DNA of 64,000 nucleotides. Origin: an uncultured Clostridia bacterium. Its GTDB lineage: Bacteria; Bacillota; Clostridia; Christensenellales; Borkfalkiaceae. The translations under genes and the position numbers were made by a program. A model generated the notes under the pieces. That model had not been told where the DNA came from. It worked only from the letters and a program-made list of their open reading frames with translations, and made no database searches. Below, one piece after another: positions 1 to 64,000 of the stretch (position 1 is its first letter; every line of letters begins with the position of its first letter). Location of the stretch: the NCBI GenBank assembly GCA_947630115.1, contig CANRGG010000006.1, positions 1 through 64,000 of the forward strand. Reading direction: 5' to 3'.

Positions 1-156
1 CAGATGTATGATAACAACACGATCATCGACGGCGAGACGGACTATACGACGGAGTTCGATTATGATACCAACATGGAGGACCTGGCGGGCGACGACTCTC
101 TGCCACCCGATCTCAAAGACAGTATCGGCGGCTATTACGACACGCTGAAACCGTAA
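1..156 (+). CDS. C-terminal fragment of a protein truncated by the window edge
   Basis: Open from base 1 in frame 1, ends ...GGYYDTLKP* (TAA 154-156); precedes the MoxR operon on the same strand. Confidence 0.6.
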   Translation, partial: QMYDNNTIIDGETDYTTEFDYDTNMEDLAGDDSLPPDLKDSIGGYYDTLKP

Positions 157-235
157 ACGTAACCACAAAACTCAAAACAAGAATAAAAACTTAAAAATCT
201 AAAAAAATAAAATCACAGGAGTGAGGAGTAAAACC

Positions 236-1354
236 ATGGCACAAATCAACGAACAAAACATTGCACAATTCAGCGAGAAATGCAAGAACATCTTTACGCA
301 GGTTGAGCGCGATATGATCGGTCAGAAAGACGTCATCGAGGGCACGATCATCGCGATGATCGCCGGCGGTAACGTTCTGCTCGAAGGTGTCCCCGGCGTC
401 GGCAAGACCCGTCTTGTCCGGTCCCTCGGCCGCGTCTTCAACCTTCCCTTCTCGAGAATCCAGTTCACCCCCGACCTGATGCCTGCCGACGTTACCGGTA
501 CGAACATCATCGTCAAGGGCGACGACGGCAACTCCAGATTCGAATTCCAGCCCGGTCCTATTTTCAGCAACATCATCCTTGCCGATGAAATCAACCGTGC
601 GACCCCCAAGACCCAGTCGGCACTCCTCGAGGCCATGCAGGAACACACCGTCACCGTCATGGGCGTGTCCAGACCCCTTCAGGAACCGTTCTTCGTCCTT
701 GCAACGCAGAACCCGATCGAGCAAGATGGTACCTATCCTCTTCCCGAGGCTCAGATGGACCGTTTCATGCTGAAAATTTTGGTCACCAACCCCTCGCTCA
801 ACGAGCTGATGGAAATCGTCAACATGACGCAGAAGACCATGGCCGAAGTTGCGGACGCGGCATGCTCCGGCGCAGAGCTGCTTGAAATGCGCAAGACCGC
901 GAACCAGATCCCCGTTGCGACCGAGGTCATGAAATATGCGATGACGCTTTGCTCGGCGACCCACCCCGACAGCGAATGCGCGACGGAAGTTGCAAAGAAA
1001 TACGTCCGTCTCGGCGCCAGCCCCCGTGCAGGCCAGGCACTCATCACCTGTGCGAAGGTCAAGGCGCTCCTCAAGGGCCGCTACAACGTCGCATACAGCG
1101 ATATCAACGAGCTCGCATATCCCGTTCTTCGTCACCGTATCAAGCTGAACTTCGAGGCGGTCGCAGAGCGTATTTCCGCCGATAAGATCATCTCCATGAT
1201 CATCGACGAACTCAACAAGACCTTTAAGATCAATCCCGTGAAGGCAAGCGAAGCGCCCGCAAGACCTGCTGCCGCACCGGCTGAGAATGATACTGCGGAT
1301 TCGCAGGAGGAAAACGGAAAGAAAGCAAAGAAGGGCCTCCTCGGGAGGAAGTAA
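236..1354 (+). CDS. MoxR-family AAA+ ATPase
   Basis: Walker A GVPGVGKT, Walker B ILADEINRATPKTQSALLEAMQE, ATQNPIEQDGTYPLPEAQMDRF; SD GGAGTGAGGAG before ATG 236 (track ORF begins at 221). Confidence 0.95.
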   Translation: MAQINEQNIAQFSEKCKNIFTQVERDMIGQKDVIEGTIIAMIAGGNVLLEGVPGVGKTRLVRSLGRVFNLPFSRIQFTPDLMPADVTGTNIIVKGDDGNSRFEFQPGPIFSNIILADEINRATPKTQSALLEAMQEHTVTVMGVSRPLQEPFFVLATQNPIEQDGTYPLPEAQMDRFMLKILVTNPSLNELMEIVNMTQKTMAEVADAACSGAELLEMRKTANQIPVATEVMKYAMTLCSATHPDSECATEVAKKYVRLGASPRAGQALITCAKVKALLKGRYNVAYSDINELAYPVLRHRIKLNFEAVAERISADKIISMIIDELNKTFKINPVKASEAPARPAAAPAENDTADSQEENGKKAKKGLLGRK

Positions 1355-1384
1355 TTTCAAAATACTACTCTTCGGGAGGAAATA

Positions 1385-2284
1385 ATGAAAGTCTCTTATT
1401 TGAACGATAACTTTTTCAGTCGTTTGGAGACTCTGGCGTTGAATCTGAGAGCGGATCTTGCGGGTTATTTCGGCGGTAAACATCTCGTCAAGACCTACGG
1501 TCAGACGGTTGAATTTGCCGACTACCGCGAATACCAACTCGGGGACGATATCCGGCGTATCGACTGGAACTTATACGGTCGTTTGGAGAAATATTATCTG
1601 AAACTGTTCACGGACGAGCGGCAGATGCAGGTACAGATCTTTCTGGACTGCTCTGCGTCGATGGAGAAAGCCGATCCGACAAAGGCAGCCTATGCCGTTG
1701 CCTTTGCTGCGGCGCTCGGCTTCCTCGCCGTGCACAACATGGATAAGGTTACCTTCAAACAGATCAAAGGCGACCGCGCCGAGGACCCCCTCGGAACGAT
1801 CGTCGGAAAAAACACATTCTTCAGAGCAGTCAATCAGCTCGAAAATATTACTTTCGACGATGAAGCGCACATCAGCACCGCAGTGACGAGTTGCCCGGAT
1901 ACTTCGACGAACAATGGGCTTTCCGTCATCATTTCCGATTTCTTTGATGAACGCGATTGGAAAAAAGCGGTGGATTATCTTGTTTTCAAGAAAAGGCAGG
2001 TCTTGCTCGTGCAGATCCTGTCTCCGGATGAAGCCGATCCTTCTTACAGCGGAAGAGTCAACCTGATCGACGCCGAGTCGCTCGACCTTTTGGACGAGAA
2101 GAACATGAAGCTGAGGATCACGCGCAGCATGCAATCCGCTTATCAGGACGCTTTGAACGATTTCATCGGCTCTTTGAAGGAGTTCTGCGCATCGCGCGGA
2201 GCGGATTTCATCTCCGTGACCAGCGATAAGCCCATCGAAAAAGTGATTTTCGAACAGCTTCTAAAGGTAGGTATCATGGCATGA
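1385..2284 (+). CDS. DUF58 domain protein (VWA-like, MoxR partner)
   Basis: GxxVEFADYREYQLGDDIRRIDWNLYGR signature of DUF58; MIDAS-like DCSASM; SD GGGAGGA. Confidence 0.93.
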   Translation: MKVSYLNDNFFSRLETLALNLRADLAGYFGGKHLVKTYGQTVEFADYREYQLGDDIRRIDWNLYGRLEKYYLKLFTDERQMQVQIFLDCSASMEKADPTKAAYAVAFAAALGFLAVHNMDKVTFKQIKGDRAEDPLGTIVGKNTFFRAVNQLENITFDDEAHISTAVTSCPDTSTNNGLSVIISDFFDERDWKKAVDYLVFKKRQVLLVQILSPDEADPSYSGRVNLIDAESLDLLDEKNMKLRITRSMQSAYQDALNDFIGSLKEFCASRGADFISVTSDKPIEKVIFEQLLKVGIMA

Positions 2285-4311
2285 ATTTTCTTACTGCTTT
2301 AGGCTTTTTGGGACTTCTGGGTATCGCGATCCTTGTCCTTATTTATATTCTCAAGCCGAATTTTCAGCAGAAGATCGTTTCCAGTACGTTCATCTGGAAA
2401 CTGAGCTTGAGGTATAAGAAGAAGAGGATCCCGATCAACCGTTTCAGACAGATCCTGCTTTTGATCTGCCAGATCCTCATTATTACGGCATGTTCCTTCA
2501 TTTTGGCGCAACCCTATATCCCCACGACGGAGGATATCCGCTACGGGACGGAAGAGGTCGTGGTCATCGACGCGTCCGCGAACATGAATGCGGTGTACTC
2601 GGGGGCGACGAGCGATTCTTCTTCCCGCTTTGACAGGGCGATCGAGGATACGCTGACGGTCGCAAGGGATGTCATGTTGGAAAGAGACGGCGCAGTCACC
2701 GTCATCCTTGCGGACGAAGAGCCCAGACTTCTTTTGACGGGCGTCCGCGGACAGGAAGGTTACAATGAGCTTGAAATGACGCTCGGCGGACTGGAATGCA
2801 CCTTCGGTCACTGCGATATGGAGGCCGCGATGATGCTGGCCCGCAGACAGGTCGACATCAACCCCCAGGCGCGCGTCCGCGTTTACTCGGGCACGAAGTA
2901 CTATGGGGGCGGCGATGCCGAATTCATCAATCTTTCGGATAACTCGGCGGAGTTCAACGTTGCGGTTCTGAGCTGTACGCCCACGCTCGAAGAGAACGAG
3001 TACGTGTTCAACATCGAAGTCGCCTGCTACGGTTCGGAAGCGGCGGGCGCGACGAGAGAGCGTACCCTCGAGATCACGGTCATCGGCGCAGACGACGGGA
3101 ACGGCAACGTTTCGAATTTGCCCACTCTTTACAAACAGGTCGTTTTCAACCCCCAGCCTTCCGTGGAAGGGGACTGGTGGGAGGACGTCCAGACGCTCAC
3201 CGTCCGTGCGACGGATGCGGAGATCGGCGGAAGCTCTACCAACCTCTTTGCGTCTTATGAGGAAGTCAGAGTCGAGTTCCGCGATACTTACGATTCCTTC
3301 CCGGAGGACGACTCCCTCTACGTTTACGGCGGCCAGAGAGACGAGATCAGGATCCAGTATTATACGACAGACGCGAACTCCTTCTATTATGTCGGTTTCC
3401 ACGTTCTGCAAAACGTCATGAGAGACACGCGCGATATCGTCTTTACGCAGGTAACGGACGAGTCTAGTGTTGCGATCGAGGGCTATGACTTCTACGTGTT
3501 CGAGCACGGGATCCCGGCGGTCGTCAAATCCAACGGTTTGCCCAAGGACGGTGTCGTCATCTTCTGCGATCCCGATAAGTCGATCAACAATCTCTGCGAC
3601 ATCGAGATCAACGAGAAGGTGACGCTTCCGGAATTCACCTATCTTGAAAGCGGCGATCCGAGTCCGCTCACGCAGTATATCCAGCCCGACCGTTTCGGCC
3701 TGAGCGAGTATACCAAAGTCGTCAACATCGGCGAATTTGACCCGCTCCTGTATTGCGGCGGCGACCCGGTCCTTCTTTCGATGAATACCGAGGACACGAA
3801 AGTGGTCGTGATGCCGTTCAACATCAACATGTCGAGCATGTCCGTCGAGTGGGACTTCATGATCCTGCTCTATAACATGATCAACCATTACATGCCTTTG
3901 ACGGTCACGAGCTACCTCTATGAGATCGGCGATACCGTTACCCTGAACTGCAAGGGTCCCACGCTTTCGGTGAGAGACAGCATGAACCAGCCTCCCATCG
4001 ACCCGGCGACGGGGCAACCCGGCACGGGCGACTATAAGGAATTCCCGACCCAGATCAAACTCACGGAGCGCGGCACGTACACCTTTACGGTGCTCGGCGC
4101 GATCTTCGATGAGGACAACGAAGAAAGAAAGGTCTTTGTCAAGATCTCGACTGCGGAAAGCAATATTTTCCATGAGGGCGAGGTCCACACGGAGATCGAA
4201 AACGGCACGAACGAAAGGAACAGCGGCGACGACCTTCTCGTTTACTTTGCGGCGGCACTTGTGGCATTGCTCTTTGTCGAGTGGTGGCTGCAGACGAGAG
4301 AAAACTATTGA
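2281..4311 (+). CDS. BatA/VWA-like membrane protein
   Basis: N-terminal TM pair, degenerate MIDAS IDASANM, C-terminal TM; 4-bp overlap with upstream DUF58 gene. Confidence 0.85.
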   Translation: MNFLTALGFLGLLGIAILVLIYILKPNFQQKIVSSTFIWKLSLRYKKKRIPINRFRQILLLICQILIITACSFILAQPYIPTTEDIRYGTEEVVVIDASANMNAVYSGATSDSSSRFDRAIEDTLTVARDVMLERDGAVTVILADEEPRLLLTGVRGQEGYNELEMTLGGLECTFGHCDMEAAMMLARRQVDINPQARVRVYSGTKYYGGGDAEFINLSDNSAEFNVAVLSCTPTLEENEYVFNIEVACYGSEAAGATRERTLEITVIGADDGNGNVSNLPTLYKQVVFNPQPSVEGDWWEDVQTLTVRATDAEIGGSSTNLFASYEEVRVEFRDTYDSFPEDDSLYVYGGQRDEIRIQYYTTDANSFYYVGFHVLQNVMRDTRDIVFTQVTDESSVAIEGYDFYVFEHGIPAVVKSNGLPKDGVVIFCDPDKSINNLCDIEINEKVTLPEFTYLESGDPSPLTQYIQPDRFGLSEYTKVVNIGEFDPLLYCGGDPVLLSMNTEDTKVVVMPFNINMSSMSVEWDFMILLYNMINHYMPLTVTSYLYEIGDTVTLNCKGPTLSVRDSMNQPPIDPATGQPGTGDYKEFPTQIKLTERGTYTFTVLGAIFDEDNEERKVFVKISTAESNIFHEGEVHTEIENGTNERNSGDDLLVYFAAALVALLFVEWWLQTRENY

Positions 4312-4323
4312 TAGGAGGGAGTT

Positions 4324-7239
4324 ATGACGAACTTCAAAGTAGAATTTTTGATCAGCCCCTGGCTGTTGCTTTTGTTGATCCCCGCATTATTTCTCACCTT
4401 CTTTCCGTATTTCAGAATGGCGAAGAGATACAGAAAGACGAGAAACCGTATCGTTTCGATCGTTTTGCATGTGATCATCATGGTACTCTGCATCAGCGTA
4501 TTGTCGGGAATGAAATTCTCCTACGATATGCGGAATGAGAAGAACGAACTTGTCATTCTGGTGGATACCTCTTACAGCAATGACGATGAAGAGGCGCGTG
4601 CGGAAAAAGCAAACTTTATCTATAACGTCGTCGAAGCGAACGACAATATCAGTAAGATCGCCGTGGTCAAGTTCGGTTACGATCAGGAGACTGTCCTTGC
4701 GATGGGAGATTACGACGCGGATACCGTTCTCGACCGTCTGGATTTCTCGGACGATCCCGATACGACCGCGACAGATATCCGTGCCGCGCTCGAATATGCC
4801 TGGAACCCGACGACGAAGAGCAGCGCGGAAGGCTTGATCTCGAACGAGGATACGGCAAAGACGGCGAAGATCCTTCTGATCAGCGACGGTTTGCAGACCG
4901 ACCAGGACGCGTTGACGCTCGTGAGAGCGATCAACTCCGACGGGATCCGCGTCGATACCGTCCAGTTCTCGAGCGAGTTCCGGGATGAAGCGCGGATCGT
5001 GGGCGTGACGTTCCCCGAACAGAACCTTGCGGTGAGCGAAAACTTTGACATGGAGATCGCGATTCAATCGGATTTCCAAGGATCGATCGTTGTGGACGGG
5101 ACCGATGACGACGGGAGCGCGCAGAAAGATCTCCCTTCCCAGACGGTCAACGTCATCAGCGGCATGAACACCGTGAGATTTTCCTATGCGTTCAACACGC
5201 CCGGACATCATGAGCTCTCGTTCCGTATCACGAGCGAGGACGACACGATCTCCGAGAACAATACTTATTACGCGTACTACGACCTCATTGAATTCAACAA
5301 GGTGCTCGTGATCGAGCGCTATGACGACGAGTCGGAACAACTTGTCCCCATTCTCGACAAAAAGGCAGATGAGAGCAACTATTACGACGTGACGGTGGCA
5401 CGCTTCTCCGATTTCGACAGTATCCCCAAGTCGGTGGAAGAAATGAGAGCGTATGACCAGATCATTCTCGTCAACATCTCGCACGAGGACATGGGGCAGA
5501 TCGACGTTGCCTTTGAGCTCAACCTCAACAACTATGCTTACACCTATGGCGGCGGTGTCCTTACCATCGGCGGCCAGGAACGCGATTCCAGCGGCCAGGT
5601 CGTGATGGAGACGGTGGACGGCCAGAGCGTGCCGAAGCCGCATTCCTACGACCATGAGGACATGAAGGATTCGACCTATCAGAGAATGCTTCCCGTCGAG
5701 GCGATCGACTATACTCCGCCGATCGCGATCGCGATCATCCTCGACCAATCCGGTTCCATGGCGCAGGGCGGTACGTCGGCGGGTACGCCGCTCGAAGTCG
5801 CGGGCGCCGGTGCGCTTGCCTGCGTTGACGCGCTCAACCAGAGAGACTGGGTCGGCATCATGGGCCTTCGGGAATCCTATACGACGGCACTCGATATGAC
5901 GCCTTGCACCCAGAAGAACAGGATCCGCGCGGCGATCAACGAAGCGACCAAGGAAGCAAACGGCAGCACGATGTACTATCCCGCGCTGGACCGCGCCTGC
6001 CTTGCCCTCAGCTCCCTGACGAGCGTGGAAAGAAGACACATCATCCTGATCTCCGATGGTGGACACTACGACTTCTTCGATACCAACGATGAGGGAGCTC
6101 TGTCCTGGAAGTCCATTTTCGAGCGCAGCTCGAATGCGGACATCACCGTCTCGGTCGTCCAGATCGGCGACGCGGCGGAGCCGACGGCGGATATTCAGAG
6201 CCTCTGCGATTTCACGGGCGGCAGAGCTTATTGCGTTCCCTTCAATAAGATCGATCAGCTTCCCCAGATGATGCTTGAAGAGATCGAAATGCCCGAAGTT
6301 TCCGGCGTGAACGCGTCGGAGAAATACAGCCCCGAGATCAACACCCGTACTTCCATCACGGGTACGGACGTCACGCAGGAAATGCTCAACGAGATCACGA
6401 TGACCGGCTTCTTCGGCTCGAGAGCCAAGAGTGGCGGCGAAGTGGTCGTCCCGCTCAATGCCAAGTTCGTTCCGCTCTATGCGCAGTGGGAGTACGGCAG
6501 AGGCATGGTCGGAAGTTTCATGTGCGATCTGAACGGCTATTGGTCGCAGGAGTTTTTGGATAGTAAAGAAGCGGGCGTGCCGATCATCAACAATATCGTG
6601 TCGGCGCTGATGCCCAAGACAAATATCCGCGCGCAGGCGCTCAACGCCGAGTTTACCGAGGACAACTACCGAACGCAAGTCAGTGTATTCGGCGAGATCG
6701 AATTGGGCAAGAAACTCGTCGCGGTGGTCGAAGCTCCCGCCGAGGAGGGCTCGTTCGAAGTCCCGCCTCCGACGGTATTCGATCTGAGCAAGGAAACCGC
6801 GGGCGGAAACCGTTTCACCTTCGAGAACAAGGTTCCCGGGATCCATAAGGTGACGATTTTGCGGGTCAGCAGCGATCTCGATATCGGCACCGTCACAAGC
6901 GTCGATGATATCACCGATTACGACGCGATCCTCGAGAGTTATCGGGTATTCGGATATTCGGAGGAATACAACGTGTTCCGGGATCCTGCGACGGAAGGCG
7001 CGGAACTTCTCCAGAGGATTGCCGAGTACGGCGACGGGACATTCCTGGATCCGAGGGACGTCGAAACGGTCTATGACGGATTCGAAGATCTCCATAAAGA
7101 ATGGGATCCCCGTCTCGCATTTATCATTATCTCTTTGATTCTCTTCCTGCTCGATGTTGCAGTCCGCAAGTTCAAGTGGAAATGGCCGCATGAAGTTTTG
7201 CGTGACCGTAAGGCGAGGAGGGCTATGGCGAGGGATTGA
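4324..7239 (+). CDS. Large membrane protein with two VWA-like segments
   Basis: N-terminal TMs, VDTSYSN segment and canonical MIDAS LDQSGSM, C-terminal TM; SD GGAGGGAG. Confidence 0.88.
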   Translation: MTNFKVEFLISPWLLLLLIPALFLTFFPYFRMAKRYRKTRNRIVSIVLHVIIMVLCISVLSGMKFSYDMRNEKNELVILVDTSYSNDDEEARAEKANFIYNVVEANDNISKIAVVKFGYDQETVLAMGDYDADTVLDRLDFSDDPDTTATDIRAALEYAWNPTTKSSAEGLISNEDTAKTAKILLISDGLQTDQDALTLVRAINSDGIRVDTVQFSSEFRDEARIVGVTFPEQNLAVSENFDMEIAIQSDFQGSIVVDGTDDDGSAQKDLPSQTVNVISGMNTVRFSYAFNTPGHHELSFRITSEDDTISENNTYYAYYDLIEFNKVLVIERYDDESEQLVPILDKKADESNYYDVTVARFSDFDSIPKSVEEMRAYDQIILVNISHEDMGQIDVAFELNLNNYAYTYGGGVLTIGGQERDSSGQVVMETVDGQSVPKPHSYDHEDMKDSTYQRMLPVEAIDYTPPIAIAIILDQSGSMAQGGTSAGTPLEVAGAGALACVDALNQRDWVGIMGLRESYTTALDMTPCTQKNRIRAAINEATKEANGSTMYYPALDRACLALSSLTSVERRHIILISDGGHYDFFDTNDEGALSWKSIFERSSNADITVSVVQIGDAAEPTADIQSLCDFTGGRAYCVPFNKIDQLPQMMLEEIEMPEVSGVNASEKYSPEINTRTSITGTDVTQEMLNEITMTGFFGSRAKSGGEVVVPLNAKFVPLYAQWEYGRGMVGSFMCDLNGYWSQEFLDSKEAGVPIINNIVSALMPKTNIRAQALNAEFTEDNYRTQVSVFGEIELGKKLVAVVEAPAEEGSFEVPPPTVFDLSKETAGGNRFTFENKVPGIHKVTILRVSSDLDIGTVTSVDDITDYDAILESYRVFGYSEEYNVFRDPATEGAELLQRIAEYGDGTFLDPRDVETVYDGFEDLHKEWDPRLAFIIISLILFLLDVAVRKFKWKWPHEVLRDRKARRAMARD

Positions 7240-7256
7240 TCTCCGGCGCCGCTCAA

Positions 7257-7284
7257 GGGACGGAAGGTTTCGCCTTCCGGTCCC
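7257..7284 (+). promoter_or_regulatory. Intercistronic hairpin without U-tract
   Basis: GGGACGGAAGG-TTTCG-CCTTCCGGTCCC between the VWA gene and LRR lipoprotein. Confidence 0.5.
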
Positions 7285-7343
7285 GGGCGCGGTCGGGATT
7301 GATAAAAACCCAGACTACCCAATTTCAAAATAAGGAAGAAACA

Positions 7344-10300
7344 ATGAAAAAATTTATTCTTTACATTTCAATATGCCTTATGGTTTGCCTTGGCGCGATC
7401 GGGCTTTCGGCTTGCAGCCCCCGGCTTCGGGTGCCCCTCAATCTGAAAGTCGATATCGTGCGGCAGGAGGTCACCTGGGCGCCCGTTGACGGAGTGATCC
7501 GCTATCGGTACGAGATCAACGGAGAGGAGAGCACGACCCGGACGACTTCTGTGTCCATCGAGCACCTGCCCGAAGGCTCCTATACCGTGCGCGTCCGCGC
7601 GGAGAGCGACGGAAAGAAAAACCGCAACTCGCAGTGGACGGAGGAAGTCGAATTCACGAAGGAAAAGGAGGACGGGCTCGCCCATCGTCTCATCAACGGC
7701 GGGAAAGAGTTCGAAGTTTCGGGCGTGGGCAGTATCACGGCGGCGAACATCGTGATCGATCCCGTGTTCAGAGGGCTTCCCGTCACCAAGATTGCCGATT
7801 CCGCGTTTGCGAATACGGGGCGGATCGCGACGATCGAGATCCCCGAGAGCGTGACGACGATCGGCGCGCGTGCCTTCTATAACTGCGCGGCTTTGGAAAA
7901 CATCGTCATTCCCGAGTCGGTCAATTCGATCGGTAACTATGCTTTCCAGCGGTGCCGGGCGCTGACTTCGGTCACCCTTCCCAGCACCCTTCCCGCGATC
8001 AACGACTATACCTTTGCGAACTGCTCGGCTCTGACGCAGGTGAATATCGGCAACAGCGTGAAGACGATCGGCAGATATGCTTTCTCGGACTGCCAGGAAC
8101 TTGACAGTATCAAAATTCCCGATAACGTCGAAAGCATCGGCGAATTTGCGTTCTACCACTGCATTTCGGCTATGGACGCGACGGTCGGCGACGGCGTCAA
8201 GACGATCGGGAAGAGCGCGTTCGGCGGCTGCACTGCCATGACGAGCCTCAAGCTCGGCAGCGGGCTCGAAACGATCGACGAGAGAGCGTTCTCGGAATGC
8301 ACCAACCTTACCGATATCGATCTCGGAACGAGCGTGCAGACGATCGGAGTCGCCGCTTTCATGAGCGATTCCGCACTGCAGAAGATCACGATCCCCGATT
8401 GCGTAAAACAGATCGCACAGGGCGCCTTTGCGTCTTGCGCGAGCCTGAACGACGTCAAGATCGGTTCCGGGCTTGAATTTCTGGCATACCAGGCATTCGT
8501 CGACACCAAACTTTACAACGATCAGATGAACGCAAAAGAGGGTCCTGTCTATATCGATACTTGGCTCGTCGCCAACTCGAACCTTGAGGCGCAGACGATG
8601 GAAATCAAAGGGGAGACTGTCGGAATTGCGGAATATGCCCTGATCGGCTCCAATAATCTGCAAGGTCTGAACATTCCCAATTCTGTTGTTTATATCAACA
8701 ACAGCGCCGGTCTCCAGCTCGCGAGCCTTGCCTCCATTCAATTCGGCAGCGGTGTTAAAAACATCGGTTCCGCGGCGTTCGGAAACTGTTTGGTTTTGAC
8801 GAACATCACGTTCGGCGACGGGCTCGAATATATCGGACCGAACGCCTTTGCGAATGCGCGTCTTTTGACTTCGATCAAGTTTGGTACGAGCGGAAATCTG
8901 AAAACGATCGACGAGAGAGCATTTTCCGGCTGCACCGCGTTGACCCAAGTGATCCTTCCCGAAGGCTTGGAAACGATCGGTGTTTCCGCGTTCAGAAACT
9001 GCGAGCAGCTGACAAGTGTCGATCTTCCCAGCTCCTTGCAGACGATCGCAACGCAGGCGTTTACGGGGTGCGGCTTCTTCAACTCCACCTATGCGATCGA
9101 GGGAACGATCGACTTCCAGACGGGTACCGTCTATGCGGACGGTTGGGTCGTCGGCTTTATTGAAGAACTCGCCGGCGGCGGCAGCGGCGGCAGGATCATG
9201 CTCTACATCAAAGAGGGGACAGTCGGCATCGCGAACTATGCTTTCAACGATAATGAAACCATTTCGCAGGTCGTGATCCCCGACAGCGTCAAGACGATCG
9301 GCTATGCGGCGTTCTACAAGAACGACATTCTGGAGTCGGTCGTGCTCCCGAAGGGACTCGAGGCGATCCCCGATTTCTGCTTCTATCAGTGCCCGGTCCT
9401 TGCAAGACTCGGCGATGATCAGCTGACGCTTGAAGCTAATGTCATCAACATTCCGGATTCCGTCAAGACGATCGGCCGCAGCGCCTTCTATAAGTGCAGC
9501 TCCTTGGGCATGGTCGCGGGAAGCTCGACGGGCTTCAACACCGTCAGGATCTCCGCGTCCGTCGAGGAGATCGGGAACAACGCCTTCCTTGCGGACTCCG
9601 GTATCTTCCATCTGGAATTTGCGCTTGAAAACGCACATTTGAAAACGATCGGCGACAAGGCGTTCAACGGCTGCAACAGTATTGATGAATTCACCCTTCC
9701 GGACTCGGTCGAGACGATCGGTTCGTACTGCTTCGAGAAGTGCTACGGCCTTGTGACGGCAAATCTCGGCGGCGTGAAGGAGATCGGCCCCTATGCCTTC
9801 TCTCAGTGCTACGCCCTGACGACGATGCACATTCCCGACACGACGACGGTCATCAGAGACCATGCGTTCTATTGGTGCAACGTTCTGGAAACTCTGACAC
9901 TCGGCAGCGGATTGGAGACCATCGAAGACCATGCCTTCTATGCAAACCTTGCGTTGAAGTCGCTGGCGCTTCCCGGGAACCTCAAGACGATCGAAATGCA
10001 GGCGTTCAGACATTGCCAGGGACTTCAAAGCCTTGTCCTGAGCAAGGACGTCGATGTGATCGGCAACCACGTGTTCTACGACTGCAGAGAGCTGACGATC
10101 TATACGGACGCGTCCGAAGCGCCCGAGGGCTGGGCGAGACTGTGGAACTCCTCGTTCCGTCCGATCATCTGGAACGCGCGTCTTTCGACGAAGGGCGATT
10201 ATGTCGTCTCGTTTGTCAAGTCGGTTGAGAATTGCAGCCTGATCGTCAACGACAGAGTGGCATTCTCCACGCGGCTGGGAGATCCTTACCGCGAAGGCTT

Positions 10301-10484
10301 CAAGTTTGCGGGTTGGACGACCGTTTCCGGTACCGATCCCGAATTTGACGGCGGCGTCGTCATGAACGGCACGAGACCGCCCAAGGCGACCGATCCCGAT
10401 ACGGGCGCAGTTCTGGAAGAGCCCGCATTCATCGCGGGTGCGCCGATCGGCTCGACGCTCTATGCGGTTTGGGACGCGATCTAA
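7344..10484 (+). CDS. BspA-type leucine-rich repeat (LRR_5-like) surface lipoprotein
   Basis: Lipobox ...IGLSACS; many repeats of type VKTIGxxAFxxCxxLxxVxIPxxV; C-terminal GFKFAGWT InlB-B/Flg_new-like module; ATG 7344 preceded by AAGGAAG. Confidence 0.92.
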   Translation: MKKFILYISICLMVCLGAIGLSACSPRLRVPLNLKVDIVRQEVTWAPVDGVIRYRYEINGEESTTRTTSVSIEHLPEGSYTVRVRAESDGKKNRNSQWTEEVEFTKEKEDGLAHRLINGGKEFEVSGVGSITAANIVIDPVFRGLPVTKIADSAFANTGRIATIEIPESVTTIGARAFYNCAALENIVIPESVNSIGNYAFQRCRALTSVTLPSTLPAINDYTFANCSALTQVNIGNSVKTIGRYAFSDCQELDSIKIPDNVESIGEFAFYHCISAMDATVGDGVKTIGKSAFGGCTAMTSLKLGSGLETIDERAFSECTNLTDIDLGTSVQTIGVAAFMSDSALQKITIPDCVKQIAQGAFASCASLNDVKIGSGLEFLAYQAFVDTKLYNDQMNAKEGPVYIDTWLVANSNLEAQTMEIKGETVGIAEYALIGSNNLQGLNIPNSVVYINNSAGLQLASLASIQFGSGVKNIGSAAFGNCLVLTNITFGDGLEYIGPNAFANARLLTSIKFGTSGNLKTIDERAFSGCTALTQVILPEGLETIGVSAFRNCEQLTSVDLPSSLQTIATQAFTGCGFFNSTYAIEGTIDFQTGTVYADGWVVGFIEELAGGGSGGRIMLYIKEGTVGIANYAFNDNETISQVVIPDSVKTIGYAAFYKNDILESVVLPKGLEAIPDFCFYQCPVLARLGDDQLTLEANVINIPDSVKTIGRSAFYKCSSLGMVAGSSTGFNTVRISASVEEIGNNAFLADSGIFHLEFALENAHLKTIGDKAFNGCNSIDEFTLPDSVETIGSYCFEKCYGLVTANLGGVKEIGPYAFSQCYALTTMHIPDTTTVIRDHAFYWCNVLETLTLGSGLETIEDHAFYANLALKSLALPGNLKTIEMQAFRHCQGLQSLVLSKDVDVIGNHVFYDCRELTIYTDASEAPEGWARLWNSSFRPIIWNARLSTKGDYVVSFVKSVENCSLIVNDRVAFSTRLGDPYREGFKFAGWTTVSGTDPEFDGGVVMNGTRPPKATDPDTGAVLEEPAFIAGAPIGSTLYAVWDAI

Positions 10485-10523
10485 CTCCAAGCCCCGGTAA
10501 AAGGGGGAGAATAAATTAAAATC

Positions 10524-13500
10524 ATGAGGAAAAAGATGAAAAAACTTTCCAAATTGGCTTTGATTCTGTTCATGCTTGTGACGGCGGTTTTCGCCGTCAC
10601 AGCATGTGGCAGCGTCGAGGAGATCAAAATCGACAGGAACAGCGAGCAGCCTCAGACGACCTATGTGGTCGGCACAGAGCTGAACAGATCGAAAGGGGCG
10701 ATCCTGGCTTCCGGCGGTTCCGAGGCTGTGCCTTTCAGCGATCCCGCAGTGGAGATCAGCGGCTACGACAAGAACACGGTTGGCAAACAGACGCTGACGA
10801 TCACCTACATGGGGGCGAGCACGACGTACACGATCGAAGTCGTTCCGAGAATGGAAGCAAACGGCTTCAATTATTTTGTCGGGGAACCGTTCGAAGCGGG
10901 AAAAGCCAAGTTGAAAATCAACAATGATAACGGCAGTTCGACCGTTGTCAACAGCGACGATCCCAATCTGAAGATCGAAGGTTTCGATTCCTCCAAGCCG
11001 GCTTCGCCCATAAAGGTGAAGGCGACCTATCAGAGCGAGGAGATGAAGGAAGAGGGCATCGAACCGTTTACGGGGGAGATCGACGTCAACATCTATGAAG
11101 TTGCAAACAATGGCGGCAAGGGGGAACTTCACCGTCCCACCAAGATCGCTTATGAGAGCCATGAACTCGAAGTGAACACTTCGGGCGGCTATTTTACGCT
11201 CGAGAGCGCCAATAAAGAACTGACGCGCACCGTTCAGATCACGCCCGAGATGATCACGGGCTTCGATATGGGCGTCGCGAAAGTCGAAAACATGGAGACC
11301 CCCGTTTCGGAAGATCTCACCATCAACTATGCGGGGTACAAGTTTACTTACACCATCGAGATCACGTTCAGCGACGTTTCGCTCGTCAAACTCAGAGCGA
11401 AAGAGCTGAATGAAACGCACAGCTGGGCGTCGGGCGCTCCCACCGTTTCCGATGAGGACGGCAAACTTGCGCGCGAAATGGCGGATCTGTTCCTCACTCT
11501 GAGCGAGGCAAGACAACAGTTCGTCTCGCAGGAGGAGTTCTGCTCCCTGGCGCGCTATGCGGCGATCTACGAAAAGAGAGTCTGGGACAATGCGCTGAAG
11601 GAATATCATTTCACGGTCAAGAACAGCACCCTTGTGCCTTCCTTCGCAAGTGTGGAAGAGGCGGAAGCGGATCTTGCAAAACTTGCGGGCGCAGACGGAA
11701 AGATCAATCCCGAGAACGAGCTCTATAAGCTGTCCGAAGATCTCATGAACTTCCTGCTTGCGTTCTATAATTACAGATTCATCAACGGACAGAGTATCGG
11801 CGCTTATCTCGACAGCGTTTGTCTGCCGACCGAGCTTGAAAAAGTCACCCTGTTCATCCCCGTGATGAAGAACCTTTACGAGTCTATGCAGGATGTTAAA
11901 CCGGAAGAAGGGTCTGCAAAGGAAGGGGAACAGTATGACCTTGAGTATTTGAAGAGCAAAGCGGAAAGTATTGACAAGGCTTATGATATCCTTTACGGAA
12001 CGGCGCAGAGCGGTCTTTTCACCGGTCAGGTCCCGTCCGACAGAGAGTATTTCAAGACAGTCAACAACTGGCGCGAGAAGAAAGATCTCTATGACATCAT
12101 CTACTACTATTATTTGCATAAAGTATTGGAGGCAGGCGAAGGGGCAGATCAGACGGACGTGCAGAAGCTCGGCACTCTTCCGAACTTCGTGCTTCCCGGG
12201 CTTTTGGAGGATTATTGGATCGCCTACATGAACGCGTATACCGTCTGGTCGCAGATCACGAACGTTATCGCGACGGTCAACCAGGGCAAGGACGCGGTCC
12301 CCGTCGACAACACGACTTTCTTCTATTATTACGACAAGGCGTATGAGATCGTGGATAAAATCGAAAAATCCGACGATCAGCTCTGCAAAGATCTCTATAT
12401 CCAATTCCAGCTCGGCGGATCCTTGCTTAATATGAAGGGCAACAACATGACCAAGCAGGGGCGGATCCAATCTGTCGGCTATGTCCAGCTCCGCGACAGC
12501 TATTACCACGATCCCCAGGTCGACAAACTTTGGGAAAACTACATGAAGATCGTGGAAAAGAACATGACGGATCCCGGGTACGGCGCGACGGCCGATTATT
12601 CGAAGGATATCGAGGCGGTCTTTACGGAGTTCATGAACATGACGCCGAGCCGCCAGAGAAGTTTCCTTTCTTCGATGGATCTCTTCTATGTGACGACGGG
12701 CCAGCCGCGGTATCTCATGAGTTTCTCGGAGATCTATGTTTACTTTGTCAAGCTCATTGCCGATTATTACGGCGACTTGCTGCCCGGTAACGCATATGCG
12801 GGTTTCCAGTATCTCATGCTCGCGGTGGAGGATTATGCGAGCCATTACGATGATGAGGAGTTCCTGGACGGCTTTAAGGAAAACATGGAGAACGCCAAGA
12901 CGACCTATGCCTTGATGAGCGCCGAAGAAAAGTCGGCATTCGATCAGTACGTCGGAAAGTATTACCAGAATTATCTTTCGATCTACGAAGGAAGGGGTTA
13001 CAGCGATTACGGCGAATGGCAGGATGAGATCGACGAAGTGAAGGGGTTGGTTGACACCACGCTCGCGGCGATGGACACGATCATGAGAATGATCCAGCAG
13101 AGTCAGGGCGGGTCCATGGAGTCGAATCCGTTTGCACTCTTCCCCGCTCTCGCGGCTTCCTTCGAGCGCGCGACCGCGATCGTCGACGACATTTTTGCGA
13201 ATGCTCCTGAAAATGTTCGCAACAAGTTCAGCTATGAAGAGACGACGATCACCGGATTTGAAATTCCTTGCTCGATCGACTATGCGTTCTCGAACGCGCG
13301 CAGCGCGTACATGACCCTGTTGTCGCAGGAGATCGACGATATTCACACCATGCTCATGGACGGATATTTCGGCGCGGGCTTTGACAAGCTCTTGGTCGAA
13401 GGCTACTCGGCGATCATCAATCAGTTCTACAACCTGACGCAGCAGGACGACCGTTCCGAGGAGTTCAACAAGGAATCCATTCTCAAGGCGATCGACATCT

Positions 13501-13871
13501 ATTTCGATTTGGATATCGAGACGAGAGTGAGCTATCTGATGATGTTTGACAGCATGGATCTCTTTGCGGGCGGTGTGCAGACCTACTTTGGGACCAGCGC
13601 GTCTGGCATGAACACCATGAAGGACGCCGTTTCTCAGATCTTCAAGACGGAGACTGCCTACATTCTTTGGTACACCGATCACGACGGGTCGAATGAGTCC
13701 GGCTTGGATTACAAGAGCGCATTCGTTCAGGCACAGAAGGCATTGAAAGAGGAATATGATAAACTTACCGGCACAGACAAAGAAACATTCGATAAACATT
13801 TTGGGAAGGGCTACAAATTCTTTGAAGATAATGTAGACGATGTCCAAAACTATGTAGAACCGGAAGAATAA
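10524..13871 (+). CDS. Large lipoprotein with N-terminal bacterial Ig-like module(s) and long helical region
   Basis: Lipobox AVTACGS; Big_3-like TTYVVGTEL...VGKQTLTITYMGASTTYTIEV; no recognisable C-terminal family. Confidence 0.8.
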   Translation: MRKKMKKLSKLALILFMLVTAVFAVTACGSVEEIKIDRNSEQPQTTYVVGTELNRSKGAILASGGSEAVPFSDPAVEISGYDKNTVGKQTLTITYMGASTTYTIEVVPRMEANGFNYFVGEPFEAGKAKLKINNDNGSSTVVNSDDPNLKIEGFDSSKPASPIKVKATYQSEEMKEEGIEPFTGEIDVNIYEVANNGGKGELHRPTKIAYESHELEVNTSGGYFTLESANKELTRTVQITPEMITGFDMGVAKVENMETPVSEDLTINYAGYKFTYTIEITFSDVSLVKLRAKELNETHSWASGAPTVSDEDGKLAREMADLFLTLSEARQQFVSQEEFCSLARYAAIYEKRVWDNALKEYHFTVKNSTLVPSFASVEEAEADLAKLAGADGKINPENELYKLSEDLMNFLLAFYNYRFINGQSIGAYLDSVCLPTELEKVTLFIPVMKNLYESMQDVKPEEGSAKEGEQYDLEYLKSKAESIDKAYDILYGTAQSGLFTGQVPSDREYFKTVNNWREKKDLYDIIYYYYLHKVLEAGEGADQTDVQKLGTLPNFVLPGLLEDYWIAYMNAYTVWSQITNVIATVNQGKDAVPVDNTTFFYYYDKAYEIVDKIEKSDDQLCKDLYIQFQLGGSLLNMKGNNMTKQGRIQSVGYVQLRDSYYHDPQVDKLWENYMKIVEKNMTDPGYGATADYSKDIEAVFTEFMNMTPSRQRSFLSSMDLFYVTTGQPRYLMSFSEIYVYFVKLIADYYGDLLPGNAYAGFQYLMLAVEDYASHYDDEEFLDGFKENMENAKTTYALMSAEEKSAFDQYVGKYYQNYLSIYEGRGYSDYGEWQDEIDEVKGLVDTTLAAMDTIMRMIQQSQGGSMESNPFALFPALAASFERATAIVDDIFANAPENVRNKFSYEETTITGFEIPCSIDYAFSNARSAYMTLLSQEIDDIHTMLMDGYFGAGFDKLLVEGYSAIINQFYNLTQQDDRSEEFNKESILKAIDIYFDLDIETRVSYLMMFDSMDLFAGGVQTYFGTSASGMNTMKDAVSQIFKTETAYILWYTDHDGSNESGLDYKSAFVQAQKALKEEYDKLTGTDKETFDKHFGKGYKFFEDNVDDVQNYVEPEE

Positions 13872-13884
13872 TTTCTCGAAGAGC

Positions 13885-13918
13885 AGCGCCGCCGAGTCCT
13901 CGGCGGCGCTTTTCTTTT
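13885..13918 (+). terminator. Rho-independent terminator
   Basis: AGCGCCGCCGAG-TC-CTCGGCGGCGCT followed by TTTCTTTT. Confidence 0.9.
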
Positions 13919-14522
13919 GGGCAAATTTCAGACCCAGGGTGGGCGGTCCGCGAAAGTTGCGCAGGAACGGCGAAAGTTCCGCCACAAAAGACAAAGCAAA
14001 AGGCAGGTTCCCGCTGCGGTCCAAGAAAAACCGCGGCCAAGGGGCATGCGGCCTCGGGCAACGGCGGCCAGAGTGGACGGCGCAAACCAAAAGAAAATTT
14101 TTGGCCCCCCCGCGGTAGCCTTGAAAACCCCTGTATGCGGCCTGGGCCACGGCGTCCAAGGGCGGGCGGCCTGCGGCCAAGGGCAGCCTCACCCCCCCGC
14201 AGGCCAGGGCATGCGGCCTCGACCCTGCGGGCAGCCCTGGCCCCTGAGGAAAGTTCGCGCAAAAATTAAAAAAATCACGGCGCGCTCGCAAAGGCAAAAT
14301 TTGCTTTTTGAAACTTTGTGAAAATATTATGAAAACTCGCGCTTATGGATTGACAAGACAGATAAATTTCGTTATAATAAAATATGGAAAAGCGTCGGGT
14401 TTACCTTGACGCTCGGAAACTCTTGCAACTTTGCGCATTGCGCAGCCGGGAAACTCTCCCGGATCCCTCTTCCAATCGCGGAGGAGGAAAAAATTTCGAA
14501 AAAGGAAAGGAGGAAACCTATT

Positions 14523-16241
14523 ATGAAAAAGAGTCTGCGCCTTTTGCTGGTCATGGCAGCGGCGGCAATGATGGTCACCGCGGGCGTTGCATTCGCAGGT
14601 TGCGACAAGGTTCTCGATCATGATCACATCTTCGGCGAATGGACGATCTTGACCCCCGCAACTTGCACCGAGGACGGCTTGCAAAAGCATTCCTGTATCG
14701 ACCCGAATTGCAGTTTCGAGGAGACCTTGCCGCTGAACGCGCCCGGCCACAGCTATGATAACGGCGTGTTCACGTCGACCGATTGCACCCAGGGCGGCGT
14801 CATGCTGCGCACCTGCACGGTCTGCGGGAACACCAACGACGAGATCAAAGCCGAACCGAGAGAGCACGAATTCGAGGTCAAGCAGGTGATCACGGCCGCA
14901 ACTTGCAAGCAGGAAGGTCAGTCTGTCTTTGTCTGCAAGGGCTGCGGCAAGGAAGAGACGAGAACCGTCGAAAAGACCCCCCACACCTTCGGCGAACCGC
15001 TCGAAAACAGACCGGCGACCTGCAAGGCAGAGGGCTATATCAAAAAGCAGTGCACGGAATGCGGGGAGATCGTCGAAGAACATCCCGCAAAGCTCGATCA
15101 TAACTGGGCGCCCAAGGGCAGCGAAGTCAAGGCGACCTGCACCCAGAAGGGCGTCAAGACGCTCGTCTGCACGAATTGCGGCGAAGAGGATACGATCGAG
15201 ACGCCTGCACTCGGACATGATTATGAGATCAATATAACTAAATATCCCACCTTCCAGGAGGAGGGCTCAAGGACAGTGCACTGCACGCGCGGTGATGATG
15301 ATCGTACCGAGGTGCTTGCAAAGCTCGTTGACGGGCAGAAGATCGAATTCCAGGTCCAGCTCTTCCGCAACAATGGGCAGAAGTACACCGGCACCTCCCT
15401 CAAGATCTCCATCATGAACGGCGACAAGGTGCTCGCTTCCGGGCAGTACGGCTCGATCACGGGCGGCCTTTTGAAGGCGGAGATCGAGATCCATGAAAAC
15501 GAAACCTACACGGTCAAGGTCGAAAACCTTCCGAAGGGCTACACCGCACCGGAAAATGTCGAGATCTCTCCCGCAGATCCCTATGCGGCGGTCTATCTGA
15601 CGGGTTCGGTGAGAGCGGCAAACGATGTTCCGGGCAGCATGTCCGTCGGCACTGTGGTCAACGATTTCACCTATAAGACGATCGACGGTAAGGAGCTTAA
15701 ACTTTCGGAACTTCTGAAAACGCATGACTTCGTTTACATTGATATCTTCTACATTCACTGTGGATGGTGTGATGTCACGTTCCAAGCGATGAACCTACTC
15801 TATGAAACTTGGAAGGATAAGGTCGCATTCATCGCGATCGCCGACAAGAGAAGCTCTCAAAACCCGAACGAGGAAGCGGTGAAGAAATATCGCGATGAAC
15901 TGAAGATGGTATATGACGTCGTGTACGACGGCGGGCAGCCCCTCGGCACGAGCGCGTCGGGGATCGAACAGTACATCGGCGATGTGGCAAATGTGACCGG
16001 ATATCCCTTCGCGTTTGTCATTGATAAAGAAGGGGTCGTGGCAGCAAGGCATAACGGTGCGTATGTGGATTCGCAGGATCCTTCCCGTCAGCGCGATCCT
16101 AATGTTGCGTCAGAGGTGATGGCGGGATACTTGAACCAGCTTGTCGCACAGTACAGTATCAAGTCCGGCGAGAAGAAGGACGGTCTTGCAATTTCGATGC
16201 TCCGTGGCGACTATCTTCCCGTCTTCGGAGACGAGCAGTAA
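14523..16241 (+). CDS. Lipoprotein with Cys-rich CxxCG/GHxY repeats fused to a TlpA/redoxin-like thioredoxin fold
   Basis: Lipobox AFAGCDK; about five ATC..G......CxxCG.....P.GH units; CGWC active-site-like motif in DIFYIHCGWCDVTFQAM. Confidence 0.85.
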   Translation: MKKSLRLLLVMAAAAMMVTAGVAFAGCDKVLDHDHIFGEWTILTPATCTEDGLQKHSCIDPNCSFEETLPLNAPGHSYDNGVFTSTDCTQGGVMLRTCTVCGNTNDEIKAEPREHEFEVKQVITAATCKQEGQSVFVCKGCGKEETRTVEKTPHTFGEPLENRPATCKAEGYIKKQCTECGEIVEEHPAKLDHNWAPKGSEVKATCTQKGVKTLVCTNCGEEDTIETPALGHDYEINITKYPTFQEEGSRTVHCTRGDDDRTEVLAKLVDGQKIEFQVQLFRNNGQKYTGTSLKISIMNGDKVLASGQYGSITGGLLKAEIEIHENETYTVKVENLPKGYTAPENVEISPADPYAAVYLTGSVRAANDVPGSMSVGTVVNDFTYKTIDGKELKLSELLKTHDFVYIDIFYIHCGWCDVTFQAMNLLYETWKDKVAFIAIADKRSSQNPNEEAVKKYRDELKMVYDVVYDGGQPLGTSASGIEQYIGDVANVTGYPFAFVIDKEGVVAARHNGAYVDSQDPSRQRDPNVASEVMAGYLNQLVAQYSIKSGEKKDGLAISMLRGDYLPVFGDEQ

Positions 16242-16262
16242 CGTAAAAATCAGATGAACTAC

Positions 16263-16294
16263 CGCCCGAGGCGTTCCGCCTCGGGCGTTTTTTA
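16263..16294 (+). terminator. Rho-independent terminator
   Basis: CGCCCGAGGCG-TTC-CGCCTCGGGCG-TTTTTT. Confidence 0.92.
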
Positions 16295-16557
16295 TTGCCG
16301 ATACCGCCAATTTTGTTTCGGGGCGGCCGAGCTAACGGTAGACAGATTTTGTGCGTGGCGCGAAAAAATTGCCCGACCGGGCGGCCGAGCAAGCCGCGGC
16401 GGAGGGAGATAGCGCTTTTTTGCGTGTTTTCGCGCGCTCAAACATATGTAATGGCGGGCGGGCGCCGCGAAAGCTAAACTTTTGCGCCGGAAATCTCACA
16501 AAAAATCGCCCAACCGAAACGGCCGAGCAAGCCGCGACTGAAATCTCGCGCCAAGCG

Positions 16558-16590
16558 CAAAAAAAATCACCCGACCGAAACGGTCGGGCG
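16558..16590 (-). terminator. Rho-independent terminator of tnaA
   Basis: On minus strand CGCCCGACCG-TTTC-GGTCGGGTGATTTTTTTT. Confidence 0.85.
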
Positions 16591-16600
16591 AAATCTTTTA

Positions 16601-17980
16601 TTACGAAATCGGTTTGAGCTTTGCCGTGAAGTGCCTCAAAATCGGCGGCTCTTCCACAATCTTGTAGCCCTTGATGGTCGAAGCGCGTTCCTTGATGTTG
16701 ATGAGCGCGTCCGCAATGACGTCAAGGTGCGACTGCGTGTAGACACGGCGCGGGATCGCAAGACGGGAGAACTCAAAGTCCGCTTCCAGCTGCTTGCCCG
16801 TGTCCGGATCGTTCCCGAGCATGTACGAGCCAATGTCGCAGGCGCGGATCCCCGCCTCTTTATAGAGCTCAATGCACAGAGCCTGCGCGGGGAATTCATA
16901 GTAGGGGATGTGCGGCAAGAGCTTCTTCGCGTCCACAAACACCGCATGCCCGCCGACGGGGCTCTGGAAGGGAATGCCCGCCTCTTCGAGCCGTCCCGCA
17001 AGATACTGCATTTGCCCGATCCGGTATTTCAGATAGTCCTCGCTCGTGCCCTCTTCGAGCCCGACCGCCAAGGCCTCGATGTCGCGTCCCGACATGCCGC
17101 CGTAGGTGATAAAGCCCTCGAAGGAGATACATCTCTGCTTGATGAGTTCAAAGAGCGCCTTGTCGCGGCAGCCGATGAGCCCGCCCATGTTGACGATGGC
17201 GTCCTTCTTCGCGCTCATCGTGAAGCAGTCCGCGCCCTCGAATTCCGCCGCAATGATCTCCTGGATGGTTTTGTTCTGAAATTCTTTTTCGCGCTGCTTG
17301 ACAAAGTACGCGTTCTCCGCATAGCGCGCCGCGTCGATCATGAATTTGATCCCGTGCTTCTTTGCGATTGCCCGCGTCTTGCGGATATTCTCGATCGAAA
17401 CGGGCTGCCCGCCTGCCGAGTTGTTCGTGATCGTCATGATGATGACGCCAATGTTGTCCGCGCCGAGCTCTTTGATGTACTGTTCAAGACGGTCGCAGTC
17501 CATGTTGCCCTTGAAGTCATAGTACTTCGTCGTGTCGAGCGCTTCGGGGACAACGCAGTCGATCGCGCGCGCACCCGAAAGTTCGACGTGGGCGCGGGTC
17601 GTGTCGAAGTGCATGTTCGCGATCGCGTATTTCTTGCCCTGAAGCAGGATGGGCAGCAGAACTTTTTCCGCCGCTCTGCCCTGATGGACCAGCTGGATAT
17701 AGGGCATTCCGAAGATCTTCTGCGCATTCTCCTGCACGTGATAGTAGCATTCCGCGCCGGCGTACGATTCGTCGCCGACCATGACGCCCGCCCATTGGTT
17801 GGTGCTCATGGCGTTGGTGCCGCTGTCGGTCAGAAGGTCGATGTATACGTCGCGCGAAGCGAGATAAAAGACGTTGTAATTCGCTTCGGCGATCTTCTTT
17901 TCACGCTCTTGCCTGGTGAGCATTTTCAAGGGCTCTACGCTCTTGATCCGGAAAGGTTCGGGAAAATAAATAGGTTTCAC
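16601..17980 (-). CDS. tnaA: Tryptophanase
   Basis: [70 protein letters not shown]; closer to TnaA than to tyrosine phenol-lyase by eye. Confidence 0.92.
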
Positions 17981-18088
17981 GGTGATCTCCTTTTGAAAAA
18001 ATTTTCAATTATGATTCTACCATTTTCCGCCGGATTTGTCAAGAGCTGTGAAAGAAAAAATCGGACGATCTTGAAGGCGCCGGAAACG

Positions 18089-18361
18089 TCACAATTTTTG
18101 GCGTTTCAAAAATTCTTCGATGAGTTTCAAACTTCCTTCGCCCTCCAAGGGAGAGTTCTTCGGAGGCTCCTCCGTCCTGCCCTGCGCGGGCGGAGCGGCG
18201 GGCTCTTCCCGAGGCAAAGGGGCGGGCGCGAGGTTTCCCGAGACCGAGAGAAGCAGCTCGCGGTTCTCGCGGTAAAATTTGACGACGCTTTGCAGGGCGC
18301 TTTTGAGTTCCGGATTTTTTTCGGAGAGCATGAGAAGGGTCAAAACGAGAAAGAGTTCCAT
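18089..18361 (-). CDS. Small hypothetical protein
   Basis: 90-aa ORF with N-terminal hydrophobic stretch and Pro-rich linker; divergent from the next gene. Confidence 0.55.
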   Translation of the reverse strand: MELFLVLTLLMLSEKNPELKSALQSVVKFYRENRELLLSVSGNLAPAPLPREEPAAPPAQGRTEEPPKNSPLEGEGSLKLIEEFLKRQKL

Positions 18362-18426
18362 AATTTCATGGTATGCGGCGAACGGATTTCACGTTCTTCG
18401 ACATAGAATGAGGGCGAGAGGTAACT

Positions 18427-18696
18427 ATGGACGATTTTTTCAGTTATGCGGCAAAAGCGGAAGGGGGGACGTCCCCCGATTGGGAAAAAGAGGCGAGAGA
18501 TCTGGCGCAGAAATATAACGGAAAGAATGAAAACGAGCTGGTACGCGACATTTTTTCCCGCGCCGCGGAGCAGAAGAGGAACGGAACACTCACGAACGAG
18601 CAGATCGACGATTTTTACCGCCGGTTTGCGCCCATGCTCGACGGGGCGAAACGAAAAAAGCTGCAAAAGTTGATCTTGCAGCTCAAAAATATATGA
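18427..18696 (+). CDS. Small hypothetical acidic/basic helical protein
   Basis: 89-aa ORF, SD-like GAGAGG; soluble protein-like composition. Confidence 0.65.
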   Translation: MDDFFSYAAKAEGGTSPDWEKEARDLAQKYNGKNENELVRDIFSRAAEQKRNGTLTNEQIDDFYRRFAPMLDGAKRKKLQKLILQLKNI

Positions 18697-18708
18697 GTTT
18701 GAGATTTT

Positions 18709-19821
18709 TCAGATCTGCCGCAGGGCGCGGACGAGGGCTTCGACGTCGCGCAACGTCTGATCGGCCGAGAAAGAGGCGCGGATAAGCCCGTCGGGGAAGG
18801 TCGAAAGCGCCTTGTGGACGAGCGGCGCACAGTGCAGTCCCCCGCGCACGGCAATGTCGAATTTTTCGGACAGGATCCCGGCCGCTTCCTCCGAAGGGAC
18901 GTCGCGGTGAGCAAAGGCGGCGATCCCGCAGCCGTTCGGGGAAAAGTAGGCCTTGTACTGCGGCATGGAAAAGAGGGCGGCATGGAGGGCGGCGGTCAGC
19001 TCGAACAGCCGGTCGAAATGCTCCTTCCGCTTTGCCTTGACGTACAGCGCGCCCTCGAAAAGGGTCGCGATCGCCGGATAGGAGAGGGTGCCCGCTTCGA
19101 GACGGTCGGGATAAAATTCGGGCATGGAGAGATTGAAACTTTCGCTGCCCGTTCCGCCGAAGAGGAGGGGACGGGGAGCCGTTCGTTCCGAAAAGAGCAG
19201 CGCTGCGGCGCCCTGCATCGCAAAAAGCCCCTTGTGCCCCGCGATCGCGAGCGCGTCGATCCCCTGCTTCTGCATATGGATCGGGAGATGTCCCGCGCCC
19301 TGCGCGCCGTCCGCAACGAGCAGCACCCTTGCGGGCAGAAGGTGGCGGATCGCGGAAAGGTCGGGCGCTTCGCCCGTCACGTTGGAGGCGGTCGTCACCG
19401 CACAAAGGCGGGTGTTTTCTTTCACGAAGGAGGCGAGCGTTTCGGGCACGATCTTTCCGTTTTCGAGCGGAACGACGTCGTATTCGATCACGCCCCGGCG
19501 TTTCAGCTCTTCCAAGGGCCGCAGCACGGAGTTGTGTTCAAGACAGGTCGTGACGACGTGATCGCCCTGCGAGAGAAGCCCGAAGAGCGCGACGTTGAGC
19601 GCCTCGGTGCAGCTTCTCGTAAAGACCACGCGCTCATAGCCGTAGCCGCCGAAGAGATCGGAGAGAAGTTCGCGGCAGGCAAGCACCCGCTCGGCGCAGG
19701 CGAGGGAGAGCCGGTGCCCGCTTCGGCCGGGGTTGGCGCAGTTTTTGAGCGCCGCCGCCGCGGCGTTTTGGACCTGCTCGGGCTTGAAACCGCCCGTCGC
19801 GGCATTATCAAGATAAATCAT
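18709..19821 (-). CDS. Cysteine desulfurase / class V aminotransferase family
   Basis: MIYLDNAATGG start, VVTTCLEHNSVLRPLEEL, DGAQGAGHLPIHMQKQGIDALAIAGHKGLFAMQG (PLP-Lys); true start inside the longer track ORF. Confidence 0.9.
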   Translation of the reverse strand: MIYLDNAATGGFKPEQVQNAAAAALKNCANPGRSGHRLSLACAERVLACRELLSDLFGGYGYERVVFTRSCTEALNVALFGLLSQGDHVVTTCLEHNSVLRPLEELKRRGVIEYDVVPLENGKIVPETLASFVKENTRLCAVTTASNVTGEAPDLSAIRHLLPARVLLVADGAQGAGHLPIHMQKQGIDALAIAGHKGLFAMQGAAALLFSERTAPRPLLFGGTGSESFNLSMPEFYPDRLEAGTLSYPAIATLFEGALYVKAKRKEHFDRLFELTAALHAALFSMPQYKAYFSPNGCGIAAFAHRDVPSEEAAGILSEKFDIAVRGGLHCAPLVHKALSTFPDGLIRASFSADQTLRDVEALVRALRQI

Positions 19822-19826
19822 AGCGT

Positions 19827-19836
19827 TATAATTATA
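19827..19836. promoter_or_regulatory. Overlapping divergent -10 boxes
   Basis: TATAATTATA: TATAAT on plus (19827-19832) and on minus (19836-19831) in a 34-bp divergent intergenic. Confidence 0.5.
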
Positions 19837-19855
19837 CGAAGGCAGGAGAAAAATC

Positions 19856-20098
19856 ATGACAATGTTGGCAGTTTTTCGCTCTCGGGCGCAGGCGCTCGAA
19901 TACATCTCCGCTCTGAAAGCGAGCGGCGTGCCGGCGCAGGCGGTCAACACGCCCAAGGAGGCGGGCGTCGGCTGCGGTATTTCGGCAAAGTTCGAGGACG
20001 CCTTTTTGAGCCGCGCCAAAATTTGCCTGACCCAAAGGCCGTACTCCTCATTTTCGGGATTTATGGTAAGGCGCGGCAGTGTTTTTTCCTATCGTTAG
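19856..20098 (+). CDS. DUF3343 (putative Se/S carrier-like) protein
   Basis: LAVFRSRAQALEYISALKASGVPAQAVNTPKEAGVGCGISAKF pattern; SD GCAGGAG. Confidence 0.82.
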   Translation: MTMLAVFRSRAQALEYISALKASGVPAQAVNTPKEAGVGCGISAKFEDAFLSRAKICLTQRPYSSFSGFMVRRGSVFSYR

Positions 20099-20142
20099 CG
20101 CAGGAGGTTGCTTTTCGGGGAAAAATATGCTACAATTCTCTT

Positions 20143-20784
20143 ATGACGAAAAGCGAATTTATCATCCGGGAACTCGAGGCGCTCTATCCCGACGCGAAAC
20201 CCGCGCTCGTGTACGGGAGCGCATATGAACTGCTCGTCGCGGTCATCCTTTCGGCGCAGTGCACCGACGAGCGGGTGAACAAGGTCACGGCAAAGCTCTT
20301 TGAGCGGCACAACACGCCGAAAACCATGCTGCTCCTCTCACCGGAAGAGCTCGAAGGATACATCTATTCGTGCGGGTTTTACCATAACAAGGCGGCGCAC
20401 ATCCTCTCCGCGTCCAGGGACATCCTCGAAAAATTCGGCGGGGAAGTGCCAAGGGATCTTGAAAGTCTCCGAACGCTTGCGGGCGTCGGCAGAAAGACGG
20501 CGAACGTCGTCTATGCGGTCGCCTTCGGGGGAGACGCGATCGCCGTCGATACCCATGTGTTCCGGGTCGCCAACCGCACCGGCCTTGCCGTGGGCAAGAC
20601 GCCCGAAAAGGTCGAAGAAGGGCTCATGCGGGCGATCCCCCAGGAAAAATGGTCGAAGGCGCACCATCTTCTCATCTGGCATGGGAGAAAAATCTGCAAG
20701 TCTCAAAAGCCGGATTGCGGAAATTGCCCCATTAAAAGCCGCTGCGATTATTTTTCAAAGAAAAATCCTCCCGACGGAGAATAA
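20143..20784 (+). CDS. nth: Endonuclease III
   Basis: LLVAVILSAQCTDERVNKVT, LAGVGRKTANVV (HhH), VDTHVFRVANRTGL, 4Fe-4S motif CKSQKPDCGNCPIKSRC. Confidence 0.96.
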   Translation: MTKSEFIIRELEALYPDAKPALVYGSAYELLVAVILSAQCTDERVNKVTAKLFERHNTPKTMLLLSPEELEGYIYSCGFYHNKAAHILSASRDILEKFGGEVPRDLESLRTLAGVGRKTANVVYAVAFGGDAIAVDTHVFRVANRTGLAVGKTPEKVEEGLMRAIPQEKWSKAHHLLIWHGRKICKSQKPDCGNCPIKSRCDYFSKKNPPDGE

Positions 20785-20789
20785 AAGTT

Positions 20790-20825
20790 CCTCCTTTGCG
20801 CAATCTAAACGCAAGGAGGTTTTTT
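20790..20825 (+). promoter_or_regulatory. Terminator-like hairpin whose 3' arm is the SD of the downstream gene
   Basis: CCTCCTTTGCG-CAATCTAAA-CGCAAGGAGG-TTTTTT then ATG. Confidence 0.75.
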
Positions 20826-21020
20826 ATGACCAATTTGACAGCCAAAGATCTTGACGTGCTCTCGCACGTTCTCACGGCGGAGGAAATGGCGTGCAAAAAG
20901 GCGCGTATTTACGCCCACACCCTCACCGACGCCGCGCTCGCGCAGGAAATGGAACGCATCGCCTGCGCCCATGCGGAGCGGTTCTCCGCGCTCTATTCTA
21001 TGCTGGGAGGGAAATCATGA
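20826..21020 (+). CDS. Small coat-associated helical protein (hypothetical)
   Basis: 64-aa ORF, AAGGAGG SD 6 nt before ATG, ATGA overlap with CotF-like gene. Confidence 0.75.
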   Translation: MTNLTAKDLDVLSHVLTAEEMACKKARIYAHTLTDAALAQEMERIACAHAERFSALYSMLGGKS

Positions 21021-21310
21021 AACAGACCAAACAAGATACGACGCTCAACGAAAAGGACGCGCTGCAGGACATGCTCGACGCGGAAAAGCAGCTCATGAAC
21101 TACTATGCGGCGGCGCTCACCGAGGGCAGCTGCAAGCCCTTCCGCAAGGAGATTTTGAAGAATTATTCTTCGAGCGCGGACACGCAGTTCAACGTGTTCG
21201 AACAAATGCTTTCGCGCGGCTATTATCAGGTCCAGCCTGCCGAGAAGATGCTCATCGACCAAAAGACGGACACCTTCTCTAAAGTGCAGAAGCAGATCGC
21301 AAACGCCTGA
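21017..21310 (+). CDS. CotF-family spore coat protein
   Basis: LNEKDALQDMLDAEKQLMNYYAAALTEGS...YYQVQPAEKMLIDQ typical of small CotF-like proteins. Confidence 0.85.
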   Translation: MKQTKQDTTLNEKDALQDMLDAEKQLMNYYAAALTEGSCKPFRKEILKNYSSSADTQFNVFEQMLSRGYYQVQPAEKMLIDQKTDTFSKVQKQIANA

Positions 21311-21326
21311 ACTTTCAGGAGGGATC

Positions 21327-21458
21327 ATGCCGAAAAAAAAGAAAAAGGCGGCGAAACGCCCGGACGAGAGCTATGCGCACAATCCGCGCTATTGCATGAT
21401 TTTGCCGGATGCCGAAATGCCCCGCCAAGAGGATATCTCCTCGACCGGACAATCGTAA
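21327..21458 (+). CDS. 43-aa basic small protein
   Basis: MPKKKKKAAKRPDESYAHNPRYCMILPDAEMPRQEDISSTGQS*; strong SD CAGGAGGG; absent from the track because it is short. Confidence 0.65.
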   Translation: MPKKKKKAAKRPDESYAHNPRYCMILPDAEMPRQEDISSTGQS

Positions 21459-21558
21459 CCACAAAAATCCGAAAAAACGGCGAAATTCCGCCGTTTTTTC
21501 TTGCGTTCCCATTAAATTTATGATAAAATAGCCGTAAAACATCATCAAGGGGAAAGCT

Positions 21559-22851
21559 ATGGAAAACGAAACGAAAGAAGAGGCCGCACCGTCAAATTTA
21601 TCGGGCGGCGGCACAGACGGGGAGCCCCTCAAGAGCGAACTTTTTGAGGAAGAAGGGCACGCCGATCTTTCCGAAGAAGAGCGCGCCGTTCCGGAGGGGG
21701 AGAGCCAAGCAGAGCCGCCGCAAAAGGGGCAAAAATTTCGCGAAAGGGCGCCTGAAATTCTCAAAAAATTCGCGCACCGCTATTTTATCGTCGCCTTTGC
21801 GGGCATGGCGAACGGACTTTTCTGCACCCTCATCGCAGGGACGATCCTCTGTCAGCTTGCCCGCATTTTCGGGGACGGAACGAGCAATGCGGCGTTTTGG
21901 AATTTCTGTTTCCGGTTCTTCAACGGGATCGGGACGTTTGCGAAGGTCATGATGGGCGCGGGGATCGGCGTTGGGATCGCCCATGCGCTGAAATGCCCCA
22001 AAATGACGCTTGCCTGTAGCGTGGCGGTGGGGATCTTTGCCGCCAACGCGCCGACGCTGATCTCCTATATCTCCCAAGGGGATGTCTCCAAGCTCTCTTC
22101 CTCCGTTCTCATCGGGACGGGCAATCCCATCACCTGTTATCTGGCGGTCGTCGTCTCTTCGGAGATCGGGACGCTCGTCACGGGAAAGACCAAGCTCGAC
22201 ATTCTGATCGTTCCGCTCGTGAGCATGACGGTGGGGGGGCTGATCGCAGGGCTTCTGGGCACGCCTGTCGAATGGTTGATGGGGAAGATCGGGCAGGGAA
22301 TCAACGCCGCCGCCGAGATGCAGCCGTTTTTGATGGGGCTTTTGATCTCGGTCGCCATGGGGCTTTTGCTGACCCTTCCGACTTCGAGCGCCGCGATCGG
22401 CATTTCGATCGGGCTGAACGGGATCGCGGCGGGCGCGGGGGTCGCGGGCTGCTGTGCGCACATGATCGGCTTTGCCGTCGCGAGTTTCCGCGAGAACAAG
22501 TTCCCGGGGCTCATCGCGCAGGGTCTGGGCACCTCGATGTTGCAGATCCCCAACCTGAAAAATCCGCGCATTTTACTGCCGGCGGTCCTCTCTTCGGCGA
22601 TCGTGGGGCCGCTTTCGACCTGCCTGTTCCAGCTGAGGGCGACCGCAGTCGGTTCGGGCATGGGCACGGCGGGGCTTGTGGGGGTGATCGACATGATCGG
22701 CGCATCCGCGGGCGTCATTCCCGTCTGGCAGCTGGTTTTGGGGGTGATTTTGGTTTGTTTCGTGCTTCCCGCGGCGATTTCATTCGGCGTGAGCGAACTT
22801 TTGCGTAAGCTCGGCTGGATCAAAAAGGGAGACATGAAAATAGAGACGTAA
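21559..22851 (+). CDS. PTS sugar transporter IIC-like (PTS_EIIC_2-like) membrane protein
   Basis: FAGMANGLFCTLIAGTILCQ, multiple TM helices, GLLGTPVEWLMGKIG, SSAAIGISIGLNGIAAGAGVAGCCAHMIGFA. Confidence 0.82.
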   Translation: MENETKEEAAPSNLSGGGTDGEPLKSELFEEEGHADLSEEERAVPEGESQAEPPQKGQKFRERAPEILKKFAHRYFIVAFAGMANGLFCTLIAGTILCQLARIFGDGTSNAAFWNFCFRFFNGIGTFAKVMMGAGIGVGIAHALKCPKMTLACSVAVGIFAANAPTLISYISQGDVSKLSSSVLIGTGNPITCYLAVVVSSEIGTLVTGKTKLDILIVPLVSMTVGGLIAGLLGTPVEWLMGKIGQGINAAAEMQPFLMGLLISVAMGLLLTLPTSSAAIGISIGLNGIAAGAGVAGCCAHMIGFAVASFRENKFPGLIAQGLGTSMLQIPNLKNPRILLPAVLSSAIVGPLSTCLFQLRATAVGSGMGTAGLVGVIDMIGASAGVIPVWQLVLGVILVCFVLPAAISFGVSELLRKLGWIKKGDMKIET

Positions 22852-22865
22852 AAAATATTTCGAAA

Positions 22866-22899
22866 AAATCCTTTTGCATTCGCAAAAGGATTTATATTT
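22866..22899 (+). terminator. Rho-independent terminator
   Basis: AAATCCTTTTGC-ATTC-GCAAAAGGATTT. Confidence 0.8.
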
Positions 22900-22929
22900 G
22901 TTGATTTCATGTAACTTTTATCGCCCGGC

Positions 22930-23450
22930 TTTGTCTGCCTTGCTAAACAACCTGCATGCGACGACCTGCAAATTGGGTGGAGCGTGGCAATTTCTGCTCA
23001 TCAGCCCGGTGGGCTGTGAGCTGCACTGCGACAGCCGAGTTGGCGGCGAGGCGGGCTTGCAGCGGGGGCGACCGCCATAAGTGCAGCGGAAAAGTGTGAT
23101 TTTCTTCGTACCATTGGATTAAAATGAAGGGCATAAGCGCGAAGGGTCGCGAAATTGTGTCGCGTACAGCGGAAGTCAATTTCGCCTAAAGCACATGATT
23201 TCAATGGAAACCTCTTTTGGCGCAAAGCAACGCGCCACTTTTTCCTTATCGGGAACAAAAAAGGGCGCACACCCTCCGCCTTGGCTTCCTCTCGGTGAAC
23301 GCGCCGCGTTTCCTCTCCCACTTGCTGGGAAATTATAATTTTCCATAAGCGCACACAATTTGCCGCATTCCTACGGATTGTTTGAAAAAGCGAGAACAAT
23401 CTTCATTGATGCCCCAAGTAAGTTTCTTCGGCGAAAGATAAGCTTTTCGT
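22930..23450. other. Unexplained intergenic region with several stem-loops
   Basis: No credible ORF; GCGAAATTG...CAATTTCGC 9-bp arms (23149-23185), CAGCCC-GGT-GGGCTG, GGCGC-AAAGCAAC-GCGCC. Confidence 0.4.
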
Positions 23451-23458
23451 GCGAAATC

Positions 23459-24559
23459 TTACACATTAAAGCGGAAAAGAACGACATCGCCGTCCTTCAT
23501 CACATAATCCTTGCCCTCGGAGCGCACCTTGCCCTTCTCTCGCGCGCCCGCAAGCCCGCCGCATTCGAGCAGGGTCTCCCATTCCACGACTTCGGCGCGG
23601 ATGAAGCCCTTTTCAAAGTCGGAATGGATCTTTCCCGCCGCCTGCGGCGCCCGCGTGCCCTTTTTGATCGTCCAGGCACGCGTCTCTTTTTCGCCCGCCG
23701 TCAGATAGGAGATGAGCCCCAAGAGCGAATAACTCGCTCGGATCAGCTTGGAGAGCCCGCTCTCTTTGAGTCCGAACTCTTCAAAAAACATCTCGCGGTC
23801 GCCCTCCTCCATCTGGGAGAGCTCCTCCTCCGTCTTGGCGCAGATGACGATGACTTCCGCCCCGTGCTTTGCGGCGTATTCTTTGACGTTCCGGACCAGG
23901 GCGATCTCGTCCTCGTCCTTTCCCATGTCCTGTTCGGAAATGTTCGCACAGTAGATGACGGGCTTGTCCGAAAGGAGGAAGAGGTTTTTGAGCATGATCT
24001 CCTCCTCTTCCGTCGCGGGATAGCTGCTGGCGGGTTTTTCCGTTTCAAGGTGGGCGAGCAACTTTTCGAGGAAGGCATATTCGGCTGCTGCGCCCTTGTC
24101 CGCGCCTCCCCGCGCCGCGCTCTTGATACGGTCCTGCCGTTTCTGCAATGTCTCGATGTCGGCAAGGATGAGCTCAAGGTTGATGACTTCGATGTCGCGC
24201 ACGGGATCGACGCTGTTTTCGACATGGGTGACGTTTCCGTCCTCGAAACAGCGCACGACGTGGACGATCGCGTCCACTTCGCGGATATGGGAGAGGAACT
24301 TATTTCCAAGCCCTTCGCCACGGCTTGCGCCCTTCACGAGTCCTGCGATATCGACGAATTCGATGACGGCGGGGGTAACTTTTTTGCTGTTGTAAAGGGC
24401 GGCGAGCTTGTCGAGCCGCTCGTCCGGCACTGCGACGACCCCGACGTTGGGTTCGATCGTGCAAAAGGGGTAGTTGGCGGCTTCCGCGCCCGCATGAGTG
24501 ATCGCATTGAACAGAGTGGATTTTCCGACGTTGGGTAAGCCAATAACTCCGAGTTTCAT
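23459..24559 (-). CDS. ychF: Redox-regulated ATPase YchF (Obg family)
   Basis: MKLGVIGLPNVGKSTLFNAITHAGAEAANYPFCTIEPNVGVV; DIAGLVKGASRGEGLGNKFLSHIREVDAIVHVVR; TGS C-terminus. Confidence 0.96.
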   Translation of the reverse strand: MKLGVIGLPNVGKSTLFNAITHAGAEAANYPFCTIEPNVGVVAVPDERLDKLAALYNSKKVTPAVIEFVDIAGLVKGASRGEGLGNKFLSHIREVDAIVHVVRCFEDGNVTHVENSVDPVRDIEVINLELILADIETLQKRQDRIKSAARGGADKGAAAEYAFLEKLLAHLETEKPASSYPATEEEEIMLKNLFLLSDKPVIYCANISEQDMGKDEDEIALVRNVKEYAAKHGAEVIVICAKTEEELSQMEEGDREMFFEEFGLKESGLSKLIRASYSLLGLISYLTAGEKETRAWTIKKGTRAPQAAGKIHSDFEKGFIRAEVVEWETLLECGGLAGAREKGKVRSEGKDYVMKDGDVVLFRFNV

Positions 24560-24699
24560 ATTATGATATTCCTTATATTCTCCTGCAACGGCAGGAATGA
24601 TGTTTCTAATCACATTATAATACTTTTCTTCGTAAACTTCAAGCCTTTCGGTTGTCAAAAAGGTAAAAATGTGTTAAAATGGACATCCAAGGAGCAAAT

Positions 24700-26379
24700 A
24701 TGGATTATAAAGTTTACATTGTGGAGCGGATCTCGCTTGAGGGGGTATCCAAAGAGGAGATCGCGCAAAATCTTTGCGTTCCGCCCGATTCCGCGCTCGG
24801 CGACTTCGCGCTGCCCTGCTTCAAATTTTCCAAGACATTGAGAAGATCTCCCGTTTCGATCGCGGAGGAGATCGCTTCGGCGTTTGAAAAGGACGCCGTC
24901 ATCTCGTCCGTCACGCCGGTGAACGGCTATGTCAATTTCAAGGTGGACCGCAAGGGGCTCGTCCGCGAAACGCTCGGACGGATCGCAAAAGAGGGGGACA
25001 GGTACGGCTCATCCGATCTCGGCAAGGGCAGGACGATCTGCATCGACTATTCTTCGGTCAACATCGCAAAGCCCTTCCATATCGGACATCTCTCGACGAC
25101 CGCCCTCGGTGGCGCACTCTACCGCATTTTCAACTTTTTGGGATACAAAGCGGTCGGGATCAACCATCTCGGCGACTACGGCACGCAGTTCGGCAAGCTC
25201 ATTTCCGCCTATAAGCATTGGGGGAACAAAGAGGAGGTCGAAAAGGGCGGCATTCATGCGATCAACGATCTCTACGTCCGTTTCAACAGTGAGGCGACCG
25301 AGGAGATGGAGCGGGAAGCCCGCGAATATTTCCGTCTCATTGAGAGCGGAGACAAAGAGGCAAATGACCTCTTCGAATGGTTCAAAGGGCTCACCCTTGC
25401 CTATGTCGGAAAGATCTATGACCGGCTGCATATCAAGTTCGACAGCTATGCGGGCGAGCGGTTCTATACCGACAAAATGCAGCCCGTTGTGGAGGAATTG
25501 AAAGAAAAGGGGCTCCTGCAAGAGAGCCAAGGGGCGATGATCGTCGATCTGGAGCCCTACGGCATGGCGCCCTGCCTCATTCTGCGCTCGGACGGCGCCT
25601 CCCTCTATGCGACGCGCGACCTTGCCGCCGCGATCTACCGCAAACAGACGTATGATTTCGAGAAATGCCTTTACGTCGTCGCCTATCAGCAGAATCTGCA
25701 TTTCAGGCAGGTCTTTAAGGTGTTGGAGCTCATGGGGAAGGACTGGGCGAAAGACCTTGTTCACGTCGCCTACGGCATGGTCTCCTTGGAGGACGGCGCC
25801 ATGTCCACCCGGCAGGGGAAAGTGGTCTGGCTTGAGGACGTCTTATCTCGCTGCGTCGAAAAGGCGGCCAAAGTTCTGGAAGAAAAAAATCCCGCACTGG
25901 AAAACAAGGCGGAAGTCGCCGAAAAAGTCGGCGTCGGCGCGGTGATCTTCGGCGCGCTCTACAACAACAAGATCAAGGACATCACATTTTCCTACGAAAA
26001 GGCGCTCAATTTCGACGGCGAGACGAGCGTCTACGTCCAATATACCTGCGCGCGCGCCTATTCGCTGCTTGCAAAGGGCGGAAAGGCGGAGCTGCCCGCA
26101 AATTATGAGCCCAACACGCAGGAGTTCGACCTTGTCAAGGCGCTCTCGGAGTTTCCCGAGACCGTCCGGGCGGCGGCGGAGAAGTACGAGCCCAGCCTTG
26201 TCGCCCGTTTTTGCGTGGATACGGCGCAAAAGTTCAATAAATTCTATTTCGATTGCAAGATCTTGCAGGCGGAGAGCGATGAGGCGCGGGCGTTCCGGCT
26301 GTGTCTCACCGAGGCGACGCTGACGACCCTCAAAAACGCGTTCACCCTGCTGGGGATCGGGGTCCCGGAGAAGATGTGA
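24700..26379 (+). CDS. argS: Arginyl-tRNA synthetase
   Basis: DYSSVNIAKPFHIGHLSTTALGGALYRIFNFLGY (HIGH), MSTRQGKVVWLEDV, C-terminal anticodon domain; SD AAGGAG before ATG 24700. Confidence 0.96.
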   Translation: MDYKVYIVERISLEGVSKEEIAQNLCVPPDSALGDFALPCFKFSKTLRRSPVSIAEEIASAFEKDAVISSVTPVNGYVNFKVDRKGLVRETLGRIAKEGDRYGSSDLGKGRTICIDYSSVNIAKPFHIGHLSTTALGGALYRIFNFLGYKAVGINHLGDYGTQFGKLISAYKHWGNKEEVEKGGIHAINDLYVRFNSEATEEMEREAREYFRLIESGDKEANDLFEWFKGLTLAYVGKIYDRLHIKFDSYAGERFYTDKMQPVVEELKEKGLLQESQGAMIVDLEPYGMAPCLILRSDGASLYATRDLAAAIYRKQTYDFEKCLYVVAYQQNLHFRQVFKVLELMGKDWAKDLVHVAYGMVSLEDGAMSTRQGKVVWLEDVLSRCVEKAAKVLEEKNPALENKAEVAEKVGVGAVIFGALYNNKIKDITFSYEKALNFDGETSVYVQYTCARAYSLLAKGGKAELPANYEPNTQEFDLVKALSEFPETVRAAAEKYEPSLVARFCVDTAQKFNKFYFDCKILQAESDEARAFRLCLTEATLTTLKNAFTLLGIGVPEKM

Positions 26380-27023
26380 TGGTCAAGACGGTTTTTTTCG
26401 ATCTCGACGGCACTCTTCTCGACACGCTGCCCGACATTCACGAGAGCGTGAACGAAATGCTGCAAAAGTTCGGCTATCCCGAAATTTCGCTCGACAAGAC
26501 CCGCTCCTATGTGGGGGACGGGGCGAGAAAGCTCATCGAGCGCGCCGTGCCGAAGGATGTCAAGAACTTCGAGGAGTGCTTTTCGTACTTTTCGGAGAAC
26601 TTTTCGGAAGGAAGGACGGGCAAGACGACGCTGTTTGAAGGGGAAAGAGAGGCGCTGGAAACGCTGAAAGGGCGGGGCGTGCAGCTTGCGGTCATCACGA
26701 ATAAGCCGCAGGACGCCGCGAAGGCGTGTTTGAGGCACTTTTTTCCCGAGGATTTTTTCGCGTTCATCGGGGGCGACAGCGGGATGTTCGACGTGAAGCC
26801 CGACCCGTCGCTGACGCGGTACGCGGCCTTGACGCTGAGAAGCCCGCTTTCGGAGTGCGTGTTCGTGGGCGACGGCGAAGCGGACGTTTTGACGGCGAAA
26901 AACTGTAAGATCCGCGGAATTTTTGCGCTTTGGGGCTACCGGACGCGGGCGCAGCTGGAAAAGTTCGGCGCGAAGGAGTTCGCCGAAAACTTTTGTGAGC
27001 TTGTGAAAATGTTGACGGAATAA
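26379..27023 (+). CDS. HAD hydrolase, phosphoglycolate phosphatase-like
   Basis: VFFDLDGTLLDTLPDI, VITNKPQ, KPDPS, VFVGDGEADVLTAKN; overlaps argS stop. Confidence 0.88.
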   Translation: MVKTVFFDLDGTLLDTLPDIHESVNEMLQKFGYPEISLDKTRSYVGDGARKLIERAVPKDVKNFEECFSYFSENFSEGRTGKTTLFEGEREALETLKGRGVQLAVITNKPQDAAKACLRHFFPEDFFAFIGGDSGMFDVKPDPSLTRYAALTLRSPLSECVFVGDGEADVLTAKNCKIRGIFALWGYRTRAQLEKFGAKEFAENFCELVKMLTE

Positions 27024-27026
27024 GTC

Positions 27027-27058
27027 AAAAAAATCTCGTGCAATCCACGAGATTTTTT
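27027..27058 (+). terminator. Rho-independent terminator
   Basis: AAAAATCTCGTG-CAATC-CACGAGATTTTTT. Confidence 0.9.
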
Positions 27059-27070
27059 ATACAAATATAA

Positions 27071-28048
27071 TTAATTTTTAATAAAATTATTCACGAAGGC
27101 ATAATCAAAATATCGAATATCTTCGGGTTCTGAATTTTCCAAAACTTTAGCTATAAATGCATTCCTAAAAGTAAATATTTCATTGTTATATCCGCATCTC
27201 CAAGAGAATCTTACTTTTGCCGAACCGAATTCGTATTCATTGTAGTTATATTTTGTTAGCTTTGTTAAATAATCTATTTTTATATTAAATTTCATACCAA
27301 AATATTGAGAATATTCACATTCATCCATTGTGGAAGGATACAAAAACACATTGGTAACTTCATTTTCCCCAAATGGTTTTTCCACATTATTTATTCTTTG
27401 TATTAATTCTTCATAATCTTCTTCATCAATGTTGAATTTCGTCACCAATTCAGCTTCTCTTGTTTTATCAATTTCTTGGAAAAAGAAACTTGCTTGATAA
27501 TATTTTCCATGTGATAACATAAAGTAATCATTATATTCTTCATCGGTAATATGGTATTTTAATAAATACATAGTTCTATATGCATCATCTGAAGATTGAT
27601 TTTTTAATATGAAAGAGTAACTATATAATTCATTTTTATTTTTTGATTTAACAAAAGTATTCCAGCCCACTTGAATATTATTATTTATTATTTCTTCAAC
27701 ATCTTCACCGGCATTTTTTAAAAAATGAAAGGGTATGGAATGTAAAACATTAAAGCCCGCTTTTAATGAGCCGTGGTCTAATTGTCCCGCTTCGAACTTG
27801 GCAATCAATCCATTGTAATAATCACTTTTTAATACATCTTGAAGGAGTGGGCTGTACTCGCTGTAATCGGGCGTGTTTGGCTTGTTTTGGTTTATATCAC
27901 TGTCTGCGCCGTCTTGCGCTTGGTCGTCGGAAGAAGAATCGTCTTTCACATGAATTTGGCACCCTGCGATGAGCGCGACAAGCCCCGCGGCAAGCGTAAG
28001 CCCCGCAACCGACCGCGCAATTTTCGACCATTTTCCGCTTTTCATCAC
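27071..28048 (-). CDS. Putative lipoprotein, AT-rich body
   Basis: Signal ...GLVALIAGCQIHV lipobox; Asn/Tyr/Lys-rich remainder; continuous 325-aa ORF. Confidence 0.8.
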   Translation of the reverse strand: MMKSGKWSKIARSVAGLTLAAGLVALIAGCQIHVKDDSSSDDQAQDGADSDINQNKPNTPDYSEYSPLLQDVLKSDYYNGLIAKFEAGQLDHGSLKAGFNVLHSIPFHFLKNAGEDVEEIINNNIQVGWNTFVKSKNKNELYSYSFILKNQSSDDAYRTMYLLKYHITDEEYNDYFMLSHGKYYQASFFFQEIDKTREAELVTKFNIDEEDYEELIQRINNVEKPFGENEVTNVFLYPSTMDECEYSQYFGMKFNIKIDYLTKLTKYNYNEYEFGSAKVRFSWRCGYNNEIFTFRNAFIAKVLENSEPEDIRYFDYAFVNNFIKN

Positions 28049-28223
28049 AAAATTCTCCCAAAATTTTTATCGTTATTCAACTTATATCATTTTTCGCCGT
28101 TTTTGTCAACCGCCGCGCGGCATTTTTCTGAAATTCCCCCGAAAAAATTTTTCGGCAAAATCTTGCCAAGCCGAAAATCTTGTGATATAATACGGTTAAG
28201 AATTTTTCAAAGGAGATTTTGTT

Positions 28224-28748
28224 ATGAAGAGATGTGCTGTTTGCGGCGAGATCGTCGAGGACGACGTCGAGGTCTGCCCCGTCTGTAAAGCGAGAAAGTT
28301 TGTGCCCGTCGAAGAGGCGAAATTCGCCTGCGAGCACCATGTGGGCGACGGAAAAGTCGAGGACAAGGAAGTCATGGACGGGCTCCACGCCAATTTCACG
28401 GGCGAATGCACCGAAGTCGGCATGTATCTTGCAATGTCCCGCGTCGCCGAGCGCGAGGGCTATCCCGAGATCGCCGAAGCCTATAAGCGCTATGCGTTCG
28501 AAGAAGCCGAACATGCCGCAAAATTTGCGGAACTTTTGGGCGAAGTCGTCACCGATTCGACCAAGAAGAATTTGGAGCTCCGCGCGGCTGCCGAGGCGGG
28601 CGCCTGCGAAGGGAAACTCATGCTGGCAAAGCGCGCGAAGGAGCTCGGCTACGACGCGATCCACGACACCGTTCACGAAATGGCGAAGGACGAAGCGCGC
28701 CACGGCGCCGGCTTTAAGGGACTTTTGAAGAGATATTTCGGCAAATAA
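28224..28748 (+). CDS. Reverse rubrerythrin (N-terminal rubredoxin domain plus ferritin-like diiron domain)
   Basis: [20 protein letters not shown] at N-terminus; [39 protein letters not shown]. Confidence 0.92.
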
Positions 28749-28765
28749 GATCACCCAGGTGATCA

Positions 28766-28798
28766 AAAAGGCGTCCGGGCAATGTCCCGGACGCCTTT
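28766..28798 (+). terminator. Rho-independent terminator
   Basis: AAAAGGCGTCCGGG-CAATG-TCCCGGACGCCTTT. Confidence 0.88.
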
Positions 28799-28826
28799 AT
28801 ATTTGAATGATTTTTATCCGAAAGCG

Positions 28827-29393
28827 TCAGTTGTTTTCCGATTCCGTCTCCGCGGGAATGAGAGTCACGCGGTTCAAAACCTTAAACTCAACGACGAGCG
28901 CCGCGGCCTGCGCGATCGCAAAGAGCAGGGTGAAGATCAAAATCAACATCGGGCACGCGCCAGCGCTGTAACGGATGAGTCCCGCCATGCCCGATTGATG
29001 ATTGAGATCGGCGACCTGTCCGAACATGACGCAGGAGAGCAGGAAGAAGATCGCATAAAACAGGCAGGGGAGGAATTTCCAGACGAAGCGCATGATCCTG
29101 ACAGCGTTTCCCCGAACGGCGCGAGCAAGGTCGAAGAAGGGCATTTCGAGGAGCGCGATCCCAAGAAGGGAGGCGATGAGCCCGATGACGGCAAAGGCAA
29201 GGACGGCGTTCACCGTTCCGCGGAAGAGGGTTTCCACGCCGAGCAGATCATAGACGTTGCCGATCGCAAAGTCGGGCAGCGTCACGACGGGGGCGAGGCA
29301 GAAGAAGAAAAGGAGCAGCGCATAGAGCGCAAACAGGCACGCGGGCAGGTATTTTACCAGCGTCGAGAGTTTCATTTTGATATGTTCGGGCAT
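28827..29393 (-). CDS. Small integral membrane protein (about 4 TM)
   Basis: Hydrophobic segments LPACLFALYALLLFFFCLAPV, AVLAFAVIGLIASLLGIALL, FLPCLFYAIFFLLSCVMF, PMLILIFTLLFAIAQAAAL. Confidence 0.75.
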   Translation of the reverse strand: MPEHIKMKLSTLVKYLPACLFALYALLLFFFCLAPVVTLPDFAIGNVYDLLGVETLFRGTVNAVLAFAVIGLIASLLGIALLEMPFFDLARAVRGNAVRIMRFVWKFLPCLFYAIFFLLSCVMFGQVADLNHQSGMAGLIRYSAGACPMLILIFTLLFAIAQAAALVVEFKVLNRVTLIPAETESENN

Positions 29394-29490
29394 AGAAGCC
29401 TCCTTTTTGTTTATTTTATCATAGAGGCATATGTCTTGTCAACCATTCGACAGGATTTTTGCCTTTTTGGGCGAAGATTCAAGAAGATTG

Positions 29491-29595
29491 AAAGCCGCCC
29501 GAGGAAGAAACAAGGCGGAACAGATGAAAAGCCGCCCGAGGGAGAAACAAGGCGGAGAAATAGAAAGCCGCCCGAGGCGGAACGCCTCGGGCGGC
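29491..29595. repeat. Three 36-37 bp degenerate tandem units derived from a terminator stem
   Basis: AAAGCCGCCCGAGG...AAACAAGGCGGA at 29491, 29528 and full hairpin at 29564-29595. Confidence 0.75.
29567..29595. terminator. Strong GC hairpin, terminator-like
   Basis: GCCGCCCGAGGCG-GAA-CGCCTCGGGCGGC. Confidence 0.7.
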
Positions 29596-29744
29596 TCTTA
29601 TTGGGCAATCCTTTTTTGCAAAGTGCGCGCCTGTTGAAAAGAAAAAAGAGAGCGCACATTCTGCGGAAAGTTTTGCCCGGTCCCTATCCTTACATCCCTG
29701 TTGGATAGAAACTTTCAGAGGATCGTCAAACCGTTAAAATCATC

Positions 29745-30203
29745 TCAATCTTCCACCGTCAGCTGCGTGACGAGAATCACGACGTTATAGGCGCCCGTCT
29801 TATCTTTTACATATCTTGCCGTCGCGCCATCCACAAGAGTCTCCCTATCTGCCTCAGGTAAAATATATTTTCCGTCCTCATCAATTATATAATCGCCGCT
29901 TATGGCAGACCTAATGAAGTAGGACTGCACTGTTCCCTCCGAGGTGACAAGACCCGTTGCGACCCACGGCCCCGTGAGATTTCCCGACGAATCTTTATAC
30001 TGCTCTTCGTCGCTGTTCAACAAAAGCTCCTTGACGACTTCCGCCCGGACCGCGCGGCAGTTTGCCTCACCGACCCGTTTTTCCGCGTCGTCCAGCGCCC
30101 CCACGAAGAGCGGCACCGCGATCGCGACCAAAACCGCGATGATCGCGACGACGATCAGGAGCTCTGCGAGCGTAAAACCCTTTCTATATTTCCTTTTTAT
30201 CAT
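29745..30203 (-). CDS. Type IV pilin/pseudopilin-like protein with prepilin N-terminus
   Basis: MIKRKYRKGFTLAELLIVVAIIAVLVAIAVPLF class III prepilin motif. Confidence 0.88.
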   Translation of the reverse strand: MIKRKYRKGFTLAELLIVVAIIAVLVAIAVPLFVGALDDAEKRVGEANCRAVRAEVVKELLLNSDEEQYKDSSGNLTGPWVATGLVTSEGTVQSYFIRSAISGDYIIDEDGKYILPEADRETLVDGATARYVKDKTGAYNVVILVTQLTVED

Positions 30204-30234
30204 GCTTTTCTCCTTCCCTTTGCATGGAACCTCT

Positions 30235-30693
30235 TTAAGGCTCCACGACGATCGCCTGTTCCACGGTCACCCGCACCACGACCTTATAGGTGCCGTTTTC
30301 CTTGTTCCAACCGCCGTTTCGAGAACTAATTATATTTTCTGCCTTGTTCAATTGCAAAGGCAAATCCGTCGGCTCTGTCTCGTTTCCTGCATCATCAACT
30401 TCTGCCGCGGCGATTTGCAAGTTGCTGACTTCGCCGTTCGCGTCCACTTCCGCATAGGCATACCAGGGTCCCTTCAATTCGCCGTCGGTTTTCCACTCGT
30501 CCTTCGTCTCCAACAAGATGGATTTCACGGCAGCTGCCCGGACCGCACGGCAGTTTGCCTCACCGACCCGCTTTTCCGCGTCGTCCAGCGCTCCTACAAA
30601 CAGCGGGACAGCGATCGCGACAAGCACGGCGATGATCGCAACGACGATCAAGAGTTCTGCAAGGGTAAAGCCCTTTCTGTTTCTTTTTTGCAT
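30235..30693 (-). CDS. Type IV pilin/pseudopilin-like protein with prepilin N-terminus
   Basis: MQKRNRKGFTLAELLIVVAIIAVLVAIAVPLFVGALDDAEKRVGEANCRAVRA, nearly identical N-terminus to neighbour. Confidence 0.88.
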   Translation of the reverse strand: MQKRNRKGFTLAELLIVVAIIAVLVAIAVPLFVGALDDAEKRVGEANCRAVRAAAVKSILLETKDEWKTDGELKGPWYAYAEVDANGEVSNLQIAAAEVDDAGNETEPTDLPLQLNKAENIISSRNGGWNKENGTYKVVVRVTVEQAIVVEP

Positions 30694-30770
30694 GGTTTTC
30701 TTCTCCTTAAAAATAAATTTTTATAAATTGCCGCCGGGACGAAGCGGCATTTATATCGCTGCATAAAAAA

Positions 30771-30813
30771 TGGAAAATGTTCATAGATTAGCTTAATCTA
30801 TGAACATTTTCCA
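30771..30813 (-). promoter_or_regulatory. Perfect 20-bp-arm palindrome (hairpin/operator)
   Basis: TGGAAAATGTTCATAGATTA-GCT-TAATCTATGAACATTTTCCA. Confidence 0.85.
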
Positions 30814-30873
30814 GCTTGGCGGCGCATAAAATATGAAAGTTCGGAAATTTTTTTGAAAAACAGGCGATTTTAC

Positions 30874-30902
30874 TTGACGGAAATCAAAGAATATGTTATT
30901 CT
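30874..30902 (+). promoter_or_regulatory. Sigma-70-type promoter
   Basis: TTGACG (30874-30879), 17-bp spacer, TATTCT (30897-30902). Confidence 0.6.
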
Positions 30903-30914
30903 ATAAATAGATTT

Positions 30915-30943
30915 TGTACATGGATTAAGCTAATCCATGTACA
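30915..30943 (+). promoter_or_regulatory. 13-bp-arm palindrome followed by T-run
   Basis: TGTACATGGATTA-AGC-TAATCCATGTACA-TTTTTTT. Confidence 0.85.
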
Positions 30944-31227
30944 TTTTTTTCGGCGGCCGATCCTCCAAAGGCCGTCTTTTTTATCGCAAAAAACAGCTCC
31001 CGCCCGCGAATGCGAAGGGAGCTGTTTCAATGGAGAGTAAAAAGTTCGCGGCTGGGACCGCAAATCTTTTTCGGAAAGGAAAGAAAATGGCGCTTTTTTG
31101 GGCCGCTTTTCCCTTTCATCTTACCGCAAACGCCGCCGCCCGTCAACCTACTCTTGCGTTTTTCGACTCTTCTCGAAAGACTTTGCGCGGTAGAGTGGAA
31201 AATTTTGACTCTACTGCCGGTAGATAC

Positions 31228-31255
31228 TTGACATTTCGGGTGTATTTGCTATAAT
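31228..31255 (+). promoter_or_regulatory. Sigma-70-type promoter of XRE gene
   Basis: TTGACA (31228-31233), 16-bp spacer, TATAAT (31250-31255). Confidence 0.75.
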
Positions 31256-31261
31256 AAAGTT

Positions 31262-31876
31262 ATGGAAGAACAGGACTCTCTCGCCGAAATTTTCGGTAAA
31301 AATATTACCCGTTTGAGAAAAATGGAAAATATGACCCAGCTCGAGCTTGCCGAGAAGCTCAATTACTCGGACAAGGCGGTCTCGAAATGGGAACAGGGGA
31401 ACAGTTTGCCCGACGTCCGCGTGCTCGTCCAGCTCGCCGATCTTTTCGGCGTCACCGTGGACGATCTCATCCGCGAGCACAAGGAAAAGACGGTCGTTTC
31501 CAAAAATACCAGGCTCCGCAACCGGTTCATCACCCTCATCTGTTCGGTCGGGATCTGTTGGCTCGTTGCGGTCTGCGACTTTGTTCTTGTCGGGATCTTT
31601 GCGCCCCAACTGAACTTCAAATGGCTCGCCTTCCTCTTTGCGGTCCCCGCTTCGGCGATCGTCATTTTGGTGTTCAGCTGTATCTGGCACTGGAAATGGG
31701 TGCGGATCATCTCCATCACCGTCCTCATCTGGACGAGTATCACCTGCGTCTACTTTCTCGCGCACGCATTGGGCGCGGATTCGAGCATTTGGCTCTTGTT
31801 TTTAATCGGCATTCCGCTCCAGATTCTGGCGCTTTTCTTCTTCGTCTGGCGCAAAGGAGCGCATTTCAGGGGGTGA
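31262..31876 (+). CDS. XRE-family HTH regulator with C-terminal transmembrane domain
   Basis: ITRLRKMENMTQLELAEKLNYSDKAVSKWEQGNSLPDVRVLVQLADLFGVTVDDLI then several TM helices. Confidence 0.92.
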   Translation: MEEQDSLAEIFGKNITRLRKMENMTQLELAEKLNYSDKAVSKWEQGNSLPDVRVLVQLADLFGVTVDDLIREHKEKTVVSKNTRLRNRFITLICSVGICWLVAVCDFVLVGIFAPQLNFKWLAFLFAVPASAIVILVFSCIWHWKWVRIISITVLIWTSITCVYFLAHALGADSSIWLLFLIGIPLQILALFFFVWRKGAHFRG

Positions 31877-31880
31877 ACTC

Positions 31881-33125
31881 ATGAAAAAACTTTCAACTCT
31901 TTCTTCCTCGCAGATCAATAAAAGGAGACGGTTTTTCAACGTGCTCTTCTGGACGATGGCGGTGCTTGCCATCATCTGTATCGTGGGATTTTTGTTCTGT
32001 ATCATCATGATGGGGCTCGGTTCGGGAAATCTCGTGATCTATGGGATGGTTTCGGCCTGCTTTTTCGCGGGGACCGCGGTCTTTGCGCTCTGCGCCTATC
32101 CCTTTTTCGGAAAGAGCGACAAGCTCGCCGTCGCCGAACTCGACGCCCTGGAGCGGGAGGACGATCTGTACAGCTTTTTCGTCGGAGAGGGGACCTTTGT
32201 GACCTTCCGGAAAGACGAGCTCTTTCTGCACGGCGAGCCGTACGATGAGATGGGCGTGGACGAGTACGGCAAGTATGGGATGATGCGCAAGAGAAGGACG
32301 CTCTCCGTTCCTTATTATGATATCAGATTTTTCTCGATCTGCACCCGCCGCCGTCCCGTGGACGCGGGCAACTGGAGTATCATCCTGCAGATCCCGGCGC
32401 GCTATTTCAACAAGGGCGCCGTGCGCGAAGCACGTCCCATCCTGCTCCAAACGGACGGCAAGGAACGACTCTATCTGCGTATGCGGGAACTGAAACTTTC
32501 CCCGGAGGGGGAGCTGCCGCCCGAGGCGCTGACCGCGGGACAGGTGACGCCGGAAACGCCGGAGACGGAGAAGAAAAAACCCGTCCGGAAAGCGCCCAAG
32601 AAAAAGGCGAAAAAGTTCACCCGTTTGAAGAAATTCGTGCTGGCCGATCAAAAAAGAAGGATGAAAGCGTTCATTTTGCTGGTGATCGGCGTGCTGTTTC
32701 TTGCGGGCGGGATCGTCGCTGCGATCTTCTGGGACGAGTCGGTCGGCGGCGTCATCGCGCTGGTCGGCGGATATATGGGCGTGCGCGCGCTGGTCGCCTA
32801 TGTGCGCGCCAAGGCGCAGTTCTATCTGTATGAGGAAGGCATTTATTACAGCGAGCCGTCGGGCGTGGACAACGTTTTCCTGAAATGGGAGGAGTTTTCC
32901 ACGGTGAAAACGATGGTGCGGGACAATAAGAACCGAATGCGCGTCCAATGCCCGTACGGGGTGTATGAATTCCCGGTCTTTGCGGGCGCGCTCGAGGAGA
33001 TCTTCGCGCTCCATCCCGAAAAAGAGGAGATCGTCCCGGAGGAGACGAAGGCGGAGGGGCCCGAAGGGCGGCCCGCCGAAAAAGCGGAGAAAAAGAAAAC
33101 GGGGAACACGGGGAACAAACGGTGA
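31881..33125 (+). CDS. Hypothetical membrane protein
   Basis: Two TM pairs; coding potential continuous; coupled to XRE gene upstream and DUF1653 gene downstream. Confidence 0.75.
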   Translation: MKKLSTLSSSQINKRRRFFNVLFWTMAVLAIICIVGFLFCIIMMGLGSGNLVIYGMVSACFFAGTAVFALCAYPFFGKSDKLAVAELDALEREDDLYSFFVGEGTFVTFRKDELFLHGEPYDEMGVDEYGKYGMMRKRRTLSVPYYDIRFFSICTRRRPVDAGNWSIILQIPARYFNKGAVREARPILLQTDGKERLYLRMRELKLSPEGELPPEALTAGQVTPETPETEKKKPVRKAPKKKAKKFTRLKKFVLADQKRRMKAFILLVIGVLFLAGGIVAAIFWDESVGGVIALVGGYMGVRALVAYVRAKAQFYLYEEGIYYSEPSGVDNVFLKWEEFSTVKTMVRDNKNRMRVQCPYGVYEFPVFAGALEEIFALHPEKEEIVPEETKAEGPEGRPAEKAEKKKTGNTGNKR

Positions 33126-33352
33126 GAGAACTTCGGCTGCACGGGATCTACCGTCATTTCAAAGGGCAATATTACTATGTCGAAGGGCTTGCGACCCATT
33201 CGGAGACGGGGGAGAAGCTGGTCGTCTACCGCGCCCTTTACGGATCGCGGGAACTTTTCGTCCGCCCTTTGGCGATGTTCCTCTCCCCGGTGGACAGGGA
33301 AAAATATCCCTCTGCGAGCCAGCAATACCGGTTCGAGGCGGTGGAGCTATGA
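33122..33352 (+). CDS. DUF1653 family protein
   Basis: GIYRHFKGQYYYVEGLATHSETGEKLVVYRALYGSRELFVRPLAMFLSPVD. Confidence 0.9.
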   Translation: MRELRLHGIYRHFKGQYYYVEGLATHSETGEKLVVYRALYGSRELFVRPLAMFLSPVDREKYPSASQQYRFEAVEL

Positions 33353-33744
33353 CGGAGAGCGAAAACGGCGCGCAAAAGAAATGTCCGAATTGCGGCATGA
33401 CCCTCGCCCGTTTCCGCAGGAGCGGGCTTTTCGGGTGCGCGGAATGCTACCACATCTTTCGGGAAGAAGCCGAGAGGACGGTGCTCAAAGTGCAGGGAAA
33501 ACTGAGACATGTGCAGAAAACCGTCAGCCCTGAGGAAGTCAAACGGTCCTTGGATCTGCAAAAAAAGGTCTTGCAGGATCGCTACCGGCAGGCGCTCAAC
33601 GAGGAGAAAGAATCGGAGGCGATCGAGATCGAGTCGGAGATCGAGAAACTCGACCTGATCGAAAAAAATGATTTTAAGGAGGCGTCCGCGGAGCGGGAAG
33701 CGGAGACGCGGACGAAATTTTCCGTGCGGGAGGATCCGGCTTGA
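33349..33744 (+). CDS. mcsA: McsA-like zinc-finger/UvrB-motif protein
   Basis: KCPNCGMTLARFRRSGLFGCAECYHIF and UvrB/C-like YRQALNEEKESEAIEIESEIEKL; 4-bp overlaps with both neighbours. Confidence 0.85.
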   Translation: MTESENGAQKKCPNCGMTLARFRRSGLFGCAECYHIFREEAERTVLKVQGKLRHVQKTVSPEEVKRSLDLQKKVLQDRYRQALNEEKESEAIEIESEIEKLDLIEKNDFKEASAEREAETRTKFSVREDPA

Positions 33745-34841
33745 TCGAATATTCCATCGAAAACGTCGCGGTGTCCACGCGCGTCCGTCTGGCGCGCAAT
33801 TTTTCCGCCTATCCGTTCCCGAACATGCTCAAAGAGGAGTCCGCGAGCGAGATCGTCGCCGCGGTCAAAGAGGCGCTGCTCGGCAAAGTGGAGGATCTGA
33901 GCGCCTATGATATGAATTCGCTTCCGCCCGAAGAGGCGGAATTTCTGCGTGAGCGCAACCTCGTCAGCCGGGCGCTCATCCAGAACAAGCGCGCGTCGGC
34001 GGCGCTCATCTCCAACGACGAGAGCGTCTCGATCATGCTCAACGAGGAGGATCATATCCGCGAGCAGGTCTTTATGCTCGGCTATGATCTGCGGCGCGCC
34101 TTTGAGCGGCTCGTGAGCATCGACGAGGCGATCTCGCAGATCATGCCCTATGCCACGGACGAGGAATTCGGCTATCTCACCGCCTGTCCCACCAATCTCG
34201 GGACGGGAATGCGCGCCTCGGTCATGCTGTTTTTGCCGGGGCTCGTGCGGCTCGACAAGCTTCGCCCCTTCTTCCCCAAGCTCAAGAGCCTCGGGCTCAC
34301 GGTGCGCGGGGCGTTCGGCGAGGGCAGCGGTGCAGAGGGGTATCTGTTCCAGCTGAGCAACGAAGTGACCCTCGGGGTCGGCGAAGAGGAGATCCTCGCC
34401 TGCGTCGAAAACGAAGTCGAACTTCTGACTGCGGAGGAGCTCAAAGCGCGCGAGGAACTGCTTGAAAAGGGGGGGATCGCCCTCTGGGACAAGATCCTGC
34501 GCGCCTACGGGACCCTTTTGAACTGTCTTTCGATCGGCATGGACGAGTTTTTGAAACTTCTGACGGAGGTGAAGATCGGGGTCTGTCTGGGCATTCTCGA
34601 GGGCAGCATGGAGCGGCTGGACGCGCTGCTCGTCGACCTGCGCCCCGCGAACATCGACCATCTCAACGGCGCGCCCCTGACGGAGCGGGAGCAGGAGATC
34701 TTCCGCGCCGAACAGATCCATGCCGAACTTCACTGTATGGGGCTGCTTTCCGAGGACAAGCGCAAAAGTCTGTTCCGGAACATCAAAGAGGACGTTATTT
34801 TCAAAGGAGAGAGCTATGCAGGTTCAGGAATTTCCCGATAA
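33741..34841 (+). CDS. mcsB: Protein arginine kinase McsB
   Basis: VSTRVRLARNFSAYPFPNM, CPTNLGTGMRASVMLFLPGL, VRGAFGEGSGAEGYLFQLSN; TTG start. Confidence 0.93.
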   Translation: MIEYSIENVAVSTRVRLARNFSAYPFPNMLKEESASEIVAAVKEALLGKVEDLSAYDMNSLPPEEAEFLRERNLVSRALIQNKRASAALISNDESVSIMLNEEDHIREQVFMLGYDLRRAFERLVSIDEAISQIMPYATDEEFGYLTACPTNLGTGMRASVMLFLPGLVRLDKLRPFFPKLKSLGLTVRGAFGEGSGAEGYLFQLSNEVTLGVGEEEILACVENEVELLTAEELKAREELLEKGGIALWDKILRAYGTLLNCLSIGMDEFLKLLTEVKIGVCLGILEGSMERLDALLVDLRPANIDHLNGAPLTEREQEIFRAEQIHAELHCMGLLSEDKRKSLFRNIKEDVIFKGESYAGSGISR

Positions 34842-37362
34842 AGACTTTACCAAACACATGGGAGAGGTCTTGCAGATCGCAAAGGACGCCGCGAAAGAAT
34901 TCAAGACGGGGCTCGTCGGAAGCGAACATATTCTGCTCGGATTTCTGAGCGTGGAGGGGTGTGAGGCTTGCGAAGCGCTCAAAGCGGCGGGGGTGAGCCG
35001 GGAGAAATATTTCGAAGTTTTCAAGCGCAACATCAAGCGATCCGCCACGATGTCCGGTTTTTCGCCGCGCACGAAAGCCATGGTAGACCGCGCGCAGGCG
35101 CTCGCGGCGGAGGACAACGCCGGCGGGCGCGGGAAACCGCCCATCGGCACCGAACACATGCTGCTGGCCATCCTGTCCATCCCGAACTGTATCGGCGTGA
35201 GAATGCTCGAAGAGCGGTTGGGCGTCGAAGCGGACCGTCTGCGCCGCTGCGCGCAGGAGCGGCTCGTGCCGCCCGACGAGGAGGAAAAGGGCGGGGAGGA
35301 GCTCCACCGCGGCCCGTACTACGAGTCCATGAAAAATTCCTACGATCATTCCCGCATGGGAGAGGGGGGCGTCCTTCCCTCCGCTTCCCGCCGTGGGGAG
35401 GAGCATGATTATCCCGAGCTTCTGCGCTATGGGACCGATCTCACGCGCAAGGCGCTCGAAGGCAGGCTTGATCCCGTCATCGGACGGCGGGACGAGATCG
35501 AAAAAGTCATCCAGATCCTGTCCCGGCGCACCAAGAACAACCCCGTGCTCATCGGGGAGCCGGGCGTGGGGAAGAGCGCGGTCGTCGAAGGGCTCGCTCA
35601 GGCGATCATCTCGGGCGACGTGCCCGATCTTCTGCGCGAAAAGAGCGTCTTTTCCCTCGATCTTACGGGGCTGCTCGCCGGCGCGAAATACCGCGGCGAA
35701 TTCGAAGAGAGGCTCAAAAAAGTGGTCGACGCCGTGAAAGAGGACAAGAACATCATCCTCTTCATCGACGAGATCCATATGATCGTCGGCGCGGGCGCCT
35801 CTTCGGAGAGCCCCATGGACGCTTCCAACATCCTGAAACCCATGCTTGCGCGCGGGGAATTGCAGACGATCGGCGCGACGACGGTCGAGGAATACCGAAA
35901 ATTCATCGAAAAGGACTCCGCCCTCGAGCGGCGTTTCACCCCCGTCATGGTCGAACAGCCCTCCGTCGAGGATACGATCGTCATTCTCGAGGGACTGAAG
36001 GGAAAATACGAGGCCCATCACAACGTCATCATCACCCGCGAGGCGATCGAGGCGGCGGCGAAACTTTCCGACCGCTACATCACCGACCGTTTTCTGCCCG
36101 ACAAGGCGATCGACCTCATCGACGAGGCGGCGTCGCGAAAGCGGCTCGTCTCTTTGAACGGCCCCGCCGAAATGCACGAGCTCGAAGAGCGGCTGGAGCG
36201 GATCAGCCTTGAAAGCAAGCGCGCCGCAGGCAGAAAGGAGTTCGACCGCGTGGCGCGGCTCACCCGGGAAGCCGACGAACTCAGCGAAAAACTGAGGACG
36301 ATGAAGGCGGAACAGAGCGCGCGCATTACCACGACCCATCTCTCGATCGGCATGGAGGAGATCGCCGAGATCGTCTCGAGCTGGACGGGCGTGCCCGTTC
36401 TGAAACTCACCGAGACGGAGAGCAAGCGGCTCATGCACCTCGAAGAGGAACTGCACGAGCGCATTGTCGGGCAGGAGGAGGCGGTCTCTGCGGTCGCGCG
36501 GGCGATCCGCCGCGCAAGAGCGGGCCTGAAAGATCCCAACCGTCCCGTCGGCTCGTTCATTTTCGTCGGCCCCACGGGCGTCGGCAAGACCGACCTTTGC
36601 AAGGCGCTTGCGGAGAGTTTGTTCGGCGACGAGCGGCTCATGATCCGCCTCGACATGTCCGAATTCATGGAAAAGCATTCGGTGAGCAAGCTGATCGGCG
36701 CGCCGCCCGGATATGTCGGCTTCGACGACAGCCAGGGGACGCTCACCGAGCGCGTCCGCAAAAAGCCCTATTCCGTCGTCCTCTTCGACGAGATCGAAAA
36801 GGCCCATCCCGATGTGTTCAACGTCCTCTTGCAGATCCTCGACGACGGACGGCTCTCGGACAGCCGGGGCCGGGTCGTGTCCTTCAAAAACTGCGTGCTC
36901 ATTTTGACGAGCAACGTCGGCGCGCATGAGGTGAAGGAGGTCGGTACCCTCGGGTTCCGCACCGAACGGGAGGAAAACGAGTACGAAAAGGTCAAGGAGA
37001 ACATCAACGAGGCGCTCAAAAAACAGTTCCGTCCCGAATTTCTGAACCGCCTCGACGACGTCATCATCTTCCATAAGCTCACGAAGGAGGACGCCGCAAG
37101 GATCTGCGACAAAATGCTCTTCCTTCTGCAAAAAAAGTTGAAGGAACGGGACCTCGGAATTAAAGTGAGCCCGCGCGTGCGCGCGAAGATCGTCGAAGAG
37201 GGGTACAGCGAGGAATTCGGCGCAAGGCCGCTCAAACGGACCGTCCGCAAACTCATCGAAGATCCCCTTTCGGAGGAGATCTTGACGGGCAGGATCCCGC
37301 TCGGCGGCACCGTCCTCGTGGACGAGGTGGACGGGAAGATCGTTTTCACAAAAGGATATTGA
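34816..37362 (+). CDS. clpC: ATP-dependent Clp protease ATP-binding subunit ClpC
   Basis: Clp_N repeats, [69 protein letters not shown]. Confidence 0.96.
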
Positions 37363-37379
37363 AAAAAATTGCATTTCGA

Positions 37380-37411
37380 CGGCGCGGACTCTGTCCGCGC
37401 CGTAAATTTTT
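37380..37411 (+). terminator. Rho-independent terminator after clpC
   Basis: CGGCGCGGA-CTCTG-TCCGCGCCG-TAAATTTTT. Confidence 0.8.
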
Positions 37412-37433
37412 AGAAAAAAGTGACAAAATTGTG

Positions 37434-37462
37434 TTGACTTTTCCATCCTTCGATGATAGAAT
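37434..37462 (+). promoter_or_regulatory. Sigma-70-type promoter of giant gene
   Basis: TTGACT, 17-bp spacer, TAGAAT. Confidence 0.65.
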
Positions 37463-37545
37463 AATATCATAGGTTTCTATGACATTTGTCATATATTTCA
37501 AGCGGAGGCGTTTTGGGGGTTCCGCGGGAAAAAGGGGAGAAGTCG

Positions 37546-40500
37546 ATGGGAAAAAGAGAACATCTTGACGAAGGATGGCACGAGATCAAAAACAAGCGGC
37601 GACCGAAAGTCCGGAAGGACAGGGAAAAGGGACCGCGCTTAAAGACCAAGCGCAAGATGAGGCGTTCGACGAAGATCGCAACGCTCTGTCTTGTCGTGTC
37701 GCTGCTCATCTGCGCATACAGTTTCGGGCTGGCGTTTTTCCGCGATCCTTCGCGCAATTCCGTCAATCTCGATTACGGTTCGGTCTCGAGAGAGGTCGAA
37801 AACGGCGAAGTTTATTCGGCGGAGGGCGGCTATTCGCCGATCGACATCTTCGCCCGGCTGAACTGGACCTTTTCGCGGCAGAAACGGTGGTACAGTGAGA
37901 TGCACGGCGTCGTCGATACCGTCATCCAGCAGGAGATCGAGACCTATAAACAGTACAACGACGGGATTTTGATCTCGGCGGATCTGACCCGCAGCTCGCT
38001 CGTGAGCGGCGCGAGCCAATTCTGCTATCTGAAAAACGAAGATCTCGTCATGTGGCGCAAGCCTGTAGGCGGTGCCTCGACCTATAACGGGCTCGGGACC
38101 GAATGGAAAACGGGGGAGCCCTACCGCATGATGACGATCAGCGGGGAGGACGGGTTCAAGGCGACGAACGGCCTGCCCGCCTACGAACTCAGCGTCTATG
38201 TCATCGAGGAGGAGACCGTCCTTCAAGCCTCCGAAGTCACCATGACCGAGGACGGACTCTATAAGATCACCTACGATCTGCGGCCGGATACCTGGCAGGA
38301 GGAGGACGAGAACGGGGCGATCGTCACGAAGGGCGCGACGGCGTACTATGCGAACCAGATGATCTTCACGGGCGGCCTTCCCGAAGCGCCCGTGTTCGAC
38401 GCTATCTCCGTTTCCTTTACTTATGACAGAAATTGGCGGGTCCACACCACGGAGATCCGCGAGTCTTACAACGCAAAATACGGGCCCATCGCGGCGGCAT
38501 GCGTCAGCACGTCCAAGACCGAATACGAATACGATACCGACCGGGCGGTCTCGGACGCCTATGAGAACTATTTCAAGCAGTATGTCAATTCTCCCGTCGA
38601 GAACCATCCGACGGAGAAGGAAGTGACGGCGCTCAACTGCCTTGCGGAGGCGTTTGGCTGCGTACTCACCGAGCCGACAAGTCTGAATGTCGATCTTACC
38701 CTCAACGATCGGCCGGTGAAGGGGGTCGTCAATCTTGATCTCGGCGGAATGGATCTTTCCGCGCTCGATCTTACCGCGGTCGAGGCGAAGGCGAAGATCG
38801 GCGCGCTGCGGCTCTGGGTGCAGGACGGCACGGCCTATGTCAACTACGGGGGACTGAAATTCCGCGTTGGGCTCGACGAGCTCATCTCGCTCTTCGGCGA
38901 CGCGGTGCAGCCCGCGGAAGGGGAGGACAGCGATTTGCTCGGCGCGCTCGCGGGCGGCGAATTCACCGTCGACGGCGACCGGGCGGAACTTTCTTCCCGG
39001 CTCCCGCTCGGGGACTTCGAACTTCCCGTCCGTTTTGTTTTCCGGCTGGACGAGGCGAAAACGGCCTCTTTGGAATGCGTCACGACCGAATTTTCCATTC
39101 AGGAGAAGCTGACGGTCGGCGCAAAACTCACCTTCGGCGACGAGATCCTCGAAGATCTCGAAGTCGCGGAGGAATATGCGGACATTTTGCCCTATGCAAG
39201 ATCGCTGGCCGAGCTCTTCGGCGGGGAGACGCTGCATGTGACGGCGGATTACGAGGCGGAAAACGTCTCGATCGGCGGCGGCTTCGATCTCAGGATCCAG
39301 GATGGCTTCGCGCTGAGCGGAGAGCTGACGGCGGAGCTGAACCTTCAGGGCATTACCCTCAAAAAGACGGTGACCGTCGGATATCTCGACGGCGTGATCT
39401 ATCTGGAACTCGACGGGATCAAACTTCGGGCGGACACGGAAGAGGCGATGGCGCTTCTTTCCTGGTATCTCGATCTTCCTTCGCTCTCCGTGGGGGAGAC
39501 CGATCTTTCCGAAGTTCTCTGCATGCTCCTTTCGGAGGAATTTGCGGGCAACTTCTCCTCGACGGAGAGCGAAAATACCCTCGTTCTTCTGGTCGAGGGA
39601 ACCGAACTTCTCCGCTCTTTCGGCGCCGATTTCGAACTCGGCGAGGTCAAACTTGCGCTCCGGGAGGGGGAACTTTCCGCGGAGGCGCTCGGCGCGAAGA
39701 TCTCGGTTCAACACGGCGAGCCCTTCTCGGTGGACACCGAGGGCTTCATCTCTATTCTGCCCTATGCGGAAGATCTCATCTCGCTGTTCGGGAACGATTA
39801 TCTGCGTCTCGGCGTCTCCTATACCGCCGAGGAGATCGGACTGTCTGTAACGGGACAGATCGACCTTAATCCCGCAACTGCCGCCGCAAAGGGCGCAGTG
39901 ACGCTCTCCTATCAGAGCTTCCAGAAAACGTTTGACGTTCAGTATGCAGCGGAGAAGGTCTATCTGGCGGCTGACGAATTAAAGATCTGCGTGCCCGTGA
40001 AGGACGCCGCCGATCTTCTGATCAAAGAATTGAATCTCTCCGCCGAAGATACCCCCGAGGCGAAAGAACTTCTCAACCGCGTCCTTGCGATGAACTTCGG
40101 CGAGCTTCTTTCGCTCAAAGAGAGCGGCGACGCGCTCTCCGTCCTCATCCACGGCACAAAACTTCTGGACGCGCTCGGCATTGGGTTCGAAGCGGGGGAA
40201 ATCGAACTTCGGATCTCCGACGCGCGGATCGACGTAACTGCATTTGGCGCCGAACTTTCGCTGGTTCCCGGCGAGGCATTTGCGCTCGACACGGAGGGCT
40301 ATCTCGACGTTCTTCCCTATGCCAAAGAGCTGATCGGTCTTTTCAAGAACGACGTGCTTGCTTTGCGGGCGAATTATTCGGGCGAAGCGCTTTCCATCGC
40401 GGCCGATCTTTCGCTTGATCTGAAAACGCTCACCGCCGCGGGCACGCTGGGGCTCGATTATAATTCGGCCCATAAAGATATCGGCGTGATCTACAAGGAC

Positions 40501-43500
40501 GGCGGGATTTATCTCTCGATCGACGGGCTGAAAATTTCGGCGAAGGTTGACGAGGCGATTGCGCTCGTTGGGCAGTTCATGGAAATTCCCGAGAGTGACG
40601 GTGAATCCAAGGACCTTTTGAAAGAGATTTTGACTCTGAATTTCAGCGAACTTGTACAGCTTTCGGAAGAGAATGATACACTCACCGCGGCAGTGAACGG
40701 GACTATGCTTTTGAACCTGTTTGGGCTGGATTTTGACCTTGGAACTGCGACCGTGAAGGTTTCGGAGGGCAAAGTTGATGTCGAGGTCCTTGGCGCGCAA
40801 ATTTCGATCACCGCAGGAAAGCCGTTTGACGTAGACACGACGGGTTACATCGACATTGTGAAATATGCGGCGACTGTCATCGAGATGATCCAGGGCGGTA
40901 TCCTGCGCGCGGACGTGAGCTATGAAACCGAAAATCTCGTGGTTGCAGGGGTGGTCGATTTTGAAATTGCAAGCTTGACTGCGAAAGCGAAACTTATACT
41001 TACATATAAAGAAGTAAGCAAGACTGCGGAAATCATCTACAAGGAGAATGCAATTTATCTGACCCTTGACGGCTTGAAGATTTCGGCGAAGGTTGACGAG
41101 GCAGTCGCACTCGTTGAACAGTTCATGGAGATCCCCGAGAGTGACGGCGAGTCCAAGGACCTTTTGAAGGAAATTCTTTCCCTTGACTTCGGCGAGTTTG
41201 TGCAGCTTTCGGAAGAGAATGACATCCTCACTGCGGCAGTGGACGGGCCTATGCTTTTGAACTTGTTCGGGCTTGACTTTGACCTTGGAACCTCGACGGT
41301 GAAGGTTTCGGAGGGCAAAATCGACGTTGAGGCCCTTGGCGCACATATTACCGTGACCGCAGGCGAGCCGTTTGAGGCCGACACGACGGGTTACATCGAC
41401 ATTGTGAAATATGCGGCGACTGTCATTGAAATGATCCAGGGCGGATATTTGACAGCCAACGTCAATTACACGACCGAAAATAAAAATCTCACGGTTGCCG
41501 GTACGGTCGACTTTGAAATTGCAAGTTTGACGGCGAAAGCGGAACTTACGCTTACATATAAAGAAGTAAGCAAGACTGCGAAGATCATCTACAAGGATAA
41601 TGCAATTTATCTCACGATCGACGGGTTGAAGATCTCGGCGAAAGTCGACGAGGCGATTGCGCTCGTTGGGCAGTTCATGGAGATCCCCGAGAGTGACGGC
41701 GAGTCCAAGGACCTTTTGAAGGAAATTTTGTCTTTGAACTTCGGCGACCTTGTGAACCTTTCGGAAGAGAATGACATCCTCACCGCGGCAGTGAACGGCA
41801 CAGCACTTTTGAACTTGTTCGGATTGGATTTTGACCTTGGAACTGCGACCGTTCAGATTTCGGAGGACAGAATTGACGTTTCCGCTCTCGGGGCGCAAAT
41901 TTCGATCACTGCAGGCGAGCCGTTCAGTGTTGAAACGGACGGTTATATCGACATCGTGAAATATGCGGCAACTGTCATCGAGATGATCCAGGGCGGGGTT
42001 TTGAAAGCCAACGTCAGTTACACGACCGAAAATAAAAACCTTGCGGTTACCGGCACGGTCGATTTCGAGATCAAGAGTTTGACGGCGAAAGCAACTCTCA
42101 CGCTCACTTACCAGGGTGCAAGCAAAACTGCGGAGATCATTTACAAAGACGGCGAAATTTTCCTCGCAATCGACGGCTTGAAGATCTCGGCGAAAGTCGA
42201 CGAGGCGATTGCGCTCGTTGGGCAGTTCATGGAGATCCCCGAGAGTGACGGCGAGTCCAAGGACCTTTTGAAGGAAATCCTTTCGTTGAACTTTGGCGAC
42301 CTTGTGAACCTTTCGGAGGAAAACGACACTTTGACGGCTACGGTGAACGGCACGGCACTTTTGAACCTGTTCGGGCTGGATTTTGACCTTAAAACCGCGA
42401 CCGTTCAGATTTCGGAGGGCAAAATCGACGTTGAGGTCCTTGGCGCACATATTACCGTGACCGCAGGCGAACCGTTCGACGCGGACACGACGGGATACAT
42501 CGATATTGTGAAATATGCGGCGACGGTCATTGAAATGATCCAGGGCGGCACTCTCCGCGTGGGTGTGAGCTATGAAACCGAAAACCTTGCGGTTACCGGC
42601 ACGGTCGATTTTGAAATTGAGAGCTTGACTGCGAAAGCGGAACTTACGCTTACGTATAAGGAAGTAAGTAAGACCGCGAAGATAATTTACAAAAATGGCG
42701 AAATTTTCCTTGCAATCGACGGGTTGAAGATCTCGGCAAAGGTCGAGGAAGCGATTGCGCTCGTCAAACAAGTCATGGGGGTATCCGAAAGCGATAAAGA
42801 GTCGAGAGACCTTTTGAAAGAAATTTTGTCTCTGAATTTTGGCGAACTTGTACAGCTTTCGGAAGAAAACGACACCCTCACCGCGGCAGTGGACGGGACT
42901 GCGCTTTTGAACCTGTTCGGGTTGGATTTCGACCTCGGCAAGGCAACCGTTCAGTTTTCGGAGGGCAAAATCGACGTTGAGGCCCTTGGCGCGCATATTA
43001 CCGTGACCGCAGGGAAGCCTTTCAGCGTTGAAACGACGGGATACATCGATATTGTGAAATATGCCGCGACCGTCATTGAGATGATCCAAGGCGGCGTGTT
43101 GAAGGCTAACGTCAGTTACACGACCGAAAATGGAAATCTTTCGGTTACCGGTACGGTCGATTTCGAAATCGAGAGTTTGACGGCGAAGGCGATACTCACG
43201 CTTACTTATCAAGGCGCGAGTAAGACCGCGGAGATCATTTATAAAGATAATGTAATATATCTCGCGATCGACGGGCTGAAAATCTCGGCGAAACTCAAAG
43301 AAGAAAAAGGCGAGGAAGCAGAGGTCGAGGAAGCGGTTGAACTGGTTGGGCAATCTATTGGGGTTTCTGAAAGCGATGAAGAGTCGAAGGATCTTTTGAA
43401 GGAAATCCTCTCGCTCGACTTCGGAAAACTTGTGCAGCTTTCGGAAAAAGATAATACCTTGACGGCTGCGGTAAACGGCACTGCGCTGTTGAACTTGTTC

Positions 43501-46500
43501 GGGTTGGATTTTGACCTTGGAACTGCGACCGTTCAGATTTCGGAGGGCCGGATTGACGTTGAGGCCCTTGGCGCACATATCACCGTGACCGCAGGCGAGC
43601 CGTTTGAGGCCGACACGACGGGTTATATTGATATTGTGAAATATGCGGTGACTGTCATCGAGATGATCCAGGGCGACGTTCTCCGCGCGGGCGTGAACTA
43701 CGAAACCGAAAATCTTGCGGTTGCAGGGGCGGTCGATTTTGAAATTGCAAGCGTGACTGCAAAAGCGAAACTTATGCTTACTTATCAAGGAGTAAGCAAG
43801 ACGGCAGAAGTTATTTACAAAGAAAATGCAATTTTCCTTGCGATCGACGGACTGAAGATTTCGGCGAAGATCGAGGAAGCGATCGCTCTTGTCGGAAAAA
43901 TTATGGATATCCCTGAGAGCGATGAAGAGTCCAAGGACCTTTTGAAGGAAATCCTCTCGCTCGACTTCGGAAAACTTGTGCAGCTTTCGGAGTCGGAAGA
44001 GAACGACACGCTTACCGCGGCAGTGAACGGGACTATGCTTTTGAACCTGTTCGGATTGAATTTTAACTTTGGAACTGCGACGGTGAAGATCTCGGACGGC
44101 AAAATCGACGTCGATGCCCTTGGCGCACATATTACCGTGACCGCAGGCGAGCCGTTCGATGTTGAAACGGACGGTTATCTCGACATCATGCCGGTGGCGA
44201 AGAAGATCGCGGAGATCGTCAGCGCGAAGGCGATCACGCTGCGCGGCGTCGTGACCGTCAAGGTAAATGAGGAGGAGATCGCCCTCGAGATCCGGAACGG
44301 CACGATTAGCTGGGCGGAGGGCTTCAAGTTCTATCTCGATGCAACGCTGTCCGCAGGCGGGACCGCGCACGATCTGAAACTCTACGCCGATTCGGAAAAG
44401 GTGAAGATCGTCTACGGCGAAACGGGGGCGGAGCTCGTCTTTGCAGATCTCGACGATCTCGAAGAGAAATTCCTCGATGTCTATGAAAGATTGCGCGAAA
44501 TCGTCGGAAAGGCGATCGTGACAAAGGACGGCGGAAATCCGCTGCCGAAGGCAGACTCGCTCTCGGAGCTTCTGCAAAGCGTTCTCGGAAAGATCGAGGA
44601 CACGGCCTCGAAGCAGGGCAGCGAGAGCCTCGCCCAGCTTTTGGAGGCGCTCAAAAACAGCGGCTTGCTGTCGGGCGCGGCGGACGGGCTCGCGAAAGAA
44701 GAAATTGGCAAAAAGATCGACTTTTCTAAAATTTTGAACGAACTCATGCTCGCCTCCTTGCGGGAAGAACAGGGCAGGATCGTCGTGAGCGCAAAGGGAT
44801 TGGAGCTCGGGCTCGATACCAATCTCGTAACACTCGACGAAACCCTTCCCAAAATGCTGCGGGCGGACGTCTCCTATTCGGGCGAGAACTTCTCTCTGAA
44901 ACGAAGCACGCTCTATCTCTGCGCGCCCAAGAGTTTCCCCGAAATGCCGGAGATCCCTTATCTCGGCTTTGAGGATTACTGCGAACTTCTCGATTTCCTC
45001 GGCGCGACGGCGCAGACCCTTGCGGAAGAGGACGTCGGATTGTCCCTTTCGGGCCAGGTCCTTTCGACGGCGCCCGAATATCGGGACGCGGGCGGTGTGC
45101 AGTATACGTTCGACGCGACGGTGAATTACTTCTCCGGCACGGAGACCGTAAACGGGAAGAAAGTCGGTAAGTTCCCCTTCACGATCAATCTTCAAAATAA
45201 GAGCGTCTCGGTCAATTCCGACCTCTATCTCAAAGTACATCTCACGCTTGAAAGTAAGGTCGAAGAGTGTCTCTATCTCGATCTTTACATCATGGATATG
45301 GATCCGAGCGGAAAGAGCGACGGAAAGCTCGACTTCTTCGTCTCCATTTCCAAATATAAGAGCGGAGATCCGAACTATCAGCCGCTCAGCTTCTATGCGC
45401 CCGCAAGCGAGGTCAAATCCCTTCTTTCGGCGGCGTGCATTTTGCTCGGCGTGGACAATGAGATCGTGCGCGATTTCCTGATCGAAACAGGATTGACGGC
45501 GGAGACCCGCGAGGAGCTCCAGGCGATCGGCGACAGCTTGCAGCTCGGCTCGATCATCTCGGGCCTGATCGGCGGAAACGAGGAGAAAGAGCCCGCGATC
45601 GCTCGCATTGCGGCAGAAGAGACTTTGAAAAAGAACTATCTCAAACAGTTTGCATTCGCGCCGGAGCGCGGGGAAGAAGGGAAGATCCTCGGCAACACCC
45701 TTTCGGTCGTCCTCAACGGGCCAGCGATCTATGGCAATGCCGACGCGAAAGATCTTGAGATCACCCTGCAAAAGGAAGGCGAGAGCTTTGTCTCCTCCCA
45801 TCTCACGGGGGTCAATCTTCAGAATGTGACCGCAGGCGAAAAGACCGTCTCGCTCGATCTCGACTTCACCTATGAAAAGGTTCCGGACAGCGACAAGAAG
45901 GCGTTGAGCGTCACATACAACTTCGACGGCTTGGAGCGGCTCATCAGTTCGATCGCAAAGAGCGCAACGCACGACGCAACGAACGAGGAGATCATCTCGG
46001 GCGAAGCGGAAGAACACGACTATGTTCTGAACAAGACCTACTATATTGACGGCAAAGCAAATGTTTCCGCACTTCTGTTCCTCAAAGCTGAGGTCAAGAT
46101 CATCGCGATCTCGGTCACGATCGACGAGGAGAACAAAGTCGCGGTCAATCTCCGTCTCGAATATGACGGCATTGTCGGCGTAATCAATGGTCACTCTACG
46201 GTCGATATCACGATCAAGGACGGCATGGTCTATATGAAGCGCGTCCAGACGACCTATTATGAGTTCCATCTTTTCCAGAGCAGTTGGCCGGAATACGATA
46301 CGCCCATTACGATTTATCGCGTGACGACGCTCGATAATTTCTTCACCGATATTCTGAAACATCTCGGCTATCTTCTCAATCTCACCGAAACGATCCAGAA
46401 CCAGATCGACAAAACCGAGCCCGCGCAGCCTCAGGACACCACGAGCACCGATTACGGCTCGCTTGTCTCGAAATATCTTAGCGGCTATTCCTGCACCCAT

Positions 46501-47922
46501 CAGGAAGGCGGGAAGGACACCTGGACGGTCAAAATGAACGGCAATGAGCTCACGGACGGCGTTTTGAGCGAGATCGGCATTACCTTCACGGCGGACCCGG
46601 ACGATATCGTCAGAGATCTGCACGTTTCGACGAGCCTTTACTCGTTCGTCAATCTCGAACTCGATCTCAACTGGAAGAACCCGAGATCGGCGAAGAATTA
46701 TACGGGCGACAGGACCGATAAAACGTTTGCCGACAAGCTCGCGGATGAGGAAAACGGGATCGGCGCGGGGCTCAAAATCCACGACTTTACGCAGGAGAGC
46801 TTCGTCGAGTTCGTCGAAGGGACGATCGGCTATTCCTATCGGAAATACAATGGCGGCGGAACGGAAAGTCTTGGCTCTGCGCACATCTACTATAAGACGA
46901 ACGACAAAAAACTTCTCAACGAGCCGAAGGCGCCCGATCTGAAAAAATATGACGACGGGCATGAGTTCTATCTCGAATGGGACGCAGGGTTCTGCCATGT
47001 GGGGAGCGTGCTTCCGGACAATGCCCAGAACACCGCGACGCAGAAACCGTACCTTTATGATGTCACGTTTGTTACCGACAAGGAGCAGGCGGGCGATTTG
47101 ACGGGAAATTACAGCTGGCAGCAAAGCGGCGAGAAATCCACCTTTACGGCGAAGATGAAGTACAATTCTCAGGTCAAGTTCTCCGCAAATGGCAAGGAAG
47201 TCAAGAGCCAGAAGATTACGCAAAATGAGACGATCGTACTTCCCAAGGCTTCGGATTATAAAGACGGCGCGGCGGGCATTTGGAACCTCGACTCGTTCAC
47301 GATCGAAGAAGCGCAGTTTACGGCGTTCTATCCGCTCACGGTGCGCTATATAAGCGTGATCGCCTATAATGCGAGTTCGTCGCACCCCGCGAATACGTCT
47401 TACGACGTTGAAGTGAAAGACAGCGATTACACGCTGATCCAGCCGACGGCGAACGGATACACCTTCCTTGGTTGGTTTACGAAGGATGGCGGAGATTGGC
47501 GCGAGGCGAAGGAGATTTCGAGTACGACGGTGATTGACGGCAAGCTGACGCTCGAAGTTGAAGCGTTGTGGATGAGCGATTTCAGCATTGCGATCGAAGC
47601 AAATAGAACTTCGAAATGGCTTACATTTACGCATACAATTAAGGGTACGATTTCGGGCGGACAGCTCGTTGGAGCATTTGCAAACGAGGCAACAGTTTCG
47701 ACCGAATACAAATTCTATGTCGATAATGATCAAAATTACACGGAAGGGAAGAAGGACGCAGGAAAGACATTTAATAACTACACAAAATCCTATACGGATA
47801 GTTCTATTAAGAACAGTGTATTAACGACCGCACCTTGTGCGCATGTCGTAGCGACACTTACATTTCGTTGCGGGGACATCATAATTTCGAGAACAGCTCA
47901 TAATTTCCATTTCTATCGTTAA
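37546..47922 (+). CDS. Giant anchored/secreted repeat protein (about 3458 aa)
   Basis: SD GGGGAGA before ATG 37546; basic N-terminus then TM STKIATLCLVVSLLICAYSFGLAFF; long tandem repeat domain; C-terminal GYTFLGWFT InlB-B/Flg_new-like module. Confidence 0.93.
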   Translation: MGKREHLDEGWHEIKNKRRPKVRKDREKGPRLKTKRKMRRSTKIATLCLVVSLLICAYSFGLAFFRDPSRNSVNLDYGSVSREVENGEVYSAEGGYSPIDIFARLNWTFSRQKRWYSEMHGVVDTVIQQEIETYKQYNDGILISADLTRSSLVSGASQFCYLKNEDLVMWRKPVGGASTYNGLGTEWKTGEPYRMMTISGEDGFKATNGLPAYELSVYVIEEETVLQASEVTMTEDGLYKITYDLRPDTWQEEDENGAIVTKGATAYYANQMIFTGGLPEAPVFDAISVSFTYDRNWRVHTTEIRESYNAKYGPIAAACVSTSKTEYEYDTDRAVSDAYENYFKQYVNSPVENHPTEKEVTALNCLAEAFGCVLTEPTSLNVDLTLNDRPVKGVVNLDLGGMDLSALDLTAVEAKAKIGALRLWVQDGTAYVNYGGLKFRVGLDELISLFGDAVQPAEGEDSDLLGALAGGEFTVDGDRAELSSRLPLGDFELPVRFVFRLDEAKTASLECVTTEFSIQEKLTVGAKLTFGDEILEDLEVAEEYADILPYARSLAELFGGETLHVTADYEAENVSIGGGFDLRIQDGFALSGELTAELNLQGITLKKTVTVGYLDGVIYLELDGIKLRADTEEAMALLSWYLDLPSLSVGETDLSEVLCMLLSEEFAGNFSSTESENTLVLLVEGTELLRSFGADFELGEVKLALREGELSAEALGAKISVQHGEPFSVDTEGFISILPYAEDLISLFGNDYLRLGVSYTAEEIGLSVTGQIDLNPATAAAKGAVTLSYQSFQKTFDVQYAAEKVYLAADELKICVPVKDAADLLIKELNLSAEDTPEAKELLNRVLAMNFGELLSLKESGDALSVLIHGTKLLDALGIGFEAGEIELRISDARIDVTAFGAELSLVPGEAFALDTEGYLDVLPYAKELIGLFKNDVLALRANYSGEALSIAADLSLDLKTLTAAGTLGLDYNSAHKDIGVIYKDGGIYLSIDGLKISAKVDEAIALVGQFMEIPESDGESKDLLKEILTLNFSELVQLSEENDTLTAAVNGTMLLNLFGLDFDLGTATVKVSEGKVDVEVLGAQISITAGKPFDVDTTGYIDIVKYAATVIEMIQGGILRADVSYETENLVVAGVVDFEIASLTAKAKLILTYKEVSKTAEIIYKENAIYLTLDGLKISAKVDEAVALVEQFMEIPESDGESKDLLKEILSLDFGEFVQLSEENDILTAAVDGPMLLNLFGLDFDLGTSTVKVSEGKIDVEALGAHITVTAGEPFEADTTGYIDIVKYAATVIEMIQGGYLTANVNYTTENKNLTVAGTVDFEIASLTAKAELTLTYKEVSKTAKIIYKDNAIYLTIDGLKISAKVDEAIALVGQFMEIPESDGESKDLLKEILSLNFGDLVNLSEENDILTAAVNGTALLNLFGLDFDLGTATVQISEDRIDVSALGAQISITAGEPFSVETDGYIDIVKYAATVIEMIQGGVLKANVSYTTENKNLAVTGTVDFEIKSLTAKATLTLTYQGASKTAEIIYKDGEIFLAIDGLKISAKVDEAIALVGQFMEIPESDGESKDLLKEILSLNFGDLVNLSEENDTLTATVNGTALLNLFGLDFDLKTATVQISEGKIDVEVLGAHITVTAGEPFDADTTGYIDIVKYAATVIEMIQGGTLRVGVSYETENLAVTGTVDFEIESLTAKAELTLTYKEVSKTAKIIYKNGEIFLAIDGLKISAKVEEAIALVKQVMGVSESDKESRDLLKEILSLNFGELVQLSEENDTLTAAVDGTALLNLFGLDFDLGKATVQFSEGKIDVEALGAHITVTAGKPFSVETTGYIDIVKYAATVIEMIQGGVLKANVSYTTENGNLSVTGTVDFEIESLTAKAILTLTYQGASKTAEIIYKDNVIYLAIDGLKISAKLKEEKGEEAEVEEAVELVGQSIGVSESDEESKDLLKEILSLDFGKLVQLSEKDNTLTAAVNGTALLNLFGLDFDLGTATVQISEGRIDVEALGAHITVTAGEPFEADTTGYIDIVKYAVTVIEMIQGDVLRAGVNYETENLAVAGAVDFEIASVTAKAKLMLTYQGVSKTAEVIYKENAIFLAIDGLKISAKIEEAIALVGKIMDIPESDEESKDLLKEILSLDFGKLVQLSESEENDTLTAAVNGTMLLNLFGLNFNFGTATVKISDGKIDVDALGAHITVTAGEPFDVETDGYLDIMPVAKKIAEIVSAKAITLRGVVTVKVNEEEIALEIRNGTISWAEGFKFYLDATLSAGGTAHDLKLYADSEKVKIVYGETGAELVFADLDDLEEKFLDVYERLREIVGKAIVTKDGGNPLPKADSLSELLQSVLGKIEDTASKQGSESLAQLLEALKNSGLLSGAADGLAKEEIGKKIDFSKILNELMLASLREEQGRIVVSAKGLELGLDTNLVTLDETLPKMLRADVSYSGENFSLKRSTLYLCAPKSFPEMPEIPYLGFEDYCELLDFLGATAQTLAEEDVGLSLSGQVLSTAPEYRDAGGVQYTFDATVNYFSGTETVNGKKVGKFPFTINLQNKSVSVNSDLYLKVHLTLESKVEECLYLDLYIMDMDPSGKSDGKLDFFVSISKYKSGDPNYQPLSFYAPASEVKSLLSAACILLGVDNEIVRDFLIETGLTAETREELQAIGDSLQLGSIISGLIGGNEEKEPAIARIAAEETLKKNYLKQFAFAPERGEEGKILGNTLSVVLNGPAIYGNADAKDLEITLQKEGESFVSSHLTGVNLQNVTAGEKTVSLDLDFTYEKVPDSDKKALSVTYNFDGLERLISSIAKSATHDATNEEIISGEAEEHDYVLNKTYYIDGKANVSALLFLKAEVKIIAISVTIDEENKVAVNLRLEYDGIVGVINGHSTVDITIKDGMVYMKRVQTTYYEFHLFQSSWPEYDTPITIYRVTTLDNFFTDILKHLGYLLNLTETIQNQIDKTEPAQPQDTTSTDYGSLVSKYLSGYSCTHQEGGKDTWTVKMNGNELTDGVLSEIGITFTADPDDIVRDLHVSTSLYSFVNLELDLNWKNPRSAKNYTGDRTDKTFADKLADEENGIGAGLKIHDFTQESFVEFVEGTIGYSYRKYNGGGTESLGSAHIYYKTNDKKLLNEPKAPDLKKYDDGHEFYLEWDAGFCHVGSVLPDNAQNTATQKPYLYDVTFVTDKEQAGDLTGNYSWQQSGEKSTFTAKMKYNSQVKFSANGKEVKSQKITQNETIVLPKASDYKDGAAGIWNLDSFTIEEAQFTAFYPLTVRYISVIAYNASSSHPANTSYDVEVKDSDYTLIQPTANGYTFLGWFTKDGGDWREAKEISSTTVIDGKLTLEVEALWMSDFSIAIEANRTSKWLTFTHTIKGTISGGQLVGAFANEATVSTEYKFYVDNDQNYTEGKKDAGKTFNNYTKSYTDSSIKNSVLTTAPCAHVVATLTFRCGDIIISRTAHNFHFYR
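40525..44165 (+). repeat. Seven tandem coding repeats of 546-576 bp (182-192 aa)
   Basis: Start glycine codon of DGLKISAKVDEA at 40525, 41071, 41623, 42175, 42721, 43273, 43849; strongly conserved at DNA level; diverged copies precede. Confidence 0.92.
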
Positions 47923-47941
47923 GATTTTAATTTCAAAACAA

Positions 47942-47972
47942 GGCGCGGCTTTGCAGAATGCAAAGCCGCGCC
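47942..47972. terminator. Bidirectional terminator between giant gene and ung
   Basis: GGCGCGGCTTTGC-AGAAT-GCAAAGCCGCGCC. Confidence 0.85.
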
Positions 47973-47988
47973 GTTTCTTATCAAAATC

Positions 47989-48657
47989 TTATTCGTTCAA
48001 ATTCCAGTCGATGGGGGCAAGCCCGTGGGCTTTTAAGTAATCGTTCGTCTTGGAAAAATGCCGGCAGCCGAAAAATCCGTTATAGGCGGACAGCGGCGAC
48101 GGATGTGCGCATTCCAAAATCAGATGTTTTTTGCGGTCGATGAGCTCCGCCTTTCTCCGCGCGTTCCCGCCCCATAAAAGAAACACCAAATGCTCCTTTT
48201 CCCGGCTCAGAAGGGAGATCACAGAGTCGGTGAACCAGCTCCAACCGCAATTTGCGTGACTGTTTGCAACGTGCTCCCGCACCGAGAGCGACGTGTTCAA
48301 AAGCAGCACGCCTTCCTTCGCCCATTTCGTGAGATCTCCCGAAGCGGGCGGGGGGAATCCCAGATCGTCTTTCAGCTCTTTGAGCATGTTTTCAAGCGAC
48401 GGCGGCTTTTTCACCCCTTCCTTCACCGAAAAACACAGCCCGTGCGCCTGTCCCGGCTCATGGTAGGGGTCCTGCCCCAACAAAACGACCCGCACCTTCT
48501 CAAAGGGAGTATAGCGGAAGCAGTTGAAAAGGTCGTACATATCGGGATAGACGACAAAATGAGAGTATTCGTATTTGAGAAATTCCCGGATCTTCAGATA
48601 GCGCCCGTCCGCAAAGAGGGGGGCAAGCGGTCCGTTCCAATCGCCGAGGTCAATCAT
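47989..48657 (-). CDS. ung: Uracil-DNA glycosylase
   Basis: VVLLGQDPYHEPGQAHGLCFSV, LLNTSLSVREHVANSH, LWGGNARRK, AHPSPLSAYNGFFGCRHFS. Confidence 0.97.
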   Translation of the reverse strand: MIDLGDWNGPLAPLFADGRYLKIREFLKYEYSHFVVYPDMYDLFNCFRYTPFEKVRVVLLGQDPYHEPGQAHGLCFSVKEGVKKPPSLENMLKELKDDLGFPPPASGDLTKWAKEGVLLLNTSLSVREHVANSHANCGWSWFTDSVISLLSREKEHLVFLLWGGNARRKAELIDRKKHLILECAHPSPLSAYNGFFGCRHFSKTNDYLKAHGLAPIDWNLNE

Positions 48658-49091
48658 AGCGCCTCCAAAATCTCAAGATAGCGGGCAAGCTCTTTTTTGG
48701 CGCCTTCAAGATCGTGCTCCAAATAGTTCCCGCACTCTTCCCGCTTGGCGCCCGGCACTTCGCTGAGCAACAGGGAGCGGCGGATACACGCGATCAAGAG
48801 ATCTCGCACCGTTTCATAGTCAAGACCGACCGAAAGAAGATAAAACCCCGTGCGGCAGCCCATCGGCCCGAAATAGACGATCTGCTCCTTTTTTTCGCTG
48901 CTGCGGAGCGTGGTCGCAAGCAGATGTTCGATCGAATGGAGCGCCCCCTGCGAGAGGTAGTCGCCCGCATTCGGTTTTTTGAAGCGAAGATCGAAGGTCG
49001 TCACGCCGTTTTGCGGCTTTGACATATGCAGCCCGACTTCAAGCGTGTCGTGATTTTTCTGGAAAGAGGGGATCTTTTCGAGTTCGTCCAT
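48654..49091 (-). CDS. luxS: S-ribosylhomocysteine lyase
   Basis: LHSIEHLLATTLR (HxxEH), YFGPMGCRTGFYLL; start at MDELEK. Confidence 0.96.
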   Translation of the reverse strand: MDELEKIPSFQKNHDTLEVGLHMSKPQNGVTTFDLRFKKPNAGDYLSQGALHSIEHLLATTLRSSEKKEQIVYFGPMGCRTGFYLLSVGLDYETVRDLLIACIRRSLLLSEVPGAKREECGNYLEHDLEGAKKELARYLEILEAL

Positions 49092-49107
49092 ATGTGCCTC
49101 CCGCCGT

Positions 49108-49767
49108 TTATTCCAAAGCGGCAAAAATTTCACAGAGCCGCGCCCGAAGTCCCGCAAGCGCCCGCTGCAGATTTTTTTGGAACTGTTCGGTCGTCGAGCC
49201 CGTCCCGTAGACGTCCGAGACCGTTTTCACCGAGATGAGCGGGATCTGCGCGTCCTCCGCGATCTGCGCGATCGCCCCGCCCTCCATGTCCCGGACGTCG
49301 CAGCCGAGGGAGAGAAGGAGGGAGTGATCTTCCTTCGAATCGTTGAACCGGTCGCCCGTGCCGAGCGCGCGGCGGGGGAATGAGAGCGCTTGCGGACAGC
49401 ACAGCGGGAGAAAATTGTCTGTTCTTCCGGGGAGGGTCCCGATCTTGCCGCCCGAGAGCTGGGTGAGGTCGAAATCATACTGCACAGAGCGATCGACAAG
49501 ATAGATCCCGCCGACCTTGGTGCATGCGGGGGAGAGCCCGCCCGCCGCGCCGAAATTGAGCAAGACGTCCGCGCCCGCGCCGATCGCTGCGACGGCGCCC
49601 GCCGCGGCGTTCACCTTCCCTTCGCCCGTGACGATGAGAAAGACGTCCTTCCCAAACGCCCTGCCCCGGGTAACTTTTTTTCCGAGCACGAACGAGGAAC
49701 AGCTCTCTTCCATCTGCGATCGCAAGATCTCCGCCTCGCTGTCCATTGCAATGACGCAACCGATCAT
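49108..49767 (-). CDS. mtnN: 5'-methylthioadenosine/S-adenosylhomocysteine nucleosidase
   Basis: MIGCVIAMDSEAEIL, LNFGAAGGLSP, GTGDRFND, DMEGGAIAQIAED. Confidence 0.95.
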   Translation of the reverse strand: MIGCVIAMDSEAEILRSQMEESCSSFVLGKKVTRGRAFGKDVFLIVTGEGKVNAAAGAVAAIGAGADVLLNFGAAGGLSPACTKVGGIYLVDRSVQYDFDLTQLSGGKIGTLPGRTDNFLPLCCPQALSFPRRALGTGDRFNDSKEDHSLLLSLGCDVRDMEGGAIAQIAEDAQIPLISVKTVSDVYGTGSTTEQFQKNLQRALAGLRARLCEIFAALE

Positions 49768-49885
49768 ATACCGCTCCTTTTTTGTTTTTGGATGTTTTCT
49801 CTATTATAATAAAAAGCGCGGAATTTTGCAAGGAAAAGAATACTTTTTTCCGCGGTTGTCCATAAATCCCACAAAGGAGGATCAT

Positions 49886-51133
49886 ATGAATCCGTTTGAA
49901 TTGAAGCCGCAAAAGGCCGACAAAGTTTTCACATCCTGGAATAAAGTTCTTGTAAAGCCCTATGACAAGAACACGGTCGATCCCTACACCCGTCTGAGGG
50001 TCATTCTCATGTCCGGAACCGAATTTGAGAGCGTTCGCCTCGGACATGCGTTCACCCGCATGTGTCCCAACAACGACGTGAGAAGAAGGCTCGCCTATAT
50101 CCGAAGAGGAGAGCAGATCCAGCAAAAGCGGGTCGCCTCTTTGAAGCCGTCGAATGAGACCATTCTGGAACACACGATCGGCTATGAGCAGCTCGCCGTC
50201 GATCTCACCGCCGCCCTCGCGATCACGGAGAAGAACAGCTACGTCAAAAAGCAGCTCGATTTCGCCCTTTTGGAGGATTTCGACCACCTTTACCGCTATT
50301 CCGATCTCATGGAGCTCGAAAAGGGGGGCGATCCCGCGCGGCTCGTCGGAACTTATACCGAGATCATGCCGGGCCGTCCCACCGTCGCGGAATACCGTCA
50401 TCCCCACGACGACGTGGACTTCTATATCAACGGATATCTGAACGATCTCAAAACCAAACTCAACATCAACATCATCACGGCGGCGGAACAGCAGACGATG
50501 AACTATTATATGAACGTCGGCAACCTCTACGCCTCGCCGCTCGGCAGAAAACTTTACAACGAGATCGCCATGATCGAGGAACAGCACGTCACGGGCTACG
50601 GGAGCCTCAAAGATCCGACGATGACCTTCTTCGAGTGCCTCTTGATGAACGAATACACCGAATGCTATCTCTATTATTCCTGTTTCGAGGACGAAAAGGA
50701 CGAGCGGATCAAGGGGATCTGGGAACAGCATTTCGAAGAGGAGGTCGCGCACCTTCACGAGGCAGCGGATCTTTTGAGAACGTACGAGGGGAAGGTCTGG
50801 CAGCAGGTCCTGCCCGAGGGCGGGGAGTTCCCCGAGCTCTTGAAATTCCGCCCGCAGAAAGAGTATATCCGCGAGATCTTGAAGAGCGTCCGGCTGACGG
50901 GCGTCGAAGAGGGCTGGGAAGAACTCGACAAAGTGCCCGACACCTTCCGCTATTTCGGCTACAATTCGAAGATCAACGGCAAAGTGCAGCAGCATGGCAC
51001 CCATATCTGCGTCGAAAAGCACATCAAGGAGTTCGGGCAGGATTTCCGGATCCAGAACAAGGAACATCCCATCCGCGCCCTTTCAAGCCGCAAGGAGGAC
51101 AACATCGACATCGCGCGCGTTAAGGGCAAGTAA
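49886..51133 (+). CDS. Large ferritin-like superfamily protein of unknown function
   Basis: Helical repeats with EExxH motifs (IAMIEEQHVTGYG, HFEEEVAHLHEAADLL); SD AAAGGAGG before ATG 49886. Confidence 0.8.
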   Translation: MNPFELKPQKADKVFTSWNKVLVKPYDKNTVDPYTRLRVILMSGTEFESVRLGHAFTRMCPNNDVRRRLAYIRRGEQIQQKRVASLKPSNETILEHTIGYEQLAVDLTAALAITEKNSYVKKQLDFALLEDFDHLYRYSDLMELEKGGDPARLVGTYTEIMPGRPTVAEYRHPHDDVDFYINGYLNDLKTKLNINIITAAEQQTMNYYMNVGNLYASPLGRKLYNEIAMIEEQHVTGYGSLKDPTMTFFECLLMNEYTECYLYYSCFEDEKDERIKGIWEQHFEEEVAHLHEAADLLRTYEGKVWQQVLPEGGEFPELLKFRPQKEYIREILKSVRLTGVEEGWEELDKVPDTFRYFGYNSKINGKVQQHGTHICVEKHIKEFGQDFRIQNKEHPIRALSSRKEDNIDIARVKGK

Positions 51134-51152
51134 AAACAGGAAAACCGACAGG

Positions 51153-51185
51153 CCGCCGCCCGATTTTCAAAAAATCGGGCGGCGG
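51153..51185. terminator. Hairpin with 15-bp arms, terminator-like
   Basis: CCGCCGCCCGATTTT-CAA-AAAATCGGGCGGCGG. Confidence 0.6.
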
Positions 51186-51254
51186 AAGTTCTGCCCCCGA
51201 AATCCTTGCCAAAGAGAAGACGATATGCTATAATGCCCCTCGGAGTGTGTGCGC

Positions 51255-52031
51255 ATGAAGATCAAATGGTACGGAACGGCGAGCCTTCTCATCGAGGGCG
51301 GCGGATCGAGCGTTCTGATCGACCCGTTTTTGAAGAAATACAACCCAAAACTGCCGCCGTTTCCCGTCGAAGAGGGCGCGGGGGCGGACGCGGTTTTGAT
51401 CACCCATCCCCATTTCGACCATTTCTGCGACATCGGCAGCATTCTGGAGGCGGGCGCCAAGAAGGTTTACGTCTCGGAGAACGGGATCGCCCATGCGCGG
51501 GAGACGGGCGTTCCCACCGACCGGATGATCCCTCTTTCTGCCGGCGAAACATTGCAGATCGGTGCGCTGACCGTGAAAACCTATCAAAGCCGCCACTGCA
51601 AATTCGACCTTTGGACGGTCCTTTCCGTCGTCCTCAACCCCGCGACCTATTTCCGTTTCCGCGACGGCGTGGAGATCCTCAAAGCGACCGGGAAATACAA
51701 GATCGGAGAGGACATCTATGCGCTCGAGATCTCCTGCGAGGGGAAGCGGGTGTTCGTTCTCGGCTCCGCCGGCATGGACGGACAGACGGACTATCCCAAG
51801 GGCGCCGATCTTCTCGTCTTTCCCTACCAGGGACGTACGCGGATGCACCGCTATCTCGGGGATTTTTTGCGGGTCTTTGAGCCGAAAGCCGTCATGATCG
51901 ACCATTTCGACAATTCGTTTCCGCCGCTCACCCATACCGTGAACGTCAAAAAATTCCTTCCGTCGGTCAAAAAGATCCTTCCGTCCGCGAAGGCGTTTGT
52001 CCCGCGGGAGGGCGTCTCTTACGAGATCTGA
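51255..52031 (+). CDS. Metallo-beta-lactamase-fold hydrolase
   Basis: KWYGTASLLIEGGGSSVLIDPFLKK, THPHFDHFCDI. Confidence 0.88.
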   Translation: MKIKWYGTASLLIEGGGSSVLIDPFLKKYNPKLPPFPVEEGAGADAVLITHPHFDHFCDIGSILEAGAKKVYVSENGIAHARETGVPTDRMIPLSAGETLQIGALTVKTYQSRHCKFDLWTVLSVVLNPATYFRFRDGVEILKATGKYKIGEDIYALEISCEGKRVFVLGSAGMDGQTDYPKGADLLVFPYQGRTRMHRYLGDFLRVFEPKAVMIDHFDNSFPPLTHTVNVKKFLPSVKKILPSAKAFVPREGVSYEI

Positions 52032-52079
52032 GGCGGATCGAAAAAAACGGAAGATGGGCGCTCGTTTGCTTTTCTGTAC

Positions 52080-52535
52080 ATGAAAATGCGGAAAAAAGCA
52101 AAAACTGCGCGTATGAAAAAAATTTTTTTCCGGCTCGCCGCATGTATGTTCCTGTGGACAGTTGCACCTATGCTCACTTGCTGCAATGTGGAGGGGATGT
52201 CCTCTTTGAAGGACGTTTCCCATCCGTATGCGGCGGAATACAAATGCAAGAAGCTGCAGATCGGCGGCGAGGACGCGCTCGAAAACTTCGAATATATCAA
52301 GCTGGACTTGAAACATGGCGGGACATTCGAATGTTTCTATCTCGACAAGAACGGGAACGAGGGCGCATATGAAGGGAAATACAAGATCGACGCGGCGGAA
52401 GGGAGCGCGACTTTTTCCGCGCCCGAAAACAGCGAGGAGAAAACCTACGTCTTTCCCTATCGGGGCGGGAAGATCTGCGTCGAATATCTCTTCGGCGACC
52501 GTCTTTTGTACGGCGAATTTTCCGCCGTGGAATAA
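52080..52535 (+). CDS. Small putative lipoprotein
   Basis: Signal peptide with Cys pair (MLTCCN), glycine/aspartate-rich beta-like body YKIDAAEGSATFSAPENSEEKTYVFPYRGGKICVEYLFGDRLLYGEF. Confidence 0.7.
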   Translation: MKMRKKAKTARMKKIFFRLAACMFLWTVAPMLTCCNVEGMSSLKDVSHPYAAEYKCKKLQIGGEDALENFEYIKLDLKHGGTFECFYLDKNGNEGAYEGKYKIDAAEGSATFSAPENSEEKTYVFPYRGGKICVEYLFGDRLLYGEFSAVE

Positions 52536-52560
52536 ACCCGGTCAAAACCGGGAAATTCGG

Positions 52561-52597
52561 ACTGCCGCGGGGCTCGACCGCGCGGCGGTCTTTTTTT
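52561..52597 (+). terminator. Rho-independent terminator
   Basis: CTGCCGCGGGGCTCGACCGCGCGGCGGTC-TTTTTTT. Confidence 0.7.
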
Positions 52598-52634
52598 GTG
52601 CGAAAAAAACAAAAAGCAATTTGCGATCATTCCG

Positions 52635-52663
52635 TTGACTTTTTGTCGTGGAAGTTTTATACT
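52635..52663 (+). promoter_or_regulatory. Sigma-70-type promoter of threonine dehydratase
   Basis: TTGACT, 17-bp spacer, TATACT. Confidence 0.7.
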
Positions 52664-52715
52664 GATAACGGTATCTTCCGGAACCGGAAAAAAGAGAAAA
52701 AAAGAGGGAAAAATC

Positions 52716-53936
52716 ATGCTTACGATCGAAAAAGTGCGGCGGGCGCAGGAAATTTTGAAAGAAGCGGCGTTCAATACCGATCTTATCGTGGCGGAGAAGC
52801 TGCCCGTAGACTGCGAAATGCGGTTGAAACTCGAAAATCTGCAGCGGACGGGCTCTTTCAAGCTCCGCGGCGCCTACAACAAGATCGCCAATCTCACCCC
52901 CGAGGAAAAGGCAAGAGGGGTCATCGCCTGCTCGGCGGGCAACCATGCGCAGGGGGTGGCGTTCGCGGCGACAAAACAGGGGATCAAATCGCTCATCTGC
53001 CTGCCGGCGGGGGCGCCGATCGCCAAGATCGAGGCGACCCGCGCCTACGGGGCGGAGGTCTGCCTGGTCCCGGGCGTCTATGACGACGCCTTCGAGCGCG
53101 CCCTGGAGCTTCAGAAGGAGCACGGCTACACTTTCGTGCACCCCTTCGACGATGAGGACGTCATCGCGGGACAGGCGACGGTGGGCGCCGAGATCGTGGA
53201 CGAATGGAAGGACGTCGACGCGATCGTCGTGCCCGTGGGCGGCGGCGGACTTCTGGCGGGCGTCGCGTTTGCGGCGAAGGCGATCAAGCCCTCCGTCAAA
53301 GTTTACGGTGTGCAGGCGGCGGGCGCGGCGAGCATGGAGCTCTCCCTCCGCGAGGGAAAGATCGGACGGCTCTCGAGCGTCATGACGGTCGCGGACGGTA
53401 TCGCCGTCAAGGAACCGGGCGTTCTGACCTTCGATTATTGCCGGAAATATGCGGACGGGATCGTCACCGTCAGCGAGGATGAGATCGCCGGCGCGATCCT
53501 TGCCCTTGCCGAAAAACAGAAACTCGTCTCCGAGGGCGCGGGCGCGACCCCTGTCGCCGCCGTGCTGTCGGGAAAACTTCCTTTCCTTGCGGGAAAGAAG
53601 GTCTGCTGCCTCGTCTCGGGCGGGAACATCGACGTGACGACGTTCAGCCGGGTGTTGCAGCGGGGACTGTTCATCTCGGGCAGACAGTGCGAGCTCACCC
53701 TCGAAGTCGCCGACAAGCCCGGGCAGCTCGCCCAGATCGTCCAGATCGTCGCCGACTGCGGGGCGAACGTCCTCTCCGTCGAGCACGACCATGCCTATGA
53801 CGGACAGCAGATCGTGGGCTGTTTCATCCGTCTTGAGCTCGAAACGCTCGGCTTCGACCATATCGAAAGGATCAAACATCATCTCAAACGGGCGGGGCTG
53901 CGGATCGTCCAGCGGCACAGAAGAGAGGAACACTGA
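52716..53936 (+). CDS. ilvA: Threonine ammonia-lyase (with C-terminal ACT-like domain)
   Basis: LKLENLQRTGSFKLRGAYNKIANL, SAGNHAQGVAFAA, VPVGGGGLLAGVAFA, SGGNIDVTTFSRVL; symbol could equally be tdcB-type. Confidence 0.92.
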   Translation: MLTIEKVRRAQEILKEAAFNTDLIVAEKLPVDCEMRLKLENLQRTGSFKLRGAYNKIANLTPEEKARGVIACSAGNHAQGVAFAATKQGIKSLICLPAGAPIAKIEATRAYGAEVCLVPGVYDDAFERALELQKEHGYTFVHPFDDEDVIAGQATVGAEIVDEWKDVDAIVVPVGGGGLLAGVAFAAKAIKPSVKVYGVQAAGAASMELSLREGKIGRLSSVMTVADGIAVKEPGVLTFDYCRKYADGIVTVSEDEIAGAILALAEKQKLVSEGAGATPVAAVLSGKLPFLAGKKVCCLVSGGNIDVTTFSRVLQRGLFISGRQCELTLEVADKPGQLAQIVQIVADCGANVLSVEHDHAYDGQQIVGCFIRLELETLGFDHIERIKHHLKRAGLRIVQRHRREEH

Positions 53937-53972
53937 AATCTTTTTCGGAAATGTTCCGGACAAAAATTCGAA

Positions 53973-54044
53973 AAAAATAAATTGAAAGGAAAAAATAAAT
54001 TGAAAGGAAAAAATAAATTGAAAGGAAAAAATAAATTGAAAGGA
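53973..54044 (+). repeat. Four 18-bp tandem repeats containing SD and TTG
   Basis: AAATTGAAAGGAAAAAAT period 18, TTG at 53982, 54000, 54018, 54036. Confidence 0.95.
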
Positions 54045-54053
54045 GATATAAAA

Positions 54054-54428
54054 ATGGTAAAAGTCTTTACGGAAAAGGCGCCTCAGGCGATCGGTCCCTA
54101 TTCGCAGGCGATCAAGGCAAACGGAATGCTGTTCACGTCGGGTCAAATCCCGATCGACCCCGCGACGGGCGCGGTCGTTCCCGGAGGGATCAAGGAGCAA
54201 TCCGAGCAGGTCTGCAAAAATCTGAAGGCGGTCCTCGAGGCGGCGGGCTCCTGTTTCGGAAGAGTCGTCAAGACGACCTGTTTCCTGGCGGACATGGGCG
54301 ATTTTGCGGCGTTCAACGAAGTTTACGGCGGATATTTCACCGAAAAGCCCGCGCGTTCCTGCGTCGCGGTCAAGACCCTTCCCAAGAACGTGCTCGTCGA
54401 AGTGGAGTGCGTCGCGCTTTGCGACTGA
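54054..54428 (+). CDS. ridA: RidA family reactive intermediate/imine deaminase
   Basis: [32 protein letters not shown]...[10 protein letters not shown]...[23 protein letters not shown]; canonical ATG 54054 after GAAAGGAGATATAAAA. Confidence 0.95.
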
Positions 54429-54456
54429 GCGCTTTGAAAATTTCAGCAGAATGACG

Positions 54457-54494
54457 ACCGCCGCGGCGCAGGAACGCGCCGCGGCGGTTTTTTA
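54457..54494 (+). terminator. Rho-independent terminator
   Basis: ACCGCCGCGGCGC-AGGAAC-GCGCCGCGGCGG-TTTTTT. Confidence 0.9.
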
Positions 54495-54513
54495 CTTTTT
54501 CATTCGGCCGTTT

Positions 54514-55941
54514 TCAGATCACGCAGCCGGGATCGGGCTTTTCCCCGTCCAATTCTTTGAGAAGTTGCCCGTACCCCTTTTTGCCGAGTAGCGCAAACGT
54601 CGCCTTTTTGCCTGCCTCGACGCCCGGCTGGTCATAGGCGTTGACGTTCAGAAGATATCCCGCATAGGCGGTCATGAGTTCGAAGAAATAAAAGAGCTCT
54701 CCGAGGGTGAAGGCGTTGATCTCGGGGATCCGAACGGTCGCGTTGAGCCGTCCCGCCTCTTTGAGCGCGTGAGCCGTTGCGCGGTTTTCCGCCGCGATGA
54801 GTTCCTCCAGCGAATGCCCGCCGAGAAAATCGACGTTTAAGAGCCCCGTTCGAAGATCGGGAATGGGAACGCTCTTTCGATAGTTTCCGACGGAGAGGAA
54901 GGTCACAACTTTGTCGAAGGGCCCCTCGGTATAGAGCTGGAGCTGCGAGTGCTGGTCGGTCGCCCCCACCGCCTTTACGGGGGTCTGCCCGAGATGGCAG
55001 GGCCTTTTGTCGAGCGTCATGTTTTTTCCGAGCGATTCCGCCCAGAGCTGGGCGTACCAATCGGCAAAACAGCGCAGATTGTCCGAATATGGCATGAGGA
55101 CGGAGATGTTCTTTCCCTTCCCCATCGCGATCGTCTGCAAGACGGCGCCCATCAGGGCGGGATTTTTGAACAGATCGCCCGATTTGCAATGCTTGTCCAT
55201 GTCGGCGGCGCCCAAAAGCAGCGCTTTGATGTCGATCCCGAGGACCGCCGCAGGCAAAAGCCCCACCGCCGAAAGCTCGGAAAATCTTCCGCCGACGCCG
55301 CGGGGGATCGGAAAACATTTCACGCCGCCCAGCTTTTTGGAAAGTTCGAGAAGATCGCTCTTTTCGGGGTCGGTCGTGAAGATAAAATGCTCCTTGGGTT
55401 TTTCCCCCGCCTCTTTCAGAAGCGCGGTAATCAAAAGGAGCTGCGCGAGCGTCTCGCTCGTCGCGCCGGACTTCGAAATGACGTTGAAACAGGTCTTTTT
55501 GAGATCGAGAACGTCGAGAAGGTCCTTCATGCGCACGGGGTCGACGTTGTCCTCGACGTAAAAACGGGGCGCCTTGCGCTTTGCCTTGGGAAGTTCGTTG
55601 TGATGAAGATGGCACAGCGCCTGGAAGGCGGTCATGGGGCCGAGCGCGGAGCCGCCGATGCCCAGAACGACGAAACTGTCGAATTTTTTGCGGATCTCCC
55701 GCGCCGACTTTAAGATCTCTTTGACCGACTCCCCGCTTTGATAGGGAAGTTCGGTCCAGCCGAGGAAATTTTCCTCCTTCCCGCGGTCCCGCCGCAGCGC
55801 TTCGTGCGCCTTTGCCGCAAGTTTTTTCCGCGCGAGGAGCTCTTCGCGCGAGATCCCTCTCTCGCCGAGCGCCTTGTCCGTCATATTCGTGTAATCCAGC
55901 GTGATCCGCAGCGCGCGGCGCGCTTCCTGCGTCATTCTCAT
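54514..55941 (-). CDS. pgi: Glucose-6-phosphate isomerase
   Basis: VVLGIGGSALGPMTAFQAL, ISKSGATSETLAQLL, TDQHSQLQLYTEGPFDKVV, YDQPGVEAGKK. Confidence 0.96.
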   Translation of the reverse strand: MRMTQEARRALRITLDYTNMTDKALGERGISREELLARKKLAAKAHEALRRDRGKEENFLGWTELPYQSGESVKEILKSAREIRKKFDSFVVLGIGGSALGPMTAFQALCHLHHNELPKAKRKAPRFYVEDNVDPVRMKDLLDVLDLKKTCFNVISKSGATSETLAQLLLITALLKEAGEKPKEHFIFTTDPEKSDLLELSKKLGGVKCFPIPRGVGGRFSELSAVGLLPAAVLGIDIKALLLGAADMDKHCKSGDLFKNPALMGAVLQTIAMGKGKNISVLMPYSDNLRCFADWYAQLWAESLGKNMTLDKRPCHLGQTPVKAVGATDQHSQLQLYTEGPFDKVVTFLSVGNYRKSVPIPDLRTGLLNVDFLGGHSLEELIAAENRATAHALKEAGRLNATVRIPEINAFTLGELFYFFELMTAYAGYLLNVNAYDQPGVEAGKKATFALLGKKGYGQLLKELDGEKPDPGCVI

Positions 55942-56134
55942 GTCTGCCTCCGCTTTATCAAACCCATTTTAATGAACTTTTGAGGCGCTGTCAAGCGGGC
56001 AAAGCACGGTTTTTGCAAAAAGATTGTCGAAAATTCGCGCAGATGAATTTTGGAGCAAGTGCCGTCAAAATCGTTTACTTTTTTTTCACGCCGTGATATA
56101 ATAAATCCGCAATTTGAGAAGGAGGGGAAAAAGG

Positions 56135-57100
56135 TTGATCGAACGGCTCAAAATCATCCGCGCAAACGGCTTTTATCCCTATCGCAACCAGGCGATCGAG
56201 CGCGCCCTTTTGGACGGCTGCGAAAAGGGAGAGATGATCCTCTACCTTTGGCAAAACGACAAGACCGTCTTTATCGGCAAGAACCAGAACGCCTTTACGG
56301 AATGCAGAGCACAGGCGCTGTTTGAAGACGGCGGATACGTCGCGCGGCGCTTTACGGGCGGCGGCGCGGTCTACCACGACAAGGGGAACCTCAACTTTAC
56401 CTTTATCGCCCCGCGGGAAGATTACAGCCTTGAAAACCAATTTTCCATCTTGTCGGACGCGTTGAGATCGCTCGGTTTTGAGGCGACGCTCAGCGGCAGG
56501 AACGACGTTCTCATCGACGGCAAAAAGATCTCGGGGAACGCCTTTTATCAGAGCGGGAAGAACTGTCTCCATCACGGGACCGTTCTCATCTCCTCCGACC
56601 GGGAGGCGATCGCAAAATATCTCACCGTCAGCCGGGTGAAACTGAGCGCAAAGGGCGTGAAGAGCGTGCAAAGCCGCGTCGCGAACCTCTGCGATTTCCG
56701 TTCCGGCGTCAACGCGGAGTTGGTGGCCGCAGCGCTCACGGACGCATTTTCGGCGCGCTATCCCGGGGCGGAGAAGATCTTTCTCGGCGAGGACGATCTA
56801 TCGTCGGAGGAGATCGGGCGGCTCACGGCACATTTTGCGGACAGGACGTATATCCTCGGCGACGACGTGAAGTATTCCGTCTCGTTCGAACGGCGCTATG
56901 AATGGGGCGTCGCGGATGTGCGGCTCGAAATGAAGGGGGATGTCATCGAAAAGGCGCGGATCTATTCGGACGCGCTGGACGTCGACGCAGTGGCGGAAAA
57001 AGAACGGCTGCTGACGGGAACGGATGTGAAAGCGCCCGCGGACGGGCGCGTCAAAGATATCATCGAAACCATTACGGGAGAAATCGGAAATGAAATATGA
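56135..57100 (+). CDS. lplA: Lipoate-protein ligase
   Basis: LYLWQNDKTVFIGKNQNAFTECR, VARRFTGGGAVYHDKGNLNFTF, GRNDVLIDGKKISGNAF; TTG 56135 after GAAGGAGGGG. Confidence 0.93.
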   Translation: MIERLKIIRANGFYPYRNQAIERALLDGCEKGEMILYLWQNDKTVFIGKNQNAFTECRAQALFEDGGYVARRFTGGGAVYHDKGNLNFTFIAPREDYSLENQFSILSDALRSLGFEATLSGRNDVLIDGKKISGNAFYQSGKNCLHHGTVLISSDREAIAKYLTVSRVKLSAKGVKSVQSRVANLCDFRSGVNAELVAAALTDAFSARYPGAEKIFLGEDDLSSEEIGRLTAHFADRTYILGDDVKYSVSFERRYEWGVADVRLEMKGDVIEKARIYSDALDVDAVAEKERLLTGTDVKAPADGRVKDIIETITGEIGNEI

Positions 57101-58454
57101 CCTGATCGTCATTGGCGGCGGCCCGGGCGGATACACGGGCGCGATCCGAGCTGCCAAGCTCGGCATGAAAACGGCGCTCATCGAGGAGCGCGATCTCGGC
57201 GGCACCTGCCTCAACCGGGGCTGTATCCCGACGAAGGCGCTTTTGCACAGCGGCGAGCTCTACGCTTCCCGCCTCGAATGGGCGGAGTGCGGCGTGCGCG
57301 CCGAAAACGTCGTGTTCGACGAGGAGGCGGTCTACGCCCGGAAAGAAGCGATCGTCGAAAATCTGAGAAACGGCGTCAGAACGCTTGTCAAGGCGAACAA
57401 GATCGACCTTTACGAGACGCACGGCAAGATCGCGGGGCCGCATACCGTGCTGGCGGGAGAGGAGGAGCTCGAAACGGAGTTCATCCTGATCGCGACGGGC
57501 TCGGTGCCCGCGGGGACCGACCCCAACAAGCGGATCATCGAGGGCATGCAGTACGCAAAGACCTCGGACGACGTTCTGTCCCGCCCCGTCGAGGGGAACA
57601 AGATCGCCATCATCGGCGCGGGCGTCATCGGCGTGGAATTCTGCGACTATTTGTCGGCTGTGGGAAGGGAGATCACCCTGATCGAGCCCATGGAGCGCAT
57701 TCTTCCCATGATGAGCAAGGAAACGAGTGTCCAGCTTTCGGCAGTTCTGAAGCGCAAGGGCGTGAAGATGAACCTCGGCGCGAAAGTCAAGGAGATTTTG
57801 CCCGATCAAACGGTGCGCTATGCGACCGAAAAGGGAGAATTCGAGGAGAAGTTCGACAGCGTGATCGTCGCGATCGGACGGAGCGCCAATTTCAAAGATC
57901 TGGGGCTCGAAAACGTCGGGATCGAGGCGGGAAGGCGGATCGAAGTCAACGACGACATGTACACCGGCATTGCGGGGATCTACGCCTGCGGCGACGCTGT
58001 CGGCAGGATCCAGCTCGCCCACTATGCGGCGGCGAGCGCGATCACCGCGGTCGAGAGCATGCTCAACCGGGGGCACAGCATGGATCTTTCCGTCGTGCCG
58101 TCCTGTATCTATACCCGTCCCGAGATCGCCTCGGTCGGCAAGCGCGAGGCGGACGTTCCGGGGGCGAAAGTCGGCAAATTCCTCATGGGCGCGAACGGAA
58201 AATCGCAGATCGAGGGACTTGCGCGGGGCTTTGTCAAGGTGATCGCGGACGAAAACGACGTCGTGGTCGGCGCGGAGCTGTTCTGCGTCCGCGCAACCGA
58301 TATGATCGGCGAACTCGCCCTTGCGATCTCGCGGGGATTGAAGTTTGAGGAAGCGGCTTCCGTCATCCATCCCCATCCGACGGTCATGGAGAGCGTCGGC
58401 GAGGCTTATGAGGACATCGAGGGGCTCGCCACCCATATGGCGCCCCGGAAATAA
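57090..58454 (+). CDS. lpdA: Dihydrolipoyl dehydrogenase
   Basis: DLIVIGGGPGGYTGAIRAAKLG, GGTCLNRGCIPTKALLHS, YACGDAVGRIQLAH, HPHPTVMESVGEA. Confidence 0.96.
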   Translation: MKYDLIVIGGGPGGYTGAIRAAKLGMKTALIEERDLGGTCLNRGCIPTKALLHSGELYASRLEWAECGVRAENVVFDEEAVYARKEAIVENLRNGVRTLVKANKIDLYETHGKIAGPHTVLAGEEELETEFILIATGSVPAGTDPNKRIIEGMQYAKTSDDVLSRPVEGNKIAIIGAGVIGVEFCDYLSAVGREITLIEPMERILPMMSKETSVQLSAVLKRKGVKMNLGAKVKEILPDQTVRYATEKGEFEEKFDSVIVAIGRSANFKDLGLENVGIEAGRRIEVNDDMYTGIAGIYACGDAVGRIQLAHYAAASAITAVESMLNRGHSMDLSVVPSCIYTRPEIASVGKREADVPGAKVGKFLMGANGKSQIEGLARGFVKVIADENDVVVGAELFCVRATDMIGELALAISRGLKFEEAASVIHPHPTVMESVGEAYEDIEGLATHMAPRK

Positions 58455-58497
58455 AGAAAAATTTTCATAGGACAGAAAATCAGGAGGATATTTCGAA

Positions 58498-59574
58498 ATG
58501 GCAAAAAGAACGGCACTTTATGAAACGCACGTGAAACACGGCGGCAAGATCGTCGAGTTTGCGGGCTATGAGCTTCCCGTCCAGTACGAGGCGGGACTCA
58601 TGACCGAGCATATGACCGTCCGCAAGAAGGTCGGCATTTTCGACGTTTCGCACATGGGCGAAGTCGTCGTCAAGGGCAAGAATGCGGAAACGGCGCTCAA
58701 TGCGATCGTGACGAACGATATCAGGGGCATGTACGACGGACAGGTCCGCTATTCCCTGCTCCCGAACGACAAGGGCGGCGCGGTGGACGATATTCTCATC
58801 TATCGGATCAACGGGGAGTGCTTCCTCATCGTCGTGAACGCGAGCAACGCCGACAAAGACGCGGCTTGGATCTCTTCCCATCTCCCGAAGGACGTTGAAT
58901 TTTCCAACATCTCGGACAAAGTTTCGCAGATCGCCCTGCAGGGACCGCTTGCGGAGGAGGTTTTGAGAAAGATCCTTCCCGAGGAGTTCATTCCCAAGAA
59001 ATATTATTCCTTCACGAAGGAGACTTCCATCCGCGGCATGAAGTGCCTCGTCTCCCGCACCGGCTACACCGGCGAGAGCGGCTTTGAGATCTACTGCGGC
59101 AATGCGGACGCGCCCAAGATGTTCGAACTTCTGCTCGAAGAGGGCAAAGAAGAGGGGATCCTGCCCTGCGGGCTCGGCGCGCGCGACACTCTCCGCCTCG
59201 AAGCGGCGATGCCGCTCTACGGGCATGAGCTCGAAGAGGATATCCCGATCAACGAAGTCGGGCTCGGCTTTGCGATCAAGATGGGCAAGGAGGATTTCAT
59301 CGGCAAGAAGGCGCTCGAAGCGCATACCCCCGAATATGTGCGGGTGGGCGCGAAAGTCACCGGCCGCGGGATCGTGAGAGAGCATACCGACGTCTACTGC
59401 GGGAACGAAAAGGTCGGCATTGCGACGTCCGGCACCCATGCGCCCCTTCTCGGCTATCCCATCGCCATGCTGCGTATCAAGAAAGAGTACGTTGACAAAC
59501 CCTTGGAGGCAGACGTGCGCGGCAAGAGGATCGCGCTCGAGATCGTCGATCTTCCCTTCTACAAGAAGGCGTAA
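58498..59574 (+). CDS. gcvT: Glycine cleavage system T protein (aminomethyltransferase)
   Basis: LYETHVKHGGKIVEFAGYELPVQYE, FDVSHMGEVVVKG, RTGYTGESGFEIYC, ARDTLRLEAAMPLYGHEL. Confidence 0.96.
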   Translation: MAKRTALYETHVKHGGKIVEFAGYELPVQYEAGLMTEHMTVRKKVGIFDVSHMGEVVVKGKNAETALNAIVTNDIRGMYDGQVRYSLLPNDKGGAVDDILIYRINGECFLIVVNASNADKDAAWISSHLPKDVEFSNISDKVSQIALQGPLAEEVLRKILPEEFIPKKYYSFTKETSIRGMKCLVSRTGYTGESGFEIYCGNADAPKMFELLLEEGKEEGILPCGLGARDTLRLEAAMPLYGHELEEDIPINEVGLGFAIKMGKEDFIGKKALEAHTPEYVRVGAKVTGRGIVREHTDVYCGNEKVGIATSGTHAPLLGYPIAMLRIKKEYVDKPLEADVRGKRIALEIVDLPFYKKA

Positions 59575-59622
59575 AGCAAACGGTAAAATAAAAAATCAAA
59601 ATAAATTCGGAGGAATCAAATC

Positions 59623-59982
59623 ATGAAAATTTTGTTCAGCAAGTCCCATGAGTGGGCGGCAATCGAAGGAAAGACGGCTCGGGTCGGCATTTCCGACCAT
59701 GCGCAGAAAGAACTCGGCGATCTTGTCTTTGTCAATCTTCCCGAGGTCGGCGCGGAAGTCAAGGCGGGCGAAGTCCTTTGCGACGTGGAATCGGTCAAGG
59801 CGGTCTCCGATCTCTATGCGCCTGTTTCGGGCAAGGTCGTCGCGGTGAACGACGAGCTCGAGGGTGCGCCCGAACTCATCAACCGGGACGCGATGAAGGC
59901 TTGGATCTGCGAGATCGAAGTCTCCGAGGTCCCTTCCGATCTCATGGACGAAGAGGGCTACCAGAAATTCATCAAGGGTTAA
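59623..59982 (+). CDS. gcvH: Glycine cleavage system H protein
   Basis: [36 protein letters not shown]; lipoyl-lysine [15 protein letters not shown]. Confidence 0.97.
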
Positions 59983-59986
59983 GACT

Positions 59987-61297
59987 ATGTCGAATTATCT
60001 TTCCGTGACCGAACGGGAGACCAAAGAGATGCTCGAAAGCATTGGGGTCAAATCCCTCGACGATCTCTTTGACGATATCCCCAAGGATCTGAAACTCAAA
60101 AAACTCGGTTTGCCCGAAGGCAAGAGCCAGCAGGAGACGATGGAGTTCATGCGTGCCCTGTCCAAAAAGAACAAGGTGTACGACGTGATCCTCCGCGGCG
60201 CGGGCAGCTATGATCATTACATTCCGTCCATGGTGAAGAATCTCTCTTCCCGTTCGGAATTCATCACGGCTTACACGCCCTATCAGGCGGAGATGAGCCA
60301 GGGCATTTTGCAGGCGATCTTCGAATATCAGAGCATGATCTGCAATCTGACGGGCATGGACGTAAGCAATGCCTCGGTCTACAACGGCGCGAATGCCGCG
60401 GCGGAAGCCATGCTCATGTGCACGGAGCGGAACCGCAGAACCTTGATCACGTTCGACAATATCCGTCCCGACACGCTGAAAGTTTTGAAAACCTATGCCG
60501 CGCGCCGCGAGATCAAGGTGGAAGTGCTGTCCGCAAAGGACGGCGCGGCCGATCTCAAAGCATTAAAGGCAGCTGTGGGGGAGGACACTTCCTGCGTCTA
60601 TATCGAACAGCCCAACTATTTCGGGCTTTTGGAGGACGCGGAAGAGATCGGGAAGATCGCGCATGAGGCGAAGGCGAAGTTCGTCATGGGCTGCAATCCC
60701 ATCTCGCTCGCGATTTTGAGATCTCCCGCGGAATGCGGTGCGGATGTCGCGGTCGGCGACGGACAGCCTCTGGGGCTTCCCATGGCGTTCGGCGGACCTT
60801 ATGTCGGCTTTATGGCCTGCACGAACAAGGAAATGCGCAAAATGCCGGGACGGATCGTCGGCGAGACGACCGACCACGACGGCAACCGCGCCTATGTCCT
60901 CACGTTGCAGGCGCGCGAGCAGCATATCCGCCGCGAAAAGGCGTTTTCGAACATCTGCTCCAACCAGGCGTACTGCGCCCTCGTCGTCTCCATGTATCTG
61001 TCCGCGATGGGCCCCGATGGCATGAAGGAAGTCGCGGAGTCCTGCGTTTCCTATGCGCATTATCTGGCGGCGGAACTTGAAAAGATCGGCTTGAAGCGCC
61101 GCGACAAGGGCGAATTCTTCCATGAATTCGTGACGGTGAGCGACATTCCCGCCGACAAGATCCTGAAAGCGCTCGATAAAGCCGGCATTCTCGGCGGCTT
61201 GAAACTTTCCGCAAACGAAATTCTCTGGTGCGTGACCGAAACGGCGAACAAAGCCCAACTCGACAGAGCGGTGGACGTCATAAGGAGGGTAAAATGA
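59987..61297 (+). CDS. gcvPA: Glycine dehydrogenase (decarboxylating) subunit 1
   Basis: LGAGSYDHYIPSMVKNL-like RGAGSYDHYIPSMVKNLSSRSEFITAYTPYQAEMSQGILQAIFEYQSMI. Confidence 0.96.
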   Translation: MSNYLSVTERETKEMLESIGVKSLDDLFDDIPKDLKLKKLGLPEGKSQQETMEFMRALSKKNKVYDVILRGAGSYDHYIPSMVKNLSSRSEFITAYTPYQAEMSQGILQAIFEYQSMICNLTGMDVSNASVYNGANAAAEAMLMCTERNRRTLITFDNIRPDTLKVLKTYAARREIKVEVLSAKDGAADLKALKAAVGEDTSCVYIEQPNYFGLLEDAEEIGKIAHEAKAKFVMGCNPISLAILRSPAECGADVAVGDGQPLGLPMAFGGPYVGFMACTNKEMRKMPGRIVGETTDHDGNRAYVLTLQAREQHIRREKAFSNICSNQAYCALVVSMYLSAMGPDGMKEVAESCVSYAHYLAAELEKIGLKRRDKGEFFHEFVTVSDIPADKILKALDKAGILGGLKLSANEILWCVTETANKAQLDRAVDVIRRVK

Positions 61298-62730
61298 ATC
61301 TGATTTTCGAAATTTCCGAACCGGGAAAGCGCTGTGCGACCATCAGAAAGCCGGACGTGGGGAAGGTCTCGATCGGCAAGAAATATCTCCGGAGCGAAAA
61401 GCTCGATCTTCCCGAAGTGAGCGAAGTGGATTTCGCAAGACATTACACGGCGCTCAGCCGCAGGGCGTTCGGCGTGGACAACGGTTTCTATCCGCTCGGC
61501 TCCTGCACGATGAAATACAACCCGAAGATCAACGAGGAGGTCGCGGGGCTCGAAGGCTTCACGCAGATCCATCCGCTCCAGCCCGAATCGACCGTGCAGG
61601 GCGCCCTCGAAGTCATGGAGACGTTGAGCGGCTATCTTGCCGAGATCACGGGCATGGACGCCGTCACTTTGCAGCCCAATGCGGGCGCGCACGGCGAATA
61701 TACGGGGCTCCAGCTCATCGCGGCATATCATGCCGCGCGCAAGGACTATAAGCGCACCAAGGTCATCGTGCCCGACAGCGCGCACGGCACCAACCCTGCG
61801 AGCGCGGTCATGGCGGGCTTTGAGATCATCAACGTCCCCTCCGACGAGGAGAAAGGGGTGGATCTCAAAGCGCTCAAAGAGGTCGTGGGCGAGGATACGG
61901 CGGCGCTCATGCTCACCAATCCGACGACGCTCGGCCTCTTCGAAAAGAACATCAAGGCGATCAGCAAGATCATCCACGACGCGGGCGGGCTGCTCTATTA
62001 TGACGGAGCCAATCTGAACGCGGTCATGGGCATTGTGCGGCCGGGCGACATGGGTTTCGACGTCGTGCACCTGAATCTTCACAAGACCTTCTCGACGCCC
62101 CACGGCGGCGGCGGACCGGGGTCGGGCCCCGTCGGCTGCAAGAAGGAGCTGGCGGCGTTCCTGCCGGGTCCCCTGGTCGCAAAGAACGCGAGAGGGGTCT
62201 ACAAATTCACCGAGAGCCGCAAGAGCATTGGGAAAGTGGCGTCTTTTTACGGCAACTTTGGGGTCTATGTGCGGGCGCTTGCGTATATCGTGACGCTCGG
62301 TGCGGAGGGGATCAAGTCTTGCGCCCAGCACGCGGTGCTCAACGCAAACTATCTCAAGGCGAACATCGAGGATCTCTATCCGACCGAGAAGGGCAGACAC
62401 TGCATGCACGAGTTTGTCGTGAGCATGCAGGAGCTCAAGGACAAGACGGGGGTTTCGGCGATGGACATCGCAAAGACGATGATCGACCGCGGCTATCATC
62501 CGCCGACAATGTACTTCCCGCTCATCATCCACGAGGCGCTCATGTTCGAGCCGACGGAGACCGAGAACAAGCGCACCCTCGACGAAGTGATCAAGGCGCT
62601 GCGCGAGATCTACGAGGAGGCATTCAAGGATCCCGAATACATGAAGGCTGCGCCGCACCATGCGCAGATCGGGCGTCCGGACGAGGTGAAAGCCGCGAGA
62701 ACGCCGATCGTGAGATACGTTAAACCATAA
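61294..62730 (+). CDS. gcvPB: Glycine dehydrogenase (decarboxylating) subunit 2
   Basis: FYPLGSCTMKYNPKINEEVAGLEGF, SAHGTNPASAVMAGF, LNLHKTFSTPHGGGGPGSGPVG; overlaps gcvPA by 4 bp. Confidence 0.97.
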   Translation: MNLIFEISEPGKRCATIRKPDVGKVSIGKKYLRSEKLDLPEVSEVDFARHYTALSRRAFGVDNGFYPLGSCTMKYNPKINEEVAGLEGFTQIHPLQPESTVQGALEVMETLSGYLAEITGMDAVTLQPNAGAHGEYTGLQLIAAYHAARKDYKRTKVIVPDSAHGTNPASAVMAGFEIINVPSDEEKGVDLKALKEVVGEDTAALMLTNPTTLGLFEKNIKAISKIIHDAGGLLYYDGANLNAVMGIVRPGDMGFDVVHLNLHKTFSTPHGGGGPGSGPVGCKKELAAFLPGPLVAKNARGVYKFTESRKSIGKVASFYGNFGVYVRALAYIVTLGAEGIKSCAQHAVLNANYLKANIEDLYPTEKGRHCMHEFVVSMQELKDKTGVSAMDIAKTMIDRGYHPPTMYFPLIIHEALMFEPTETENKRTLDEVIKALREIYEEAFKDPEYMKAAPHHAQIGRPDEVKAARTPIVRYVKP

Positions 62731-62745
62731 ACAAATTTCAAAATG

Positions 62746-62775
62746 AAAGGGAACAGCAACTCTGCTGTTCCCTTT
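62746..62775. terminator. Rho-independent terminator
   Basis: AAAGGGAACAGCA-ACTC-TGCTGTTCCCTTTTT. Confidence 0.9.
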
Positions 62776-62792
62776 TTCGCGTTTTTTTTCGA

Positions 62793-63404
62793 TTATTTTT
62801 CGGTCGGATTGTCTTTTTCCCGCTTCCATGTTTTGGCGACATGGAAAATGTATTCCTCCAAGGAATGAAATTTATCATCGTCCAAGACAAAGGAGCGACC
62901 CAGCTCTGAGATATAGTATTTTTCGGTCAAAGCGGGGAGGATATTGTCGCCCGCAAACAGACTTTGTAAGGTATCGGGCGTTCCGTGAAATGCGACAAAA
63001 TGAACTTGATCGTCGGGGAGCAGCCTTGCAAGGCCGATTTTCTTGGCTTTTGCATACTTGATTGAGCCCGCCTGGTAATAGCCGCGGGAGGTGATCATGG
63101 TCCCCTTGGTATTATCGGCGCCGATCTGCTCCAATTTCGCATGGAATTCTTCCAACTCGTCCACGGAGATCCCTTTGCCATAATCTTTGCATTCCCAGAC
63201 CCAGATCAAAAACGGTTCCGACGCTTCGCCGATATAAACTTCGACCGAGACATCGGTCTCCAGATCGCCGTCCCGATCTTTCGAGTAATATTTTTTGTTC
63301 AAAAACACCTTGCACTGCGCGGCTTGAAACGGAAATCTTCCGTTTTCGATCAATCTGTTTACCGTGCGAAAGACCTCTTGTTCCAAACTTGTTCCCTGTT
63401 TCAT
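62793..63404 (-). CDS. Restriction endonuclease-like (Mrr-type PD-(D/E)XK) protein
   Basis: TDVSVEVYIGEASEPFLIWVWECKDYGKGISVDELEEFHAKLEQIGADNTKGTMITSRGYYQAGSIKYAKAKKIGLARL. Confidence 0.78.
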   Translation of the reverse strand: MKQGTSLEQEVFRTVNRLIENGRFPFQAAQCKVFLNKKYYSKDRDGDLETDVSVEVYIGEASEPFLIWVWECKDYGKGISVDELEEFHAKLEQIGADNTKGTMITSRGYYQAGSIKYAKAKKIGLARLLPDDQVHFVAFHGTPDTLQSLFAGDNILPALTEKYYISELGRSFVLDDDKFHSLEEYIFHVAKTWKREKDNPTEK

Positions 63405-63545
63405 AAGCTCCTCTTTTGTGATCTTTCTTTGATTATAACATAGCACGAAAGGAAAGGCAAGCGACGGCGAAGGCTTTCGGGCTTAAATCCTCTCGATATC
63501 ATCATATTTTAATCGGAAATCCGTTAAGAAAATAGAAAATTTATG

Positions 63546-63574
63546 TTGACTTTTCGTCGACATCTCGTTATAAT
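63546..63574 (+). promoter_or_regulatory. Sigma-70-type promoter
   Basis: TTGACT, 17-bp spacer, TATAAT. Confidence 0.8.
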
Positions 63575-63604
63575 ATTGTTGAGAAACGATGGGAGGAAAG
63601 GTTC

Positions 63605-64000
63605 GTGAAAAAGAAATTTTGGATCGGGTTATTGGCGGCTTTGCTTTCGCTCGGCCTTTGCTTCGCCTTTGCGGGCTGCGGCGAGGAAGCAAAGGAGGAT
63701 CCCCAGCCCCCGATCACGGACAGCCAAGACGAGCAAGACAGCCAAGGACAGCAGAGTGGCAGCCAAGGCGGCGGCGAACACAATGAACCGGAGCGGCCGA
63801 ATGACGGCCCGTCCGATCCGCAGGGCGACCAAGGCGGCGAGCAAGGGGGACAGGCCGGAGAGCACACGCATTCGTTTGGCGAATGGAAGACGATCAAACC
63901 CGCAAACTGCAAAGAAAAAGGAAAAAAAGAACGGATCTGCAGCTGCGGAGAGAAGGAGATCGAAGAAATCCCCGCACTTGGGCATGATTGGAATTCCGAC
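63605..64000 (+). CDS. Cys-rich repeat lipoprotein, N-terminal fragment (runs off window)
   Basis: GTG start after GGGAGGAAAGG; VKKKFWIGLLAALLSLGLCFAFAGCGEE lipobox; low-complexity Q/G/D linker; HSFGEWKTIKPANCKEKGKKERICSCGEKEIEEIPALGHDW. Confidence 0.85.
   Translation, partial: MKKKFWIGLLAALLSLGLCFAFAGCGEEAKEDPQPPITDSQDEQDSQGQQSGSQGGGEHNEPERPNDGPSDPQGDQGGEQGGQAGEHTHSFGEWKTIKPANCKEKGKKERICSCGEKEIEEIPALGHDWNSD

Follow-up and report, generated by a model that had tools for sequence, protein, structure and literature searches.

The window, the whole 64-kb stretch of DNA analysed here, belongs to a metagenome-assembled Clostridia genome of 1.61 Mb (G000). Between two minus-strand prepilin genes and a plus-strand gene for an XRE regulator lies an intergenic region framed by two long palindromes, and the locus contains the following features:

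29745..30203, minus strand: second prepilin gene, 31 bp downstream of the first on the same strand and probably co-transcribed with it (N_methyl, E 9.1e-9)
30235..30693, minus strand: prepilin gene under the putative switch, 152 aa, GFTLAELLIVVAIIAVLVAIAVPLF (N_methyl, E 3.5e-9; TIGR02532 over cut-off)
30771..30813, minus strand: putative proximal recombination site; as the segment now lies (OFF), it reads toward the pilin gene as a perfect 20-bp stem and then T6, resembling a terminator
30792..30929, no strand: putative invertible segment of ~137 bp, site centre to site centre, with both orientations seen in homologous copies (G000:C49, G036:C33)
30874..30902, plus strand: sigma-A-type promoter TTGACG-17-TATTCT inside the segment, directed away from the pilins (OFF)
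30915..30943, plus strand: putative distal recombination site with the same 7-bp core in inverted register and perfect 13-bp arms
30944..30985, plus strand: T-run and GGCGGCC...GGCCGTC-TTTTTT hairpin that, as read from the sequence, would end the OFF transcript

The site is a 29-bp palindrome with 11-bp arms around a 7-bp core. In the proximal copy (30778-30806) the core is TAGCTTA, and the perfect arms extend to 20 bp (30771-30790/30794-30813) around a 3-nt loop, forming the longest perfect hairpin of the window. The distal copy is also terminator-like, its hairpin being followed by T7 along the direction of the OFF transcript. The palindrome pattern was found twice in the window against 0 expected from 100 dinucleotide shuffles of the window, and an Rfam search of the 64 kb gave no match. 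An initial annotation, made from the letters alone, had read the gene neighbourhood and this anatomy correctly: both palindromes exist as it wrote them, the 20-bp extension of the left one is perfect, and the outward T-runs and the plus-strand promoter are present. The same annotation described the palindromes as covarying. The two compensated positions do not, however, reflect covariation in a single RNA. They distinguish two types of half site, a pattern that would arise because inversion of the segment swaps half sites between the two palindromes.

The XRE gene starts at 31262 and has a perfect promoter (TTGACA-16-TATAAT, 31228-31255); between this gene and the promoter segment lie hairpins with T-runs. 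The plus-strand region 31262-33125, encoding the XRE regulator with probable C-terminal membrane helices and then a membrane protein, is apparently independent of the switch. Further along the window, an open frame of 3478 aa (37486-47922, plus strand) contains many tandem repeats that are nearly identical to one another and probably encodes a large surface protein.

The genome-wide search for the site proposed in the initial annotation returned 10 palindromes in G000: four complete pairs, on contigs C5, C7, C21 and C6, each spaced exactly 137 bp, and partial copies at contig ends (the ends of C6, C1 and C36, and the start of C49). The annotation had allowed that its reading would fail if the two palindromes of the window were the only ones, with no transcription and no protein binding; more copies lie in G000, and many more in its congeners. 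Contigs often break at the cassettes because these are repeated. The total for G000 is at least six switch copies; possible joins of the C6 and C1 ends with C35, C36 and C49 are ambiguous.

Wherever the adjoining gene of a G000 copy is assembled, it is a prepilin just downstream of the switch, and a further cassette pilin on C35 breaks off within its leader at a contig break. The cassette prepilins begin with a near-identical leader and N-terminus, their first 45 residues being 82% identical on average, while the remainder is divergent (mean 35% identity). Their place among the type IV pilins is indicated by the prepilin cleavage/methylation motif (PF07963/TIGR02532) together with T2SSE and T2SSF family genes in the genome. 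Since G000 encodes PilB/PilT-type ATPases and a PilC-type protein, assembly of these pilins is plausible. The pilin adjoining the pilus machinery on C44 of G000 has no site upstream.

Evidence for inversion comes from comparison of homologous copies. In G036 (CANRLK, the 'Lapin-011' Clostridia bin, presumably from rabbit), the copy on C33 has its whole interior reversed with the outer flanks unchanged, and each of its two sites is a hybrid, combining one half-site type with the other. When the OFF copy C18 was flipped in silico between the palindrome centres, it matched G036:C33 at 163/166 positions; flipped OFF copies C7 and C24 matched at 161/166, whereas unflipped OFF copies were identical at only about 100/167. 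Similarly, G000:C49, which lies at a contig end with one of its sites visible, has a hybrid proximal site and a promoter (TTGACT-17-TAAAAT) aimed at the pilin (ON). In most copies the promoter is directed away from the pilin, and both orientations thus occur between homologous copies, G036:C33 and G000:C49 standing against the rest. From these assemblies, in which the orientations are seen at homologous loci rather than at one locus, we infer that the 137-bp promoter segment probably inverts.

The element is best interpreted as a promoter switch that inverts and so makes the expression of type IV pilin genes phase-variable, a reading to which we assign a probability of about 0.93 on the sequence evidence. 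A tyrosine recombinase acting in trans would recombine the two inverted 29-bp sites and flip the 137-bp segment. In the OFF state, with the promoter pointing away from the pilin operon, a short transcript would meet the distal hairpin with its T-run, while read-through toward the pilin should be stopped at the proximal site by the 20-bp perfect stem with T6. After inversion the promoter would face the pilin genes (ON); in G000 and G036, half of each palindrome and its flank would be exchanged at the same time, the stem would become shorter and mismatched, and termination would be relieved. At least six cassettes with different pilin bodies would then form a switchable pilin repertoire. Beyond the observed sites, promoter-like sequence, opposite orientations of homologous copies and associated recombinase family, we infer that the segment would recombine in living cells, that its orientation would affect transcription, that termination would have the predicted strengths and that the switch would serve a surface or antigenic function.

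The terminator component of the switch was assessed by predicted folding. The proximal site of the window folds at -25.9 kcal/mol in the OFF orientation and at -11.1 after in-silico inversion, and across G000 and G036 the predicted hairpin toward the gene ranges from -25.6 to -26.0 kcal/mol OFF and from -9.5 to -11.4 ON. The ON proximal stem is weaker because the hybrid site carries a mismatch and is without the inner TGGAAAA flank. In these two genomes, inversion is thus predicted to swap half of the 20-bp hairpin-plus-T6 terminator that faces the pilin gene. As a family-wide rule, terminator exchange was rejected, being absent or weak in other members, and was retained for G000 and G036: the predicted hairpin changes little in CANRGR (Lapin-021 contig, L126; -22.1 vs -20.4), and in G025 (CANQFA) the strong predicted hairpin lies at the distal site instead. 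The proposal in the initial annotation that the palindromes are leader hairpins or attenuators survives in part: the hairpins are probably terminators in one orientation. A pure attenuator reading was rejected, as it misses the promoter segment found both ways round between putative recombinase sites.

Further copies lie in congeners. G036 has nine, with core TAGTCTA or TAGCTTA, and G025 has three, with core TACGTTA and a spacing of 139 bp. The genes after the sites encode prepilins or other secreted or membrane proteins, and nearly every site pair encloses promoter-like -35/-10 elements with a 17-bp spacer, the flanking sequence being varied. In G036:C74 (L028:1-234) the distal site is truncated, with about 15 bp missing, which would lock the switch OFF unless it is an assembly fault. 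In G012:C21 (L076:1794-2500) a promoter segment directed at a pseudopilin gene comes after a recombinase fragment, and the 7-bp cores of the two sites no longer match, making this a likely locked-ON relic. Outside these genomes, contig CANQJU010000126.1 (L127:101-255), from a bin labelled Bacilli, has a site pair with core TATATTA around a promoter-like sequence, possibly adjoining a lipoprotein gene; either the system is widespread or the contig is mis-binned.

The cores point to the type of enzyme involved. Of 34 neighbouring site pairs taken without any core-match requirement, 29 have fully matching 7-bp cores in inverted register, and none in direct register. The cores vary between species (TAGCTTA, TAGTCTA, TACGTTA, TAGCGTA, TCGTGTA and TATTTTA among them), and the arms differ within a pair. 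A tyrosine recombinase whose strand exchange has a 7-bp overlap would require such core identity.

A tyrosine recombinase family of about 300 aa (PF00589 and Phage_int_SAM_3), present in 17 of the 37 genus members, is a candidate partner enzyme of these sites by association. In the alignment of the family, the catalytic R-K-H-R-H-Y set is invariant at R142, H247, R250, H273 and Y283 and nearly so at K165; the two G000 members (C2, C41; PF00589 E 1.6e-25 and 4.3e-25) keep the catalytic residues. For 10 of 30 recombinase genes, a site lies no more than 500 bp beyond the stop codon, at a distance of 16-60 bp in nine of the ten, against 0 such sites in 0.7 Mb of shuffled DNA. Sites occur in 13 of the 17 genus genomes with the recombinase, compared with 2 weak matches in the 20 without it (Fisher 5e-5, phylogeny ignored). 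Where the assembly extends beyond a recombinase-adjacent site, a putative invertible promoter comes next and then a surface gene, which encodes a prepilin in G036:C8, a lipoprotein-like product in G002 and an ABC transporter in G034. At the last of these loci (G034:C3, L097:2109-2464), four sites in two successive pairs, with cores TTATCCA and TCGTGTA, sit between the recombinase and the ABC transporter gene, perhaps as two independent switches in series.

In G000, no site could be detected next to either recombinase gene, and action in this genome would therefore have to be in trans. A real switch operated in G000 by another enzyme, a serine recombinase or an XerC/D-like protein, would agree with these two candidates being without an adjoining site; serine recombinases are present in 7 of 8 genomes tested, and G000 encodes such enzymes along with other integrases. 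We nevertheless consider this improbable, since an identical 7-bp core between inverted 11-bp arms is the layout expected of tyrosine recombinases and the tyrosine recombinase family is associated with the sites across the genus.

Less probable still is that the segments are fixed, having been copied in both orientations, and that the palindromes now act only as transcription terminators. Some copies do decay, as the truncated distal site of G036:C74 and the recombinase fragment with non-matching cores of G012:C21 illustrate. Against fixed cassettes, the perfect core match is kept in most pairs while arms and cores diverge between species, and the aligned recombinases, both of G000 included, retain their catalytic residues.

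The initial annotation had also raised two other readings, to which we give hardly any credence. One was a MITE or similar small mobile element, ~173 bp long and bounded by hairpins; that several copies are dispersed, equal in length and inverted at their ends speaks for it. They are found in front of pilin genes, however, and the homology between those with an assembled gene runs on through the leader into the pilin coding start, which argues against an independent insertion; the interior of G036:C33 is inverted with unchanged flanks. No target-site duplication was seen by eye at the copies, and neither copies away from gene starts with such duplications nor empty sites were seen. The other reading, paired operators through which the neighbouring XRE regulator would control the pilins and itself divergently, draws on the long palindromes in a divergent intergenic region beside an HTH_3 protein and fails because the XRE gene has its own 12/12 promoter, because sites recur at many loci, beside pilins included, without an XRE neighbour or the XRE/membrane gene pair, and because operators would need neither inverted 7-bp core identity nor reversed interiors.

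For the promoter switch, the states of the pilin cassettes with readable orientation in these metagenome-assembled genomes were counted. The ON/OFF numbers are 1/5 in G000, 1/8 in G036, 1/3 in G025, 0/3 in G012, 0/2 in CANQCN and 1/0 in CANRGR; the ON copy of G025 adjoins a recombinase gene (L100). This census agrees with rare ON states. G000, G036 and G025 each have a single ON copy among those resolved, and one-pilin-at-a-time expression is possible. We do not claim a strict one-ON rule: 1/6, 1/9 and 1/4 are also likely under independent switching, and G012 has 0 ON among 3 pilin copies. A fuller scheme of dispersed pilin antigenic variation, in which one trans-acting tyrosine recombinase would flip many near-identical cassettes, with effectively one pilin ON at once and the recombination site serving as a split terminator that locks OFF, is tentative, and we put it at well below even odds.

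Promoter inversion for fimbriae is classical, and in Bacteroides fragilis many polysaccharide loci each have an invertible promoter inverted by Mpi, a serine recombinase. The pilin cassettes would resemble that system in that many loci of one surface structure each have their own invertible promoter, and differ in that Mpi is a serine recombinase and its targets are capsule loci rather than pilins. The E. coli fimS element is an invertible promoter of a pilus subunit gene whose orientation, set by the FimB/FimE tyrosine recombinases, determines ON or OFF (PMC7446863, PMC5903667, PMC2784873). The pilin cassettes would share with it a promoter within a short invertible segment, a tyrosine recombinase and a pilus subunit target. 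However, fimS is a single locus of 314 bp that serves chaperone-usher pili and has its recombinase genes alongside, whereas here at least six dispersed 137-bp switches share common sites, which are long palindromes, their targets are pilins of a type IV-like kind, and the candidate recombinase genes are not linked to them. In C. difficile, one tyrosine recombinase, RecV, acts on several dispersed segments of 154-230 bp (cwpV, flg, cmrRST), and an intrinsic terminator has been proposed at the repeat junction in the cwpV OFF state (PMC2784873, PMC5903667, PMC7446863). The likeness lies in the host class, Clostridia, in the putative layout of one recombinase for several switches and, for cwpV, in an OFF-state terminator, which is strongly predicted here in G000 and G036. 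In cwpV, though, the promoter lies outside the segment, while here it lies inside, with a terminator half predicted to be swapped too in G000 and G036, and the targets are a paralogous pilin set. Gut invertons found with PhaseFinder/PhaseFinderDC likewise include invertible promoters near surface genes and tyrosine recombinase links in Clostridia, an example being group 139, which is made up mostly of Clostridia and has a link to tyrosine recombinase group 35 (PMC11892184). Pilins, the putative switch targets here, are not mentioned in the main text of that study (PMC11892184). The literature searched contained no paralogous set of type IV pilins in which each member has a separate copy of one and the same invertible cassette.

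If confirmed, the system would mean that uncultured gut Clostridia could vary their surface pili gene by gene. It would also bring to light a tyrosine recombinase family whose sites combine a common arm sequence with a dozen or more different 7-bp cores, a variety useful for studying how tyrosine recombinases tolerate core changes. Together, an inverting promoter and a terminator divided at the crossover point would amount to a simple double lock.
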